From the NCBI RefSeq assembly GCF_000377905.1, contig NZ_KB898877.1:62001-126000 (forward strand): DNA of 64,000 bases, read 5' to 3'. The notes under the pieces were generated by a model that worked only from the letters and a program-made list of their open reading frames with translations, did not search any database and was not told the DNA's origin. This stretch comes from Thioalkalivibrio sp. ALMg11. GTDB lineage: Bacteria; Pseudomonadota; Gammaproteobacteria; Ectothiorhodospirales; Ectothiorhodospiraceae. A program made the translations under genes and the position numbers. Shown here one piece after another: positions 1-64,000 of this stretch (positions within the stretch are counted from its first letter, which is position 1; each line of letters starts with the position of its first letter).

Positions 1-18
1 CTACGCGGGCCCCGAGCC

Positions 19-62
19 CTGCGTCTGTCTGCTGCCGAACACAACCCGGCAGCCAGACGCAG
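19..62. repeat. Unexplained strong hairpin at the window edge
   Basis: Arms CTGCGTCTG (19-27) and CAGACGCAG (54-62) enclose a second pair GCTGCCG (31-37) and CGGCAGC (47-53). Together they form a 16-bp stem with a 3-nt bulge and a 9-nt loop. No T-tract follows on either strand, so it is not a simple intrinsic terminator. It may belong to a gene lying before the window. Confidence 0.45.
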
Positions 63-277
63 CCCGCCCCGAGATTGGCATTCGGCAGTGCGGGCGTCTG
101 TTCGCCACAAGCCGGACAATGCGGCGGACACTCAGCGCTCGCTGCCAGCTCGAACGAGCCCCGAAACTCCCTGTGCGGTGCCGCACCGACGGGCGATCCG
201 GCCACGCATACCCTGAAAGGCGAGTCACCGGGTTCGGACAGCATGTCGCTGAGCCCGTCCAAACCAAGGAAAAGCTT

Positions 278-352
278 ATGAACCAGATCATCTACATCGT
301 CGGCGCCATCGTTATCGTCCTGTTCATCCTGGGCTTCTTCGGACTTCGATAG
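278..352 (+). CDS. 24-residue hydrophobic membrane peptide
   Basis: A short ORF beginning ATG AAC CAG at 278 and ending TAG at 350-352. An AAGGA ribosome-binding site lies about 7 nt before the ATG. The peptide starts MNQIIYIVGA, continues as one hydrophobic stretch and ends GFFGLR, so it is a single membrane-spanning segment with a positively charged C-terminus. The base composition and good ribosome site argue that it is translated. Function is unknown; very small membrane peptides often modulate larger membrane complexes, but nothing here identifies a partner. A longer upstream in-frame extension lacks a better ribosome site and is not preferred. Confidence 0.6.
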   Translation: MNQIIYIVGAIVIVLFILGFFGLR

Positions 353-597
353 GCCCCGCATCGTCGCGGCGGTGTTTCCGCCTGCGACTTTTGCTGGCTG
401 CCGAACACCCCACCGGCCCGCTCAGGAAGCAATCACAGGCCCCCATCCTTCAGACGGGGTGCGGCCCGGGCGCCGCACCCCCATTCGCCGGTTGCGCGCC
501 AGGGAGACCCCCAGGGAGACCCCTGATCCATTCGCACGTCCGGCCTCCGTGCCCGACGCCCCCCCGAGCGCCCTGCCGGAGAACTCGCTCTGTACGC

Positions 598-1638
598 TTA
601 CGCGCGTACCGGAGGCGTCTCCGTGCTTGCGTGCTCAAAGGGGACCAGACGCTGCCGTTCCTCGTCCCACAGGGCGAGCCGGGCGCAATGGAGGCTTTGC
701 TTCAGCGTGACACGACTGATGTTGCGAAGCTGCGGATGGTCTTCCAGCACCTCGGACAACCGGTAGAACGGGATGCGGCTGGCGAGATGATGGACGTGGT
801 GTACCCCGATATTCGCGGTCATCCAGCGCAAAACCGCAGGCAGCTCGTAATAGGAACTGCCGTAGAGCGCCGTTTCCTGGAAGCTCCACTCCTCGTCGTG
901 CGCCCAGCGCGTATTCTCGAACTGGTGCTGGACATAGAACAGCCAGACGCCGATCGCGCCCGCCAGAACCGCGATCGGCAGGTGCACCAGGAGAAAGGTG
1001 CCCGCACCCACCAGCCACATCATCGCAACGACGACCAGCGCAATGCCCACATTGGTACCCATGGTGCTCAGCCAGGGCATCCATCCCGCGCGCATGAACC
1101 CGACGGGTAGGCGGTTGCTCAACATGAAAAGGTACACCGGACCCAGCCCGAACAGGATCAGCGGGTGCCGGTACAGCCGGTAACGCAGGCGTTGCGAGGG
1201 AGACAGCGCCTGGTATTCACGCACACTCAAGGTTTCGATGCTCCCCTCGTCCGCGCGATCCAGATTGCCGGAGTGCGCGTGATGGAGGGCGTGCGTGTGG
1301 CGCCAGAAGTCGTAGGGCGTGAGCGTCAATATGCCCAGGGCCCGCCCCACCCAGTCGTTCGCGCGCCGGGACGGGAAGAATGACCCGTGCCCGCAGTCAT
1401 GCTGGATCATGAATAGCCGCACGAGAAATCCGGCAGCGGGAATGGCCAGCACCAGGCCGACCCAGTAGCCGGCACTCACGCTTGCCCAGGTCAGGAACCA
1501 GAAAAGGCCGAACGGGATCACGGTAACGACCAGTTCAAAGATGGCGCGAGCGAGAAGCGGCGTACGATACGCGGACAGTGCGCGCTGTAACGCCCGGGGA
1601 TCATCGGTGGGTTCGACAGCCGCGGCTTGTGGCTCCAT
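598..1638 (-). CDS. Membrane fatty-acid desaturase
   Basis: A 346-residue integral membrane di-iron desaturase that would introduce a cis double bond into membrane acyl chains (family knowledge). Three histidine boxes are visible: HDCGH at residues 80-84, H114-T-H-A-L-HH120, and HHVHH in the C-terminal third. Hydrophobic pairs at about residues 32-75 and 185-250 fit the four-helix family topology. The ATG at 1638 was chosen because GGAG sits 7 nt upstream; longer in-frame starts at 1713 and 1809 have no convincing ribosome site. It faces a Crp/Fnr regulator across a 600-bp gap, which suggests but does not prove regulation of membrane fluidity. Regiospecificity (delta-12 or other) cannot be read from sequence. 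Confidence 0.9.
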   Translation of the reverse strand: MEPQAAAVEPTDDPRALQRALSAYRTPLLARAIFELVVTVIPFGLFWFLTWASVSAGYWVGLVLAIPAAGFLVRLFMIQHDCGHGSFFPSRRANDWVGRALGILTLTPYDFWRHTHALHHAHSGNLDRADEGSIETLSVREYQALSPSQRLRYRLYRHPLILFGLGPVYLFMLSNRLPVGFMRAGWMPWLSTMGTNVGIALVVVAMMWLVGAGTFLLVHLPIAVLAGAIGVWLFYVQHQFENTRWAHDEEWSFQETALYGSSYYELPAVLRWMTANIGVHHVHHLASRIPFYRLSEVLEDHPQLRNISRVTLKQSLHCARLALWDEERQRLVPFEHASTETPPVRA

Positions 1639-2237
1639 GCATGGACTCCGTACTTGGCCCGACATCCAGCCTCCGGGTTCGAAACCCATTGCCGGCGAGC
1701 CTGTTTCTGACATCGGGCTTTCGGTCTCGATACTACCGGGTCCGAAAGCCGTACACTTGCAACATATACTGGGGCCAGGCGCGCTCACCGTATGTTCGGT
1801 CCCACACACTGCGCCCGCGGTACCATGGCACCTTCCGCCCCCCCCGGCGGCGAACCTTGCCGTCTATGTGCCTCCACGAGTGCGTGCAGGCCCGTTGGTC
1901 ACGCCAATTGGACACACACATTGAACCTGGAACATCCAAACCGCTGTTGCGCCCGGGTGTTGCTCGATCTGTCCGCCCTTCAAGCTCGGGTGCGCGCCCG
2001 CGCGGCTCGGGGCGACACGCATGAGGGTGGACGCCCCCGAAAAAACGCTACCGAACTCACGCTTGTTTAACTCGTGCGTTGACGTTGACGCCCAGCACCT
2101 GTGAGGCTATTAAAACAAATTGAAGGTACAACGACGACCGAATCCTTGAACAATTCAGCCAGCGATGGAGCGCAGTCGCGCTCGCGGCCACCGGGGGGGG
2201 TTATGTGCTGATCGAACCTTAGGGCAGGAGAGCCAGG
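1639..2237. other. Divergent intergenic region, no gene seen
   Basis: About 600 bp between the divergent desaturase and Crp/Fnr genes. Open frames here have no ribosome sites or recognisable products. A comparatively AT-rich patch at about 2100-2160 is the likeliest promoter region for the downstream regulator. No clear Crp/Fnr-type palindrome was found. Confidence 0.5.
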
Positions 2238-2987
2238 ATGCCGTTCTCGGATAGACCGCGGGAGAACCAGTTGCTCGCAGAACTTCCGCTCGACACGTAC
2301 GCGCATTTTTCCCCGCACCTGGAGGCGGTGCCCATGCCTTTGGGTGAGGTCCTGGCCGAGCCCGGCCACCCGATGCGCTACGCCTACTTCCCCACGACGG
2401 CCATCGTGTCACTCCTCAACGTGATGCAGGACGGCGCAACAACCGAGGTCGCCATTGTCGGATACGAGGGCATGGTCGGGATCTCCTTGTTCATGGGCGG
2501 CGAGAGCACATCCAGCCGCGCTGTCGTGCATAGCGCCGGCCACGGGTTCCGGATGAAGGCCCCGATCCTGAAAGAGGAGTTCACTCACGGCGGCCACATG
2601 CAGCAATTGCTGTTGCGCTATACCCAGGCGTTGCTGACCCAGATGGCACAAACGGCGGTATGCAACCGCCATCACACCCTGGACCAGCAGCTCGCCCGTT
2701 GGCTGCTCCTGAATCTCGACCGTCTGCACACGAACACACTCGAAATGACCCAGGAACTGATCGCGCATATCCTGGGTGTGCGCCGAGAAGGCATCACCTG
2801 CGCCGCCGGAAAATTGCAGAAAGCGGGCCTGATCGAGTATCACCGGGGGCACATCACCGTGCTCGACCGGCCCGGGCTGGAGGCGTGTGCCTGCGAGTGC
2901 TATGCGTCGGTCCGGGCCGAATACCATCGTCTACTGTCAACACCGCCTGGCCTGGCGCCGAGGGACACATTGGCGATGTCTCGCTGA
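2238..2987 (+). CDS. Crp/Fnr-family transcriptional regulator
   Basis: 249 residues. The N-terminal part (about 20-140) has the jelly-roll pattern of a cyclic-nucleotide-binding-like domain, with FPTTAIVSLL and VGYEGMVG. The C-terminal part (about 165-215) is a winged helix-turn-helix containing MTQELIAHILGVRREGIT. There is no N-terminal Fnr-type cysteine cluster, so oxygen sensing through 4Fe-4S is unlikely. GGCAGGAG lies about 9 nt before the ATG. It is divergent from the desaturase gene, a plausible target. Effector unknown. Confidence 0.85.
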   Translation: MPFSDRPRENQLLAELPLDTYAHFSPHLEAVPMPLGEVLAEPGHPMRYAYFPTTAIVSLLNVMQDGATTEVAIVGYEGMVGISLFMGGESTSSRAVVHSAGHGFRMKAPILKEEFTHGGHMQQLLLRYTQALLTQMAQTAVCNRHHTLDQQLARWLLLNLDRLHTNTLEMTQELIAHILGVRREGITCAAGKLQKAGLIEYHRGHITVLDRPGLEACACECYASVRAEYHRLLSTPPGLAPRDTLAMSR

Positions 2988-3331
2988 CCAGCCCATCCCC
3001 TGAATCGACCTGAGTGGCTCGGCTTGTGCCGGGCCCATCCACCACGAACGTCGCGGGTCCGGGTGCCATCCGCATGCTCTCGCATGCCCCCCCATTCCCC
3101 ACCGCCACGGTCATAAGGGTCCAGGACCGCCGCGATGTCCAGCCTGTCCTCCAGCCGCAAACCAGGCGACTCGATCCCGAGCGCCGCGACCCGCCGCCGT
3201 ACGCGTTAATCAGGGCCTCCCCCAGCCGCCGCATGCCGGCCGATCCCTCTCGGCGCGGTAATGATCGTGTTTCTTGCACCCGGGCCCGCTGCACCCTAGC
3301 GTGGCGGCCTTACTCAGGCACGGATCGACCC
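2988..3331 (+). other. Intergenic stretch without a supported gene
   Basis: About 340 bp between the Crp/Fnr regulator and the rhodanese gene. The rhodanese frame stays open upstream, but that segment has no homology to the domain and no ribosome site. No terminator with a T-tract was seen. Confidence 0.5.
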
Positions 3332-3652
3332 ATGCGCCAGATGTCTCCCCAAGAACTGAAGGACTACCTCGCCCAGGCGGAGAACCCGCCGCTGCTCCTG
3401 GATGTACGCGAGCCCTGGGAATATCAGCACTGCCACATCGAGGGCTCGCAACTGCTCCCGATGGGGCAGATCCCGACGGAGTATCCGGATCTGAACGCCG
3501 AGGACGAGATCGTCGTCATCTGCCACCACGGGGTGCGCAGCCAGCAGGTCTGCGGGTTCCTGGACCGGGCCGGATTCCAGCACGTGATCAACCTGACCGG
3601 CGGCGTCGATGCCTGGGCGCGCGAGGTCGATCCCCACATGCCGACCTACTGA
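3332..3652 (+). CDS. Single-domain rhodanese
   Basis: 106 residues, the size of a stand-alone rhodanese (GlpE/PspE-like sulfurtransferase). The conserved substrate region DVREPWEYQHCHIEGS is present, and the active-site loop is CHHGVR with the catalytic cysteine that carries the persulfide. It would move sulfane sulfur to an acceptor thiol in the cytoplasm; no signal peptide is visible. The start MRQMSPQEL was chosen because rhodanese homology begins there. The downstream glycosyltransferase follows within a few bases, so the two are probably cotranscribed. In a sulfur oxidiser it may join sulfur trafficking, but that is inference. Confidence 0.88.
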   Translation: MRQMSPQELKDYLAQAENPPLLLDVREPWEYQHCHIEGSQLLPMGQIPTEYPDLNAEDEIVVICHHGVRSQQVCGFLDRAGFQHVINLTGGVDAWAREVDPHMPTY

Positions 3653-3657
3653 ACCGC

Positions 3658-4386
3658 TTGTCCCGCGCACCTGCCCTGTCGGTCATTATCCCGGCCTGGA
3701 ACGAGGCCGAATGGCTACCGCGCACCCTGGCGGCGGTCCAGCAAGCGCTATCCGGCATCCACCGGAACAGCGAGATCATCGTGGTCGACAACGCCTCGAC
3801 CGACCGCACGCCACAGATTGCCCAGGCCGCGGGATGCCGTGTCGTGTTCGAACCCGAGCGCCGCATCAGCCGCGCCCGCAATGCCGGCGCAGCCGCAGCC
3901 TGCGGCGATTACCTCCTGTTCGTCGATGCCGACACCTGGCCCGACCGCGCCCTGCTGCAGGCGACACTGGAAGCACTGGACAGCGGCGACGTCTGCGGGG
4001 GCGGCGCACGGGTCACCTTCGACCACCTCAGCCACCGGATCTATCGCTGGGGTGCCACCGCGTGGAACACCCTCTCCGCGCGCCTGAGCCTGGCGGCGGG
4101 TTGCTACGTCTTCTGCACCCGCGAAGCCTTCGCGGCGGTTGGCGGCTTCAGCGAGGCCGTGTACGCGGGGGAAGAGGTGTTCCTGTCCCGGGCGCTGAGA
4201 CGCTGGAGCCGTGCGCACGGCCAGCGCGTCGAGATCCTGGACACCCCCGTCCTGACCTCCGGCCGCAAGGCGGACTGGTTCCATCCGGGCCGCCACGTCC
4301 TCGTGGTGACGCAGGTCCTGCTGTTCCCCTGGAGCCTGCGTTCCCGCCGCCTCAGCTGGTTCTGGTACACCCGGCCACGCCAGTGA
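3658..4386 (+). CDS. Family 2 glycosyltransferase
   Basis: About 242 residues of a GT-A fold glycosyltransferase. The N-terminal SVIIPAWNEAEWLPRTL, DNASTDRT and the metal-binding VDADTWPD motif (DxD) are all visible; a second conserved region, EEVFLSRALRR, is near residue 170. No transmembrane helix is clear apart from a hydrophobic patch near the C-terminus. No ATG fits: the likely start is TTG at 3658, or CTG at 3649 overlapping the rhodanese stop, so translational coupling is likely. Donor and acceptor sugars unknown. Confidence 0.8.
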   Translation: MSRAPALSVIIPAWNEAEWLPRTLAAVQQALSGIHRNSEIIVVDNASTDRTPQIAQAAGCRVVFEPERRISRARNAGAAAACGDYLLFVDADTWPDRALLQATLEALDSGDVCGGGARVTFDHLSHRIYRWGATAWNTLSARLSLAAGCYVFCTREAFAAVGGFSEAVYAGEEVFLSRALRRWSRAHGQRVEILDTPVLTSGRKADWFHPGRHVLVVTQVLLFPWSLRSRRLSWFWYTRPRQ

Positions 4387-4408
4387 CGGAACCGGAACCC
4401 GGGGTACC

Positions 4409-5755
4409 TCAGCCCTGGCGACCGGTATCCGACGACAACCCGAGACGCTTCATGCGCTCCCATAGATTCTTGCGGCTGATGCCCAGGTTGGCCGCCGTAT
4501 TGGCGATATGGCCATCGTGTAACTCCAGCGCGCGCAGGATGTAGCTTTCCTCGCAGACCTGCAGGTACTGACGGAGGCGCGCGCCTTCCGCATCATCCCC
4601 CGTGGAGGGTTCCTCGCCCGGTTCGTCGAACAGGCTGTCGGCCTGCAGATTCGGGCCGGGGCTCATGATGCAGGCACGTTCGATCGCGTGCTTGAGTTCG
4701 CGGATATTGCCCGGCCAGGGGTGGCGCAGCAGCGCGTTTTCCGCGGCGGGCGTGAGCATCTTGCGCGGCTCCCCGTGCTCCCGCGCGTACCCATCAAGGA
4801 AACGCCGTACCAGCCAGGGAATGTCCTCCGGGCGCTCGCGCAACGGCGGGATGCGCAGGTGGATCACGTGGATACGGTAGTAGAGGTCCTCGCGGAATTG
4901 CCCCTCGCGCACCATCTGCAGCAGATCGCGGTGGGTGGCGCAGATCAGACGCAGCTCCACCGGGATGGCCTTTTCCCCGCCCACCCGCACGATCTGGCGC
5001 TCCTGGATCGCGCGCAGGAGCTTGACCTGCATGACCGGCGGCATATCCCCCACCTCGTCCAGGAACAGCGTCCCACCATGCGCCTGCTCGAAAACGCCCG
5101 GGCGCGCCCGCACCGCACCGGTGAAGGCCCCCTTCTCGTGGCCGAACAGCTCGGCCTCCAGCAGGGTCTCGGTCAGGCCACCGCAGTTCACCGGCACGAA
5201 GGGCTGATCCGAACGTACCGGGTCGAGGCGGTGCAGCTCGCGCGCCACGGCCTCCTTGCCAGTGCCCGACTCGCCGGTAATCAATACGGTGCTGGCCTGT
5301 TCCGCAAGCCGTCCCAGCAGCGCGGCGATGCGTCTCATCGCGGCCGAGGTACCCAGCGTGGTCTCGCCCGAGGCATCCTCGCCATGGTCGCTGGCCAGAT
5401 CCGCGACCTTGTCCACCAGTGCATCGAGATCGAACGGCTTGGTGATGTAGTCGGCCGCCCCGCGCTTGAGCAGCGCCACGGCGCGATCCACCGCGCCGTA
5501 GGCGGTGATGAACAGCCAGGGTGCCTGGACACCGTGGGCCTCCTGCCACTCCAGGAACAACTCGTCGCCATAGCCATCGCCCAGGCGAATGTCGCTCAGG
5601 ACGACCGCGTAGCCACCCCTTGCCAGTTGTTCCCGAGCCTTGGCAATGCTCCGGGCCCAGTCCACTGCATAGCCTTCCAGCTCGAAGCGATCACACAGGG
5701 ATTCGCCCATGATCTCGTCGTCCTCGATCAGGCACAGGAGCGGACGTTCGTTCAT
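4409..5755 (-). CDS. arxR: ArxR-like sigma-54-dependent response regulator
   Basis: 448 residues with the NtrC layout. The receiver domain has the acidic pocket E11-D12-D13 and phospho-acceptor D55. The AAA+ domain has Walker A GESGTGKE at 161-168 and the sigma-54 contact loop GAFTGA at 209-214. A Fis-type helix-turn-helix lies at about 420-445 (IANTAANLGISRKNLWERMK). Its ATG overlaps the kinase stop as ATGA, and GGGGAGAG precedes it, so the kinase and regulator are coupled. It is the natural activator of the sigma-54 promoter found upstream of arxB'. The ArxR name rests on cluster context; the NtrC-type call is secure. Confidence 0.88.
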   Translation of the reverse strand: MNERPLLCLIEDDEIMGESLCDRFELEGYAVDWARSIAKAREQLARGGYAVVLSDIRLGDGYGDELFLEWQEAHGVQAPWLFITAYGAVDRAVALLKRGAADYITKPFDLDALVDKVADLASDHGEDASGETTLGTSAAMRRIAALLGRLAEQASTVLITGESGTGKEAVARELHRLDPVRSDQPFVPVNCGGLTETLLEAELFGHEKGAFTGAVRARPGVFEQAHGGTLFLDEVGDMPPVMQVKLLRAIQERQIVRVGGEKAIPVELRLICATHRDLLQMVREGQFREDLYYRIHVIHLRIPPLRERPEDIPWLVRRFLDGYAREHGEPRKMLTPAAENALLRHPWPGNIRELKHAIERACIMSPGPNLQADSLFDEPGEEPSTGDDAEGARLRQYLQVCEESYILRALELHDGHIANTAANLGISRKNLWERMKRLGLSSDTGRQG

Positions 5756-7254
5756 GAGCTCTCCCCTTCCGACAATGGCAACGTCACCTCGAAGATGGTC
5801 ACCGATTCGTTGCTTGTCACCTCGATCTGTCCGTCCAGTTGCTGGATCAGCTGGTACGTCACCCAAAGCCCGAGGCCATGCCCCTCGCCGCTGCTGGTAG
5901 CGAATGGCTCGAACAAGTGGGCCATGCGTCCGCGGCTGATGTGCTTCCCCCCGTTGGAGATGGCAGCGTGGAAGAAGCGGTTGTCTGCCCGCAGCCAGCA
6001 GAGCACCTCGCCGCCCTCGTCGCTCGCCTGCACCGCATTCAGCAGCAGGTTCAGCAGGACCTGGCGCACCTGGGACGACGGCAGCGCCACCGGCGCATCG
6101 ATCGCATTGTCCCAGACCAGGCGCAGCCCCTTGCGCTGGATGTCCGGCTGCACCAGCGTGCGGATATCCTGCAGATCATCCGGTGTCAGCGCGTGACTCT
6201 CCAGACGCGCCTCCACCAGCAGTGCCCCCACCGTGCCCTTGATCTGGACCAGACCGCGCTCCAGCAAGGAGATCGTGCGATCCGCCACCGGGTCGCGCTC
6301 GTCGCCATGGCGCTTGTAGGTGCTGATCGCGTTCAGCATGCCACCCAACGGGTTGTTGATCTCGTGGGCGATACCCGCGGTAAGACGCCCGACAGCCGCG
6401 AGCCGCTCGGAGGCCACCATGCTGCGTTCCAGCTCCTCCTTCTCGCGCAGCTCGTCCAGCATGCGCCGAAAGCGGTACGAGACCTGACCGATCTCGTCCC
6501 GCCCATCGTACAGATCGCACTGGATATCACTGGGCACCTCGGTCCCCACCCGCCCCATGCAGGCAGACAGGTGTGCGAGCGGATCGGTCAGGCGTTTACC
6601 CCAGTACCAGCCGAGCGGTAGCAAGATGACCAGCACCAGCAAGGTTCCGAGGATGACTTGTTCCAGCGCGTTGAGGAACCGTGGCACAAGCAGGGCGCTG
6701 GAATAACTCAGGACCAGGGTCCCCAGGGGGGCCGAGTCCTCCGCAAGGATCGGCACTACCATCACGTAACGTCCGGGCCAGACATCATCGAACACCACCG
6801 GGCGTCGGTCGTCACGGGCCTCGATCCGACGCACCAGCTCCGCATGTTCGGCGCCACGCCGGGCCAGCTCGTCCAGCATCGGGTATTCCCGTGGACGCGA
6901 CGCCACATACACCCGGCTCCGCGTATCCAGTACATAGATTTCGCGTTCGGGCTTGCCCTCAACCGGGATCGCGGGCTGCTCGCCCTGCTCCACCGCGTAC
7001 TGCCAGCCGGCATCCCTCTCCAGGGGCGACATGATCGTCTCGTACGCCATCCACACCTCGTCCCGCTTCATTGCCGGACGCAGGGTCTGGCTGAGGACCG
7101 TCCCCAGGTCGAGAGCATTCGAGATCAGATCATCGCGACTGTCCTGATACGCCCGCACCAGCAGCACACTGGACAGGATCAGCGCCGTCAGCAGGATCAC
7201 CAGCACCGCGCTCAATGGCGTCTTGACCCTGTAGCTGAGGTTCCGAAGTCGCAT
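5752..7254 (-). CDS. arxS: ArxS-like sensor histidine kinase
   Basis: 500 residues. TM1 is at about 12-34, a periplasmic domain of roughly 160 residues follows, and TM2 is at about 198-217. A HAMP linker leads to the phospho-acceptor helix AHEINNPLGG with H297, and then the ATPase domain with NLLLNAVQ and GHGLGLWVT boxes. It lies 1 nt from arxX upstream and overlaps arxR downstream, giving a three-gene signalling unit. It would autophosphorylate and pass phosphate to D55 of the regulator. The periplasmic domain probably contacts the ArxX binding protein (inference from binding-protein/kinase pairs such as TorT-TorS). Confidence 0.87.
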   Translation of the reverse strand: MRLRNLSYRVKTPLSAVLVILLTALILSSVLLVRAYQDSRDDLISNALDLGTVLSQTLRPAMKRDEVWMAYETIMSPLERDAGWQYAVEQGEQPAIPVEGKPEREIYVLDTRSRVYVASRPREYPMLDELARRGAEHAELVRRIEARDDRRPVVFDDVWPGRYVMVVPILAEDSAPLGTLVLSYSSALLVPRFLNALEQVILGTLLVLVILLPLGWYWGKRLTDPLAHLSACMGRVGTEVPSDIQCDLYDGRDEIGQVSYRFRRMLDELREKEELERSMVASERLAAVGRLTAGIAHEINNPLGGMLNAISTYKRHGDERDPVADRTISLLERGLVQIKGTVGALLVEARLESHALTPDDLQDIRTLVQPDIQRKGLRLVWDNAIDAPVALPSSQVRQVLLNLLLNAVQASDEGGEVLCWLRADNRFFHAAISNGGKHISRGRMAHLFEPFATSSGEGHGLGLWVTYQLIQQLDGQIEVTSNESVTIFEVTLPLSEGESS

Positions 7255-7255
7255 C

Positions 7256-8095
7256 TCAACCGCGTTCGACGTGCCGCATTAAACGTTCGATACCGGTATA
7301 CAACTCGGCGTCCGGGTCTCCGAAGCCGTCCAGATAGAATTGCTCCAGCAGGGCTCTTCCCTGCCCCGAACCCTGCATACCTTGCAAGGCATCCCGAAAC
7401 CGTCCCCGTAACTCGGGATCGACGCCGTTCCGGGCGACCACCGGGGGAAACCCGTAGGTCTCCGAGCGCCAGATGATCCGGGTGCGTTCGGTCAATTCCG
7501 GATGCAGACGGGCCAACGCGTCATAGACATACCCGTCGACCGCCCCGCCATTCGCCAGGCCCACCGCAACCGCCTCGATCACGTTACGGTGCGCACCGGC
7601 AAAGAAGGTCCGTGCAAAGAAGCCCTCGGGATCATGACCGGCGGCAAGCAGCCGGGCCTGCGGCACCAGCCACCCCGAATTCGACAGCGGATCGGAAAAG
7701 GCAAAAAGCCGCCCTTCCAGATCCTCGAGGGTCTCGGTCCGGGCATCATCCGCCCCGACGATCAGGTACGAACGGTACAAGGGTTCGCCCTGATAAATGG
7801 GCACCGTCAGCACATCCATATGCTCCCGATAGCGGACATACGGATACCCGCAGAGCCAGGCAAAATCCACACGCCCATTCAGGACCAGTTCGGTGATCTC
7901 GCGATAGTTGCCGCGCTGGACGAACTCCACCGACCTGCCAAGCCGTTCCTCCAGGTACCCCTGCCAGCGATTCAGGAAGGTCTGGTCGTTCAGAAACACC
8001 GGCGTCAGGCCAATCCGCACGGACGACCGCGCCGTTGCCGCCCCCGAAATCCCCGGTGCGAGGAACACCAACCCCAGAAAGTTGCGGCGCTTCAT
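7256..8095 (-). CDS. arxX: ArxX-like periplasmic binding protein (PhnD family)
   Basis: 279 residues of the phosphate/phosphonate-type ABC substrate-binding fold: VRIGLTPVF at the first strand, VDFAWLCGYPYV, FSDPLSNSGWLVPQ, and a YVYDAL segment. The N-terminus MKRRNFLGLVFLAP is a Tat-like or Sec signal ending near SGAATARS. No permease or ATPase genes lie nearby and the kinase gene follows directly, so it is more likely a signal-sensing accessory than a transporter part. ATG at 8095 was picked because the signal peptide begins there; 8128 is an alternative. Ligand unknown: an arsenic oxyanion is the obvious guess but nothing in the sequence proves it. Confidence 0.82.
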   Translation of the reverse strand: MKRRNFLGLVFLAPGISGAATARSSVRIGLTPVFLNDQTFLNRWQGYLEERLGRSVEFVQRGNYREITELVLNGRVDFAWLCGYPYVRYREHMDVLTVPIYQGEPLYRSYLIVGADDARTETLEDLEGRLFAFSDPLSNSGWLVPQARLLAAGHDPEGFFARTFFAGAHRNVIEAVAVGLANGGAVDGYVYDALARLHPELTERTRIIWRSETYGFPPVVARNGVDPELRGRFRDALQGMQGSGQGRALLEQFYLDGFGDPDAELYTGIERLMRHVERG

Positions 8096-8176
8096 ACGAC
8101 GTGCCCTGCCTCCGAGGTTGCCTAGCATTGGCAGTATATCAACCCGCTTACCCCGAGCCTTCGAGGCCGGTCGACC

Positions 8177-9112
8177 CTACATCTGCTTGCGGGCGCTTTC
8201 CGGGAGCTTGACCTTCATCCGGCTCAGGCCCATCTCGCCGTCCCGACAGTTCGGACAGACATACATGTGATCGGTCGCCAGACCCCGCTCCTCCAGTTGC
8301 CGCACCATAAAGGCCAGGTCTCCGCTGGGAATGAAATCTGCTCCGCATACCCGACACGCGGCCGGCCCGGTCTCGATCTCCTGGTCGCCCTCGGGCATCC
8401 GCGCCCGAACCACCTCTTCCAGTGAAGGCTTCGCGGCTACCGAAACCTCCTGCTCGATTACGGGGGCGATTCCTTCCAGGCACTCGGTCACTTTCGACAC
8501 CAGACCGCGCAGTACGATGGCCAGGCGTCGATACCCCTCGGCGGCGGGGGCATGCCCCACCGCCTCGTCCAGTTGCCGTTGGAAATTCGGTAACCATGGA
8601 TTCAGAAACCGGCGGACGAAATTGCCGGCCTCCGCCGCGATCCGTTCGCGCTCCTGCTGGTCCTCGGCATCCGCCGCAAGCCCGAGCAGGTAACCCACAA
8701 ACTGCAGTTGCAGGGCCAGATGATCCGGCAAATCGCGAAAATCCGGATCCCGTGCAAGCCCGTAGCGCTGATAGAAGGCTTCCATCTCCACTGTGGACGA
8801 GCCCATCAGGCTGCCCTGGAGCTGAATCCCGGCGTTCAGGGGAGCCGGAAATGGCGGTGAAAGAAACAACCGGCTGTAGATGCGCAACAGCCCGCCCTCC
8901 GTGTCTCCTGTTTCGCGCAGGGCGTGCTGCAGCCCGTCCAGGTCCTCTTGCGCGGCGAAATTGAGTTCACTGTTCAGCGCCTGCAAGTCCTCGATCAGGG
9001 GCCCCTGCATCGCCTCGACCCGGGTGCGATCGCGCGGTGGCAAAAAGGCCTGCCCCAAACAGAGCATGGCCTCACCAAGCGGAAGCAGGGATGGATTCTC
9101 CGTATCGTTCAT
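8177..9112 (-). CDS. arxD: ArxD-like TorD-family chaperone with zinc-ribbon tail
   Basis: 311 residues. The central helical region (about 10-215) matches TorD/DmsD chaperones that load molybdenum cofactor and proofread Tat export of the catalytic subunit, with RIYSRLFLSPPFPAPLNAG and QLQFVGYLLGL. It is about 100 residues longer than a typical TorD. The extra C-terminus has paired cysteines C253/C256 (CRVC) and C286/C289 (CPNC), a likely zinc ribbon. TAGGAG lies 5 nt before ATG 9112. As the last structural gene after arxC it fits an assembly factor for ArxA. Confidence 0.82.
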   Translation of the reverse strand: MNDTENPSLLPLGEAMLCLGQAFLPPRDRTRVEAMQGPLIEDLQALNSELNFAAQEDLDGLQHALRETGDTEGGLLRIYSRLFLSPPFPAPLNAGIQLQGSLMGSSTVEMEAFYQRYGLARDPDFRDLPDHLALQLQFVGYLLGLAADAEDQQERERIAAEAGNFVRRFLNPWLPNFQRQLDEAVGHAPAAEGYRRLAIVLRGLVSKVTECLEGIAPVIEQEVSVAAKPSLEEVVRARMPEGDQEIETGPAACRVCGADFIPSGDLAFMVRQLEERGLATDHMYVCPNCRDGEMGLSRMKVKLPESARKQM

Positions 9113-9193
9113 GTCGACTCCTAGGTCGCTGCTACGGCTTCCCGCAAGTGGTTTCACCGTCGGGCATTCATATCCGAATCACAACGGAAAACG

Positions 9194-9223
9194 CCGGAGG
9201 CCCGGAACCATCCGAGCCTCCGG
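9194..9223 (-). terminator. Possible attenuating hairpin between arxC and arxD
   Basis: CCGGAGGC (9194-9201) and GCCTCCGG (9216-9223) form an 8-bp GC stem in the 135-bp arxC-arxD gap. On the minus strand it is followed by CGTTTTCC, a weak T-tract. It could lower arxD and arxXSR expression relative to the enzyme subunits, or stabilise the upstream mRNA 3' end. Confidence 0.4.
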
Positions 9224-9247
9224 GTTTCCCGGCTAGCCGCATCCAAC

Positions 9248-10456
9248 TCAGGAACTGACGGTCGCCTGTCGGCCGCGCACGGACTCATCGCCCGCAAACG
9301 CCATCGGGCTGTCGGAAAGATTGAACAGGCGTTCACCCAGGGCATACAGGGCGAAAACCAGCGCAATACCCATCACGGTCAGCACCCATTCCATGGGGGA
9401 TGGGGCATATTCCACCAGCCCCCGCTCCCAGGTTCCCTTGAATAGCGGGACCACCTGGCCACCGACCACGAAGTACAGCCGCTCGATGAAGATTCCGACC
9501 AGCACCAGGATGGCCGCCAGCATCTGGACACCCGGCGCGTTGCGCATACCCCGCGCCAGCAGCAGCACGAACGGCAGCAGGATTCCACCCCACACCGCGA
9601 AGTGGAACCAAGCGGAAGCCAGCAGATACTCGCTCCACACCACGTTGACCTCGGGTGCATTCGCGTACAGACCGGTCGTCATCCGGGACAGGAACAACAC
9701 CAGCGTGATCCCGGCCAGCGACAGAAACAGCTTCGGCAGTGGGCCCTCGACATCCATGCGCAGAGCCTCGGGCATACGCGAACGATTCATGCCGTAGGAA
9801 AGATGGGTGAAGAACACCAGCGCCGCGACACCCGAGAGCGCCGCCGTGGCGTAGAACCAGACCGGCAAGGTCGGATCGAACCAGAACGGCCGCATGCCCA
9901 TCATCCCGAACACCAGCGCAAGCGTACCGGCCGCCAGTAGTACGGCGATGAACGATGCGATCCCGAGCTGGCGGCTGAGCCAGCTGGTCCAGTCGCCCCG
10001 TTCCATCATGTGGAACTTCCAGGCCATGAAGATCAAATCCAGGAGGTAGAACACCCCCATCCAGAACATCGCGGACTCGATCTGCAGGTTCAGCGGGATC
10101 GCCCACAGCATGCGGAAGGTGTGACCCAGCTCCATCGCAAGCACTGCGAGGCCCGCCACCAGCGTTACGATCGCGAGCCAGATGGCCCGCTTGATCAGCG
10201 GATAGTACTGCTTGAAGCCGAACACCATGGCCAGTGCGGCAATCAGGGTCAGCCCCGAGGACATCAGGGCGAAATAGACATAGGTGGCGATCGGCAGCCC
10301 CCATGCCACATTGGCGTCCATGTTGAAGGCCGCATGGCCCCGAGTGAGCAGGGCAAATGCAACGATGGCGAACGTCACGACCGCAATGACGCCCCCCACA
10401 ACAAGCATGCCCGTCATCAGCCCCGTGTTCTTGCGATCAATGGTATCTGCACTCAT
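9248..10456 (-). CDS. arxC: ArxC-like NrfD/PsrC membrane subunit
   Basis: 402 residues, very hydrophobic, with about ten predicted membrane helices (for example near 15-37, 52-75, 88-108, 163-185, 270-300, 352-375). It matches the NrfD/PsrC family of quinone-interacting membrane anchors, with PIATYVYFALMSSGLTLIAAL and FHFAVWGGILLPFVLLL. In the complex it would exchange electrons between the iron-sulfur subunit and the membrane quinone pool. It lies 12 bp after arxB in the same operon. Which quinone is used cannot be told from the sequence. Confidence 0.88.
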   Translation of the reverse strand: MSADTIDRKNTGLMTGMLVVGGVIAVVTFAIVAFALLTRGHAAFNMDANVAWGLPIATYVYFALMSSGLTLIAALAMVFGFKQYYPLIKRAIWLAIVTLVAGLAVLAMELGHTFRMLWAIPLNLQIESAMFWMGVFYLLDLIFMAWKFHMMERGDWTSWLSRQLGIASFIAVLLAAGTLALVFGMMGMRPFWFDPTLPVWFYATAALSGVAALVFFTHLSYGMNRSRMPEALRMDVEGPLPKLFLSLAGITLVLFLSRMTTGLYANAPEVNVVWSEYLLASAWFHFAVWGGILLPFVLLLARGMRNAPGVQMLAAILVLVGIFIERLYFVVGGQVVPLFKGTWERGLVEYAPSPMEWVLTVMGIALVFALYALGERLFNLSDSPMAFAGDESVRGRQATVSS

Positions 10457-10468
10457 GACTTCTCTCCC

Positions 10469-11215
10469 TTAGGATTTCGGCTGGAACGCGGGGATACCGG
10501 CGCCGGCACCGAGGTAGTAGACCTGCGGACGGTTACCGGTGTGATCCTTTAACCGAATCCCTTTCTTGTTCGCGATCAGCTTGTTCACGTTGCTGTCCGG
10601 GTTATCCAGATCGCCAAAGAAACGTGCCTTGGGCGGACAGGTCCGCACGCAGGCCGGCACGTAGTCGACCAAGTCCGGATCGTCCTCGTCGAGGTCCGGA
10701 ACACCTTCCGGTGCCTTGCTCACGCGGTGGTAGCAGAAGGTGCATTTCGACACCACGCCTTTCGGCTGGACGCCAATGCCACGCCTCGGGTCCTGATCCG
10801 GACTCTGGCCCGGCGGATCCCAGAGCTGCCCGCCACTGCCGGGAAAGACCTCCTTGAGGTCCGGCTCCACCAGGGGGGCCTCGTCGGCGAAGAAGCGCAC
10901 GCCGTAAGGGCAGGCGATCATGCAGTACTTGCAGCCGATGCACTTGTCCCAGTCGATGAACACGATGCCACCGGCGTCGGGATCCTTGTAGGTCGCCCGG
11001 GTGGGGCAGACGTGCACGCAGGACGGGTCCTCGCATTGCATGCACGGCCGCGGCAGCCACTTCATCTGGCCGCTCGGGTACTCCCCTTCGGTGTAAAACA
11101 GCACGTCCTGCCAGTTCTCGCCGGGCAGGGTGTCGTTCTCCATGCCACAGGCAGTGGTACAGGCCTGGCAGCCAGTACACTTGTCGAGGTCAATGACCAT
11201 TCCCCACTTTGCCAT
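10469..11215 (-). CDS. arxB: ArxB-like four-cluster iron-sulfur subunit
   Basis: 248 residues of the DmsB/PsrB-type ferredoxin subunit. Cysteine groups for four 4Fe-4S clusters are visible: CTGCQACTTAC near the N-terminus, CMQCEDPSCVHVCP, CIGCKYCMIACP and CTFCYHRV with CVRTCPPKA. No signal peptide is seen, so it is probably exported with the Tat-carrying ArxA. It would carry electrons between the molybdopterin subunit and the NrfD membrane protein. It sits 40 bp after arxA. Confidence 0.9.
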   Translation of the reverse strand: MAKWGMVIDLDKCTGCQACTTACGMENDTLPGENWQDVLFYTEGEYPSGQMKWLPRPCMQCEDPSCVHVCPTRATYKDPDAGGIVFIDWDKCIGCKYCMIACPYGVRFFADEAPLVEPDLKEVFPGSGGQLWDPPGQSPDQDPRRGIGVQPKGVVSKCTFCYHRVSKAPEGVPDLDEDDPDLVDYVPACVRTCPPKARFFGDLDNPDSNVNKLIANKKGIRLKDHTGNRPQVYYLGAGAGIPAFQPKS

Positions 11216-11255
11216 CTTCTAGTCTCCTGAAATCGTTCGCATCAAGGTGTCGGGC

Positions 11256-13766
11256 CTAGACCCGTTCCACATCCACCTTGCCGGTGTAGTAGGCAACCAG
11301 GCCGGAGATCGGATCCGACACGTTGGCGGTAATCTCGTTGGGGTTCCCGGGCGCCACCGAGCGCTCCTGCGCCTCGGCCCAGCGACCCTGCGCCCAGTGC
11401 CCGTGTTCGTACGGCAGCACAATGGTGTCCGGGCGATTCTGGGGCATGAAGCGGACATAGCCTTCGATGGTCCCGAGATCCGCGGTGATGCGGACCCGAT
11501 CGCCATCCCGGATCCCGCGTTCACGTGCGGTACTCGGGTGCATCTCCACGTAGGTGCGATCATTGCCCCCGACGCTCGGCTGCATCAGGGCAATGGCGTG
11601 CGGGATGTTGCCGCTTCGCCCCTCCGCAGTCATCGGGGTCTTGGGCGTCACGAAAAAGAGGTCGCGGTTACCGCCCGTGTATTCGGGCGCCACCCATTGC
11701 GGGAACCCGACGCGGTCACGGTCCACAGCCAGATGCTGCGTGATGTAGTCAGCCTGTTCCTCGAGATGCGAGGACTTGAACTCGAACTTGCCGGACTGGG
11801 TGCGCAGCAGCTTTTCCCCGACCTCCTCTTCGGACATCTCGCGGTTGTAGCCGTCACCATCCCACTCGAGGAACACACCCCGGTGCTGTTTCCAGTGATA
11901 CGGCTTCTTGTACCAGACACCCTTCTCGACCCAGGACTCGTAACTGTCGACACCGTTATCGCCCGGGTCGTCCTCGAAGCCCCGCGCCAGGTGACGCAGG
12001 AGGTTCTCGACGCTGTCGATCTGACGGTAGTAATCGCCGGTCGGCCCGTTAATGCGCTTGCCGATCTCGATCATCATGTTGCCGAACTCGGTGGTGTCGT
12101 AGAGCGGCTCAACCGCCGGCACCCGCAGCGCGGTCATCGGCCAACCCTCGAACGGATAGGTTGGCGAGTCCTGCAAGCGTTCCAGATAGGTGGATTCGGG
12201 CAGGATCAGATCGGCGAACTTCGCCGTTTCCCCCGGGTAGGGCGAGGTATCCACCACGAAGATCTCGCTCATCATCTTTTCCCATTCCGGCGCATCCGGC
12301 GCGGTCCAGATGGGGTTGGTGGTGTAGAACATCGCCATCTTCAGCTTGTAGGGGTCGCCGGCGTTATGGTTCTTCGCCGTTTCCTGCATCATGGTTCCGG
12401 CAAACGGCCACCGTTCAGTCCCCGCCATGTCGATCCGGGGATGCCTGCCGGCCATATCGCGCGCGATATCGTCCATGTAGTCGCCCGCATCGGCCGGGCC
12501 CGAGCCATAGGACGGCCCCATCTGGTAGAACAGCCCCCCTTCGGCGAACATCGCGCCAGACAGCGCGTTCAGGGCGTGAATGGCCATCCCGTTGTACACA
12601 CCATTGGTATGCGAAGTCGGGCCGCGTTCAAAGACCGCCATCGCCGGTCGGGTGGTACCGAATTCGCGCGCGGTCTTGAGGATGTCACTGGCTGGAATGC
12701 CGGTGATGCCTTCCGCCCATTCGGGGGTGCGGTCCTTCAGTTCGGCGTTCCACCAGTCGGCCAGGCCGAGCGTCCACTTCTCCTCGAACCGGTTGCGACT
12801 CACGTGCTGCCCGGTACGGAACCGGTTACGACCGTCGTCGAAGTCGCCCACGAACTCCCGGTCCCAGAGACCCTCGGTCAGCATCACATGGGCAATCGCC
12901 AGGGCCAGGGCCCCATCCGTTCCCGGTTTCACCATCAAATAGCGGTCGGCGGCCGCCATGGTCGGATTCATCCGCACATCCACCGCAGTGACCTGGGTGC
13001 GCGGGCTCTTGCTGCGCATATGTCCCCATACCTGCATCAGGTAGTTGTAGGGACGGAAGGCCTCCAGGAAACTGGCCCCGAAGGTCAGCAGGTAGTTGGC
13101 ATTCTTGTAGTCATAAGAGTTGTACGAATTGTTGCCGTCAGTGGCGGCCTTGGCCCGCTTCGACCCCTCCGCGCACATCGAGGCGTGCCCGATGGCGGAA
13201 TTCGGCGTGCCGACCAACTGCCCGAACGCGCCGTACAGCCCTGCATCACTCGGGCCCCAGCCACGCCCGTAGAAATGCGCGATCTTGTGCGCCTCACCGT
13301 TCTCGCGCAGTTCATTGATACGGGTGGCGATCTCGTCATAGGCCTCATCCCAGGAGATCGGCTCCCAGCCAGGATCCTCGTTCCGGCCCTTTTGCGGATT
13401 GGTTCGCCGCATCGGCCCCTTGAACCGGTCAGGGTCATACAGGAAATAGGTTCCAAGATGGCCCTTGGGACAGAGCTTGCCGTTCGCGATCGGATTGCCC
13501 GGGTCGCCATAGATGGAGGTCACGCGGCCGTTATGCGTGTACACGTTAATTCCGCAACGGGCCGGGCACTGGTGACAAATATTCTTGGTCACCTGGGCAT
13601 CCGCAAAGGTCGCGGCGCTCGCGGTACTGGTCACACCCGCCGATCCCGCGGCGGCCGTGAATCCGGCCAGTTTGCCCATGCCGGCAACCCCCGCCACGGC
13701 CCCGGTCGCACCGGTGGCCTGCAGAAATCGCCTGCGGTTCAGCATTTTTTCCAGGATGGCTTTCAT
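11256..13766 (-). CDS. arxA: ArxA-type molybdopterin arsenite oxidase
   Basis: 836 residues, DMSO-reductase family. A twin-arginine signal is visible: NRRRFLQATG then a hydrophobic alanine/glycine stretch. The 4Fe-4S site is C64-x2-C67-x3-C71-x27-C99 and the probable molybdenum ligand is C198 in HASMCAEG. Residues 166-171 read YGRGWG; the literature I recall distinguishes ArxA (xGRGWG) from the arsenate reductase ArrA (RGRY), so the arsenite-oxidising direction is favoured. ArxA oxidises arsenite to arsenate in the periplasm, usually under anoxic conditions. The ATG overlaps the arxB' stop by 4 nt (ATGA). Other family members (TtrA, PsrA) were considered; the motif and the B'ABCD-XSR gene set fit Arx better. 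Confidence 0.85.
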   Translation of the reverse strand: MKAILEKMLNRRRFLQATGATGAVAGVAGMGKLAGFTAAAGSAGVTSTASAATFADAQVTKNICHQCPARCGINVYTHNGRVTSIYGDPGNPIANGKLCPKGHLGTYFLYDPDRFKGPMRRTNPQKGRNEDPGWEPISWDEAYDEIATRINELRENGEAHKIAHFYGRGWGPSDAGLYGAFGQLVGTPNSAIGHASMCAEGSKRAKAATDGNNSYNSYDYKNANYLLTFGASFLEAFRPYNYLMQVWGHMRSKSPRTQVTAVDVRMNPTMAAADRYLMVKPGTDGALALAIAHVMLTEGLWDREFVGDFDDGRNRFRTGQHVSRNRFEEKWTLGLADWWNAELKDRTPEWAEGITGIPASDILKTAREFGTTRPAMAVFERGPTSHTNGVYNGMAIHALNALSGAMFAEGGLFYQMGPSYGSGPADAGDYMDDIARDMAGRHPRIDMAGTERWPFAGTMMQETAKNHNAGDPYKLKMAMFYTTNPIWTAPDAPEWEKMMSEIFVVDTSPYPGETAKFADLILPESTYLERLQDSPTYPFEGWPMTALRVPAVEPLYDTTEFGNMMIEIGKRINGPTGDYYRQIDSVENLLRHLARGFEDDPGDNGVDSYESWVEKGVWYKKPYHWKQHRGVFLEWDGDGYNREMSEEEVGEKLLRTQSGKFEFKSSHLEEQADYITQHLAVDRDRVGFPQWVAPEYTGGNRDLFFVTPKTPMTAEGRSGNIPHAIALMQPSVGGNDRTYVEMHPSTARERGIRDGDRVRITADLGTIEGYVRFMPQNRPDTIVLPYEHGHWAQGRWAEAQERSVAPGNPNEITANVSDPISGLVAYYTGKVDVERV

Positions 13767-15040
13767 AGATTCTCCTCCACTCCCTTCAGCTCTTCTCGTG
13801 GCCCCGTGCCGGCGTGGCCCGGAGGTGTTTCGTCGCGACCCGGGGCGACGGCGGCGTCCCGGGAATGCTCGGCGGGCTTTCCGAACAGCAGCTCGTAACC
13901 GCCATCCGCCAGTAGCCCGTATTTCTTCGCGCAGGACGCGCAGAGCCCCTCTTCACGATTGCCGGGGCAGAACGCCCGGCATTCGCGGCAGTACTGATGC
14001 GCATGCCGGATCAGCGGCCCGGACACACCGTCCTCGGGTGCCAGTTCCAGCGCCCGTTCCGGGCACACGCGGACACACAGCTCGCAGGCGATGCAATCCG
14101 CGGGCTCGAAATCGAGTCCACTCCCGTCCTCGTCGTTGACCGCCCGGAGCGCCCCGGTCGGACAAAGCGACGCGCACACGCGCTGGTTGCAACAACGCGA
14201 TTCGTCCACACCGAGGCGGGGAGCCATCGACGCCGGAACCGTGCTCGCGAACGTCCCTACCGCCCGCGACAGTCGCTGGCGCGGCAGGGCCGCGATCTTG
14301 TCCACCAGGGGACGCGTTTCCGCGGCGCCCTCCGCAGGGGCATCCAGACCGGCGCCACTCAGTGCGCCACCCGCGGAGCGTCCCGCCATCTGCCGGAACA
14401 ACTCCCGTCGGCCGAAGCGCGTCTCGCATTCGGGCAACGGAATCGATTGGCTCGTCGCCCGGCGCGCCGCCAACGGCCGATCCTCTACCCGGGGCCAACG
14501 ATGCGGCGGGGCCCCCGCCGACTCCAGAGCAGACGCAGCAACGGCCACCGACTCCGCCATCGGGACGGGTTGCCCCCCGGCCGGACAGGATTCGCACCAG
14601 CCGCGGTTGATCAGCACGAGGGGCGCACCACGCAGGGCCGACAATTCGGCCAGGGTGCCGCTGTCCAGGCCCGCCAGACAGGGAACCCGCAATGCCCCAC
14701 TGTCCATGGCCTCGCGCGGGACGCGCCAGCATTCGACCGGCAACTCTGCCGCGCTGTCCTCGACCGGACCGTCCAGGTTCTCGGAACGCGGGAATCCGCT
14801 CACACGCAGCGCTCCAGTGGGGCACGCCGCGGCACACTGGCCGCAACGCAGACAGGTGTCCGCAAGCGTGAGCGTTCCCCTTGCGCCTTCCAGTGCGTCC
14901 GCCGGGCAGGCATCGGCGCAGTCGCTGCACCGCGACAGCGGCGAACGCCCGGGAAGACAAGCGGAAGCCAGAAACGCCACCTCGGGGATATCCGGGTGCA
15001 AACGCTGATAGGCATGCTGTGGTGCGGTGGTTTCCCGCAT
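13763..15040 (-). CDS. arxB': ArxB'-like multi-cluster ferredoxin protein
   Basis: 425 residues, first gene of the arx operon. Ferredoxin-type cysteine groups occur at both ends: CSDCADACP and CLRCGQCAAACP near residues 38-75, and CNQRVCASLCP and CIACELCVRVCP near 285-340. Further pairs CRECRAFC and CASC follow. The middle (about 90-275) has no recognised domain. No signal peptide or membrane helix is visible, so its cellular side is unclear. In described arx clusters a gene at this position is called arxB'; a role in electron transfer or maturation is inferred from position. GGGGGATTGA precedes the ATG at 15040. Confidence 0.8.
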   Translation of the reverse strand: MRETTAPQHAYQRLHPDIPEVAFLASACLPGRSPLSRCSDCADACPADALEGARGTLTLADTCLRCGQCAAACPTGALRVSGFPRSENLDGPVEDSAAELPVECWRVPREAMDSGALRVPCLAGLDSGTLAELSALRGAPLVLINRGWCESCPAGGQPVPMAESVAVAASALESAGAPPHRWPRVEDRPLAARRATSQSIPLPECETRFGRRELFRQMAGRSAGGALSGAGLDAPAEGAAETRPLVDKIAALPRQRLSRAVGTFASTVPASMAPRLGVDESRCCNQRVCASLCPTGALRAVNDEDGSGLDFEPADCIACELCVRVCPERALELAPEDGVSGPLIRHAHQYCRECRAFCPGNREEGLCASCAKKYGLLADGGYELLFGKPAEHSRDAAVAPGRDETPPGHAGTGPREELKGVEENL

Positions 15041-15131
15041 TCAATCCCCCAGGTTGGGACCGGACTCACCGGATGTCGGCGACCATGGCAGGCCGCTTCA
15101 CGGCCAGCGTCTCGGTTATATAGGGATCGAG

Positions 15132-15148
15132 TTGCAAAGCGTGTGCCA
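15132..15148 (-). promoter_or_regulatory. Sigma-54 promoter of the arx operon
   Basis: Read on the minus strand the site is TGGCACA-CGCT-TTGCA, against the sigma-54 consensus TGGCACG-N4-TTGCA: one mismatch, with the invariant GG and GC correctly spaced. Transcription would start near 15120, leaving an 80-nt leader before arxB' at 15040. The operon's own NtrC-type regulator is the expected activator. Confidence 0.85.
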
Positions 15149-15224
15149 GATCACGCCAGAAGCCTCCCATCGGCCACCTGACGGGCTCCGGCAACGACGC
15201 GCCGGACTTGCGGCGCGCAGCCTT

Positions 15225-15240
15225 GTTACCCAGCGGTAAC
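15225..15240. promoter_or_regulatory. Upstream activator dyad 1 (probable ArxR site)
   Basis: Perfect dyad GTTACC-CAGC-GGTAAC. Its centre lies about 86 bp upstream of the -24 element of the arx promoter. The same half-sites and 4-bp spacer recur 43 bp further upstream. The position and pairing are typical of enhancer sites for NtrC-family activators. Confidence 0.7.
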
Positions 15241-15266
15241 GGTTTCGAGATTTCCAGCTCAGAAGT

Positions 15267-15284
15267 GGTTACCGGTTGGTAACC
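15267..15284. promoter_or_regulatory. Upstream activator dyad 2 (probable ArxR site)
   Basis: Perfect dyad GGTTACC-GGTT-GGTAACC, centred 43 bp (about four helical turns) from dyad 1, which places both on one DNA face. It shares the GTTACC-N4-GGTAAC core with dyad 1. Confidence 0.7.
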
Positions 15285-15419
15285 CCGAGTGGGTCCGTCC
15301 ACGCGGCCGCTCAGGCCGTAGCGGAAATGGCCCACAAATCGGCGACCCAAAATCTGTGTCGTAGCGCCTTGTGGCGATGCCGGTGGCCTCAGGACGTATC
15401 CCGGATACCGTTACATGGC

Positions 15420-15535
15420 CCGATGGTTGCTAGGGACACTGCAGGCGACGGCATCCCTAGCCGAACGCCCATGTGCATCTCCGGCGTGCTTCCAACGCCA
15501 CCTCTGTTGGGCCGGCCTGGCGCCGGCCCTTTTTT
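15420..15535 (+). ncRNA. Candidate structured small RNA ending at a terminator
   Basis: Three consecutive stems precede a T-run. GCTAGGGA/TCCCTAGC are at 15429-15436 and 15454-15461. GGCGT/ACGCC are at 15483-15487 and 15495-15499. The terminator GGGCCGGC/GCCGGCCC follows at 15509-15529 with six T. No protein gene on the plus strand ends here, so the terminator needs another transcript. The 5' end is undefined and no known RNA family was recognised. Confidence 0.4.
15509..15535 (+). terminator. Intrinsic terminator upstream of the FKBP gene
   Basis: Eight-base-pair GC stem GGGCCGGC (15509-15516) with GCCGGCCC (15522-15529), loop CTGGC, followed by a T6 run. It reads on the plus strand and lies 105 bp before the FKBP start. 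Confidence 0.75.
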
Positions 15536-15640
15536 ATATGTTTTGTTTGAGGGGTAGCGAGTCGCTACCGCCGCGCACGGCAAAGGCGTGGCCGCAGACC
15601 GAGAGCCTCCGAAATATTTTTCGCATGGGAGAGAGATAAC

Positions 15641-16099
15641 GTGATACCGGGAACCATTGCACGCGGCCAGGCCGTGACCCTGCTGTACACGGTTCGCGAC
15701 GATGCCGACGGCAGCCCACTGGACGACTGGCTGAAACATCCCGCGGACGAGCCGATACGCTATGTGCATGGCCAGGAGGACGCCGGCCTGCCCGGTCTGG
15801 CGCCCGCGCTACAGGGGATGCAGGCCGGCGACCGGGGTAAACTCACCATTCCGCCGGTGCTTGCCTTCGGCGAACACCGGCCGGAATTGGTCTTCGAAGC
15901 CGTACGCGAGAATCTGCCCGACAACATCGCACTGGAACCGGGCCAGCGGCTCTACAGCCGTGGCGAACAGAATGTCTTTCAATTGAAGGTCGTTCGGCTT
16001 ACCGAGAAGGGCGCGATCCTCGACGGCAATCATCCGCTGGCCGGGCGAACCCTGTGCGTGCAGTACCAGATCCTGCAGGTCGACAATGCCGAGGACTGA
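15641..16099 (+). CDS. FKBP-type (SlyD/FkpB-like) peptidyl-prolyl isomerase
   Basis: 152 residues. The N-terminal half has the SlyD/FkpB pattern: VTLLYTVRDDADGSPLDD, then GLPGLAPALQGMQAGDRGKLTIPP, followed by an inserted flap before the final strand. It would speed proline isomerisation and act as a chaperone in the cytoplasm; no signal peptide is visible. It lacks the histidine- and cysteine-rich metal-binding tail of E. coli SlyD. The start is GTG at 15641 with GGGAGAG 8 nt upstream. It is convergent with the hemerythrin gene. A link to arsenic enzyme folding is only positional. Confidence 0.82.
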   Translation: MIPGTIARGQAVTLLYTVRDDADGSPLDDWLKHPADEPIRYVHGQEDAGLPGLAPALQGMQAGDRGKLTIPPVLAFGEHRPELVFEAVRENLPDNIALEPGQRLYSRGEQNVFQLKVVRLTEKGAILDGNHPLAGRTLCVQYQILQVDNAED

Positions 16100-16220
16100 C
16101 CGCTCCACGCCACGGGACACGGGGATTGCCCCCTGACGCCACAAACAAGGCACGGCCCCGCCCCAGGGGTTCATTGCCCCCCTTGCCTTTGGCTCCTCGC
16201 AACGACGAGGGAAAAAACGC

Positions 16221-16634
16221 CTACGCGTCGGCCCTTTGCGCAAACTGGGCCAGCAAGGCATCCATGGTGGTGAAATGGCGCTGATACCAGGGGATGATCT
16301 CGTCATCCAGGGCGGCCGCGAGATCCCCGCCCTGCACCGAACCGTCCTCCAGCCCGGCCAGCAGCGCCTCCCAGCGCGCCAGATGGGCCGCGTGCTCCTG
16401 GCGGTGATAGTCCGCCTGAGGAAAGCGCACGCGCTCCATCAGCGCATCCTCGCGGGCGAAGTGCTCGCGGTTGTAGTCCACGAAGGCGGCAAAGGCCGCG
16501 TGCAGGGCCGCGTCGTCGCCCGCCGCCCGGGCCTGCCCGACCTGGTCGAGCAGGCGCGCCGCCTCGTGGTGGTCCTCATTCATGGAGGCCTGTTCCAGTT
16601 TGGGCACCTTCAGGGCCCGTTGTGCATCGCTCAT
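16221..16634 (-). CDS. Bacteriohemerythrin-like protein
   Basis: 137 residues, four-helix hemerythrin fold. Di-iron ligand candidates are visible: HHEAA near residue 15, HFAREDALME near 59, HRQEHAAHL near 80 and a late HF near 123. Such proteins bind oxygen or nitric oxide, or sense iron and oxygen. AAGGAG sits 6 nt before the ATG at 16634. It is the last gene of a minus-strand run from arsR through acr3, the CC-motif protein and Usp, so an oxygen or redox role beside arsenic resistance is plausible but unproven. Confidence 0.85.
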   Translation of the reverse strand: MSDAQRALKVPKLEQASMNEDHHEAARLLDQVGQARAAGDDAALHAAFAAFVDYNREHFAREDALMERVRFPQADYHRQEHAAHLARWEALLAGLEDGSVQGGDLAAALDDEIIPWYQRHFTTMDALLAQFAQRADA

Positions 16635-16668
16635 GGTCCGCTCCTTGTGTTGCATACGGTTAGCGTGC

Positions 16669-17493
16669 TCAGTGTTGGCTTGGCACCAGCAACGTCAGGC
16701 GCCGGGCCTGACGGCATACGGCTTCGGCCGTGCTGCCGAGCAGCAGGTCGGTGACCGGGTTACGGCCACGCTTGCCGATGATCACAAGATCCACAGCCTT
16801 TTCCTCCGCCACCCGGCCGATCACGACCGAGGGCTTGCCCTGCCCCACGAGCACGGTATCAAAGGCGCGCTCCCCGGCTCGCTGCACCAGACCCTCGACA
16901 TGGGCCTCGATGGCCCGACGTTCGTCGGCACGATCGGGATCATCGTCCCAGCGCCCGACCGCGACCACCACCCCGCGACGGCACTCGGGCAGCACCTTGA
17001 GAAAGACCTCTTCCGCCGCCTCAGCGGCCTGCGAGCCATCGGTGGCGAGTAGCGGGCGGCACACCGGGGCCTCGGCCAGTACCACGTCGCCATCGGTGGG
17101 TACCAGCAGCAACGGCCGCCGGGCGCGGCGCGCGAGGTCCAGCACCGTGCTGCCCAGAAAGATGTCGCGCAACGTGCTGTGACCATGGCTGCCGGCCAGG
17201 ATCACGCCGGCGCCGCGCTCGCGGGCCACGCGTTCCAGCTCGGACGCCACCGCACCTGCGCAGACGGCCGTATCCATCTCGAAGCCGCGCTCGCGCAGCC
17301 TCGCAGCCATCTCCTCCAGGCGCTGTTCGTAATACGGGCCATGCCCCAGCTCGGGGGCCTGGGTGTAGCCCTCGACCAGCACGTAGGCCAGGGTCAACCG
17401 CCGGCAACCCAGGGCCCGCAGGCGTTCGAGCTGGGTCTCCAGCCGGGCCGAGGCAGGCGAGAAGTCCACTGCAACCAGAATATGTTCGAACAT
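16669..17493 (-). CDS. Tandem universal stress protein (UspA family)
   Basis: 274 residues with two Usp domains. The first begins MFEHILVAVDFS and ends with the nucleotide loop GSHGHSTLRDIFLGST. The second ends GKRGRNPVTDLLLGSTAE. Both loops fit the G-x2-G-x(9)-G-S/T ATP-binding pattern. GGGAGAG lies just before ATG 17493, which was chosen over upstream in-frame starts lacking domain similarity. It follows the acr3/CC-motif pair by 16 bp and probably belongs to the same transcript. Cytoplasmic stress role; the specific signal is unknown. Confidence 0.87.
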   Translation of the reverse strand: MFEHILVAVDFSPASARLETQLERLRALGCRRLTLAYVLVEGYTQAPELGHGPYYEQRLEEMAARLRERGFEMDTAVCAGAVASELERVARERGAGVILAGSHGHSTLRDIFLGSTVLDLARRARRPLLLVPTDGDVVLAEAPVCRPLLATDGSQAAEAAEEVFLKVLPECRRGVVVAVGRWDDDPDRADERRAIEAHVEGLVQRAGERAFDTVLVGQGKPSVVIGRVAEEKAVDLVIIGKRGRNPVTDLLLGSTAEAVCRQARRLTLLVPSQH

Positions 17494-17509
17494 CGTACTC
17501 TCCCAGCCT

Positions 17510-17803
17510 TTAATCCTGGCTTTGTCCCATTGCGCCTTCCACCACCAGCCGGCGCCAGCGAAACAGGCCCTCGACATCAATATGATAGGGGCCCGCGCCC
17601 AGATCGTCGGCAACGAAAACCCGAACACCATCGATTTCCCGGGCCGTGTAGCCGTCCGCATTACGCGGCGCGCCCGGTTCGGCCACCGGCACCCCGGCCT
17701 GGCCGCCACAGCAGCCATGACGCGTGGACAGCCGCAACGTCACCTCGCCGCCCTGGCCGGCCAGCCAGTCGCGCGCGGCACCGGCGACGGTAACCTCGGT
17801 CAT
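17510..17803 (-). CDS. CC/Se-motif family small protein next to Acr3
   Basis: 97 residues. The hallmark is HGCCGG with C31-C32 in an N-terminal strand, then GVPVAEPGAPRN, VRVFVADDLG and a C-terminal VEGLFRWRRLVVEGA. It resembles the CC/Se-motif family, in which the second cysteine may be selenocysteine; here both codons are ordinary cysteine (TGC TGT). Its ATG overlaps the acr3 stop by 4 nt, so the two are translationally coupled. Function is not established; a vicinal dithiol in an arsenite operon could bind trivalent arsenic (inference). Confidence 0.72.
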   Translation of the reverse strand: MTEVTVAGAARDWLAGQGGEVTLRLSTRHGCCGGQAGVPVAEPGAPRNADGYTAREIDGVRVFVADDLGAGPYHIDVEGLFRWRRLVVEGAMGQSQD

Positions 17804-18891
17804 GCCGAAGGCGCCTTGGCATCGGCCGGGAACCAGTGGCGCGTGCGATTGGCGATGCGCACCAGCGCCAGCATCAGCGGCACCTCCACCAGCACGCCCA
17901 CTACCGTTACCAGGGCCGCACCCGACTGCAGGCCGAACATCGCGATCGCGGCGGCCACCGCCAGTTCGAAGAAGTTGCTCGCGCCGATCATCGCGCCGGG
18001 CGCCGCCACCGCGTGCCGTACGCGCCACGCCTTCGCCCAGTAATAGGCGATGTAGAACACCAGGAAGGTCTGGATGATCAGCGGGATCGCGATCAGCACG
18101 ATATGCCCGGGATTTTCCAGGATGCGCTCGCCCTGGAAGGCGAACAGCAGGACCAGCGTCACCAACAGCCCGATCGGCGTGACCGGCCCGAGACGCTTCA
18201 TGAACACGTTGTCGAACCACTCGATCCCCTTCTTGCGGATCAGCCAGACACGCGTCAGGTAGCCGGCGGCGAACGGAATGACGATGTACAGCAGCACCGA
18301 CAGCGCGACCGTGTCCCAGGGGACGTGGATGTTCGATACGCCCAGCAGCAGCACCACGATCGGCGCAAAGGCGACCAGCATGATGAGATCGTTCACCGCC
18401 ACCTGAACCAGCGTGTAGGCGGCATCGCCGCGCGTCAGGTAGCTCCAGACGAACACCATCGCGGTACACGGCGCCGCACCCAGCAGGATCGCCCCGGCCA
18501 GGTACTCGCGCCCCAGCTCCTCGGGGATCCACGCGGCATAGACCACCATGAAGAAGAACCAGGCGAGCGCGAACATGGTGAACGGCTTGATCAGCCAGTT
18601 CACCGAGGTGGTGATGGCCAGGCCCTTCGGCTCCCGGCGCACCCCCAGGATGGCCGAGAAGTCGATCTGCACCATCATCGGGTAGATCATCGCCCAGATC
18701 AGGATCGCCACCGGGATCGACACCTGCGCGTATTCCCACTGCGACAGCGTCTCCGGCACCACGGGCAGGAACTGCCCCAGCGCCACACCCGCGACGATGC
18801 ACAGCGCCACCCAGACACTCAGGTAGCGCTCGAAGATCCCCATGCCTTCCTTCGTCGAGACCTCCTCAACGGAAGTGTTTTGATCCGTCAT
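17800..18891 (-). CDS. acr3: Acr3 arsenite efflux permease
   Basis: 363 residues with about ten membrane helices, BASS superfamily. The essential cysteine of Acr3 pumps is at C142 in GAAPCTAMVFVWS, and the C-terminal GASNFFELAVAAAIAMFG carries the conserved glutamate. It exports arsenite from the cytoplasm driven by the membrane gradient. ATG 18891 begins MTDQNTSVEEV; longer starts have no family similarity. It lies between arsR and the CC-motif gene and is probably under ArsR. Sitting 3 kb from the arx operon, it would remove arsenite that enters the cell. Confidence 0.92.
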   Translation of the reverse strand: MTDQNTSVEEVSTKEGMGIFERYLSVWVALCIVAGVALGQFLPVVPETLSQWEYAQVSIPVAILIWAMIYPMMVQIDFSAILGVRREPKGLAITTSVNWLIKPFTMFALAWFFFMVVYAAWIPEELGREYLAGAILLGAAPCTAMVFVWSYLTRGDAAYTLVQVAVNDLIMLVAFAPIVVLLLGVSNIHVPWDTVALSVLLYIVIPFAAGYLTRVWLIRKKGIEWFDNVFMKRLGPVTPIGLLVTLVLLFAFQGERILENPGHIVLIAIPLIIQTFLVFYIAYYWAKAWRVRHAVAAPGAMIGASNFFELAVAAAIAMFGLQSGAALVTVVGVLVEVPLMLALVRIANRTRHWFPADAKAPSA

Positions 18892-18949
18892 TCGTGACTC
18901 CGTTAGTGGGGAAACGTCGCAGTAACTCGTGTTGCGAGCCCCGGAAGTA

Positions 18950-19303
18950 CTAGGACGCGTTCTGCTTTCGCGTCCCTGTAGAAAAGTCGCCTGCGAGTGG
19001 CAACTCGCAGTCACCCACCTCCGCCGCACAGCAGTGGTCGGTCAGGTATCCGATCAGACGCTGCATGGCTGCCAGGTCTGCGCGATAGCGCTGATAGCGC
19101 CCCTCCTGCGACACCGTCAGCAACCCGGAACGCGTCAACGTCTTCAGATGAAATGACAAGTTGGTACGCGGTAGATCCAGGGCACTCGCGATCTCTCCGG
19201 CGACCAGTCCCTTACGGCCGTGGCGCACCAGCAGGCGGACAATATCCAGCCGTATGCCGGAAGCCAGCGACTCGAACATGTCGGTAGCAGTGCTCTTGTT
19301 CAT
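18950..19303 (-). CDS. arsR: ArsR-family arsenite-responsive repressor
   Basis: 117 residues, winged-helix ArsR/SmtB fold with recognition helix DLPRTNLSFHLKTL. Candidate As(III) ligands lie at the C-terminus: C91-C92 and C99, resembling the C-terminal cysteine triad of the Acidithiobacillus ferrooxidans ArsR type but with one more intervening residue. The start MNKSTATDMF at 19303 was preferred over the ATG at 19345, which would overlap the operator and the divergent gene's ribosome site. It sits first in the acr3 transcript and would repress it and the divergent VOC gene until arsenite binds. Confidence 0.88.
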   Translation of the reverse strand: MNKSTATDMFESLASGIRLDIVRLLVRHGRKGLVAGEIASALDLPRTNLSFHLKTLTRSGLLTVSQEGRYQRYRADLAAMQRLIGYLTDHCCAAEVGDCELPLAGDFSTGTRKQNAS

Positions 19304-19313
19304 GGGGCAAAGC

Positions 19314-19329
19314 TTCAAGTATCGTTGAA
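19314..19329. promoter_or_regulatory. Probable ArsR operator between divergent genes
   Basis: Perfect dyad TTCAA-N6-TTGAA in the 56-bp gap between arsR and the VOC gene, close to the ATCAA-N6-TTGAT form of many ArsR sites. A second TTGA-N7-TCAA overlaps it. One repressor site could control both directions. Confidence 0.6.
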
Positions 19330-19359
19330 ATGTTGTCAAATACATTCCGGAGGAACGAC

Positions 19360-20091
19360 ATGGTCCACACCCTGCCCGTCATCGGCTCACTGGAACCGCA
19401 CTATCAGTCCCTGCTCGAGCGCGTCCTGGGCGAGTTCGGTGTGCGCCCGGAGCCGGTCACCGTGGAACAGGCAGGGCACGGAAAACCCGTCTCACTGGAC
19501 AAAACGGCCTCGCGCGCCCTGCGCGAGATGGGGACGGATTTCTACAACTGGGACTTGCTATTCGACAATCTCGGGGCGGACGACGTCGACGGCGAGATCG
19601 AACCCAAGCTGCGCGAGCGCGTCCGCATCCTGCAGGCGGTGCGGGATCTCGACCCGGGCTTCGCCTCGCAGGAGCTGCACGGGAGCATCCGTGTCCATGA
19701 CCTCGCCGCTTCGGCCCGCTTCTACACCTGGATGTTCGGGGTCGAACCTGCCGAATGGACCCACCGCTACGTGACCTTCCTGCGCCCGGACACGCGTACC
19801 AACTTCGTGCTGCTGGTGAACGACGGCATGACCCTGCATCACGACACGCTGTTCCATCTCGGGATGGGCGTCGCGGACAAGCACACGGTCGTGCGCGCCT
19901 ATCACTCCGCGCGCAACAACGACTTCCACGTCGAGAAGCCGCCGCGCACCACCTGGCGTGGAACGCCATTGCACGAACTGTGGCTGAAGGACCCGGACGG
20001 CACGCTGATCGAGATCTACGCCATGCTCACGCAGGAGGAACTGGAACAAATGCCGGCGGACCAGGAACCCGTGTTCCTGGTTCGGGAATAG
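19360..20091 (+). CDS. VOC-family metalloenzyme, ArsI/CadI-like but without cysteines
   Basis: 243 residues. The C-terminal half is a vicinal-oxygen-chelate domain with a plausible metal triad H107 (ELHGSIRVH), H166 (LFHLGMG) and E218 (GTLIEIYA). Placement beside arsR suggests an ArsI-like enzyme (ArsI cleaves the C-As bond of trivalent organoarsenicals). However, the whole protein contains no cysteine, so ArsI's arsenic-binding cysteine pair is missing. An N-terminal extension of about 100 residues has no recognised domain. GGAGGA 5 nt upstream fixes the ATG at 19360. Substrate unknown; it may act on another organic or oxidised product. Confidence 0.75.
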   Translation: MVHTLPVIGSLEPHYQSLLERVLGEFGVRPEPVTVEQAGHGKPVSLDKTASRALREMGTDFYNWDLLFDNLGADDVDGEIEPKLRERVRILQAVRDLDPGFASQELHGSIRVHDLAASARFYTWMFGVEPAEWTHRYVTFLRPDTRTNFVLLVNDGMTLHHDTLFHLGMGVADKHTVVRAYHSARNNDFHVEKPPRTTWRGTPLHELWLKDPDGTLIEIYAMLTQEELEQMPADQEPVFLVRE

Positions 20092-20116
20092 CTCGCGACG
20101 GCGCGCCCGGAAAAAG

Positions 20117-20140
20117 AACGGGGCCCGAATGGGCCCCGTT
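20117..20140 (-). terminator. Convergent terminator after the exported phosphatase
   Basis: Ten-base-pair perfect stem AACGGGGCCC/GGGCCCCGTT with a 4-nt loop. On the minus strand it is followed by CTTTTTCC, ending the 20191 transcript; on the plus strand the T-run is weak but the hairpin may also serve the VOC gene. Confidence 0.75.
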
Positions 20141-20190
20141 CCACTTCGTTTTACGCCACGGCAATCGCAGTGAGGGCGCATCAAAACCGG

Positions 20191-20814
20191 TTAATGGTAG
20201 CTCTCCACCGGGATCACGCCGAGCACCTCGACGCTGCCCATGCCTTCCGGACGCATCACGACCAGGCTTCCCGCTTCCACATTCTCGAACACGATGGTGT
20301 TGATGTTGGGCCGGTGCGTAACCAGGAACAGGTTGCCCTCGCCCTCGAACTCGCTCATCCGGTCGCGTACATCCTCGAGCAACCACTCGGACTCGCCCTC
20401 CGGCATCGCGGCAATCAGGTTCAGCGCATCCCAGCGCTCGTACTCACCGAACACCCCCTCGGCCGTCTGCCGGGCCCGGCAGAAATCGCTGCTCAGCACC
20501 TCGCCGACTTCAATCCCGCGCTCCTTGAGGGCCTTGCCCAACGCCTGGGCCTGGGCACGCCCATCGTCGGTCAGTTGCACCTCCGTACTGCAGTCGCCGT
20601 CCGCAGCCAGGTGCATGGACTTCTCGGCCTCCGCCTCTTCGGACTCGGTGTGACGCAGCAGGACGACCTTGCCGCCCTCGGCAAGGGCCTCCCAAAGGGC
20701 CTCGTCGGCGACCGCGGCCGCAGAGACGCCGAACGCCGCGGTTGCCACCAGGGCGCCCGCGAACAAGCCGCGCGAGCGGCGCAGCATGGTTTGAGCAAAT
20801 TTCATTGGTTTCAC
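20191..20814 (-). CDS. Exported histidine-phosphatase-superfamily protein
   Basis: 207 residues. A signal peptide (about residues 4-36, LFAGALVATAAFGVSAAAVADE) precedes a phosphoglycerate-mutase-like domain with the catalytic VVLLRHTESEEAE and a late VTHRPNINT. It would hydrolyse a phosphate ester or anhydride in the periplasm. The GTG at 20814 has AGGAG about 9 nt upstream and is preferred; the ATG at 20805 is possible. It lies 13 bp after the DsrE-like gene, so the two exported proteins form an operon. Substrate unknown. Confidence 0.75.
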   Translation of the reverse strand: MKPMKFAQTMLRRSRGLFAGALVATAAFGVSAAAVADEALWEALAEGGKVVLLRHTESEEAEAEKSMHLAADGDCSTEVQLTDDGRAQAQALGKALKERGIEVGEVLSSDFCRARQTAEGVFGEYERWDALNLIAAMPEGESEWLLEDVRDRMSEFEGEGNLFLVTHRPNINTIVFENVEAGSLVVMRPEGMGSVEVLGVIPVESYH

Positions 20815-20827
20815 GTAGGGGTTCTCC

Positions 20828-21346
20828 TCAGTTTCGGTAGGCATGCATCACGGCATACCCCTCATGATGCAGGTCACCCAGCTGAACGATGCCTGAATCC
20901 ACCAGTTCCACGGGCTCGTAGAATTCTTCCAGGGGCAGGCCCACCGCCTGGCGGGTGTTGTCACAGAGCTCCAGGCGCACGTTGTACATATTCACGAACG
21001 ACAACAGCCGCGCGCGCAACTCGTCGCGCTGCTCGGCAAATTCGCGATCCGGATCGACCTCGAACGGGGTCCCCTCGAGGTTGTCGTCGGTCACAAAGCG
21101 GATCCCAGCCGAGCGAAACACCAGAACGATGTCGTAGTCGATCAGGCGGCCCTCGTAGGCCTCCACCATGCTGTTGATGCTGCCGAGCATGGAGCTGTAC
21201 TGGGAGGGATTATCGAACCCTACATGCCAGGCGATGTTGCGATCATCGAACGCCAGCGCCTGCGAGGCGGGCCACATCAGCAGTGCAGCCAGCAGGCCAA
21301 CCGACACCAATTTCAGGCAGCGATGGGCGAGACGGTCAATCTTCAT
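20828..21346 (-). CDS. Exported DsrE-family protein
   Basis: 172 residues. A signal sequence (about 1-33) ends ASQALAFDD. The rest has the DsrE/F-like fold pattern: HVGFDNPSQY, the strand YDIVLVFRSAGIRFV, and VRLELCDNTRQ with one cysteine at the position where sulfur-relay DsrE proteins often carry theirs. Cytoplasmic DsrE proteins pass persulfide sulfur; export of this one suggests a periplasmic relative with a sulfur or quality-control role (inference). AAGGAG precedes ATG 21346. Confidence 0.75.
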   Translation of the reverse strand: MKIDRLAHRCLKLVSVGLLAALLMWPASQALAFDDRNIAWHVGFDNPSQYSSMLGSINSMVEAYEGRLIDYDIVLVFRSAGIRFVTDDNLEGTPFEVDPDREFAEQRDELRARLLSFVNMYNVRLELCDNTRQAVGLPLEEFYEPVELVDSGIVQLGDLHHEGYAVMHAYRN

Positions 21347-21678
21347 GGGGAATACTCCTTGGGGTTCTCGGAACCACCGGGGCGGCTCCATTCTTTGGTT
21401 TCGCATCGATCGACTTGCGCCGATCCCGTTCACCTCGGATGTGCCCTTCTTTATGTTGTGCGCAAACGCTGGGTTTCCACCCGAACCGGAGCGCTTTCTC
21501 CTAACTGTAGAAAGGGCGGCTGCCGAGAACCAGTCATCACAACATGTACTTTCCGCGCAGGTTGCGGGCATTGATTGCCTCGCATCTCCTTGCCGCGCGG
21601 GAGGCGCGTCTCCCCGGCTGCTCCGGTATACTGCGTGGTCTTTCGCACTCTCCCCCTGTTCCCGACGCCCGAGCTCCC
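21347..21678. other. Divergent promoter region before dapC
   Basis: 332 bp between the divergent DsrE-like and dapC genes. A TATACT hexamer at 21627-21632 is a good -10 candidate for dapC, though no strong -35 was found. No gene or repeat is evident. Confidence 0.4.
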
Positions 21679-22872
21679 ATGAACCCGCGCCTCGACCGGC
21701 TACAGCCCTACCCGTTCGAACGCCTGCGCCGGCTGTTCGCGGACCTGAAAATGCCCGCGGACCGGGAGCCCATCGCACTGTCCATCGGCGAGCCGCGGCA
21801 CGCGCTGCCAGGGTTCGTCGAGCCGGTGCTGCGCGCCTCCCTGCAGGGGTACAACCACTACCCCACCACGCGCGGCGAGCCTGCGCTGCGTGAGACCATC
21901 GCGACCTGGCTGCAGCGGCGTTTTGCTCTGGACAAGGTGGACGCGGAACGGCAGGTACTCCCGGTCAGCGGCACGCGCGAGGCCCTGTTCGCGATCGCCC
22001 AGGCGGTCGTTGCGGAGAAACCCGGCGCCCGCGTGCTGATGCCCAATCCGTTCTATCAGATCTACGAGGGCGCGGCGCTGCTCGCCGGGGCCGAGCCGGC
22101 CTTCTACGACCTGGCGCCGGAGAATGGCTACCTGCCCGACTTCGCGGCAGTCGATGCAGCCACCTGGGACGCCGTGCAACTCGTCTACATCTGCAACCCG
22201 GGCAATCCGGCCGGGGCCTGCATGTCCGAGGCCGCAATGCAGGACCTGATCCGCCTGGCCGAGCGCCACGACTTCATCATCGCGGCGGACGAGTGCTACT
22301 CGGAGATCTACCACCCCGATGCCGAACCGCCGGCCGGCCTGCTGGGCGCCGCCGCGCGCATGGGCAACGCGGCGTTCGAGCGTTGCATCGTGTTTCACAG
22401 CCTGTCCAAACGCTCCAACTTGCCGGGTCTGCGCGCCGGCTTCGTCGCCGGGGAAGCCGCGCTGCTCGACCGCTTCGCGTTGTATCGCACGTACCACGGC
22501 TGCACCCTGCCGCCGCCATCCCAGGCGGTCAGCCGCGCGGCCTGGTCGGACGAAGCCCACGTGGCCGAGAATCGCGCGCTCTATGCCGAGAAGTTCGCTG
22601 CGGTGGTCCCGATCATGGAACAGGTGATCGAAGTGCAAACACCCGCTGCCGGCTTCTACCTGTGGCCGCGCGTGCCGGATGGCGACGACGAGGGCTTTGC
22701 CCGGCGCCTCTACGGCGAGGCGGGGGTCACGGTCCTGCCGGGGCGCTACCTCTCCCGCACGGATCCGGAGACCGGGCACAATCCCGGGGCCGGGCACGTG
22801 CGCATGGCGCTGGTCGCCGAGCCCGCTGCCTGCATCGAGGCGGCCGAACGGATCACTGCGCTTTATCGATAA
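21679..22872 (+). CDS. dapC: Succinyldiaminopimelate transaminase
   Basis: 397 residues, fold-type I PLP aminotransferase. The PLP lysine lies in FHSLSKRSNLPGLR, and YICNPGNPAGA plus ADECYSEIY are the conserved cofactor contacts. It transfers an amino group to N-succinyl-2-amino-6-ketopimelate in lysine and diaminopimelate synthesis. It stands 45 bp before dapD, the enzyme that makes the succinylated intermediate, which supports DapC over other class I aminotransferases. Cytoplasmic. Confidence 0.93.
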   Translation: MNPRLDRLQPYPFERLRRLFADLKMPADREPIALSIGEPRHALPGFVEPVLRASLQGYNHYPTTRGEPALRETIATWLQRRFALDKVDAERQVLPVSGTREALFAIAQAVVAEKPGARVLMPNPFYQIYEGAALLAGAEPAFYDLAPENGYLPDFAAVDAATWDAVQLVYICNPGNPAGACMSEAAMQDLIRLAERHDFIIAADECYSEIYHPDAEPPAGLLGAAARMGNAAFERCIVFHSLSKRSNLPGLRAGFVAGEAALLDRFALYRTYHGCTLPPPSQAVSRAAWSDEAHVAENRALYAEKFAAVVPIMEQVIEVQTPAAGFYLWPRVPDGDDEGFARRLYGEAGVTVLPGRYLSRTDPETGHNPGAGHVRMALVAEPAACIEAAERITALYR

Positions 22873-22917
22873 CACCAATATTTTATTTATTTTTCATTGC
22901 CTTAAAGGGAACTCCTC

Positions 22918-23739
22918 ATGTCCGATATCCAGAGCATTATCGAAACCGCCTTCGAACGCCGCGCCGACATCAACCCGCGCAACGTGGAAACCAACGTCCG
23001 CGACGCCGTGAACGAGGCGCTGGATATGCTGGACACCGGCCGCGCCCGCGTCGCCGAGAAAAAGGACGGCGAATGGGTGGTGAACGAATGGCTGAAAAAG
23101 GCCGTGCTGCTGTCGTTCCGCATCTCGGAGAACGAGTTCATCAAGGGTGGCTTCACCAACTACTACGACAAGGTCCCGTCCAAGTACGCCGACACCTCCA
23201 GCCGCGACTTCCGCGAGGCCGGCGTGCGCGTCGTCCCGCCGGCCACCGCCCGCCGCGGGAGCTTCATTGCCCCGAATACGGTCTTGATGCCGTCCTACGT
23301 GAACATTGGCGCCTATGTGGATGAAGGCACAATGGTCGACACTTGGGCCACCGTCGGCTCCTGCGCCCAGATCGGCAAGAACGTGCACCTCTCCGGGGGC
23401 GTGGGCATCGGCGGCGTACTGGAGCCACTGCAGGCCGCCCCGACCATCATCGAGGACAACTGCTTCATCGGGGCGCGCTCCGAGGTGGTCGAGGGCGTGA
23501 TCGTCGAGGAAGGCGCGGTCATCTCCATGGGCGTGTATCTGGGCCAGTCCACCCGCATCTACGACCGCGAGAACGACGAAATCCTCTACGGCCGTGTGCC
23601 GGCCGGCTCCGTGGTCGTCTCCGGCAACCTTCCGTCGAAGGATGGCAAGTACTCGCTGTACTGCGCCGTGATCGTGAAGCGTGTGGACGAGAAGACCAAG
23701 GCCAAGGTCGGCCTGAACGCCCTGCTGCGCGATGTCTGA
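22918..23739 (+). CDS. dapD: Tetrahydrodipicolinate N-succinyltransferase
   Basis: 273 residues, the family's usual length. The C-terminal half has left-handed beta-helix hexapeptide repeats ([40 protein letters not shown]). It succinylates tetrahydrodipicolinate using succinyl-CoA, early in the diaminopimelate branch. AGGGAACTCCTC precedes the ATG. Its last 8 nt overlap the downstream ArsC-like gene. Confidence 0.97.
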
Positions 23740-24085
23740 GATCGCGCTCTACGGCATCGCCAACTGCGATACCGTCCGCAAGGCACGCCGGTCGCTGGAT
23801 GCGGCCGGCGTGGGCTATCGCTTCGTGGACTTTCGCAAGGACGGGCTGGAGGAAGACCGGCTACGCCACTGGGTCGAGGCCGTCGGCTGGGAGACCCTAG
23901 TCAATCGCCGCGGCACGACCTGGCGCCAGCTCCCGGAAGACCAGCGCGAGGGACTGGATGCGGAACGCGCCATCCCGCTGATGCTCGAGCACCCGGCGCT
24001 CATCAAGCGCCCGGTCATCGAGCATCAAGGCGGCGTACGGGTCGGCTGGAATAGCGACACCGCTACGGCTCTGGGCGCGGGATAG
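23732..24085 (+). CDS. ArsC/YffB-family thioredoxin-fold protein
   Basis: 117 residues. [19 protein letters not shown] is the ArsC/Spx/YffB signature with a single active-site cysteine, and [11 protein letters not shown] is the conserved late motif. Despite the family name it is not clearly an arsenate reductase: YffB-type proteins commonly follow dapD and their substrate is unknown. It overlaps dapD by 8 nt, so it is coupled to the dap genes and not to the arsenic island. Confidence 0.85.
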
Positions 24086-24113
24086 CGAGCGCCTCCCGGA
24101 CCACCACCAGCGC

Positions 24114-24305
24114 CTAATCGATCCTCGGCGCTTGCGGGGAATCCGAATCCTCCTCGACCCAGGCGTCGAGCAGCCTGACCCCTCCACGGTCGCGCTCCAG
24201 CGGGGGCACGTCCGCGTAGGGATCGGGGTTCAGGCGGCCGTCGTGCCAGACCCAGGTGAAATACCCCAGGTTCAGCAGAACGAGAAACAGGATCAGCCAG
24301 CGCAT
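24114..24305 (-). CDS. Small membrane-anchored protein after coaX
   Basis: 63 residues: an N-terminal membrane helix MRWLILFLVLLNLGYFTWVW followed by an acidic, proline-rich tail. It overlaps the end of coaX by 13 nt. In many gammaproteobacteria a SPOR-domain protein follows coaX; this one has a similar anchor but is too short to hold a SPOR domain, so it may be a reduced version. Function unknown. Confidence 0.65.
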   Translation of the reverse strand: MRWLILFLVLLNLGYFTWVWHDGRLNPDPYADVPPLERDRGGVRLLDAWVEEDSDSPQAPRID

Positions 24306-25075
24306 CCGGCGCCCTCCCAGCGCGACAGCTCCCAGAGGCCGTCCAGCACCAGGTTCGGGAAGATCGTGGACTCTTCGCGCAACACCGGCGCCAGCCAGTA
24401 GGCATCGCCCCCCGTCAGCCAGCAGGCCGCGCCCGCCCGCTCCGCGGTTCGTGAACGCGCGATCAGCCCATCCAGCGCGCCGGCCAGCCCCAGGCTCCAT
24501 CCGCGCTCCAGCGCCTCGGTGCTGTTGAGACCCGGCGCGGTCTCCAGATCATCCGGCCACTGGGTGGCCGCGCGCGGCGCAATGCGATCTGTCAGGCGCG
24601 CCTGCAACGCCTCCCAGCCGAGCTGGCGCCCCGGCAGCAGATAGCCCCCGGCGTGGCGGCCGTCCGCCCCCAGGACATCGACGGTGACGGCGGTGCCGGC
24701 ATCGACCAGGATCACCGGCGCATCGCAGCGGGCCCGCGCCGCGACCAGCGCGCAGTAGCGATCGACGCCCAGCTGCCCCGCCGCATAGTCGATCCGCAGA
24801 CCATGCGGCCCGTTCGCCGGCACCGTCACCGCGTGTACCGGCGCGTCGATCCCGGCAGCCACCAGTTCGGCCGAGAGCGCCACTTCGCGTTCACCCGGCC
24901 CGACGCGCGAGAGCCAGACGGCCGTGATCGGCGCCTCGCGTGCCATGGAGGCCAGACCGCGGACACAACCGGCCGGGTCACGATTCGCCCCGGACCCCAG
25001 GACCTCGCCCTCCACGTTGCGCACCTGCCACTTCACGCGGGTGCTGCCAATATCCACCAGAGCAATGTCAGACAT
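24293..25075 (-). CDS. coaX: Type III pantothenate kinase
   Basis: 260 residues. The ASKHA-fold motifs are present: VDIGSTRVKWQ for phosphate binding, PHGLRIDYAAGQLGVDRYCA around the substrate site and VDAGTAVTVDVL. It phosphorylates pantothenate, the first step to coenzyme A, and type III enzymes are not feedback-inhibited by CoA. ATG 25075 overlaps the birA stop by 8 nt. The birA-coaX order is common in this group. Confidence 0.94.
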   Translation of the reverse strand: MSDIALVDIGSTRVKWQVRNVEGEVLGSGANRDPAGCVRGLASMAREAPITAVWLSRVGPGEREVALSAELVAAGIDAPVHAVTVPANGPHGLRIDYAAGQLGVDRYCALVAARARCDAPVILVDAGTAVTVDVLGADGRHAGGYLLPGRQLGWEALQARLTDRIAPRAATQWPDDLETAPGLNSTEALERGWSLGLAGALDGLIARSRTAERAGAACWLTGGDAYWLAPVLREESTIFPNLVLDGLWELSRWEGAGCAG

Positions 25076-25907
25076 GTTCTTTACAACTCCGTACCGAGAC
25101 CTCGCCCGAATGCAGGTGCCGGATCGCACCGTCGTCGAACTGCACAACCAGGCAGCCGCTCGCCGCATCGATGCCATGCGCCTGCCCGCGGAGGCCGTCA
25201 TCCAGAATTTCGATCGGCCGGCCGCGCAGGCTGTCCAGCCGCACCAGCTCGCGCTCCAGCGGCACAATCCCTTCGCGCATCAACAGCGGATGCAGGCGAC
25301 ATTGCTCCGCGATCACCCGGGCTGCAAGCTCCGGGAGATCCGGAACCGGGCCGGGGAGCTGGGTCGCGAGATCGGTCACCGCGCGCTCCAGTTCCAGGGC
25401 ATCGGCGCCTTCCCGGTTGAGACCAATCCCGACCACTAGCCAGCCCGGCTGGCCACCACTCGCCGCGCGCTGCTCCACCAGGATGCCGCCCAGCTTGGCG
25501 GAATCGACCATCAGATCATTGGGCCACTTGAGCCGCACACCTTCCAGACCCAGCGCTTCCAGCGCACGGATGACGCCAACTCCGACCCCGACCGGATAGG
25601 CGGGCGGCACCCGCCCCTGCGTGATGGGCCATGCCAGCGACAGGGCCAGGCTCGCCCCCGGAGGCGAATGCCAGGCGCGACCGCGCCGCCCGCGACCCGC
25701 TGTCTGGGCCTGCGCCACACAGGCGCGTGGCATGTCACCCACCTCGGGCCGGGTCTCCAGCAGATAGCGATTGGTCGAGTCCACCGACGCCAGCACCTCG
25801 ACCGCTGGCGCCGTCACACCGGCCCCGTCGACCAGGCAATCGACACGCTCTTTCAGGCGTGCGCTCTCCGGCGCCATAATGCAGACTGTGAATGGGGTCT
25901 CGGTCAT
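25068..25907 (-). CDS. birA: Biotin-protein ligase (no DNA-binding domain)
   Basis: 279 residues. The catalytic core shows STNRYLL, the biotin loop GRGRRGRAWHSPPGASLALS and KWPNDLMV, followed by the C-terminal SH3-like domain. It activates biotin as biotinyl-AMP and transfers it to acetyl-CoA carboxylase. There is no N-terminal helix-turn-helix, so it should not act as the biotin operon repressor. The start at 25907 is the longest with support; 25876 is possible. It is divergent from the transglycosylase gene. Confidence 0.9.
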   Translation of the reverse strand: MTETPFTVCIMAPESARLKERVDCLVDGAGVTAPAVEVLASVDSTNRYLLETRPEVGDMPRACVAQAQTAGRGRRGRAWHSPPGASLALSLAWPITQGRVPPAYPVGVGVGVIRALEALGLEGVRLKWPNDLMVDSAKLGGILVEQRAASGGQPGWLVVGIGLNREGADALELERAVTDLATQLPGPVPDLPELAARVIAEQCRLHPLLMREGIVPLERELVRLDSLRGRPIEILDDGLRGQAHGIDAASGCLVVQFDDGAIRHLHSGEVSVRSCKEHV

Positions 25908-25990
25908 CGGGATCGGTACTCGGCTCGCATCCGGGCCAGGGGGAACAGGGCTTGCATACAAGGCACCATGGTAAGCATTCCGGTCGGACG

Positions 25991-26737
25991 GTGCTGCGCC
26001 TGCTGCTGACGCTGGTGGCGGGGCTGACCCTGGCCGGCACCAGCGCGGCCGAGCTCTACTCCTTTCGCGATGCCTCCGGGGCCCGCGTCCTGACCGACGA
26101 GCGCCCGCAGGGCATTCCCTACGAGACGATCCGCTCGCGCGGCGGCGCCGGCACGGGCACCTCGGAGCCCGGCGGCGGAAACTGGTCACCCAGTCAGATC
26201 TTCGTATTCCAGGGCCCGGGGGGCGAGCGCCTGATCACCAACCAGCGCCAGCAGGATAGCGGCATGGAGCTGATCGCTACCTACGGTCGACCCACCGCCC
26301 GCGCACGTTGCGGCGCACGCGCCCGCCATGCCCTGGCCACCGGCGGTGGCGAATTCGCGGACCTCATCCACAACGCCGCCCACCGCCAGGGCATGGACCC
26401 GGCGCTGGTGCAGTCGGTGATTCACGTGGAGTCCTGCTTCGATCCGCAGGCAGTATCGCGGGTGGGCGCCCACGGCCTGATGCAGCTGATGCCCGCTACC
26501 GCGGCCGATCTCGGGGTTACCGACCGCTTCGATCCCGCCCAGAATATCGATGGCGGAACGCGCTACCTGGCCGCCATGCTGGATCGCTTCGAGGGAAATC
26601 TGGATCTCGCCCTGGCCGCCTACAATGCCGGCCCCGGCGCGGTGGAACGGCATGGCGGCGTGCCCCCGTTTCGCGAGACGCAGAACTACATCCAGCGCAT
26701 CCGCGCCCAGTATGGCGGCAACGGACGACTCGACTGA
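25991..26737 (+). CDS. Lytic transglycosylase with DUF4124-like N-terminus
   Basis: 248 residues. A signal sequence is followed by a short DUF4124-like region (ELYSFRDASGARVLTDE). The Slt70-type catalytic domain has the glutamate in SVIHVESCFDPQAVS, GAHGLMQLMPATA and ALAAYNAGPGAV. It cleaves peptidoglycan, leaving 1,6-anhydro-muramic ends, in the periplasm. No ATG fits; GTG at 25991 is the best start, with a weak ribosome site. A 60-bp palindrome follows 14 bp after the stop. Confidence 0.87.
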   Translation: MLRLLLTLVAGLTLAGTSAAELYSFRDASGARVLTDERPQGIPYETIRSRGGAGTGTSEPGGGNWSPSQIFVFQGPGGERLITNQRQQDSGMELIATYGRPTARARCGARARHALATGGGEFADLIHNAAHRQGMDPALVQSVIHVESCFDPQAVSRVGAHGLMQLMPATAADLGVTDRFDPAQNIDGGTRYLAAMLDRFEGNLDLALAAYNAGPGAVERHGGVPPFRETQNYIQRIRAQYGGNGRLD

Positions 26738-26751
26738 CCGGTCTCAGACCT

Positions 26752-26811
26752 TAGTGTCCTTTAACATTAGTTCGCATTATTATTGATGCGATCTAATGTT
26801 AAAGGACACTA
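26752..26811. repeat. 60-bp AT-rich near-perfect palindrome
   Basis: Arms of 19 bp (26752-26770 and 26793-26811, starting TAGTGTCC) are followed inward by one T/T mismatch, a 6-bp TCGCAT/ATGCGA stem and an 8-nt loop. It is far more AT-rich than its surroundings. It lies between convergent genes and supplies the last codons and stop of the minus-strand gene at 26799. It may act as a bidirectional terminator, but the composition and arm length also fit a miniature transposable element or fused insertion-sequence ends. Confidence 0.8.
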
Positions 26812-27122
26812 GGCTTCTCCCGCCCGCAGTTCCAGCACTGGGTGAACTGTGGCTCGATCACCTCGCCGCAGCGCGGGCACTTCCAGTCCTTGCCGTCGTG
26901 TTCCGGCTCGCCCTCCAGGTACTCCAGGATGATGGCGCGCGCCTCCTCGGCCTGTTCCTCGTGCACCACCATGATGCGGGCCCAGGTCTCGGTCGGCGGG
27001 ACTCCGCCGGCAGCGCTATAGAGGCCGGCCTGGTTCACATAGGCCGGGATGCCGGCATCCTGCAGCAGGGTCTCGATGAACCCGGCCATCACCGGGTCGG
27101 CGGCGGAATAGACGGTCCTCAT
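26799..27122 (-). CDS. DUF2007-like protein with C-terminal zinc ribbon
   Basis: 107 residues. The N-terminal part (RTVYSAADPVMAGFIETLLQDAGIPAYV, later EEARAIILEYLE) matches the DUF2007 'putative signal transducing' fold. The C-terminus is a zinc ribbon with CPRC and CWNC pairs. The last three codons and the stop come from the 60-bp palindrome, so the original C-terminus may have been replaced. ATG 27122 begins the homologous region. Function unknown. Confidence 0.75.
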   Translation of the reverse strand: MRTVYSAADPVMAGFIETLLQDAGIPAYVNQAGLYSAAGGVPPTETWARIMVVHEEQAEEARAIILEYLEGEPEHDGKDWKCPRCGEVIEPQFTQCWNCGREKPSVL

Positions 27123-27168
27123 GAGCGCGACCGTAGCACGCAGCCCGGACCCGACGCAGCGGCGGCGC

Positions 27169-27786
27169 CTACTGCACGGTGCCCTGGTTGGCGGCCTGGA
27201 AGTACTCCATCGCCTTCTGGATGGCGAAGAACGGGGCCTCGTCGAGGGCGATCTGCGTATGCGGCAAGTTGATGTCCGCGTAGTACTTGCGCATGGCGAG
27301 CACATGGATCGGCAACTCGCGCGCGAACATCGGGTTCTCGAAGTTGAAGTACTGCCCGAGCCCCAGCACGAGATCCTGGCGCTCCTCGGCTGTCAGGCTC
27401 TCCGGCGACACCACGACATCCGGCAGCTGCCCGGCCTGCCCATCGACCGAGACCACCACCTGGCGATCGCCTTCGGCCGCAGCGGGGATATCGTCCCCAG
27501 TCACGAGCTGCAGGTTCTCGGACAGGTCCAGGTAGCCCTTGGACAGGATATGACCGTGGGGCTGAAACACCTTGCTGGACATGTTCACCGCCCACAGCTC
27601 CAGGGTCTCCTTGAGATCCTGGGCCGCCTGCACCTCGCCCAGGGCAAACAACTGCCGAGCGTAGAGGATGTCCCAGACCCAGACCTGACCGTATTCGGGC
27701 AGCTCGCCTTCGGCGACCACCGAGACCTTGTGCAGCTCCGGCTGTGCCTCGTCGCGCGCGTGCAGTGTCAGGGTAAATTCGGCCAA
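27169..27786 (-). CDS. Hypothetical protein
   Basis: 205 residues, not recognised. It is acidic, with no signal peptide or clear membrane helix and a mixed alpha/beta pattern; strands near TLTLHARDE and QVVVSVDGQA are followed by a helical C-terminal third. The start is TTG at 27786, supported by AAGGAG 7 nt upstream. It is divergent from ppk1 and lies 46 bp before the DUF2007-like gene, with which it may be cotranscribed. Confidence 0.75.
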   Translation of the reverse strand: MAEFTLTLHARDEAQPELHKVSVVAEGELPEYGQVWVWDILYARQLFALGEVQAAQDLKETLELWAVNMSSKVFQPHGHILSKGYLDLSENLQLVTGDDIPAAAEGDRQVVVSVDGQAGQLPDVVVSPESLTAEERQDLVLGLGQYFNFENPMFARELPIHVLAMRKYYADINLPHTQIALDEAPFFAIQKAMEYFQAANQGTVQ

Positions 27787-27984
27787 CGGACTTCTCCTTA
27801 CGGCAGCGGGTTTTGCGCTGCATGATCAAGTCTTCAAGTATAGCCACCAGCGCCGAGGCAGGGCAGTTCAGGTACGCCGCCCGGGGACTTCCAGGCCCCT
27901 TCCGGCCGTCCCAACCAACCCCGGTCACGGAACTGACATAATGCTGTCATAGACTCGCGGTCCCACTTCTGCCGCGAGTCGTGC

Positions 27985-30069
27985 ATGCCGGATGCCGACG
28001 TGACCCAAACCGACCTGTTCCTCAACCGCGAGCTGTCCCTGCTGGAATTCAACCGCCGGGTACTCGCCATCGCCCAGGACCCGGCCTTCCCGCTGCTGGA
28101 ACGCCTGCGCTATCTCAGCATCTCCTCCACCAACCTGGACGAATTCTTCGAGGTCCGCGTGGGCTCGCTGCGCCAGCAGGTCGAGCTGAACGTGCAGGCC
28201 CCGGGGCCGGATGGCCTCTCGGCCGCCGAACAGCTGCGCCAGATCGCGCCGCGCGCCCACGACCTGGTGGAACAGCAGTACAGCACGCTGAACGACGAGC
28301 TGATCCCGGCGCTCGCAACGGAGGGGATCCACTTCGTTCGGCGCACGCACTGGGACGCAGCCCAGCGGGACTGGGTGCGCCAGTACTTCCGCGAGCAACT
28401 GCAGCCGGTCCTCAGCCCGATCGGCCTCGACCCGGCCCACCCGTTCCCGCGCATCCTCAACAAGAGCCTGAACTTCATCGTCACGCTCAAGGGCAAGGAC
28501 GCCTTCGGGCGCGAATCCGGCCGGGCGGTGGTCCAGGCCCCGCGCTCGCTGCCGCGCCTGGTGCGCCTGCCCCGCGAGGTCGCCAGCGGCGACAACGACT
28601 TTGTGCTGCTGTCGTCCATCCTGCACGCGCACGTGGACGAACTGTTCCAGGGGATGAAGGTCACCGGCTGCTACCAGTTCCGCCTGACCCGCAACTCGGA
28701 CCTGTTCGTGCAGGAAGAAGAGATCGACGACCTTCTGAATGCCCTGGAGGGCGAGCTGCCCCAGCGCAACTACGGCGCCGGCGTGCGCCTCGAGGTCGCC
28801 GACAACTGCCCGCAAGAGGTCGCCGAATTCCTGCTGCAGCAATTCCAGCTCGCGTCCGAGGATCTCTACCAGGTCACTGGCCTGGTGAACCTGAACCGCC
28901 TGATGGCGGTGCACGAACTGGTGGAACGCCCGGATCTCAAGTTCCCGCCGCTGGTCCCGGCCCTGCCGCGCAGCGAGGCCACCGGCAGTGGCATCTTCGC
29001 CGCCATCCGCGAGCAGGAGATGCTGCTACACCACCCGTACCAGTCATTCATGCCGGTGGTGGACTTCCTGCGCCAGGCGGCCGCCGACCCGCGGGTACTG
29101 GCGATCAAGCAGACGCTGTACCGCACCGGCACCCGCTCGCCGCTGGTCGAGACCCTGATGGCGGCCGCCCAGGCCGGGAAGGAGGTCACCGTCGTCATCG
29201 AGCTGCGCGCCCGCTTCGACGAGGCCGACAACATCGAACTGGCCAACCGCATGCAGGACGCCGGGGTGCATGTCACCTACGGCGTGGTCGGTTACAAGAC
29301 CCACGCCAAGATGGCGCTGGTGGTACGCCGTGATGGTGACCGCATCACCCGCTATGCCCACCTGGGCACCGGCAACTATCACTCCGGCACCGCCAAGGCC
29401 TACACCGACTTCGGCCTGCTGACCGCCGACCCCGTGCTCACCGAGGACGTCCACCGCGTCTTCCTGCAACTCACCGGCCTGGGCAAGGTGACGCGCCTGC
29501 GCCAACTGATCCAGGCGCCGTTCCGCCTGCACGACGCGATGCTGGAGAAGATCGAACGCGAGATCGAGAATGCCCGCGCCGGGAAACCCGCGCGCATCGT
29601 CGCGCGCATGAACTCGCTGAACGAGACCAAGATCATCCAGGCCCTGTACCAGGCCTCGCAGGCAGGCGTACCCATCCAGCTGATCGTGCGCGGCATCTGC
29701 AGCCTGCGCCCCGGGGTCCCGGGCATCTCGGAGACCATCGAAGTGCGCTCGGTGCTGGGGCGGTTCCTCGAACACTCGCGCGTGTTCTATTTCGAAAACG
29801 ACGGGAATCCCGAGGTGTTTCTGTCCAGTGCCGACTGGATGCCGCGCAACTTCTTCCGCCGCGTCGAGGTGGCCTTCCCCATACGCGACCCGGAACTGCG
29901 CGACCGCGTCGCCGAGGAATCCCTGTTCATCTACCTGCGCGACAACGCCACCGCCTGGGTGCTGCAACCCGACGGGAGCTATACCCGCACGCGCCCCGCC
30001 GACGGGCAGGAGGTCTTTTCCGCCCAGGATTTCCTTAACGCGAAGCTCGCGGGGCCCGCCACCGGCTGA
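27985..30069 (+). CDS. ppk1: Polyphosphate kinase 1
   Basis: 694 residues, typical length. The N-terminal domain begins FLNRELSLLEFNRRVL, the head domain follows, and two phospholipase-D-like catalytic domains contain HAKMALVVRRDGDRI and YAHLGTGNYHSGTAK, with the histidine used for autophosphorylation. It polymerises the terminal phosphate of ATP into polyphosphate. The exopolyphosphatase gene lies 650 bp downstream on the other strand, so synthesis and breakdown are neighbours. Confidence 0.97.
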   Translation: MPDADVTQTDLFLNRELSLLEFNRRVLAIAQDPAFPLLERLRYLSISSTNLDEFFEVRVGSLRQQVELNVQAPGPDGLSAAEQLRQIAPRAHDLVEQQYSTLNDELIPALATEGIHFVRRTHWDAAQRDWVRQYFREQLQPVLSPIGLDPAHPFPRILNKSLNFIVTLKGKDAFGRESGRAVVQAPRSLPRLVRLPREVASGDNDFVLLSSILHAHVDELFQGMKVTGCYQFRLTRNSDLFVQEEEIDDLLNALEGELPQRNYGAGVRLEVADNCPQEVAEFLLQQFQLASEDLYQVTGLVNLNRLMAVHELVERPDLKFPPLVPALPRSEATGSGIFAAIREQEMLLHHPYQSFMPVVDFLRQAAADPRVLAIKQTLYRTGTRSPLVETLMAAAQAGKEVTVVIELRARFDEADNIELANRMQDAGVHVTYGVVGYKTHAKMALVVRRDGDRITRYAHLGTGNYHSGTAKAYTDFGLLTADPVLTEDVHRVFLQLTGLGKVTRLRQLIQAPFRLHDAMLEKIEREIENARAGKPARIVARMNSLNETKIIQALYQASQAGVPIQLIVRGICSLRPGVPGISETIEVRSVLGRFLEHSRVFYFENDGNPEVFLSSADWMPRNFFRRVEVAFPIRDPELRDRVAEESLFIYLRDNATAWVLQPDGSYTRTRPADGQEVFSAQDFLNAKLAGPATG

Positions 30070-30101
30070 TCCCGCATTGCAGGAATGCCGTAGACGCTGC
30101 G

Positions 30102-30683
30102 TCAGCGTTCCTCGCCCTCCCGGTCCTGCGCACGTGGCACGTCATGCAGCCCGCCCAGCAGGCTGACCTCGGCATCACCGTGTCGGAGCAGGTCCTGCAA
30201 CAACACCACGATGCCCGCCACGCACAGGAACAGGAACAGGCCGAAATTGAGGCCGATCGACTGTACATGGCGCAACACGAAGAAGAACTCGGCCTCCTGC
30301 GCCGGGATCCACAGGATCGGCGCCATGATGCCCAGCAGCGCCACGAAGGCATACACCATGAAGCGGATGAAGTGGACCGGCACCCGCCGGATGCTGAGCC
30401 CGTACACGATGGTCGCCACAATCAACACGCTCGCAGTGGCCTGAACCGCGATCATCGCCCGATCGGTAATGAAGATCGTGCGGCTCTCCTCGTGCGTCGC
30501 CTCGCTGAGCCCACCGAACCCCGCCACCAGGATGGCATTGCCAATCACGTAGGCCAGGCTCAGCAAGAACGGCAGCGCCAACAGCTTGTTGTCGCGCATG
30601 AGCCGAAACCCGGTCGCCGACCACCAGATGCCGATCCACAGCGGCACCGCGAGTACGTAGATCCAGACCACCAATGTCAGCAT
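30102..30683 (-). CDS. Integral membrane protein, unknown
   Basis: 193 residues with about five membrane helices (near 3-22, 35-55, 78-98, 107-127 and 140-162) and a charged cytoplasmic-type tail. I do not recognise a family. It sits between convergent ppk1 and the ppx operon and follows ppx by 33 bp, so it may be the last gene of the egtD-sixA-ppx transcript. Confidence 0.75.
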   Translation of the reverse strand: MLTLVVWIYVLAVPLWIGIWWSATGFRLMRDNKLLALPFLLSLAYVIGNAILVAGFGGLSEATHEESRTIFITDRAMIAVQATASVLIVATIVYGLSIRRVPVHFIRFMVYAFVALLGIMAPILWIPAQEAEFFFVLRHVQSIGLNFGLFLFLCVAGIVVLLQDLLRHGDAEVSLLGGLHDVPRAQDREGEER

Positions 30684-30716
30684 CCTGGGTTCCTTGCTCA
30701 GGTTCGGAATGGGTGC

Positions 30717-32222
30717 TCACTCGAACTCCAGATCCAGCTTGTGACGGGCCCAGTCCTCGCGTTCTGCATCCAGATCGGCGCGCGTTAGCGGGTGGGCGTC
30801 CAGCCAGTCGGGCGCGAAGGTCAGCGTCAGACCCTCCGGCGTCGCCTCGATGCGCTCCAGCGGCACCGGATCCGGCGCGCGCGAACGATGCAGCAACACG
30901 GCCAGACGCAGCAGCGCCGCCATGAACAGCAGCGGCCGCGCACGATCCTCACGCACCCCGGACAACAACTTGGGCTTCAGCCCCCCCCGGTGCAGGCGCA
31001 CCAGCCACGCCAACTCGGCCTGTTCGGGTTGCGAGAAACCCGGCAGGTCGGCCCAAGTGAGGATGTACTCGCCGTGCTTGTGGTATTTGCTGTGAGCCAG
31101 CGCCAGGCCGATCTCGTGCAACTCGGCGGCCCATTCCAGGCGCTCGGCGTCATCCTCGCCGAGCTCCCAGGCGGCGCGAACGGCCGTCACCAGGCGCGCC
31201 ACCGTTGCCTGCACCCGGTCCGCCTGGGACGAATCGACCGCGAAGCGCCGGCGCAGATGGTGAATGGTGCTGCCACGCACGTCCTCGTGCCGAAAACGCC
31301 CCAGCAGGTCATGGATCACGCCCTCGCGCAGGGCCCCGTCCGAGGGGTGGAGCCGCTCGATACCCAACGCCTCGAAGGCACCCAGAAGCACCGCAAGACC
31401 ACCGGCAATCACGGGCGCCCGGTCCTCGGCCAGACCGGGGAATTTCAGCCGTTTGGTGGCCCCCTGCTCGATCAGGGCATCGCGTAGCCGCTCCAGGTTC
31501 TCGCGGCTCACGCCGGGTGCCTCGTCCAGTCCGCCCTCGTGCACCATGCGATCAATGGCGAGGATGGTTCCGGAAGCCCCCAGCGCCTGATCCCAGCCGG
31601 CCTCGCGGTACGCGCTCGCGATCGGTTGCAGCTCCCGCTGCGCCTGCAGTTGCGCGGCCGTGAAGGCCTTGCGCGTCAGTTTTCCATCGGCGAAAAAGCG
31701 GCGGGTGAACGTCACACAGCCCATCTCCAGGCTCTCGGCCAGGACCGGCTCGAAGCGCTCTCCAATGATGAATTCGGTACTGCCACCCCCGATGTCCATC
31801 ACCAGCCGGCGGCCACTGTCGTCCGCCAGCGCATGCGCCACGCCCAGGTAGATCAGCCGCGCTTCCTCGCGCCCGGCAATGATCTCCACCGGATGCCCCA
31901 GGGCCTCTTCCGCCGCGCGCAGGAACGCGCGGCTGTCGCCCATCTGGCGCAGGGTGTTGGTCCCGACCACGCGCACGCGGCCGCGCGGCAGCTGGCGCAG
32001 TCGCTGGCCAAAGCGATCGAGACAATCCAGGGCACGCTGCCCCACCTCCGGATCCATCTGTCCGTCGGGATCCAGGCCGCTGGCGAGACGCACCGTCTCC
32101 TTGATCCGGTCGACCTTCAGGACCTCGCCGTCCTGACGCCGGGCCACGATCATGTGGAAGCTGTTGGAACCCAGATCGACGGCCGCAACCGTCTCCGCAT
32201 CGTTCTCCGTGCGCATATTCAA
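30717..32222 (-). CDS. ppx: Exopolyphosphatase
   Basis: 501 residues, Ppx/GppA family. The ASKHA motifs are AVDLGSNSFHMIVARR at the N-terminus and VMDIGGGSTEFIIG near residue 145; an HD-like helical C-terminal domain follows. It releases phosphate from polyphosphate ends. GppA activity on pppGpp is the main alternative, but the nearby ppk1 favours Ppx. The start overlaps the sixA stop by 4 nt. Confidence 0.92.
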   Translation of the reverse strand: MNMRTENDAETVAAVDLGSNSFHMIVARRQDGEVLKVDRIKETVRLASGLDPDGQMDPEVGQRALDCLDRFGQRLRQLPRGRVRVVGTNTLRQMGDSRAFLRAAEEALGHPVEIIAGREEARLIYLGVAHALADDSGRRLVMDIGGGSTEFIIGERFEPVLAESLEMGCVTFTRRFFADGKLTRKAFTAAQLQAQRELQPIASAYREAGWDQALGASGTILAIDRMVHEGGLDEAPGVSRENLERLRDALIEQGATKRLKFPGLAEDRAPVIAGGLAVLLGAFEALGIERLHPSDGALREGVIHDLLGRFRHEDVRGSTIHHLRRRFAVDSSQADRVQATVARLVTAVRAAWELGEDDAERLEWAAELHEIGLALAHSKYHKHGEYILTWADLPGFSQPEQAELAWLVRLHRGGLKPKLLSGVREDRARPLLFMAALLRLAVLLHRSRAPDPVPLERIEATPEGLTLTFAPDWLDAHPLTRADLDAEREDWARHKLDLEFE

Positions 32223-32731
32223 TCCGCCTCACCGCCGGCCAACCGTTCCAGGATACGTCGGGGCAGGTGCCAGGCGAGCTGCATCGGGCCCGGCAGTGCG
32301 CCCGTCAGTCCGCAGGCATCACCCTTGCCCATACGGACAAGACTGCGCCCGCCCGTCGTGCCCAGCAGACAGCTCGCGAGCAGCGACAGATCCGGCTCGT
32401 GTCCAACGATCACCAGGCCGCCATCCGCCGGGAGGTTGCGGGCCAGGGCCTCGACCTCCAGCCCCGTGGGCTGCCCGGGCGCCAGCCATTTTTTCTGCCG
32501 CACCGGGACGTCCAGCGCCTGGGACAGGGGGATCGCCGTCTGACGGGCGCGCAGATAGGGGCTGCAAAGGAGCTCGACCGATCCCGGCAGCAGATCCCCG
32601 AGCGCCTGCGCCATGCGTACCGCACTCACCTGCCCCTTTTCGGTCAGCGGCCGGTCACGATCCGCCCCGTCCCAGTCACCGGGATTCCCGGCCTGGGCGT
32701 GCCGGACCAACACCAGTCGCGGTGCCCGCAT
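32219..32731 (-). CDS. sixA: SixA-like phosphohistidine phosphatase
   Basis: 170 residues, histidine-phosphatase superfamily. The catalytic LVLVRHAQAG is at the N-terminus with SPYLRARQTA and IVGHEPDLS further on. SixA removes phosphate from histidine of phosphotransfer domains. There is no signal peptide, unlike the exported relative at 20.2 kb. It begins 5 bp after egtD and overlaps ppx by 4 nt. Confidence 0.87.
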   Translation of the reverse strand: MRAPRLVLVRHAQAGNPGDWDGADRDRPLTEKGQVSAVRMAQALGDLLPGSVELLCSPYLRARQTAIPLSQALDVPVRQKKWLAPGQPTGLEVEALARNLPADGGLVIVGHEPDLSLLASCLLGTTGGRSLVRMGKGDACGLTGALPGPMQLAWHLPRRILERLAGGEAD

Positions 32732-32736
32732 CCCGC

Positions 32737-33759
32737 TCAGGCCGCCCCTGGCCGCAGCAGAAACAGGGAGTACCAGTCCTCGGGTGCCGACCACTGTGCC
32801 GTATGCTCGAGCCCGGCGGCCGTCAGCAGACGGTCGATGGCCTCGCGGCTGAACTTGCGCGAGATCTCGGTCCGGATCACCTCGCCTGCGGCGATCTCCA
32901 GAAGTGCCTCCGGCTCCGACACGCGCACCGTCTGCTGCCGCCGCGATACCAGGTGCATCTCGATCCGCGAGAGTTCTTCGACGAACGGAGCGCGATGTTC
33001 GAAACCGTCCGGATCGAAGTCCGCCCCCAACTCGGTATTCAACACCGACAGCAGGTTCAGGTTGAATGCCGCGGTCACCCCCGCCGCATCGTTGTAGGCC
33101 GCCTCCAGGACCGGGCGCGGCTTGACCCGATCCAGCCCCAGCAGCAGCCGGTCTTCGGGGTTCATGGTCTCGCGGATTCGTCGCAGCAACGCGGCCGCCT
33201 CGGCGTCCTCGAAATTGCCCAGACTGCTGCCGAGAAAGGCAAACAGACGCGGACCGTCAGCTTGCCCACCGGAAACGTCTGCCAGATGGGTCAGCGCCGC
33301 CGCATAATCCCCGCACAGGCTGTCCACCCGCATGTGATCGAAGCGCTGCAGGAGTCGCGCGCCGGCCTCGTCGAGGATCTCGGCACAGACGTCGTTCGCG
33401 ACGTAATGGGGCGCGGAGACGCGGGCTTCCAGCGCCGCCAGCAGGTACTCGGTCTTGCGCGAAGTCCCGCTGCCCAGTTCGAACAGCGTGCGCGCCCCGG
33501 ACGCCTCCAGGATCGCTTCGGCATGCCGCTCCAGCAGGTCGGCCTCCAGGCGCGTGGGGTAATACTCCGGGGTATCACAGATCGCATCGAACAGCTGCGA
33601 TCCGCGCGCATCATAGAAATACTTCGGCGGCAGGGACCGGGGCGGCTCGAGCATCCCCGCGCGGAAATCGGCCAGCAACTCGGCGTGGGCGTCGCGTTCC
33701 TCCACCACCTGGCGGCTGTAACGAGGGGAATTGGAGACAACGCTGGGGTCGGCGGACAT
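32737..33759 (-). CDS. egtD: L-histidine N-alpha-methyltransferase
   Basis: 340 residues, EgtD family. PKYFYDARGSQLFDAICDTPEYYPTR is split by the usual spacing into the substrate region and the SAM site FELGSGTSRKTEYLL. It trimethylates histidine to hercynine, the first step to ergothioneine. The other pathway genes egtC and egtB lie divergently 71 bp away, which makes the assignment firm. First gene of a transcript with sixA and ppx. Confidence 0.93.
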   Translation of the reverse strand: MSADPSVVSNSPRYSRQVVEERDAHAELLADFRAGMLEPPRSLPPKYFYDARGSQLFDAICDTPEYYPTRLEADLLERHAEAILEASGARTLFELGSGTSRKTEYLLAALEARVSAPHYVANDVCAEILDEAGARLLQRFDHMRVDSLCGDYAAALTHLADVSGGQADGPRLFAFLGSSLGNFEDAEAAALLRRIRETMNPEDRLLLGLDRVKPRPVLEAAYNDAAGVTAAFNLNLLSVLNTELGADFDPDGFEHRAPFVEELSRIEMHLVSRRQQTVRVSEPEALLEIAAGEVIRTEISRKFSREAIDRLLTAAGLEHTAQWSAPEDWYSLFLLRPGAA

Positions 33760-33830
33760 ACGGGCTTCCGTATCGGGGTGGTTTGCGGCACGCTAGCACG
33801 AAACCCCGGACGCCCCAACTGACCCTAGCC

Positions 33831-34613
33831 ATGTGCCGACACCTCGCCTATCTGGGCCCTCCGATCACGCTGCGTAGCCTGATCCTGGACCCACCGCATA
33901 ACCTGATCGAACAGGCCATGGCCCCGCAGGAGCTGGTGTATGCGCGCGTCAACGCCGACGGCTTCGGCTTCGGCTGGTTTGGCGACGACGGTATTGCACG
34001 TCATTACCGCCGCGCCGATCCACTCTGGCAGGATCCCAACCTGGAGGATCTGGCCAGCGACATGACCCAGCCCCTATGGGTTGCGGCCATCCGCAGTGCG
34101 ACCCCCGGCTTCGGCGGGGACACCGTCAACGCCCAGCCATTCGCCCGCGATGGCCTGCTGTACAGCCACAACGGGCTGATCAGCCGCTTCCGTCCCGATA
34201 TCCGGCGCCAGATCCAGAACATCCTCAGCCAAGAGGTCGAATCGAGCATCCAGGGGACCACCGATTCCGAATACCTGTTCGCACTGGTCCGGCAGTACCT
34301 GGCCGATGACGAAAACGCGACGCTGGAGGGCGCCCTGGGCGAGGCGTTCTCCACCGTGGAGACCTGGCTGGGTGTCGACACCGCCTTGCTGAACGTGATC
34401 CTGTCCGACGGCCGCCGCATCATCGCCAGCCGCCACGCGGTCAATGCGCCCTGCCCCAGCCTCTACTACACCACCGATGACGAGACCTTCCCCGACGACA
34501 GCGTGGTCGTGGCCTCCGAGCCCCTCACCGACCGCGAACGCTGGCGCCCGGTCCCGCCCGGCCACCTGCTGATCCTCGATCCTGACGAACCGCCGGAACT
34601 CCTGGCGTTGTAA
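33831..34613 (+). CDS. egtC: Ergothioneine pathway amidohydrolase
   Basis: 260 residues, class II glutamine-amidotransferase fold. Cys2, directly after the start methionine in MCRHLAYLG, is the N-terminal nucleophile. RSATPGFGG, SHNGLIS and TDSEYLFAL are conserved family elements. It removes glutamate from the gamma-glutamyl-hercynylcysteine sulfoxide made by EgtB. ATG 33831 was chosen because the nucleophile must follow the start. It lies 15 bp before egtB. Confidence 0.92.
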   Translation: MCRHLAYLGPPITLRSLILDPPHNLIEQAMAPQELVYARVNADGFGFGWFGDDGIARHYRRADPLWQDPNLEDLASDMTQPLWVAAIRSATPGFGGDTVNAQPFARDGLLYSHNGLISRFRPDIRRQIQNILSQEVESSIQGTTDSEYLFALVRQYLADDENATLEGALGEAFSTVETWLGVDTALLNVILSDGRRIIASRHAVNAPCPSLYYTTDDETFPDDSVVVASEPLTDRERWRPVPPGHLLILDPDEPPELLAL

Positions 34614-34628
34614 CACGCTCCATCGGAT

Positions 34629-35819
34629 ATGAATGCCGCCCATCCGCAGCCAGGTGCAAACCCGCACCCCTCCGACTTCATGGACTGCCTGGCGACCCAG
34701 CACGACCGCCTGAACGCGGCGCTGGCGTCCACGTCGGGGAACGAATGGCGCAATCAATACCACCCGGACCTCAGCCCCATCGGCTGGCATTACGCCCATT
34801 GCCATTTCATCGAAGCGGTGTGGCTGCACGAACGCATCCTGGGTGAACCACCGCCCGAGCGGCGCGACTGGCACGATCTCTACTTCCCGGAACAGAGCCC
34901 GAAATGGCGCCGTGGCGGTAGACTTCCGCCGCGGGAATACCTCCTGGAATGGGGCCAGGCATGCCAGCAACACCACATGGACTTGTTGCGCTCCCATCCG
35001 GAGGTGCGTCGCCACCCCCTGCTCGAGCGGGACTACCTGACCGGCTTCCTCGCGCAGCACCACGCCATGCACCTGGAAAGCCTGGAACAGGTGCGCTGGT
35101 TCGCCCGCCTGCAGCGCCCCGAGCCACCCCGAACGTATGAGTCAAAACGCGCACTGGCGGCCAGCGGCGACTGGATCGAGTGCCCGGGTGGCGAACATGT
35201 CACCGGCAGCGACGCGGCGACCGCCTTCGACAACGAGCGTGGCCTCCACACCGTCCCGCTGGCGCCCCACGCCCTCCGCTCGCATCCGGTCTCCAATGCC
35301 GAGATCGCCGCATTCATCGAGGCCGGAGGCTACCGCCCGGGTCCCCACTGGGGCCCTGCGGGTCGAACCTGGCTGGAACAAACGGGCATCAAGGCCCCTT
35401 TGGGTTGGTGGCGGCTACCCGACGGGACGCAGGTACAAACCCTCCCCCAGGGCGCCCAGGCACTCGATCCGCATGCACCCGCCGTCGGGCTATCCTGGTT
35501 CGAGGCCTCGGCCTATGCCCGCTGGGTGGGTGCCCGCCTTCCCCACGAACACGAGTGGGAACACGCCGCCCAGGCCGGCCGCTTGCGCGCCACGGGCCAG
35601 GTATGGGAATGGTGCGGCAACACCTTTCAGCCCTACCCGGGCTTCCAGCCGTTCCCCTACGAGGAATACTCCCTGCCCTGGTTCGACGGAGAGCACTACA
35701 TCCTGCGCGGTGGCAGCGCCTGGAGCGATCCGTTGCTCACCCGCTCTACAATGCGCAACTTCTTCACCCCGGAAAAACGCCACGTGTTCGCCGGCCTCCG
35801 GCTTGCGCGCGACCTCTAG
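34629..35819 (+). CDS. egtB: Ergothioneine synthase EgtB
   Basis: 396 residues. The N-terminal DinB-like domain supplies the iron ligands: H54 (GWHYAH) and H144-x3-H148-x-E150. The C-terminal half is the FGE-sulfatase fold with WLPHEHEWEHAA-like and WEWCGNTF regions and ILRGGSAWSDP. It couples hercynine to a cysteine thiol with oxygen, forming the sulfoxide. Presence of egtC suggests gamma-glutamylcysteine as thiol donor. No egtA or egtE is seen in the window. Confidence 0.92.
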   Translation: MNAAHPQPGANPHPSDFMDCLATQHDRLNAALASTSGNEWRNQYHPDLSPIGWHYAHCHFIEAVWLHERILGEPPPERRDWHDLYFPEQSPKWRRGGRLPPREYLLEWGQACQQHHMDLLRSHPEVRRHPLLERDYLTGFLAQHHAMHLESLEQVRWFARLQRPEPPRTYESKRALAASGDWIECPGGEHVTGSDAATAFDNERGLHTVPLAPHALRSHPVSNAEIAAFIEAGGYRPGPHWGPAGRTWLEQTGIKAPLGWWRLPDGTQVQTLPQGAQALDPHAPAVGLSWFEASAYARWVGARLPHEHEWEHAAQAGRLRATGQVWEWCGNTFQPYPGFQPFPYEEYSLPWFDGEHYILRGGSAWSDPLLTRSTMRNFFTPEKRHVFAGLRLARDL

Positions 35820-35828
35820 AGGCTTCTC

Positions 35829-36581
35829 ATGATGCGACACCACGCAATCCGTAACGGCGCCCGGCTACCCTGGATGTTGGCCGGGCTCGCCGCCCTGGTC
35901 CTGGCATTACCGGGTGCTGCCGTCTCCGGTGACGGCAGTACCACGCTCAGCCTGACCGGCAAGGCCGAGCGCCAGGTCGCCAACGATCACATGACCGTGC
36001 TGATGACGACCGAGGCGCGCGCCCCGGAGGCCGCCGAGGCCGCTGCGACCGTCAACCGAAATATGGAGGCCGCATTGGAGCGCGCCGCCGAACAGGATGA
36101 CATCGAAGCCCGCACCATCGGCTATTCCACCCGCGCCATCCACGACGCCGATGACCGCAGCCGCATCAGTGCCTGGCAGGTCCAGCAGAACCTGGAACTG
36201 ACCAGCAGTGATTTCGACCCGTTGACCGAACTGGTCGGCGCACTCCAGCAGCGGGACCTTACCGTCAGCCAGATCCGCTTTTCCCTCAGTGCCGAGGCAC
36301 GCCAGGAACATCGCGAGGCGATGATCGAAGAGGCAATGGAAGACCTGAAGGAACAGGCGCGCTTGATCGCCCGCTCGCTGGGGGCCACGCACCTGCGCAC
36401 GCTGGAAGTGGAGTTGCCGGACGACCACTACGATCGGCCACAACCCATGATGGCCATGCGCGCAATGGACGAGTCGGCCAGCCAGCCGTCACTGGAGGCC
36501 GGGCATTCCACCCTGAACCTCAGCGTGCGTGGACGCCTGCAGGCCCTGGGCGCCGAGACCCTGCGCGTCGGCCCGCGTTAG
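35829..36581 (+). CDS. Exported SIMPL-domain protein
   Basis: 250 residues. A signal peptide (about 1-33, ending PGAAVSGDG) is followed by a SIMPL/DUF541 domain: LSLTGKAERQVANDHMTVLM near the start, TIGYSTRAIHD and a late SLGATHLRTLEV. These periplasmic or outer-membrane-associated proteins are linked to oxidative-stress protection, but no enzyme activity is known. It starts 9 bp after egtB and may be cotranscribed with the ergothioneine genes. Confidence 0.83.
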   Translation: MMRHHAIRNGARLPWMLAGLAALVLALPGAAVSGDGSTTLSLTGKAERQVANDHMTVLMTTEARAPEAAEAAATVNRNMEAALERAAEQDDIEARTIGYSTRAIHDADDRSRISAWQVQQNLELTSSDFDPLTELVGALQQRDLTVSQIRFSLSAEARQEHREAMIEEAMEDLKEQARLIARSLGATHLRTLEVELPDDHYDRPQPMMAMRAMDESASQPSLEAGHSTLNLSVRGRLQALGAETLRVGPR

Positions 36582-36597
36582 CGCGCAAGTCCATCCC

Positions 36598-36706
36598 GTA
36601 GGGTGCCGTGAGGCGCTAGCCGAACCGCACCGATCCATGCGGGCCCCGACCCCCGGGTACCCCCGGCCTCGATCGGTGCAATTCGCTGCGCTCATTGGCA
36701 CCCTAC
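36598..36706. repeat. Palindromic intergenic element A
   Basis: 109 bp bounded by GTAGGGTGCC and GGCACCCTAC, with an inner pair CACCGATC (36628-36635) and GATCGGTG (36671-36678). It contains ATTCGCTGCGCTCAT, close to ATTCGCTACGCTCAT in element B at 54.5 kb, so both are probably copies of one REP-like family. Confidence 0.7.
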
Positions 36707-36832
36707 GTCGTTCATGATCAGGGATAGCCCTCGGATATGTAGAGTCCGTAAACCGCCCCTCAGCGGGCTACCAACGAGCGCCACAAGGCCGTACGCAGCC
36801 CAAGCCGACGCCCGCAGCAAACATCCCCCAAG

Positions 36833-37547
36833 CGTCATCCCGGCCGTAGCGCTCCCATTCTCGTCATCCCGGCCGTAGCGCTCCCCTCCCCGTCATCCCG
36901 GCCGTAGCGCAGCGAAGAGCCGGGATCTCCCCACGCACGAACACCCCGACGTCTGCGCCACCTCCAACGATGGAGATCCCGGATAACCGCTACGCGGTTT
37001 CCGGGATGACGGGGGTTGGGTGGTCATTCCGAGGGTTAGACGATCATTCCGAACGTGGGTGCATCCATCCAGCCCCACCCCCCCCGGCCGTTATCGCGGC
37101 GGGACCCTCCTTTCCCATCATCCCGGCCACAGCTCCCCTTCTCGTCATCCCGGCCGGAGCGAAGCGAAGAGCCGGGATCTCCCCGCGCACAAACACCCCG
37201 GCGTCTCTGCCACCTCCAACGATGGAGATCCCGGATAACCGCTGCGCGGTTTCCGGGATGACGAGGGTTGGGTGGTCATTCTGAGGGTCAGACGGTCATT
37301 CCGAACGTGGGTGCATCCATCCAGCCCGAATCCCCCCGGCCGTTATCCCGGTGGGATCCTCCTTTCCCATAATCCCGGCCACAGCGCTCCCATTCTCATC
37401 ATCCCGGCCGTAGCGCTCCCCTCCCCGTCATCCCGGCCGTAGCGCAGCGAAGAGCCGGGATCTCCTCACGCACGAACACCCCGGCGTCTCTACGCCTTCC
37501 AACGATGGAGATCCCGGATAACCCCTGCGCGGTTTCCGGGATGACGG
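36833..37547. repeat. 715-bp array of REP-like palindromic repeats
   Basis: Three copies of a roughly 120-bp palindromic module start CGTCATCCCGGCC at 36891, 37143 and 37426 and end in CCGGGATGACG. Each holds AGCCGGGATCT and GGAGATCCCGG. Spacers of about 130-165 bp are also repeated (TGGTCATTC segments at about 37020 and 37272). Extra partial heads lie at 36833 and 37397. The module spacing is 252 and 283 bp. No coding gene is supported between 36582 and 37746. Confidence 0.9.
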
Positions 37548-37746
37548 GCTCACGGTGAGGATCCGGGCGGCCGATGGGCTTGGGACTCCATGCCATCGCC
37601 CTTTATGCGTTGCGTCTCCCTGAGGATCGAAGCACATCAGGGGCACCGCAACCGCCCCGCACTCCTCCGCGCCTAGTAGAGGCATTGACGGAAAAATGAA
37701 CGCGTGCGGGAAACGGTGTGATTCGCGGACGGACTCGGGGGCGGCT

Positions 37747-38436
37747 TTAGCGGGCGAGTTCCAGCACCAGCTCGCCGTCACGCACCTCGATGGACTCGAT
37801 GCCCGCGCGCAGTTGCTGGAAGGGCTCCAGCGCAAGCAGGTCCTCGTCCTTCAGCCCGCCCAGCCATGCATCCGGCAGCGGGATTCCGGCGACGCTGACA
37901 CCGACCAGGCGCGCATGCACCCGCCCATCCTCGGTCTCGAAGCGGACACCCGAGCGGACATTCAGGACACGGCCCCCAAGGAGTGGGATATCGGCCGGAA
38001 CATCAATACGCACCCGAGTGCTGACCTGCCCCGGCGTCAGACGCATGGCGACGCGCCCGGCCAAGTCCGGGTCCTGGGCGATCAGGGCATTCAGTTCGCG
38101 CTCGCTGAAGCGCACCTCGCGCGCCTCGGCGCGTTCCTCGTAGAGTTCCGGGACCAGCGGCTCGGCCTCGGCGTCGAGATCGATGATCGGGTCTCCGGGC
38201 GCCTGATCCGGGCGGGGCTCGGCATCGCGCGGCCCCAGCGCCTGCAACTTGGCCTCCAGCTCGGCCTGCTCCTCGACGTCCAGCGTCACCGCCTCGGGCT
38301 CGCCCGACTGCAGGTGGATCACACCCCAGAAGCCCGCCCACAATGCAGCCAGGATCAGCAGGACAATCAGATAACGCGGGGGACGCCCCGTGGAACGGTA
38401 CTGGATGGGCGCGGAGGGTTCGTTGTTCTTGGCCAT
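37747..38436 (-). CDS. Membrane-anchored hypothetical protein
   Basis: 229 residues. A cytoplasmic N-tail is followed by one membrane helix at about 22-42 (YLIVLLILAALWAGFWGVI), an acidic linker, then a soluble domain with ERELNALI, VRIDVPADIPLLGGRVL and GIPLPDAWLGGLK. I have seen this pattern in uncharacterised gammaproteobacterial proteins but know no function. It follows flgL by 75 bp on the same strand but lies past a weak hairpin, so membership of the flagellar transcript is uncertain. Confidence 0.7.
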   Translation of the reverse strand: MAKNNEPSAPIQYRSTGRPPRYLIVLLILAALWAGFWGVIHLQSGEPEAVTLDVEEQAELEAKLQALGPRDAEPRPDQAPGDPIIDLDAEAEPLVPELYEERAEAREVRFSERELNALIAQDPDLAGRVAMRLTPGQVSTRVRIDVPADIPLLGGRVLNVRSGVRFETEDGRVHARLVGVSVAGIPLPDAWLGGLKDEDLLALEPFQQLRAGIESIEVRDGELVLELAR

Positions 38437-38511
38437 GCCGGACTCTCGCAGATCACAATGGCGTCATGGTCGCACAAAGGCACGACCATGATCCGCCCGA
38501 CCGGGGATTGA

Positions 38512-39756
38512 TCAGAGGAAGTCGAACAGCGACAGGCGGTTCACCTGGGTATAGGTCTGCTGCGCGGCCTGCAGGGCCACCTGCTGCTGGTTGAAACGGC
38601 TGATCGCCTCGGCATAGTCCAGGTCGCGAATCTCGGAGACCGCGCTGTTCAGGTCCACCAGGCGGTCCTCGTTCAGGTCCTTTTGCTGGTCAAAGGTCTT
38701 CAGGCGCGACCCCACCTCGGCGCGGATGTCACTGAAATTCCCAAGCACGGCATCCAGATCCGCCAGCGCGGTGTTACTGGCCGTGGCCAGATTCGCCCGG
38801 CTGGCACCATCGGCTCCGCCCTGTTCCAGGGCGTAGATGACCGCATCCAGGGTATCGAAGACACTCTTGTCCTGCGCCGGCCTGGACAGGACCATGTCCA
38901 GCTCATCAGGCGTGCCACTCACCGTGACGGAACGGCCTTCAAACTCGATCGCCGCTCCCGGGACGTAATCGCCTTCTACAACTGCATCGTCTTCGTTCGC
39001 CACCTCGCCATTCTCGTCCGCCTGGTACACGCCATAGCTAAAACTGCCATCTTCGTTTCCCTCGAACCGAATCAGAAAGTTATCAGTGGTGTTCAGGGCG
39101 GCCTGGTCACTTACCCCAGTCTGCTCCACAACCAGCCGACCGGTGTTTTCGGGATGCGCGGCGGCCCCAACCCGTCCGTCGTTCTCGGGGATGGCCATGA
39201 ACACTCGTTCGCCGGTGTCACCCACCGCAACCTTCCGGTTCGGGGAGATTGCGACCTCGCGAACGCTGCCCGTTCCCTTGGCCCCATCGTAGATGACTTC
39301 CCCGTCGCCGTTCTGGCGGAAGGGCTGATCCAGGGACTTCGTGCCAGCGAAGAGATATTCGCCGTTCGGATCCTTTGTGTTCGCGATATCGAACATCCCT
39401 TCGCGCAGCTGGCGCAGCTCGCCGGCGAGATAGCTACGGGTCTCGTTGGTCTGGCTGTCGTTGTTCCCGGCCACGACCAGTTCGCGCGCGCGCTGCAGCA
39501 GGTCGGTCCCGCTTTGCAGGGCCGATTCCTCCTGCTGCAGGCGCGGCTGGGTGTTGTCGATATTGCGCTGGTACTGCTTGGTGGCCTGGATGATGCGTTC
39601 GAACTGATTGACCTGGGTCGCACCGCTCGGGTCATCGGACGGCGACAGGATGCGCTCGCCCCGCCCCATCTGCAGCGAGGTCCGGTTGAGCTCGGTCTGG
39701 CCGCGCTGGATCTGGTCGATTCCGGTCTGGAAGATCTGGGTGGTCGAAATGCGCAT
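38512..39756 (-). CDS. flgL: Flagellar hook-filament junction protein FlgL
   Basis: 414 residues, HAP3. The N-terminus MRISTTQIFQTGIDQIQRGQ and the C-terminal helix ending YTQVNRLSLFDFL are the flagellin-like coiled-coil ends. It joins the hook-associated protein FlgK to the filament. Last gene of the flgB-L operon, 21 bp after flgK. Confidence 0.94.
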   Translation of the reverse strand: MRISTTQIFQTGIDQIQRGQTELNRTSLQMGRGERILSPSDDPSGATQVNQFERIIQATKQYQRNIDNTQPRLQQEESALQSGTDLLQRARELVVAGNNDSQTNETRSYLAGELRQLREGMFDIANTKDPNGEYLFAGTKSLDQPFRQNGDGEVIYDGAKGTGSVREVAISPNRKVAVGDTGERVFMAIPENDGRVGAAAHPENTGRLVVEQTGVSDQAALNTTDNFLIRFEGNEDGSFSYGVYQADENGEVANEDDAVVEGDYVPGAAIEFEGRSVTVSGTPDELDMVLSRPAQDKSVFDTLDAVIYALEQGGADGASRANLATASNTALADLDAVLGNFSDIRAEVGSRLKTFDQQKDLNEDRLVDLNSAVSEIRDLDYAEAISRFNQQQVALQAAQQTYTQVNRLSLFDFL

Positions 39757-39777
39757 GTCCGTGTCTCCCGGTGGGCG

Positions 39778-41658
39778 CTAGCGGCGAACTGCGCCGAGCA
39801 ATGTATCGAACAGCGAATTGCTGACCGAGATGACCTGGGCCGCCGCCTGATAGGCCTGCTGGTAGCGGATCAGATCCGCGGCCTCTTCGTCCAGGTTGAC
39901 GCCAGAGACCGCCTCGCGCTGGGCGCGCGCCTGCTCCAGTTGCGCATCGGCGGATTCCTGCGCGACCTGCGCCTGGCGCGTGCGCGTGCCGACATTGGCC
40001 AGCAGGCTGTTGTAGCCATCCCCGAAGGTACGGTCACCGCCCACCAGCCGTTCATCCGACAGATCGTTCATCGCCAGCATGTTGCGGTTATCGCCCGGAT
40101 AGCCCACGTTGCTACTCACATCGAAGGTGTCCCCGTCCTCCGGCGTGCCCCGGATCTCCATCTCCCAGCCCTGATGCTCGATGGTTGTCACCCCGTGCCC
40201 ATCGGGATCTAGTGGGAAGAACGTATTCCCATTGATCTCAAACCGACCCTCGTCATCATTAAATTCAACGGTAATCGGGTCCAATGTGAGGTCATCGGCA
40301 TCCACGGCTCGAACCGAAGCGATCTTTGCATCCCCGTTGTTGTCCTTGCCGAGGTCGGCCCGCACAGCGGCCGCAGCTGCAATCCTAGAGGGATCTGTCA
40401 TCTCCACAGACAAATCACGGGCACCGTTCCGGGTCGGCTGGATCAGCCACTCGTCCCCGTCCGCGGCACCCCCGATCGCGGCGGTATCTACGCTGATCCC
40501 GTCCAATTTGAGCACGCCGTTGTCGGATGTTACCGAGGTGCCATCGGACAATTGGGTCAACTCGTATTCGTTGCCGTCATAGCGCAGGCGGTAATCGGAC
40601 GTGGTGATCGCGCGAACATCCGTGAATTCGACCCCGGGAACGTCATTGGAATCATTACCCGGAAATCCGCGCACTGCCGGATCGCCGATCCCGAAGATAT
40701 CCGCACCCAGATTGCCCTCCAGGTCCAGCCCGAGGTTGTTCTGCTGGTTGAATTCCTCACCGATACTGATCGCGAGGCGGCCCAGGGTGTTCTGCGCCTC
40801 GTCGATGATCCCGCCGCGCGTCTCCAGCAGCGCGCCCAGCTCGCCGCCCTGGACGAAGCGGGAGATATTGACCGGATCCCCGCTGGTGGCCAGCCCGATA
40901 TCCGGTGAACGCGGGTCCCCGGTCAGCGACTCGGCGACCAGTTCGCGATTGTTGCCGCCCAGCACCAGCGCCTGGCCATTGCCGACGAACACATTCACCG
41001 CGCCGTCGTCCTGCTCGGTGATGCGGACGTTCACCTTCTCCGCCAGCTGGTTCAGCACGCGGTCGCGCTGGTCCAGCAGGTCGTTGGGGCTGCCTTGCGT
41101 CGACTTGGATACGATCTCGCGGTTGAGCCCGGCGACCGCCTCGGTCAGCGAGTTGATCTCGTCGACGTTGGTGCGGATCTGGCCGTTGATGATGTCGCGC
41201 TGCTCCTCGATGCGACGGTCGATCGAGCCAAATCGTTCGGCCAGAGACTCCGCCTCGGTCAGGAAGACCGTGCGCGCGGCGCTGGAGGTCGGATCGTTGG
41301 CCAGATCCTGGCCGGCATCGAAGAAGTCCTGCAGCACCGGTGTCAGGCCGGAGCTGGAGCTGCCGAGCAGGTCGTCGATGCGCCCGGCCAGTGAGGCCTT
41401 CAACTCGGCATTCGACTGATCGGAGATCGAGTTGCGCAGCTGGGTGTTCACGAAGTCGTCGGAGATGCGGCGAACCGTGTCCACCTGCACACCCTGGCCC
41501 TGAAAGCTGCCCCCCAGGAACTGCGGCGTCAGATTGGACAGTTCGGTGCGCTGGCGGCTGTAGCCTTCGGTCGCCGAATTCGCGATGTTGTTGCTGGTCG
41601 TGCCGATCGCGCGCTGGAACGCCAGCAGCGCGGAGGTGCCGATGCCGGACGCGCTCAT
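39778..41658 (-). CDS. flgK: Flagellar hook-associated protein FlgK
   Basis: 626 residues, HAP1. The N-terminus GTSALLAFQRAIGTTSNNIANSATEGYSR contains the rod/hook family motif (written here in shortened overlap: ANSATEGYSRQRTEL), and the C-terminus ends QVISVSNSLFDTLLGAVRR. The central domain is variable and acidic. It caps the hook before filament assembly. Confidence 0.94.
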   Translation of the reverse strand: MSASGIGTSALLAFQRAIGTTSNNIANSATEGYSRQRTELSNLTPQFLGGSFQGQGVQVDTVRRISDDFVNTQLRNSISDQSNAELKASLAGRIDDLLGSSSSGLTPVLQDFFDAGQDLANDPTSSAARTVFLTEAESLAERFGSIDRRIEEQRDIINGQIRTNVDEINSLTEAVAGLNREIVSKSTQGSPNDLLDQRDRVLNQLAEKVNVRITEQDDGAVNVFVGNGQALVLGGNNRELVAESLTGDPRSPDIGLATSGDPVNISRFVQGGELGALLETRGGIIDEAQNTLGRLAISIGEEFNQQNNLGLDLEGNLGADIFGIGDPAVRGFPGNDSNDVPGVEFTDVRAITTSDYRLRYDGNEYELTQLSDGTSVTSDNGVLKLDGISVDTAAIGGAADGDEWLIQPTRNGARDLSVEMTDPSRIAAAAAVRADLGKDNNGDAKIASVRAVDADDLTLDPITVEFNDDEGRFEINGNTFFPLDPDGHGVTTIEHQGWEMEIRGTPEDGDTFDVSSNVGYPGDNRNMLAMNDLSDERLVGGDRTFGDGYNSLLANVGTRTRQAQVAQESADAQLEQARAQREAVSGVNLDEEAADLIRYQQAYQAAAQVISVSNSLFDTLLGAVRR

Positions 41659-41720
41659 GCCCGTGCCTCCCGCGACAACGCCTGTTCAATCACCGGACTG
41701 GGCCATTTCTTCTTCATGCT

Positions 41721-42761
41721 CTACCCCTTGGTACGGGTAACGGCGGCATCCGCCGCGACTTGAGTCGATCCACTGTCACGATGCGCGGCCATCTGGTCGC
41801 GCACCCGCAGGACCTTGTCCGCATAAGCCGGGTCGGTGGCATAGCCGGCGTCCTGCAGCTCGCGGATGTACTGCGCGTCATCGCCGGCCTGCAGGGCCCG
41901 GTGGTAACGCGGATTGTTGCGAATGAACTCGACGTAATCGGAGAACGACTCGGACGGATCGGCATAGGCCCGGAAGCGTGCCTGTTCGCGCTGGGCGACG
42001 CCCTCGCGGAACTCCAGCGTGCCCACGGAGACACGATCGCCATCCCAGCGGCTGTCGGCCTTGATCCCGAACAGGTTGAAACTCGGCTGGCCGTCGGCCC
42101 GCGACGGCACGTGCTGCCCCCAGCCGGTCTCCAGCGCGCTCTGCGCCAGCAGGATGCCGGGCTCGACGCCCAGCTCCGCCGCGGCATCCCGCGCCAGGGG
42201 TTCCAGGGTCTGCACAAAGTCCGCGGCGTCCCGCGGCGGCCAGGCGATGGGGGCCGGTTGCGGCGCCGCCTGCGGGGTGGTTTCCGGGACCTCGGCTTCC
42301 GGGCGTTGCGGGCCCACCGGGCGCAACTCCGGCTCCGTCTCGCCCTGCAGCGCCCGCAGGGTGTCCAGTTCCGAGCGGCGACGCGGCAATTCCAGGCCCG
42401 CCTGGCGATCCGGGTCGTTCAACGTCTCCGGATCGACCGGCTGCTGCGCCGAGAGCTGGGCCATCAGGGCATCGCGCAGACCGATCCCTTCGCCCTGGCT
42501 CATCGCCTTGGCGAATTCCTGATCCTGCATCTCCAGATACATGTTGCTCTGGTCATTGTCGAACAGGCCATCACCCAGCGAGGCCTCGCGCATGTGCTTG
42601 AGCATCTGCCCGATCAGCATCGCCTCGAACTCGCGGGCAACGGCCTCCAGACCCTGCTGGTCGCCGGAACGCGCACCCCGGGCCAGGTCCTGCAGACCGC
42701 TAGGGTCCAGGGCCAGGGCCGAACGGGCCTGCATCTGCGTATCCATGCCCGAGCCAATCAT
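41721..42761 (-). CDS. flgJ: Rod cap and muramidase FlgJ
   Basis: 346 residues in two parts. The N-terminal rod-capping domain has VAREFEAMLIGQMLKHMRE, and after a proline-rich linker (about 125-185) comes a glucosaminidase-type domain with GILLAQSALETGWGQHVPSR. It digests peptidoglycan to let the rod pass. The ATG at 42761 overlaps the flgI stop by one base; an in-frame ATG 15 nt later is possible. Confidence 0.93.
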   Translation of the reverse strand: MIGSGMDTQMQARSALALDPSGLQDLARGARSGDQQGLEAVAREFEAMLIGQMLKHMREASLGDGLFDNDQSNMYLEMQDQEFAKAMSQGEGIGLRDALMAQLSAQQPVDPETLNDPDRQAGLELPRRRSELDTLRALQGETEPELRPVGPQRPEAEVPETTPQAAPQPAPIAWPPRDAADFVQTLEPLARDAAAELGVEPGILLAQSALETGWGQHVPSRADGQPSFNLFGIKADSRWDGDRVSVGTLEFREGVAQREQARFRAYADPSESFSDYVEFIRNNPRYHRALQAGDDAQYIRELQDAGYATDPAYADKVLRVRDQMAAHRDSGSTQVAADAAVTRTKG

Positions 42762-43978
42762 CAGATCACCACCAGCTCCGCACGCAGCGCACCGGCCTCG
42801 CGCAGGGCCTCCAGGATCGCGACCAGATCACCCGGGGCCGCGCCCACGTTGTTCACCGCGCGGACAATCTCGTCCAGCGAGGTGCCCGGGTCGAACAGGA
42901 ACATGGTGTTGTCGCCCTCCTCGATCGCGATGTCGGTATCCGGCTGGATAGCCGTCTCGCCCTCGCCGAAGGGCGCGGGCTGGACCACTTGCGGGGCCTC
43001 GCTGATGGTGACGGTCAAGCTGCCGTGGGAGACGGCCGCAGGCGTCACCTGCACACTGGAGCCAATCACGACGGTACCGGTGCGCGAGTTCACGATCACT
43101 CGCGCTGGCGGTGTGCCGCGTTCGATCGGCAGGTTCTCCAGCTCGGCCACGAAGCCGACCCGGTGATCCGGGTTCGACGGCGCCCGCACCCGCACCGACG
43201 AGCCGTCGAGCGCATTGGCCACGCCATGGCCGAAGGTATCGTTCACCGTCTGCACCAGGCGGTTGGCGGTGGTGAAGTCCGGGCGGTTGAGGTTCAGGGT
43301 GACGTGATCACCCTGGGCGAACGCCGTCGGGACCTCGCGCTCCACGGTGGCGCCGTTGGGGATACGCCCGACGCTGGGCACGTTCACCGTGATGCGCGAG
43401 CCATCGCTGCCCTCGGCACCGAAACCGCCCACGATCAGATTGCCCTGGGCGATACTGTAGGTCTGACCATCCGCACCCTTCAGCGGCGTCATCAGCAGCG
43501 TGCCGCCGCGCAGGCTGGTCGCGTTACCCATCGACGACACAGTGATATCGATCCGCTGTCCGGGCTTGGCGAACGGCGGCAGCTCCGCCGTGACCATCAC
43601 GGCCGCGACATTGCGCAGCTGCGGATTGCCGGCGTCCGGCGTCAGCCCCAGCTGGCCGAGCATGTTGTTCAGGCTCTGCACGGTGAACGGGGTCTGGGTG
43701 GTCTGGTCCCCCGTCCCGTCCAGGCCGACCACCAGGCCATAGCCGATCAGCTGGTTGTCGCGCACGCCGGACACACTGGCCACATCCTTGACCCGTTCCA
43801 TGTAGCTGCGCTCCTGCATGGCCGCCTGCTGCTGGATCGCGGTCTGCGCCGAGACGGCGGCACTCCCCAGCCCCGCGACCAGGAGCGCCGCGAGGAGCAG
43901 TAGCCCCAATCGGCGCCAATCGCCGAACGGCGCGGCCAAAGAGCCGGAAGCGCGTTGTGTCGTGCGTGTGGAGTCCAT
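42761..43978 (-). CDS. flgI: Flagellar P-ring protein FlgI
   Basis: 405 residues. An N-terminal signal (about 22-45, ending GSAAVSAQ) precedes [20 protein letters not shown], the conserved P-ring opening. The protein forms the periplasmic ring in the peptidoglycan layer. ATG 43978 was chosen because GCGAGG lies 6 nt upstream; a start at 43999 lacks a ribosome site. Confidence 0.94.
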
Positions 43979-44005
43979 GTCGTACCTCGCCGCGGTCATG
44001 CCGGG

Positions 44006-44704
44006 TCAGAAGGGCCAGATCGGGCTGTTGAAGAAGCGCGTGATCCAGCCGGGGGTGTTGCTGTCCGCCAGCACGCCGGAGCCGCCGTAGTACACGCGGG
44101 CGTTCGCCACCTGAGTGGAGAGCACGGTGTTGTTGGTGGTCACATCCACCGGGCGCACGATGCCGCGAAAGCGCACGTACTCCTCGCCCTGGTTGATGCC
44201 CAGCCATTTCTCACCCTGCACCACCAGGTTGCCGTTCGGCAGGACCTCGGCCACGGTCACGGTGATCTCGCCATCGAGCTGGTTGCTCTGCGAGGAATCC
44301 CCGGAACCGTCGAAGTCCCGCGAGCTCGAGTTGCTGGCTCCGAACAGGGGGCGCCCGTTGAAGGTGGCATCGCGCCCGAAGGCCGAGAGATTGCCCAGCT
44401 CCAGATTCGAATCCTTGCCGGTGGAGGTCGAGGCCGATTTCTGCGCGTTCGTGCTCTCCGCAAGGATCACGGTGAGGAGGTCGCCCACGTTGCGCGCCTT
44501 GTAGTCCTCGAACAGTCCCTGGGAGTGCGCAGCCTGATAGATACCGCCGTTGTTCTGTGACTGCGGCACCGGTTGCGCCGGCATCACCGGCTGATAGTCC
44601 GGGTTGTCGTCCGGCTTGGTCGGCTGGGTGGCGGCGCAGGCGGACAGCAGCAGTGCGGCGGTCACGGCCAGGGCCGGGCGGAAAACGATTCCGAGGCGGG
44701 TCAT
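44006..44704 (-). CDS. flgH: Flagellar L-ring lipoprotein FlgH
   Basis: 232 residues. A lipoprotein signal with lipobox LLSAC is followed by AHSQGLFEDYKARNVGDLLT, the L-ring signature. It forms the outer-membrane ring around the rod. It starts 4 bp after flgG and precedes flgI in the usual order. Confidence 0.94.
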   Translation of the reverse strand: MTRLGIVFRPALAVTAALLLSACAATQPTKPDDNPDYQPVMPAQPVPQSQNNGGIYQAAHSQGLFEDYKARNVGDLLTVILAESTNAQKSASTSTGKDSNLELGNLSAFGRDATFNGRPLFGASNSSSRDFDGSGDSSQSNQLDGEITVTVAEVLPNGNLVVQGEKWLGINQGEEYVRFRGIVRPVDVTTNNTVLSTQVANARVYYGGSGVLADSNTPGWITRFFNSPIWPF

Positions 44705-44708
44705 CAGA

Positions 44709-45497
44709 TCACCCGATCGTCTGGTTGACGAACTGCAGCGACTGGTCGGCCGCGGAGATCGCCTTGGAGTTGACCTCGTAGGCGCGCTGGGTCTCGATCA
44801 TGTTCACCAGTTCCTCGGCGATGTTCACGTTCGAGGTCTCCAGCGAGCCCTGCACCACCGTGCCGGTGCCGTTCATGCCCGGCAGGGACTGCTGCGCGAC
44901 ACCCGAGGCCGCGGACTCGCGGAACAGGTTCTCGCCCACCGCCTGCAGGCCGGCCGGGTTCACGAAGTCCGCCAGCTGGACATTGCCCAGCTCCACCGGG
45001 GCGGCCTGCCCCGGGATCTGCGCCGTCACCGTGCCGTCCTTGCCGATCGAAAGGGACTGGGTGTCCTCCGGCACGAACAGGCCCGGCTGCAGCGGATAGC
45101 CATTGGACATCACCACCTGGCCGTCCGAGTTCAGCTGGAAACTGCCGTCCCGGGTGTAGCCGACATTCCCGTCCGGCATCAGGATCTGGAAGAACCCGCG
45201 ACCCTCGATGGCCATGTCCAGCGAGTTGTCCGTCTGCTGCAGGTTGCCCTGCTGGAACATCTTCTCGGTGGAGACGGCGCGCACCCCGGTACCGATCTGC
45301 AGGCCCGAGGGCAGCTGCTGATCCTGGGTGGCCTGGGCACCTGGCTGGCGCACGGTCTGGTAGATCAGGTCCTCGAACACCGCCCGGTCCTTCTTGAAGC
45401 CGGTGGTGTTCACGTTGGCCAGGTTGTTCGAGACCGTCGACATGCGCGTGTGCTGCGCGTCGAGGCCGGTCTTGGCGATCCACAGTGCCTGGTTCAT
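44709..45497 (-). CDS. flgG: Distal rod protein FlgG
   Basis: 262 residues. MNQALWIAKTGLDAQHTRM begins the rod/hook family N-terminus, with NNLANVNTTGFKK, and the C-terminus ends MIETQRAYEVNSKAI and LQFVNQTIG. It builds the distal rod. GGAGAAC precedes the ATG. Confidence 0.95.
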   Translation of the reverse strand: MNQALWIAKTGLDAQHTRMSTVSNNLANVNTTGFKKDRAVFEDLIYQTVRQPGAQATQDQQLPSGLQIGTGVRAVSTEKMFQQGNLQQTDNSLDMAIEGRGFFQILMPDGNVGYTRDGSFQLNSDGQVVMSNGYPLQPGLFVPEDTQSLSIGKDGTVTAQIPGQAAPVELGNVQLADFVNPAGLQAVGENLFRESAASGVAQQSLPGMNGTGTVVQGSLETSNVNIAEELVNMIETQRAYEVNSKAISAADQSLQFVNQTIG

Positions 45498-45531
45498 GGT
45501 GTTCTCCTGTCGTTACTCTCGAAGCCACCCA

Positions 45532-46278
45532 TCAGCCGAGGCCGAGCAGGCGGTTGCTGCTTTGTTCCAGCGTGTTGGCGCTGTCCATCATCTTCACTTG
45601 CATCTCGAAGTGGCGAGACAGCTCGATCATCCGGGTCAATGCCTCCACAGTGTTCACGTTGCTGCCCTCCAGCATCCCCGAGACCACGCGCACCTCGGCA
45701 TCCGCCGGCGCCTCGCCCCCTTCCGCCAGGCGGAACAGGCCATCATCCCCGCGCTGCAGCTCGTCGGTGTCCGGGTTGACCAGGCGGATGCGTTCCACCG
45801 CCGCCAGCGCCTCCGGCCCGACGCCCAGCGGGCGCACGCTGATGGTTCCGTCGGTGCCGATCTCGATCTGCTCCGCCGGCGGGATGGCAATCGGGCCGCC
45901 ATCCCCCAGTACCTGGTGGCCCTGCGCGGTGCGCAGCAGCCCGAAGGCGTCCACATGCAGCGAGCCGGCGCGGGTGTAGCCTTCCTCCCCGTCCGGGCCC
46001 TGGACCGCGATGAAGCCCTCGCCCTCGATGGCGATGTCCATGTCACGCCCGGTGCTCTGCATCTTGCCCTTGCTGAAATCCACCGCATCGTTGCCGATCT
46101 GGGTGTAGTCGCGCGAGGCATGGCCCGGCCCGCGTACCGGCAAGGTATCTGCCGTTGCCAGCGCCTGGCGAAAGCCGTCGGTATTGGCGTTGGCCAGGTT
46201 GTGGTTGTTGATGGCCTGTGCGTGCATCGTCTCCTTCGCACCGGACATCGCGATGTACAGAAATCGATCCATGCTCAA
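45532..46278 (-). CDS. flgF: Proximal rod protein FlgF
   Basis: 248 residues. MDRFLYIAMSGAKETMHAQ and NHNLANANTDGFRQ are the FlgF-type N-terminus, with MIELSRHFEMQVKMM near the C-terminus. It belongs to the proximal rod. Start at 46278 or the ATG two codons later (46272). Confidence 0.94.
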   Translation of the reverse strand: MSMDRFLYIAMSGAKETMHAQAINNHNLANANTDGFRQALATADTLPVRGPGHASRDYTQIGNDAVDFSKGKMQSTGRDMDIAIEGEGFIAVQGPDGEEGYTRAGSLHVDAFGLLRTAQGHQVLGDGGPIAIPPAEQIEIGTDGTISVRPLGVGPEALAAVERIRLVNPDTDELQRGDDGLFRLAEGGEAPADAEVRVVSGMLEGSNVNTVEALTRMIELSRHFEMQVKMMDSANTLEQSSNRLLGLG

Positions 46279-46304
46279 GCCCTCTTCAGCGTCTCATCCA
46301 CTAC

Positions 46305-47528
46305 TTAGCGGATGTTGATGATCGTCTGGGTAACCTGATCGGCCGCGGAGATCGTCTGCGCGTTCGCCTGGAAGTTGCGTTGCGCGGTGATCAGGTTCAC
46401 CAGCTCCTGGGCGATGTCCACGTTGGAGGCCTCCAATGCCCCGGACTGGATGCTTCCCAGGTTGCCGGTCCCGGGTGCCGCAAAAACCGGCTCGCCGGCC
46501 GCGAAGGTCTCGGCCCAGTTGTTGTTGCCCAGCTGTTCCAGCCCCTGCGGATTGGTGAAGCTGGCCATCGCCACCTGCCCCAGTACCGTCGACTGACCAT
46601 TGGTGAAGCGGGCAAAAACCACCCCGGAGTCATCGATATCCACACCCGTCAGGCGCCCGGATGCGAACCCGTTCTGGTTCAGGTCATTGACCGCAAAATC
46701 CCCGCCGTACTGCGTCGTGCCGCCGAAATCGATTTCGAACTCGAGGGGGTTCGCGCCATTGTCAAAGGCCACGGTCACTTCAGGCGGGTCACGCTGCACG
46801 GCGTCGAGCGCGCCACTGCCATCGAAGGTAAGCGTGTATGGCGGATCGTACACTTCGCCATCCACCCCGACATGGGCCGTCCACTTGAGGTCCTCGTCAC
46901 CCTTCACGAAGTAGATGCTCGCGTCGCGCGAGGTCCCGAGCGAGTCGTAAACCGTAAGCGACGTCGAGAAGTTATAGCTCTCGGGGTCATTCAGCGCGAA
47001 CTCCTCACCCAGCACCTCGGCATCAGAACGCAGGTTCACCAGAGCCTCGATATCGGTGGTGGCGTTGGGCGGTGCCGCACCGGTCTGCAAACGAATGTCT
47101 TCGAGCTGCCCCGTGTTGAAATTCGGATCGGCAGTATTGGCATCCTGCGGCGGGTAGCCCCGCAACTGCTGACCCTGGTTGTTCACCAGAAAGCCGTCGC
47201 GATTGACCTGGAACTCCCCGGCACGGGTATAGGCGGTGCTGCCCTGGTCGTTCAGAACGAAGAAGCCCTCGCCATTGATGGCCAGATCCAGGCCGTTCTC
47301 GGTGAACTCCGTGCGGCCCTGCGAGAATTGCTGGGTCACCGCCTGCAGGCGCGTGCCGGAGCCGATCGCCGTCTGGCTGATGCCGCCGAAGCTCTGGGCA
47401 AACACGTCACCGAATTCCGCCCGCGAGCGCTTGAATCCGGTGGTCCCCGAGTTGGAGACGTTGTTGCCGGTGGTCTGCAGGTCGGCCTGGGCCGCGTTCA
47501 GTCCGCTCAATCCGATATTGAAGGGCAT
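46305..47528 (-). CDS. flgE: Flagellar hook protein FlgE
   Basis: 407 residues. MPFNIGLSGLNAAQADLQT and GNNVSNSGTTGFKRSR form the conserved N-terminus; the C-terminus has LVNLITAQRNFQANAQTI and TQTIINIR. It polymerises to the hook. The central D1-D2 region is strongly acidic, as in salt-adapted surface proteins. Confidence 0.95.
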   Translation of the reverse strand: MPFNIGLSGLNAAQADLQTTGNNVSNSGTTGFKRSRAEFGDVFAQSFGGISQTAIGSGTRLQAVTQQFSQGRTEFTENGLDLAINGEGFFVLNDQGSTAYTRAGEFQVNRDGFLVNNQGQQLRGYPPQDANTADPNFNTGQLEDIRLQTGAAPPNATTDIEALVNLRSDAEVLGEEFALNDPESYNFSTSLTVYDSLGTSRDASIYFVKGDEDLKWTAHVGVDGEVYDPPYTLTFDGSGALDAVQRDPPEVTVAFDNGANPLEFEIDFGGTTQYGGDFAVNDLNQNGFASGRLTGVDIDDSGVVFARFTNGQSTVLGQVAMASFTNPQGLEQLGNNNWAETFAAGEPVFAAPGTGNLGSIQSGALEASNVDIAQELVNLITAQRNFQANAQTISAADQVTQTIINIR

Positions 47529-47571
47529 GGGGTGTTTCCTCCGTTAGGGTTCTTTCGTCGCGGTTTGGGCG

Positions 47572-48246
47572 TCAACCGCCAATCCGCCGTACATCCGAAA
47601 AGCTGATCTCGCCCAGGCCTTGCACGGTCAGTGCCAGCCCGGAATCGTTGCCCACCGCGACGCTCTCCACGCGGGCATCCAGGAAGGTATCTACCGCCTC
47701 GGACTGGGTCCCGGAGCGGGCCGTGGCCTTGAATTCGTAGACCCCCGGCGGGGCGAAGGTGCCGTCGTCGCGCATGCCGTTCCAGCTGAACTCCTGCAGG
47801 CCGCTGCCGGAGGCCCCCATGTTCATACGGCGGATGCGCTCGCCGTTCGGGCTGTACACATCGATCTGCAACTCCTCCGTGGAGCGATCCAGATCCACCG
47901 CACCCTTGACCATGCCGTCCGGACCCAGCTCGCCGAACTCGACGGGAACCAGCACGTCCTTGCCCACCAGTGAGGCGGCCTGCAGCGTCTGGTTCTGGCC
48001 CAACGACTGCGCCAGCTGCTGGAAGGACTTGGACAGTTCCTCGATGCCGGTCACGGTCGAGAACTGCGCCATCTGGCCCAGGAAGTCGCCGTTGTCCATC
48101 GGCTCCATCGGGTCCTGGTTTTCCAGCTGGGTCGTCATCAGCTTGAGAAAGTCGGACTGGCCCAGGCGGTCCATGTCCTTGTCCTGTTTCTGCTCGGGGC
48201 GCGAGAGGCCCAGGCGATCCAGCAATTCGGGGGATATCTGTGTCAT
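47572..48246 (-). CDS. flgD: Hook cap protein FlgD
   Basis: 224 residues. The N-terminal FLKLMTTQLENQDPMEPMDN is the FlgD signature, followed by a beta domain with GLQEFSWNGMRDDGTFAPPG. It caps the growing hook and is later lost. The order flgC-flgD-flgE supports it. Confidence 0.94.
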   Translation of the reverse strand: MTQISPELLDRLGLSRPEQKQDKDMDRLGQSDFLKLMTTQLENQDPMEPMDNGDFLGQMAQFSTVTGIEELSKSFQQLAQSLGQNQTLQAASLVGKDVLVPVEFGELGPDGMVKGAVDLDRSTEELQIDVYSPNGERIRRMNMGASGSGLQEFSWNGMRDDGTFAPPGVYEFKATARSGTQSEAVDTFLDARVESVAVGNDSGLALTVQGLGEISFSDVRRIGG

Positions 48247-48256
48247 CGAGGGCTCC

Positions 48257-48676
48257 CTAGCCTTGACCGATCTGCAATGTGCGCTGGAGCAGCTGACGCG
48301 AGGTCTCCATCACCTCCACGTTCGCTTCGTAGTTGCGCGAGGCGGACATCATGTTGGCCATCTCCTCCACCACGCTGATGGCCGGACGGAAGATGTAGCC
48401 CTCCTCGTTGGCCTGCGGGTGATGCGGTTCGTAATGCGCATGCGGCGCCGCCTGCGACTCGGTCACGCCGGCCACCCGCACCGCGGTCGACGAACCGTTC
48501 GGGTTGGCCTGGTCCATCACGCTCTGGAACAGCACCTGCTTGGCACGATAGGCCTCGTCCGGGTTGGTCGCCGCGGTATTCGCGTTGGCCAGGTTCGAGG
48601 CCACGGTGTTCAGGCGCACCGACTGCGCCGACAGCGCCGAGGCGGAGGTATTGAACAGGCTGAAAAGGTTGCTCAC
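48257..48676 (-). CDS. flgC: Proximal rod protein FlgC
   Basis: 139 residues. NLFSLFNTSASALSAQSVRL and the late VVEEMANMMSASRNYEANVE are characteristic. It is a rod component assembled with FlgB and FlgF. 10 bp before flgD. Confidence 0.95.
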   Translation of the reverse strand: MSNLFSLFNTSASALSAQSVRLNTVASNLANANTAATNPDEAYRAKQVLFQSVMDQANPNGSSTAVRVAGVTESQAAPHAHYEPHHPQANEEGYIFRPAISVVEEMANMMSASRNYEANVEVMETSRQLLQRTLQIGQG

Positions 48677-48708
48677 GACATCGATCTCCCGATCAGGTCC
48701 GCGTCACG

Positions 48709-49116
48709 TTAGCGATCGCCCCTAAGGGCTTCGCGGATGCCGGAGACCCGGCGATTGAGGAATTCCAGACTGCTCTGGTATTGAACGGCGTTCTCGGCAA
48801 AGGCGGCCCGCTCCATCTGCGGGTCCACCGTGTTGCCATCCAGGGACGCCTGCGAGGGGACGCGGTAAAGCGCCTCAACCTGCCCGTTCATCGCGCCAGC
48901 GTTGGGGTCGAGATGCGCCGCCTGGCTGCGCGCCATGGGCAAGTGATTGCCGCCGCCGGCCGCGGATTCGAGCACCGCACGAAAATCGATATCCCGCGCC
49001 TTGTAGTTCGGGGTATCCGCATTGGCGATGTTCGAGGCCAGCAGCTCCATGCGCTGCGCCCGCACATTCACCGCCTGCGGAGAAATGCCCATCGCCTTGT
49101 CGAGAGAGAGACTCAT
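48709..49116 (-). CDS. flgB: Proximal rod protein FlgB
   Basis: 135 residues. RMELLASNIANADTPNYKAR is the rod family motif and the C-terminus QYQSSLEFLNRRVSGIREAL is typical. The ATG at 49116 has GGCGGAAG just upstream and begins the homologous region. It is the first gene of the eleven-gene operon, with a sigma-54 promoter about 83 bp upstream. Confidence 0.94.
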   Translation of the reverse strand: MSLSLDKAMGISPQAVNVRAQRMELLASNIANADTPNYKARDIDFRAVLESAAGGGNHLPMARSQAAHLDPNAGAMNGQVEALYRVPSQASLDGNTVDPQMERAAFAENAVQYQSSLEFLNRRVSGIREALRGDR

Positions 49117-49198
49117 CGCTTCCGCCCTGTCCGCCCGTGGCGGACCCTCGCTTGGAGAACCGGGACGCAACTGTTGCGGCCCTTCGCAGGGGGACTGA

Positions 49199-49214
49199 TG
49201 CAATCGTTATGCCA
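49199..49214 (-). promoter_or_regulatory. Sigma-54 promoter of the flgB-L operon
   Basis: On the minus strand the site reads TGGCATA-ACGA-TTGCA, two changes from the consensus TGGCACG-N4-TTGCA, both in the -24 box outside the invariant GG. The start point would be near 49187, giving a 70-nt leader. RpoN with a FleQ-type activator drives such genes in related bacteria. Confidence 0.8.
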
Positions 49215-49333
49215 TTCTCGAGCGACGTGCCACATGGGTGCAGGCACAGCGGGCAGACAGGGGAAGGGATGGAACGACTCGCCGCCCGCATTGCACGGGC
49301 GTTCCCGGGATTCCGTCCCGGGGCGGTATTACG

Positions 49334-50149
49334 TCAGGACTTCAGGCGGAGTACCGATCCATAATCGGTTCGCACCGTCTCGAAGGCCTGGGTGTAGGGC
49401 CCTGCGGTCTCGGAAGCGCCAAGAAACAGATAGCCACCCGGATTCATCTGCCGGGCGATAGCGTCAAGAACCTGTCGCTTGGTGTCTCCGGAGAAATAGA
49501 TCAGCACGTTGCGGCAGAACACCAGGTCGAATTTACCCAGCGCCGCATAGCTGTCGATCAGGTTGAGCTTCTGAAAACGGCAGCGCCGCTGGACATCCGG
49601 GACCACCTTGTGGCCATCCGCGACCGTCTCGAAGAAACGTTCGCGCCGGCTCTCGCTGAGCCCGCGCACGATGCTCAGGCCGTCGTACACGGCCCGTCGG
49701 GCATCGTCCAGGATCTTCTCTGACAGGTCCGTCCCCAGAATGGACACCGGCACCTTCCGGCTGGGCCGCGACTCTTCCCATTCCGAGACCACCATGGAGA
49801 TCGTGTAGGCCTCCTGCCCACTGGAGCAGCCCGAGGACCAGACCTTGATGCTGCCCCCCTTCGCGGCCAGTTCCGGCAACAGCACGTGGCGCAGGATCTC
49901 GAACGGAAAGCCATCGCGGAACCAGGACGTCTCGTTGGTCGTCATCGCGTCGATCACGCGAGTCCGCAGGCGTGGATTCGGCGCCTGGCGCATGGCATGC
50001 AGCAGTTCCGGAACGGTCTTGAAGTCGAACTCATCGAGCAGCCGCGACAGGCGACTGGAAACCAGGTACTGGCGGCTGTCGCCCAGCACCAAGCCGCAGC
50101 AGGCCTGCAGAAAGCGGGAGAACTCCTCGTAGTCGCGGGAATCAATCAC
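49334..50149 (-). CDS. cheR: Chemotaxis methyltransferase CheR
   Basis: 271 residues. The N-terminal helical domain is followed by the SAM-binding VWSSGCSSGQEAYTISM, and the late FCRNVLIYF is conserved. It methylates glutamates of chemoreceptors. The start is GTG at 50149. It lies between cheV and the flgB operon, all on the minus strand, as in Pseudomonas-type flagellar clusters. Confidence 0.94.
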   Translation of the reverse strand: MIDSRDYEEFSRFLQACCGLVLGDSRQYLVSSRLSRLLDEFDFKTVPELLHAMRQAPNPRLRTRVIDAMTTNETSWFRDGFPFEILRHVLLPELAAKGGSIKVWSSGCSSGQEAYTISMVVSEWEESRPSRKVPVSILGTDLSEKILDDARRAVYDGLSIVRGLSESRRERFFETVADGHKVVPDVQRRCRFQKLNLIDSYAALGKFDLVFCRNVLIYFSGDTKRQVLDAIARQMNPGGYLFLGASETAGPYTQAFETVRTDYGSVLRLKS

Positions 50150-50356
50150 CGATTCATCCCTGAGCGCAGTTCATCGTGATTAGGCATCCTGGTGACGAGT
50201 CCTTGACAAGGGGGCAGCCTGGCCGAAAACCGGCGAAAAACGCAACAATTCAGCCTCAGTATACGGCGTCGCGCACAAGGCACGACACGCACCGACTTCC
50301 GGCCACGCATCGCCGCTCCGGGCTTGCCGAGCGGCAACCCGATTCCGCCCCATCGG

Positions 50357-51295
50357 TCATTCGGCCTGCTGACTCTCGCGTCCGGTCTGATCCAGTACGG
50401 CATTGGCCAGCTCGTCGGGATTGAACTTGGAGAGAAAGGCATCCGCGCCCGCGCGCTTGACCATGTCCGTGTTGAACTCCCCGCTCAGCGAGGAATGCAG
50501 CAGCACCTTCAGGTCCTTCAGGGCGGCATTGTCCCGGATGCGCGCGGTCAGGGTGTAGCCGTCCATACGTGGCATCTCGATATCCGAGATCACCATCTCG
50601 ATCTGGTCACCCACCGGCCCTTCCGCGGCCTTCTGTTCAAGGAAATCCAGTGCCTCCTGGCCATCCTTGAAGACGTCGTATTCGAAGCCAAGCCCCTTGA
50701 TCGCGCCCTCGATCTGCTTGCGCGCCACCACAGAGTCATCGACGATCACGACCTTGCGCCCGCTGGCCTCTCTGGCGTTCTCGCGGATGGATGGCGAGAC
50801 CTCGCTGGGCAGCGGATTGACGATGGAGAGCACCCGTTCGACGTCGATGATCTCGACCAGCTTGTTGTCGATCTCCGTGACGGCCACGAGGAAGGATTCG
50901 CGCCCGGTTCCGCGCGGGGGCGATTTCACATCCTGCCAGTTCACGTTGACGATGCGATCCACGGCTGACACCCAGAAGCCCTGCACCGAACGATTGAACT
51001 CGGTGACCACCACCTTCTGATCCCCGTTGTCGGCCGCCCCGACGGCGCCACGCAGGCCCATCGCTCGCGCCAGGTCGATGATCGGCACGGTACCACCACG
51101 CAGCGACGCCACCCCGCGTACCACGCTCATGGAGCCGGGAATCTGACGCAGCGGCGGCGACGGAATCACCTCGCGGACCTTGAAGACGTTGATCCCGAAG
51201 GTCTGCGACCCGCCCAGATGGAAGAGCAGCAGTTCCATGCGGTTCTGCCCCACCAACTGGGTTCGCTGATTCACATCGTCAATGAATTGACTCAT
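50357..51295 (-). CDS. cheV: Chemotaxis coupling protein CheV
   Basis: 312 residues. A CheW-like domain (about 20-165, FGINVFKVREVIP, VRGVASLRGGTVPIIDLA) is followed by a receiver domain with VVIVDDSVVARK and phospho-acceptor MVISDIEMPRMDGY. It couples receptors to CheA and is tuned by phosphorylation. AAGGAG lies about 9 nt upstream of the ATG. Divergent from flgA. Confidence 0.94.
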   Translation of the reverse strand: MSQFIDDVNQRTQLVGQNRMELLLFHLGGSQTFGINVFKVREVIPSPPLRQIPGSMSVVRGVASLRGGTVPIIDLARAMGLRGAVGAADNGDQKVVVTEFNRSVQGFWVSAVDRIVNVNWQDVKSPPRGTGRESFLVAVTEIDNKLVEIIDVERVLSIVNPLPSEVSPSIRENAREASGRKVVIVDDSVVARKQIEGAIKGLGFEYDVFKDGQEALDFLEQKAAEGPVGDQIEMVISDIEMPRMDGYTLTARIRDNAALKDLKVLLHSSLSGEFNTDMVKRAGADAFLSKFNPDELANAVLDQTGRESQQAE

Positions 51296-51479
51296 CGTGC
51301 CGCTCTCCTTGCCCCGATTGCTCTAAGCACCGGACAGGCCTCAAAGGCCAAGTGTGCACCGCGCAACCCCGGCCTGTCATTTGCATTCGCGTGCATGCGC
51401 CTTCTGGCGCCGCCTCATGGGGATAACGGCCGCCCGCGACAGGCCTTGAATGCGCGCGAGGCGCCGGCTGATCAGTCAT

Positions 51480-51495
51480 TGGCACGGCATCTGCA
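51480..51495 (+). promoter_or_regulatory. Sigma-54 promoter upstream of flgA
   Basis: TGGCACG-GCAT-CTGCA: a perfect -24 box and one mismatch in the -12 box, with GG and GC at correct spacing. Transcription would begin near 51507 and read through flgA, probably into flgM and flgN. Confidence 0.78.
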
Positions 51496-51777
51496 TGCTA
51501 TTCCGTACAGAAACCGCACGCGATTCGCTCGACCTCGACACAAATCCGGCAAACCCGAGCCATTCGCGCACAGTCCGACACCCGCACCGCATTGGCTGCG
51601 CAGGACAGGACAAAACAGGACCGCAACATGAACCAGCGCCGACCCACTTCCGGACTTGCTGCCGCCTCTAGCGAGACGCTGATTCATTCGCACAACCGCG
51701 TTGGTGCCCCATTTTTTCGGGGAGGAGGCACACAGCGCCGCGCCTTGTCAGCGAGCAAAATCGACTCGAGCGCGGAC

Positions 51778-52494
51778 GTGCGAACGAATCAGCGTCTCCT
51801 TCGCGGAGTCGCCCTTCTGTTCGCCCTGGTGCTTCTGTCTACTAGCGTCCGGGCCGAAGTCCACCCGGTCGGCGAAATCCGTCAGGCCGCCGAGCAGTTC
51901 CTGATTCAGGAGCTGGGCGTTACCGATAGCGAGAAGGATGTCTCCATCGAGATCGGCCAGCTCGACAATCGTCTGCGCCTCGCCCCCTGCACGGACGGCC
52001 TGGAAGCGCGTTTTCCGCCCGGCGGTCGGCGCGACGGCAACACCGCCGTCCATATCCAGTGTGCCGGTCCGGTGACCTGGCAGCTGTACGTGCCGGCGAC
52101 CGTGGAACGTTACGCCCAAGTGCTGGTGGCCAACCGCACCCTGCCGCGCCAGCACACCCTCTCGGCGGGAGACCTGCGTTTCCAGCGAATCGAGACCTCG
52201 CGCCATGCCGGCAGTTATCATGAGGAAAAGGATGCCCTGATCGGCCAGCAGACCCGACGCAGCATCCGTCCGGGTCAAATTATCGGCACCCAGCACGTCA
52301 GCCCGCGCGAGATCATCAGTCGCGGCCAGCGGGTTACCATCCTCGCGGAGAGCGGTTCCATCGCCATCCGCATGCAGGGCGAGGCGCTGGAAAACGGGAC
52401 GCTGGGCGAGCGAATTCGAGTCAAAAACGCATCCTCCGGGCGCGTCGTCGAAGGCGAAATCCAGGCCTCCGGCCACATCCGGGTAGCGCTTTGA
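51778..52494 (+). CDS. flgA: P-ring chaperone FlgA
   Basis: 238 residues from GTG 51778, which puts a signal peptide (LRGVALLFALVLLSTSVRAE) at the very N-terminus. The mature part ends with the SAF-like domain: VLVANRTLPRQHTLSAGDL, REIISRGQRVTILAES and AIRMQGEALENGTLGERI. FlgA assists P-ring assembly in the periplasm. The frame is open from 51592, and ATG 51628 has AGGA 7 nt upstream; that would add 50 residues before the signal, unusual for an exported protein. Confidence 0.88.
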   Translation: MRTNQRLLRGVALLFALVLLSTSVRAEVHPVGEIRQAAEQFLIQELGVTDSEKDVSIEIGQLDNRLRLAPCTDGLEARFPPGGRRDGNTAVHIQCAGPVTWQLYVPATVERYAQVLVANRTLPRQHTLSAGDLRFQRIETSRHAGSYHEEKDALIGQQTRRSIRPGQIIGTQHVSPREIISRGQRVTILAESGSIAIRMQGEALENGTLGERIRVKNASSGRVVEGEIQASGHIRVAL

Positions 52495-52633
52495 GGCCTC
52501 GCCCCACCAGCCACGCCGATCATTTTCGAAGCGGACTGTGAAGCCCGTTACACTTTTCCGCACCCGGGGCCTACAGTTTCAGCACCGCTGGCCGTAAACA
52601 ATTGCAGCACAGTTACAACGACAGGAAGGCATC

Positions 52634-52948
52634 ATGGATATCAAGGGCCTCAACACGAACAGTCTGCGCCCCGACAGCCAGAACCCCGGCGTAAAGGGTC
52701 GCGACGAGTCCGGCAACACGGCGGGCCGTGCCCCGGCCTCCGGTAACGCATCGGCGGCGAACAATGATTCGGTCACGCTCACCGGGGCCGCCCAGGCGAT
52801 GAACGCCGCGGCTGGCGCGGGCGACACCGCACCCTTCGACGCCGCCCGCGTTGCCGAACTGCGCGAGGCGATCTCCAACGGCAACTACCCGGTGGACAAC
52901 GAGCAGCTGGCCGATCGCATGATCGACCTCGAAAGCCTGCTGCGCTAA
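52634..52948 (+). CDS. flgM: Anti-sigma-28 factor FlgM
   Basis: 104 residues. The disordered, polar N-terminus is followed by DSVTLTGAAQAMN and the FliA-binding helices VAELREAISNGNYPVDNEQL and ADRMIDLESLL. It holds sigma-28 inactive until it is exported through the completed hook. ACAGGAAGG precedes the ATG. Confidence 0.94.
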   Translation: MDIKGLNTNSLRPDSQNPGVKGRDESGNTAGRAPASGNASAANNDSVTLTGAAQAMNAAAGAGDTAPFDAARVAELREAISNGNYPVDNEQLADRMIDLESLLR

Positions 52949-52963
52949 CCCGGTCTATCGCCC

Positions 52964-53449
52964 ATGAATGCCGACGCGCACCACAAACTGCAACGCTCGC
53001 TCGAGAGCTCGATCCGGCTGGCTCATCAGCTGGAAGAGAGCCTGCTACAGGAAACGCGCGCGGTCGAAGCGCGTCAACCCCATACGCTGCAGGACGTGGT
53101 GACCGGCAAACAGACCCTGCTGCATGAGCTGGAAACCGAGACACGCACCCAGCAAGGCCTGGTCGAGGCCGCCGGCGAGGCCTTCAGCCCCGAGGGCGTC
53201 GCTCGCCTGTTCTCGAAGATGGACGATGGCGTCGTACTGAACGACCTGTGGCAAGCCCTGCGCCAGTCCATCGAACGCTGCGACACCCTGAATCAGGGCA
53301 ATGCGCGCCTGATCGACCGTGACCGCCAGCGCGTGGAACTGTCCATGCAGATCCTCCGCGGCGAGGAAACCGGCCCCGCGGCCACCTACGACCCGTATGG
53401 CCGCGCCCGCCCCGGAAGCCGCGGCGGACGCCAGATCACCCAGGCCTGA
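52964..53449 (+). CDS. flgN: Flagellar export chaperone FlgN
   Basis: 161 residues, helical: LQRSLESSIRLAHQLEESLLQ then a coiled-coil rich middle and a disordered arginine/glycine tail. It is the chaperone for FlgK and FlgL before secretion. It lies 15 bp after flgM, the normal pairing. Confidence 0.88.
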   Translation: MNADAHHKLQRSLESSIRLAHQLEESLLQETRAVEARQPHTLQDVVTGKQTLLHELETETRTQQGLVEAAGEAFSPEGVARLFSKMDDGVVLNDLWQALRQSIERCDTLNQGNARLIDRDRQRVELSMQILRGEETGPAATYDPYGRARPGSRGGRQITQA

Positions 53450-53531
53450 GAGACCTGTCCTGGTGGAGGCTGGCTTTTCGCGGCATCCACCAGTACCTTG
53501 CGCCCACACACTTTTTTAACACTTCGGACGC

Positions 53532-54248
53532 ATGGACGACACCGACTATACCGTCGAAAAGCCGGACCGGATTGCCGGCATCCTCAAGGACCTCGACCAC
53601 AAGCTCACCGTCGTGAGCGTTCGCGTGGATACCGACGGCCCCCTGTACACCTCGGCCCTGGTCCGTCTGGACCCGAGCTCCAAGGAACTTTTTCTCGACG
53701 AGCTGACCCCGCCTCGGGCCCACCAGCAGGTCCGTATCGGCATGGATTTGCGCGTATTCGCTGCGCTGCGCGGCGTCGCAGTGCGATTCGGCACACGCGT
53801 AACACGCATCGAGCAGGAGCAAAAAGGCGCACTCTACGTCTGCACCTATCCGGAGACTCTGCACTACCTGCAACGGCGCGAGACATTCCGCGTACACATT
53901 CCGATGGCACAGCGCCCTCAGATCGAACTCCATGCGAAGGCCTGGAAGGATCCCGTGATCGGCGAGGTTGCCGACCTCTCTGCCCAGGGCATGTGCATCG
54001 AGCTTTCCACCGACCTCCTGGATGCGCTCGAGGAGCAGACGAAACTGGCCTTCGAGAACCTGTTACTCCCCGACGTCAGTCAACGCCTTTCCGGGGACCT
54101 GCGCCTGGCCAACCGTCGCCGCAGCGCGCGCGATGGCTTTGAGTTCGCAGGGTTCGAGATCGTCGGCATGACCCAGTGGATGGAACGCCAGACCAACATC
54201 GCCCTGCTCCACTACCAGCGCGAGGGGCGCCGCCGCTCGATGGATTGA
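53532..54248 (+). CDS. ycgR: YcgR-like PilZ flagellar brake protein
   Basis: 238 residues. An N-terminal YcgR domain (about 10-115) is followed by a PilZ domain whose c-di-GMP motifs are both visible: RRETFR at the junction and DLSAQG near residue 150. Binding of c-di-GMP would let it act on the flagellar motor and slow swimming. It ends the plus-strand flagellar run and is followed by a terminator. Confidence 0.88.
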   Translation: MDDTDYTVEKPDRIAGILKDLDHKLTVVSVRVDTDGPLYTSALVRLDPSSKELFLDELTPPRAHQQVRIGMDLRVFAALRGVAVRFGTRVTRIEQEQKGALYVCTYPETLHYLQRRETFRVHIPMAQRPQIELHAKAWKDPVIGEVADLSAQGMCIELSTDLLDALEEQTKLAFENLLLPDVSQRLSGDLRLANRRRSARDGFEFAGFEIVGMTQWMERQTNIALLHYQREGRRRSMD

Positions 54249-54284
54249 GGCCAGGAGACGCAGCGTCTCCCTAACCTCGAACAC

Positions 54285-54314
54285 AAAAAAGGCCGCTTAA
54301 AGCGGCCTTTTTTG
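54285..54314. terminator. Bidirectional intrinsic terminator
   Basis: A6-GGCCGC-TTAAA-GCGGCC-T6: a symmetrical stem with A-run and T-run flanks, able to stop both the plus-strand ycgR transcript and the minus-strand tRNA-Pro transcript. Confidence 0.92.
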
Positions 54315-54326
54315 TTGATTCCTGTT

Positions 54327-54403
54327 TGGTCGGGACGGCAGGATTTGAACCTGCGACCCTCTGCACCCCATGCAGATGCGCTACCAGACTGCGCCACGCC
54401 CCG
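54327..54403 (-). tRNA. tRNA-Pro (anticodon GGG)
   Basis: 77 nt with encoded CCA. The acceptor strands CGGGGCG and CGTCCCG pair with one G-T. The anticodon loop ATGGGGT between TCTGC and GCAGA gives anticodon GGG, reading CCC proline codons; the T-arm has GGTTCAAAT. It precedes the terminator at 54285. Confidence 0.95.
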
Positions 54404-54510
54404 AAGCCGCGAACTATATCCGATTCCCCGCCTTCACGAAAGCGTCGACCGCCCCTTTGCAGCGAGATCCGTGCGGACCATTCGTGCCAAGTACACCGAG
54501 AGTGGCGTAT

Positions 54511-54616
54511 TGATGCGATTCGCTACGCTCATCGCATCCTACAGAGTGGGAATTTCGAATTGGAGTTGGGTTCAGACGGACACCGTAGGATGCGACGAGC
54601 AAAGCGAATCGCATCA
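54511..54616. repeat. Palindromic intergenic element B
   Basis: Arms of 32 nt (54511-54542 and 54585-54616) begin TGATGCGATTCGCT and are inverted copies with a few mismatches. The 42-bp centre is not repeated. The family appears again as element A near 36.6 kb. Confidence 0.85.
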
Positions 54617-54651
54617 ACACAACGTCCGGGCGCCCCCCTAGGGTCGGAGCC

Positions 54652-55008
54652 TCAGGCGCGCAGAACGCGCAGAACCGACTCGAGCTCGGAGATGGTGTCC
54701 TGGATGATCTGCTGGGCCTGCTGGCGATCGCCCTTGGCCTCGTCTCCAGAGAGCTTTTGGCGAGCACCATTGATGGTGTAGCCCTCTTCGTACAGTAGTG
54801 CGCGGATCTGACGGATCAGGATCACGTCCTGGCGCTGGTAATAGCGACGGTTGCCGCGCCGTTTGACCGGCTCCAGCATCGGGAATTCCTGCTCCCAGTA
54901 GCGCAGCACATGCGGCTTGACCTGGCACAGCTCCGCGACTTCGCCGATGGTGAAGTAGCGCTTGCCCGGGATGGCGGGCAATTCCTGGTGGTTACTCGCC
55001 TCCAGCAT
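54652..55008 (-). CDS. MerR-family regulator next to ihfA
   Basis: 118 residues. The winged-helix MerR domain is [20 protein letters not shown] with [10 protein letters not shown] and RRYYQRQDV, followed by a coiled-coil helix. There are no metal-binding cysteines in the C-terminus. It overlaps ihfA by 17 nt; this ihfA-merR pair before tRNA-Pro is conserved in gammaproteobacteria. Target unknown. Confidence 0.9.
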
Positions 55009-55291
55009 AGCTCTCTACCCGCTCGCGCAGTTTCTGCCCCGGCCGGAAGGTGACCACGCGACGGGCGGAGACCGGGATCTCTTCGCCCGTCTTGGGATTG
55101 CGCCCTGGCCGCTGGTTCTTGTCGCGCAGGATAAAATTCCCGAACCCGGAAAGCTTCACGCCCTCGCCGGTCTCCAGCGACTGCCGCATCTCCTCGAAGA
55201 ACATCTCGACGAATTCCTTGGCCTCGCGCTTGTTGAGACCCAGTTCGTCGTTTAGCGCGGCGGCGAGATCCGCCTTGGTTACAGCTGCCAT
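54992..55291 (-). CDS. ihfA: Integration host factor alpha subunit
   Basis: 99 residues, HU/IHF fold. [20 protein letters not shown] and the DNA-arm region [20 protein letters not shown] are diagnostic. With IhfB it bends DNA, which many sigma-54 promoters need, including perhaps those in this window. It lies 3 bp after pheT. Confidence 0.96.
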
Positions 55292-55294
55292 CGG

Positions 55295-57654
55295 CTATTG
55301 TCTCAAGGTTGCGTTGAACCGGGCCTGGAGATGCTGCACCACCGCGTCGGTGATGCCAGCCACGTCCTGTTCGCCTAGGGTGCGATCAAAAGCCCGTAAA
55401 ATCAAGCCCAAAGCCAGGCTTTTTTCTTCCGGATTCAAGCCTTTGCCCTGGTACACATCGAACAGGCGAACGTCCTGTAGAAGGTCCAGGTCAAGCTCGT
55501 CGATGGCCTCCAGCACATCGCCCGCTGCCACCGAGTCGGCCACCACCAGCGCCAAATCACGACGGATGGATGGATACGGCGACAACGGCGTGAACTGCGC
55601 CACCGGGGCGCGCACCACGGCCGCCGCGTTCAGATCGAACAGGTAGACAGGCTCCACGTCGAAGCGCTCGCACAGCGCCGGATGCAGGCGCCCGACCCAA
55701 CCGATCGGCTGCCCGTCCACCAGCACTCGCGCGGACTGTCCGTCATGCAGCGCCGGATGGCGCTCCGCTCGGAAGCCGAGCGGGCCGGCGACGCGTTCGC
55801 ACAGGCCTTCCACGACGCCCTTGGCGTCGAAGAAATCGACCTTCTTCGCCTCGCCCTCCCAGGCTTCCGGAGCCGCTCTCCCACCGAGCAGGCCCGCCAG
55901 TCGCGGCTCCTGCCGCAAGCCGGACGCATCCGGCACAAACCGCAGCCCATGCTCGAACAGGCGCAGGTCCGATTGCTGGCGCGCCTGGTTGTAGGCGGCG
56001 GTGGTCACCAGCCCGGGCCACAACCCCGGGCGCATCACCGCCAGGTCGGACGAAATGGGGTTCGCCAGCGCCAGGGGTTCCACGTCCGGATAGAAGGCAC
56101 TGGCGGCATCGCGGGCGATAAAGCTGAAGCTGATCACCTCGTGGAAGCCCTGGCGGGCAAGCCCGTTGCGCAGTGACCGCAGACCCGACTCCGGCGTCGC
56201 CGGCGCAACCGGCTTCGGGAGTGTCTGCGGCAGGGCATCGTAGCCGTGCACCCGCGCCAGCTCCTCGATCAGATCCTCCTCGCGTTCGAGGTCGAACCTT
56301 GCGCGCGGGGCATGCACCCACCAGCCCCCCTGACTTGTCTCGATCCGGCAGTCCAGCGCACGCAGGATGCGCTCGATTTCGGAGGCCTCGAGGGTAATCC
56401 CGAGCAGGCGCTGCACACGATCCGGGCGCAGGATGATCGCCTGTTCCGCATGGGAGGCCGGCGTCTCGCCCACCTGCTCGACCGGGCCGCACTGCCCGCC
56501 GCAAATGTCCAGTAGCAGTTGGCTCGCGCGTTCCATGGCCTGCGGGACCAGGGACGGATCGACACCCCGCTCGAAACGGTGGGAGGCATCAGTATGCAGG
56601 CCGTGGGCGCGCGCCCGACCCGCCAGGGCGCGGGGGGCAAAATGCGCGCATTCGAGCACCACGCGGGTAGTGGTGTCACCGACGGCGCTGGCGGCGCCGC
56701 CCATGACCCCGGCCAGCGCCAGGGGCCCGTCATCACCCGCAATCACGAGATCCTGCGGCGACAACTTCACCGTCTGGTCGCCTCCGAGCAGCGTCAGGGA
56801 TTCCCCCTGGTCGCCTTGGCGCACCTGGATCCGGTCGCCCGTGTGCGCGGCGTCAAAGGCATGCAGTGGCTGACCCAGTTCCAGCATCACGTAATTGGTC
56901 ACATCCACGATGGCACTCAGCGGGCGCACCCCGGCGCGGCGCAGGCGTTCGGTCATCCACAACGGCGTCGCGGCCTTGGCGTCCAGGCCCTCCAGGACCC
57001 GCGCGGCATACAGGGGGCAGGCTTCCGGATCCTCGATATTCACGCTCACCCGGGCATCGCTGGCGACGTCCATGGTCTGCATGATCGGCGCATGCAGCGG
57101 CCGGTCCAGCAATGCCGAGCATTCGCGGGCAATGCCGCGCATGCCCAGGCAATCGGCCCGGTTCGGCGTCAGGTCCACTTCCAGGATGGTGTCGTCCAGC
57201 CCCAGCGCCTCACGCAGGTCCTGGCCGGCCTCCAGCGTCGTCGGCAGCGACATCAAGCCTTCGGCGTCCTCGGCCAGGCCGAGCTCGCGCGCGGAGCAGA
57301 GCATGCCCTCGGAGCCCACGCCGCGCAGCTTGGAGCGCTTGATACGGAAATCACCGGGCAATACCGCACCGACTACCGCCACCGGCGCCAGCATGCCCTC
57401 ATGGACATTGGGCGCCCCGCAGACGATGGTCAGCGGCTCCGCCTCTCCGGCCTCGACACGGCACACGCGCAGGCGGTCCGCGTCCGGGTGCGGCTCGACC
57501 GCCACCACGTGACCCACCCGCACCCCACTGAACGCAGGCGCCGCCGCTTCCAGCGCATCCAGCTCCAGACCGGCCATGGTCAGGCGATGGCCCAGATCTT
57601 CCGGGGTCTCGTCGATCTGCAACCATTCTTGCAGCCACTGCACACTGATACGCA

Positions 57655-57655
<1 letters not shown>
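55295..57655 (-). CDS. pheT: Phenylalanyl-tRNA synthetase beta subunit
   Basis: 786 residues. An N-terminal tRNA-binding EMAP-like domain (VRVGHVVAVEPHPDADRLRV), the B3/B4 editing region, B5, the catalytic-like core and a C-terminal ferredoxin-fold anticodon-binding domain (YPSIRRDLALVV) occur in order. With PheS it charges tRNA-Phe. The start overlaps the pheS stop (TAATG). Confidence 0.97.
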
Positions 57656-58872
<1,217 letters not shown>

Positions 58873-59232
58873 TCAGGCCGGCAGTGCGGCCTTGGCCTTC
58901 TCCGCGATCTTGCCGAACGCGGTCAGGTCGTGCACGGCCAGATCGGCCAGGGTCTTGCGGTCAATATCGACCTCGGCCTTGTTCAGACCGTTCATCAGAC
59001 GGCTGTAGGACAGATCGAACTGACGGGCCGCCGCATTGATGCGGACGATCCACAGCGACCGGAACGTGCGCTTCTTCTGGCGACGGTCACGGTAGGCATA
59101 CTGACCGGCCTTGATGACGGCCTGGTTGGCAACGCGGAAGACGTTCTTCCGGGCGCCGTAGTAGCCCTTGGCTTGCTTCAGGACTTTCTTGTGACGGGCG
59201 TGAGCGGTTACACCGCGCTTGACTCGTGGCAT
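58873..59232 (-). CDS. rplT: Ribosomal protein L20
   Basis: 119 residues, the family length. [19 protein letters not shown] and [17 protein letters not shown] are diagnostic. It binds 23S rRNA early in large-subunit assembly and often represses its own operon. 20 bp after rpmI. Confidence 0.98.
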
Positions 59233-59252
59233 GTCTCGATTCCTCGGTCAGT

Positions 59253-59450
59253 TCAACGGTACGGCAGCAGCTTGCGCACGGCCGGGGCATCCGACTCGTG
59301 CACCATCGCCGGACTGCGCAGGTGACGCTTACGCTTGGTAGGCTTCTTGGTCAGGATGTGGCTGCGGTGCGACTGGAACCGCTTGAACTTCCCCGACCCG
59401 GTACGGGTGAAGCGCTTGGCCGCACCCCGATTGGTCTTGATCTTCGGCAT
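59253..59450 (-). CDS. rpmI: Ribosomal protein L35
   Basis: 65 residues: [20 protein letters not shown] and [24 protein letters not shown] lies just before the ATG at 59450. Large-subunit protein in the infC-rpmI-rplT operon. Confidence 0.97.
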
Positions 59451-59552
59451 TACTCTCTCCGGCATTTTGGACCGTACCCACCGTGGGCCGACCGTTTATG
59501 AAAAAGCGATACGGGTATGCGGAAACCCGATCGCCCTTGTTGTCTGACAGAC

Positions 59553-60071
59553 TTACTTCTTCTTGCCCGTCAGTACCATGATCATCTGGCGTCCTTCCAT
59601 CTTCGGCCGCTGTTCCACGATCGCAATGTCGGCCATGTCTTTCTCGACCTTGTCGAGCAGTTCGCCACCCAGTTCCTGGTGGCGCATCTCGCGCCCGCGG
59701 AAGCGGATGGTTACCTTGCCCTTGTCACCGGCCTCGATGAAGCGGCGCAGGTTGCGAAGCTTGACGTTGTAGTCGCCCTCGTCCGTACCCGGACGAAACT
59801 TCACTTCCTTGATCTGGATCTGCTTCTGCTTCTTCTTGGCTTCCTGCGCCTTCTTCGCCTGCTCGAACTTGAACTTCCCGTAGTCCATGATTCGGGCCAC
59901 GGGCGGCTCGGCATTCGGCGAGATCTCGACCAGGTCCAGACCACCTTCCTGCGCCATTTCCAGGGCCTCTGCAGTGCTGCAGACACCGCGATTCTCGCCT
60001 TCGGCGTCGATCAGTCGGATTTGCGGGTTGGTGATCTGATCGTTCAGGCGGACCGTTTTCGCTGCGCTAAT
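59553..60071 (-). CDS. infC: Translation initiation factor IF-3 (ATT start)
   Basis: 172 residues. The full N-terminal domain requires a start at ATT 60071 (ATT AGC GCA GCG), with GGAGAGA about 5 nt upstream; the first ATG would remove the [16 protein letters not shown] region. E. coli infC also starts at ATT, which lets IF-3 repress its own translation. The C-terminal half has [15 protein letters not shown]. It lies 22 bp after thrS. Confidence 0.95.
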
Positions 60072-60093
60072 AGCCTTCTCTCCAGTTCAGGGT

Positions 60094-62010
60094 TCAGTGT
60101 TGGCGACTGCTGACCTCCTCCCGGAGGCGTTCGCCGAAGTCCTCGAGGCGCATCACGCCGAGGTCTTCCCCGCTCCGCGTACGCACCGCCACCTGCCCAT
60201 TTTCCATCTCCTTGTCTCCAAGGACCAGCAGGTACGGCACGCGCTTGAGCGTGTGCTCGCGAATCTTAAAGCCGATCTTCTCGTTTCTCAAGTCGGCCTC
60301 GACCCGGAACCCCCTGTCGCGCAGCGTCTTCGTGACTTCGCGCGCGTAATCGTCCTGCCTTTCTGTAATGGTCAGCACCTCGGCCTGCACCGGGGTCAGC
60401 CACGCAGGGAAGTGTCCGGCGTAGTGTTCGATCAGCACGCCGAAGAAGCGTTCCACCGAGCCTAGCAGCGCGCGGTGGATCATGATCGGACGGCGGCGCT
60501 CGTTGTCCTCGGCGACATATTCCATGTCGAAACGCTCGGGCAGGTTGAAGTCCAGCTGCACCGTGGAGCACTGCCATTCGCGGCCGATCGCATCGTGGAT
60601 CTTGATATCGATCTTCGGGCCGTAGAAGGCACCGCCGCCCTCATCCACCGAATACTCCAGCCCCTTCTTCTCGATCGCCGAACGCAATGAGGCGGTCGCA
60701 TGTTCCCAGATTTCATCCGAGCCGACCGCATCCTCGGGCTTGGTCGAGAGGTTCACGTCGAACTTCTCGAAGCCGAAGGTCTTCAGGACCTCGAGGGTCA
60801 GATCGATTACGCCCATGACCTCGGCCTCGATCTGGTCCTCGCGGCAGAAGATGTGGGCGTCGTCCTGGGTGAAGCCGCGCACGCGCATCAACCCATGCAG
60901 TGCACCGGACATCTCGCGGCGGTACACCGTACCCATCTCCGCCCAGCGCAGCGGCAGGTCACGGTAGGAATGCAGCCGGTCCTTGTACATCAACACGTGA
61001 AACGGGCAGTTCATCGGCTTGAGCTGGAAGGACTGGTGCTCGTCCTCCATCGGCTCGTACATGGATTCCGAATAGAAATCCGCGTGGCCGGAGGTCTTCC
61101 ACAGCTCCAGGTTCGCGATATGCGGCGAGACCACGAAGTCGTAATCGGCCCGCTCGTGCATCTCGTACCAGTACTTCTCGATCTCGCGACGGATGCGCGC
61201 GCCCTTCGGGTGCCAGAACACCAGGCCACCACCAGCCTCGTCCTGGATCGAGAACAGATCCAGCTCCTGACCGATCTTGCGATGGTCGCGGCGCTCGGCT
61301 TCCTTGAGTCGCTCCAGGTGTTCCTTCAGCTGATCCTTGTTCGGCCAGGCGGTACCGTAGATCCGCGTCAGCATCTCGTTGTCGGAGTTGCCCCGCCAGT
61401 AGGCACCGGCCACCTTGGTCAGCTTGAAGGCCTTCAGCTTGCCGGTGGACGGGATATGCGGGCCGCGGCAGAGATCGACAAAGTCGCCCTGCTTGTACAG
61501 CGAGATGTTCTCGCCCTGCGGGATGCTCCCGATGATCTCGGCCTTGTACTTCTCGCCCATGTTGCGGAAGTACTCCACTGCCTCGTCCCGGTCCATCAGC
61601 GAGCGCTCGACCGGCAGGTCCTGCTTGGCCAGCTCCTTCATGCGCTTCTCGATCTTCTCCAGGTCCTCCGGCGTGAAGCCGCGGTCATAGGCGAAGTCGT
61701 AGTAGAAGCCGTTCTCGATGGTCGGGCCGATCGTCACCTGGGCCTCGGGAAAGAGCTGCTTGACCGCCTGCGCCATCAGGTGCGCGGTCGAATGCCGGAT
61801 GATCTCCACCCCTTCCGGGTCGCGGTCGGTCACGATCGCCAACTCGGCGTCGTGGTCGATCTCGTGGCGGGCATCGACCAGCTCACCGTTTACCTTGCCG
61901 GCCAGAGTCGCCTTGGCCAGGCCGGGGCCGATGTCCTTGGCCACGTCCAGCACGGTGATTGGGTGATCGAACTCGCGGCGGCTGCCGTCGGGGAGGGTTA
62001 TTGCGGGCAT
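60094..62010 (-). CDS. thrS: Threonyl-tRNA synthetase
   Basis: 638 residues. The order is a TGS domain ([20 protein letters not shown]), the editing domain with [16 protein letters not shown], the class II core ([20 protein letters not shown]) and the anticodon-binding domain ending in [10 protein letters not shown]. It charges tRNA-Thr and hydrolyses Ser-tRNA-Thr. AAGGAG lies 7 nt before the ATG at 62010. Confidence 0.97.
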
Positions 62011-62161
62011 TGCGAGGCTCCTTCGCCGACCCATACGCGGGGTCGAACGTCGCGTATCAAAAATTTGGGAGTTGCCGGAAACGACAACGGCGCGAAGCAT
62101 ACCATGTGCCCCGCGCCGTCGGCAGATCTCCCGGGCTGTGGCCGGGATTACCGTGCTGCTG

Positions 62162-63148
62162 TTACATATTGCCTTCGATGAACAGGTAGGTCCGGTTCAC
62201 GTTCGGGCGATGCCAGTCATCGTAGTGGCGCAGATGCCGGAACTGTTCCAGGTCCTCGAGCCGGTCCACCACCTCGCCCAGGGACTCCCAGTCCTCGATG
62301 CCCGCCTTTACCTCACGCACCACCAGTTCCAGGTAGTCGCCGGTGTCCTGGCGCGCCTCGGCCATGTCGGTCGCGCGGCCGTGCCCCGGGACGACAATCT
62401 CCGGATCGATGGATTCCAGATGCCGGAAGGCCTCCAGCTTCTCCACCGGGTTGCTCCACGGGTGGATGCCCAGCATGCGTTCGGTATAGACGATATCGCC
62501 GGTGAACACGACATCCTCACCCGGCAGATGGACCATGATATCGCCCGGGAAATGGGCATCTCCGGCATAGATCAGCTCGAAGTCGACCCCACCCACGGTC
62601 AGGGTGTATTCATCGGCATCGATCGGATTTCGGGACGGGACCGGCAGGGTACCGACCATCGCTTCCTCGCCCACCTGGCGGCCCAGCGACTCGACGTGCC
62701 GCTCGCCGAATTCCGCCTGGGTTCGGACAGTTCGTTCAAGCGCCACCAGCTCCGCTCCGCGCTGCAAGAAATAGCCGTTACCCAACCAGCGGTGATCTTG
62801 GCTGCCCACCGAGATCACGTGGGTGATCGGCTGGTCCGTCACTTCGGCAATCGCCTTCTCCATTCGCTGGGCGACCTGGTAGCTCGGCCCGGAATCGATC
62901 AGCACCACGCCTTCGTCGGTCACCACGAAGCCGGTGTTGTTGGTAAAGCCGAGATTGGTCGGATTCCGGTTTTCCAGGGAGCCATAAAAGTAATGGACCC
63001 GGTCGGTCAGCTGAATCGGCTCCAGCACCTTCTCGATGGGACGATCCAGCGACTCGTCCTCCGCCTGCACGGCGGCCATGCCGAAGCCCATCAGACCCAG
63101 CGCGAGGAGGGCCACCTGACCCTGGCGCAACAAAACATTCAATGTCAT
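62162..63148 (-). CDS. Exported metallo-beta-lactamase-fold protein, divergent metal site
   Basis: 328 residues. A signal peptide (about 1-29, ending AAVQA) precedes an MBL fold with [38 protein letters not shown] and VVPGHGRA. The usual HxHxDH metal motif is replaced by VGSQDH at about 114-119, so two metal-binding histidines are missing. It may bind one metal or act without hydrolase activity. AAGGAG precedes the ATG at 63148. It resembles the MBL proteins of sulfur and quinoprotein pathways; the substrate is unknown. Confidence 0.82.
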
Positions 63149-63310
63149 AGAAAACTCCTTGTGTCGTTCGCACCCCGAGTCGGACAGCACACGCAATGTG
63201 TGACGGGGTCGTTCGTCGAACTTCGGGACTTTGTCCGGCGGTGCGCGCTCTACGTCCGCCCCCAACAGTGAACCATATTATATACGCGATGGCAGATACT
63301 GCGGGCAGTT

Positions 63311-64000
63311 TTAGTCCGTGCCCGGGTTCTCCAAGCGACCCCGCCTGCGGCGCACGGCATTCACCAGCCAGCGCGCCAGGAGCGGAAACAGCCCCGTGGC
63401 AACAAGGGACAGGACCAGCACTGGCGAGAGAATGCCCTCAATGCCATCAAGCCGTCCCAACTGCGTCCCGGCATTCGCGAACACCGCCGTGGCCGGCAGC
63501 ATTCCCAGCAACGACACCCAGAAATACGTCCAGGTCCGAATCGGCAACAGGCCCATCCCGGCGTTGATTAGCAGGAACGGGAACACCGGAATCATACGCA
63601 GCGCAAACAGATAGAACGCACCCTCGCGCACGAAGCCCTCGTTGATACGCCCGAGTTGGTGCCCGTAGCGGCGCTGAACGGCATCGCGCGCCAGCGCCCG
63701 TGCCACGAGAAAGGTCAGGGTCGCCCCCAGCGTGGAGGCCAGCGACGACAGCACGGTGCCCCAGACCACGCCAAACAGGGCACCGCCGGCCAGGGTCATC
63801 ACCACGATCCCCGGCACCGAGAAGGCCGCTACCACCATGTAGAGCAAGAAGAACAGCGCGGCGGTGATGAGCGGGTAAGCGCCCCGCCATTCCTCCACCT
63901 GCAAACGCGCGTCCTGCAGAGTCTCCAGATCCAGACCTGGCCCCATCGCAACCCACAACCAGACCCCGAGGAATCCGGCCAGTACGACAACCAGCCCCCA
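63311..64000 (-). CDS. TVP38/TMEM64 (DedA-like) membrane protein, partial
   Basis: 230 residues are visible and the frame is open to the window edge, so the N-terminus is cut. Several membrane helices surround the core AAFSVPGIVVMTLAGGALFG and FALRMIPVFPFLLINAGMG typical of VTT-domain proteins. The family is linked to lipid scrambling or transport. It lies 162 bp upstream of the MBL gene on the same strand. Confidence 0.85.
   Translation of the reverse strand, partial: WGLVVVLAGFLGVWLWVAMGPGLDLETLQDARLQVEEWRGAYPLITAALFFLLYMVVAAFSVPGIVVMTLAGGALFGVVWGTVLSSLASTLGATLTFLVARALARDAVQRRYGHQLGRINEGFVREGAFYLFALRMIPVFPFLLINAGMGLLPIRTWTYFWVSLLGMLPATAVFANAGTQLGRLDGIEGILSPVLVLSLVATGLFPLLARWLVNAVRRRRGRLENPGTD

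Follow-up and report, generated by a model that had tools for sequence, protein, structure and literature searches.

Paired dyads upstream of a sigma-54 site in the arx cluster of Thioalkalivibrio sp. ALMg11: a very probable ArxR switch with a probable second, divergent output

The 64,000-nucleotide stretch of the Thioalkalivibrio sp. ALMg11 genome analysed here (the window) carries an arx gene cluster, contiguous on the minus strand. Its first gene, arxB′ (arxB2; 13763–15040), encodes a ferredoxin-like protein recognised by its 4Fe-4S domains and its homologues. It is followed by arxA (11256–13766), for the molybdopterin arsenite oxidase subunit, arxB (10469–11215; 4Fe-4S domains), arxC (9248–10456; NrfD), arxD (8177–9157; a TorD-like chaperone, PF02613), arxX (7256–8128; a periplasmic arsenite-binding sensor, PF12974), arxS (5752–7254; a sensor histidine kinase) and arxR (4409–5755), the product of which is an NtrC-family response regulator with the recognition helix SRKNLWERM. 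The arxR start was set at the ATG overlapping the arxS stop; an open reading frame at 8148–8597, considered for arxD, is in the wrong frame. ArxA shares 96% identity with its counterpart in Thioalkalivibrio strain AKL19, and the position of arxXSR downstream of arxB2ABCD has been described as an exception of strains ALMg11 and AKL19 (PMC6549141). An earlier reading of this DNA, based on the sequence alone, had placed an NtrC-family activator in the operon, and ArxR indeed carries receiver, Sigma54_activat and HTH_8 domains; the domains of ArxS and ArxX add the sensor kinase and a PhnD-like arsenite-binding protein.

Upstream of arxB′, a sigma-54 (−24/−12) site, TGGCACACGCTTTGCA, occupies positions 15148–15133 of the minus strand and matches TGGCACG-N4-TTGCW at all but one position. 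The arxB′ ATG at 15040 is about 94 bp downstream of the −12 GC, and a transcript start is expected near 15122. Beyond it are two perfect copies of GTTACC-N4-GGTAAC: one proximal to this promoter (15225–15240, GTTACCCAGCGGTAAC) and one distal to it (15268–15283, GTTACCGGTTGGTAAC), the nearer to the divergent promoter considered below. The distance between them is 43 bp, or some four turns of the helix. Both the one-mismatch site and the spaced pair of dyads had been noticed by the sequence-only reading and were recovered exactly. The sigma-54 match is not significant by itself, since sites with at most two mismatches numbered 11 in the 64-kb window against 11.05 expected. Perfect GTTAC-N6-GTAAC cores occur three times in the 3,037,788-bp genome, and two of the three lie upstream of arxB′; the genome has a single sigma-54 gene (rpoN). 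When the window was aligned with two related loci, L008 and L013, 81–90% of columns were invariant in the dyads and in a plus-strand sigma-54 site, 78% in the arxB′ promoter, and 11–49% in the adjoining and intervening non-coding sequence. In NtrC-type enhancers, a −24/−12 site is preceded by paired dyads that occupy the same side of the helix, and the dyads found here share this arrangement.

Conservation was examined in 40 loci found via ArxA, together with arx loci from further genomes and plasmids; 41 arx promoters were readable. The GTTAC dyad was present in 35 of them, mostly in two copies and across three proteobacterial classes, so that the dyad conservation by which the sequence-only reading had proposed to be judged is there. 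Three more promoters carry a GTTCGG-type operator and three carry neither. A count over 27 non-redundant regions covered every gapped palindrome built of 5-bp half-sites separated by 0–12 bp, 13,312 in total. GTTAC-N6-GTAAC ranked first (23 of 27 regions), the next-ranked palindromes were shifted forms of it, and the best unrelated one was found in only two regions. The promoters with neither operator are those of two Halomonas-group loci (L020, L021) and of L028, and their genomes lack an ArxR orthologue and have just general NtrC relatives (39–45%); the palindromes are thus absent where the regulator is absent. At L018, where the dyads are kept, ArxR is encoded on another contig. Because most arx clusters repeat this layout and it is lost where ArxR is missing, the dyads and the sigma-54 promoter upstream of arx very probably form, as judged from these comparisons, an ArxR switch closely related to that of AioR.

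The ArxR/AioR comparison also links the operator to the regulator: helices of the form RK[NST]LWE go with GTTAC operators and RTTLWE with GTTCGG operators. The alphaproteobacterial arx clusters L022, L024 and L134 have GTTCGG-N4-CCGAAC and an ArxR with the RTTLWE helix; a reading of L022 and L024 as operator-less was rejected, since both belong to this class. RTT helices and GTTC sites likewise occur together in six aio clusters (L139, L140, L141, L146, L147 and L149), and the GTTCGG type is the one DNase-footprinted with AioR (PMC5335332). RK helices accompany GTTAC sites in the Rhodospirillales-type alphaproteobacterial arx clusters (L040, L043, L046), in the arr cluster L135 and in the Hydrogenophaga aio cluster L138, so that the operator tracks the helix rather than the enzyme or the class. 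In L145 the helix is unreadable. The change of helix and operator is a single switch on the tree and therefore counts as one event. As a side observation, L135, on a plasmid of Azoarcus sp. KH32C, is apparently an arsenate respiration (arr) cluster, with AtoC-type XSR genes, a dyad pair and a sigma-54 site.

The dyads probably also face a second promoter. A divergent sigma-54 site, TGGCCCGATGGTTGCT, again with one mismatch, lies on the plus strand at 15416–15431, and from it a transcript start is expected near 15442. Like the arxB′ site, it has GG-N10-GC close to TGGCACG-N4-TTGCW at a conserved place. A candidate short RNA or attenuated leader would extend from 15442 to 15537 on the plus strand, with a hairpin at 15483–15499 and an intrinsic terminator at 15509–15535 (eight G-C pairs, then T6) that is kept in L008 and L013. 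The sequence-only reading, right about the dyads and the arxB′ site, had overlooked both this second site and the terminator. Downstream, also on the plus strand, an arx-cluster gene (15641–16099; FKBP_C domain) encodes an FKBP-type peptidyl-prolyl isomerase, the nearest solved structures of which are SlyD. The candidate RNA is about 95 nt long; its 3′ part is 86% invariant among the three sequences, it folds with a z of −2.4, and covariation, in three sequences only, is weak, with one compensatory change and two that allow G-U pairs. It has no Rfam match. A short open reading frame was rejected, as the alignments of the window, L008 and L013 contain no conserved start codon. So was pairing with the arxR start region, which involves 11 of 12 positions in the window, is lost in L008 and L013 and lies in kinase coding sequence; no conserved target was found.

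FKBP homologues are present in 17 of the 40 arx loci, commonly after arxD, and close orthologues within the genus are confined to arx genomes. The best argument for including this gene among those controlled by ArxR comes from the independent arrangement in T. halophilus, where FKBP and the arxX, arxS and arxR genes that follow it share a strand, and where FKBP is equipped with a separate dyad pair (43 bp) and a sigma-54 site 68 bp away. In one metagenome-assembled genome (G021), the FKBP region on contig C33 (L085) is seemingly identical to that of G015, whereas C96 of G021 bears a different, divergent copy; C33 is therefore probably bin contamination.

The plus-strand element might instead have nothing to do with ArxR, the sigma-54 match being fortuitous and the conserved stretch belonging, as terminator or leader, to an FKBP promoter of the ordinary kind. 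One single one-mismatch site is expected by chance, the element is carried by three close genomes only, the dyads are at least 133 bp from it at a distance that differs by 8 bp between L008 and L013, and the terminator precedes the FKBP gene. Against this, the site is 90% invariant in the three genomes compared with 31% in the spacer toward the dyads, a search of the region for a sigma-70-like promoter found none, within the genus the divergent element occurs only with arx, and the FKBP gene is arx-linked, with the T. halophilus arrangement just described. We regard this alternative as doubtful but a real possibility. We consider that the arx dyads probably also serve the divergent promoter.

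The distance between the proximal dyad and the sigma-54 site falls into classes of 58–60, 69–71, 80–82, 92, 102–104 and 111–114 bp, about one helical turn apart. Over 22 non-redundant promoters, phasing reached R = 0.86 at 10.95 bp, a value attained by none of 20,000 null sets. Dyad pairs are 42–45 or 31–34 bp apart across clusters; the exceptions are L127 and L128 (64 bp, six turns) and L043 (90 bp), and these three dyad-bearing loci are also those without a recognisable sigma-54 site. Such quantised spacing could have been inherited by chance from common ancestors and not reflect any need for helical phasing, as 8 of the 22 values are 69–71, many loci are related and few independent indels could yield the pattern. 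The classes nevertheless recur over gamma-, beta- and alphaproteobacteria, the 13 distinct spacing values taken alone are still phased (0 of 20,000 null sets), and aio promoters fit as well (67–68 and 80 bp); an accident of descent is thus unlikely, and we retain helical phasing. Bending of the short spacer by IHF was considered and rejected, the sites showing no enrichment (mean best mismatch 2.79 versus 2.94). Unlike NtrC-type enhancers generally, the proximal ArxR dyad lies only 58–114 bp from the promoter element and moves in helical steps from cluster to cluster.

These observations lead us to propose, with high confidence, that the two dyads are the ArxR enhancer (UAS) in an ArxX-ArxS-ArxR arsenite switch of the sigma-54 promoter. 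Arsenite bound by ArxX would activate ArxS, which would phosphorylate ArxR. ArxR dimers would then occupy the two dyads, which share one helix face, and form an AAA+ oligomer; acting through a short DNA loop in helical phase, this oligomer would open the promoter at 15133–15148 for transcription of arxB′ABCD. As arxXSR lies 3′ of arxD on the same strand, ArxR may raise its own synthesis; if arxB′ to arxR form one transcript, ArxR would be autoregulated. The same dyads probably serve the promoter at 15416–15431, which would give the short terminated RNA, and read-through past the terminator would supply the SlyD-like FKBP. Several points count against ArxR control: the single helix-operator event on the tree, the deviating loci L043, L127 and L128, the lack of IHF enrichment, and the report that in Tv. 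jannaschii exposed to arsenite in air arxB2 mRNA was up and arxABC mRNA was not (PMC6620896).

The composite reading goes further. In it, a single ArxR dyad pair activates the arsenite oxidase operon on one side and a divergent sigma-54 transcript on the other, spacing is held to whole helical turns, and two recognition-helix residues set the operator class. We advance it tentatively, giving it somewhat less than an even chance. If it holds, the divergent transcript would be a small RNA, about 95 nt long and induced by arsenite, read-through would provide a dedicated SlyD-like FKBP maturation factor, and whole-turn distances between enhancer and promoter would be kept throughout the ArxR/AioR family.

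The nearest known system is AioXSR/aioBA of Agrobacterium GW4 and 5A and Rhizobium NT-26 (PMC3834237, PMC5335332), which like ArxXSR combines three-component arsenite sensing with an AtoC/NtrC-type regulator. In 2013 a pair of palindromes was reported to precede aioB and to be confined to cases with aioXSR (PMC3834237), and an AioR footprint followed in 2017 (PMC5335332). In both systems two palindromes of the form GTT-N10-AAC lie upstream of the −24/−12 promoter of the oxidase operon and occur only with XSR. The alphaproteobacterial AioR proteins compared have RTTLWE, GTTCGG and paired dyads 33 bp apart, whereas ArxR has here RKNLWE, GTTACC and 43 bp; furthermore, the enzyme is Arx and a divergent second sigma-54 site is present. 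For Alkalilimnicola ehrlichii MLHE-1, an ArxR/RpoN site upstream of arx was predicted in 2018 (PMC5908839), with the same regulator and promoter type. As given in that paper, from which alone MLHE-1 was taken, the site (gtaacaattcaagc) is a single half-matching sequence proposed by homology to NT-26, whereas a full paired palindrome is defined here from many clusters. The idea of an ArxR-controlled sigma-54 promoter, which the sequence-only reading had also reached, is right in substance, but the concept was already published; the role of ArxR has been described as not demonstrated (PMC6683785, PMC6549141). Our literature search, of incomplete coverage, returned no earlier report of the exact ArxR operator, its phasing, the helix code or a divergent promoter with FKBP, and the exact operator, the family-wide phasing, the helix-operator correspondence and the divergent promoter with FKBP appear new. 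By its sequence features, the system belongs, as an ArxR-type representative, to the AioR kind of sigma-54 switch, and a second, divergent output is probable. The rule would predict the operator from the regulator (RK helix, GTTAC; RTT helix, GTTCGG). Together with the spacing rule and two candidate new ArxR targets, the FKBP chaperone and the short RNA, it makes Arx arsenite sensing testable by a few promoter fusions.

It is very improbable that the dyads are operators of another regulator, shared for instance with sulfur-oxidation genes, with ArxR binding elsewhere: a perfect dyad does lie upstream of an hdrC-like gene in the same genome, without a sigma-54 site, and this element is kept in genomes lacking arxR, but it is a single copy with the genus consensus GTTGCC-N4-GGTAAC or variants in a different context, whereas the dyads of arx come in pairs, keep helical phase with sigma-54 sites, disappear together with ArxR and change class when the ArxR/AioR helix does. 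The "regulon" of the sequence-only reading was too broad, because the motif in this genome marks one intergenic region only and the third perfect dyad (L001, 1501–1516) is the genus-wide hdrC element, independent of ArxR. Control of sulfur oxidation by ArxR through hdrC and tusA dyads was likewise rejected, as the former is genus-wide without arxR and the latter is not conserved. Weak dyads did not reveal a wider regulon either: among the 12 places with at most one mismatch there was no further pair, and 27 places matched the control pattern, which was the motif reversed. The dyad with one mismatch at C1:142944 falls within an L004 open reading frame.

Some further occurrences were recorded. 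In 25 Thioalkalivibrio genomes (L059–L083), with or without arx, GTTGCC-N4-GGTAAC or a close variant precedes the hdrC-like start by about 91–101 bp, and this palindrome is followed by a TAGAC...GTCTA-like element. Aromatoleum/Azoarcus clusters contain an additional perfect core dyad within arxB2 itself, in coding sequence about 720 bp upstream of arxA (L030 9281, L031 5279, L032 7939, L034 9276 and L036 9290; a variant form at L037 9278). Finally, a possible further ArxR target occurs in G016 (L052/L130): a SAM-dependent methyltransferase gene close to arxR has upstream of it dyads at L130 10146 and 10189, 43 bp apart, together with a sigma-54 site (TGGCACATGGCTTGCT) that has one mismatch.
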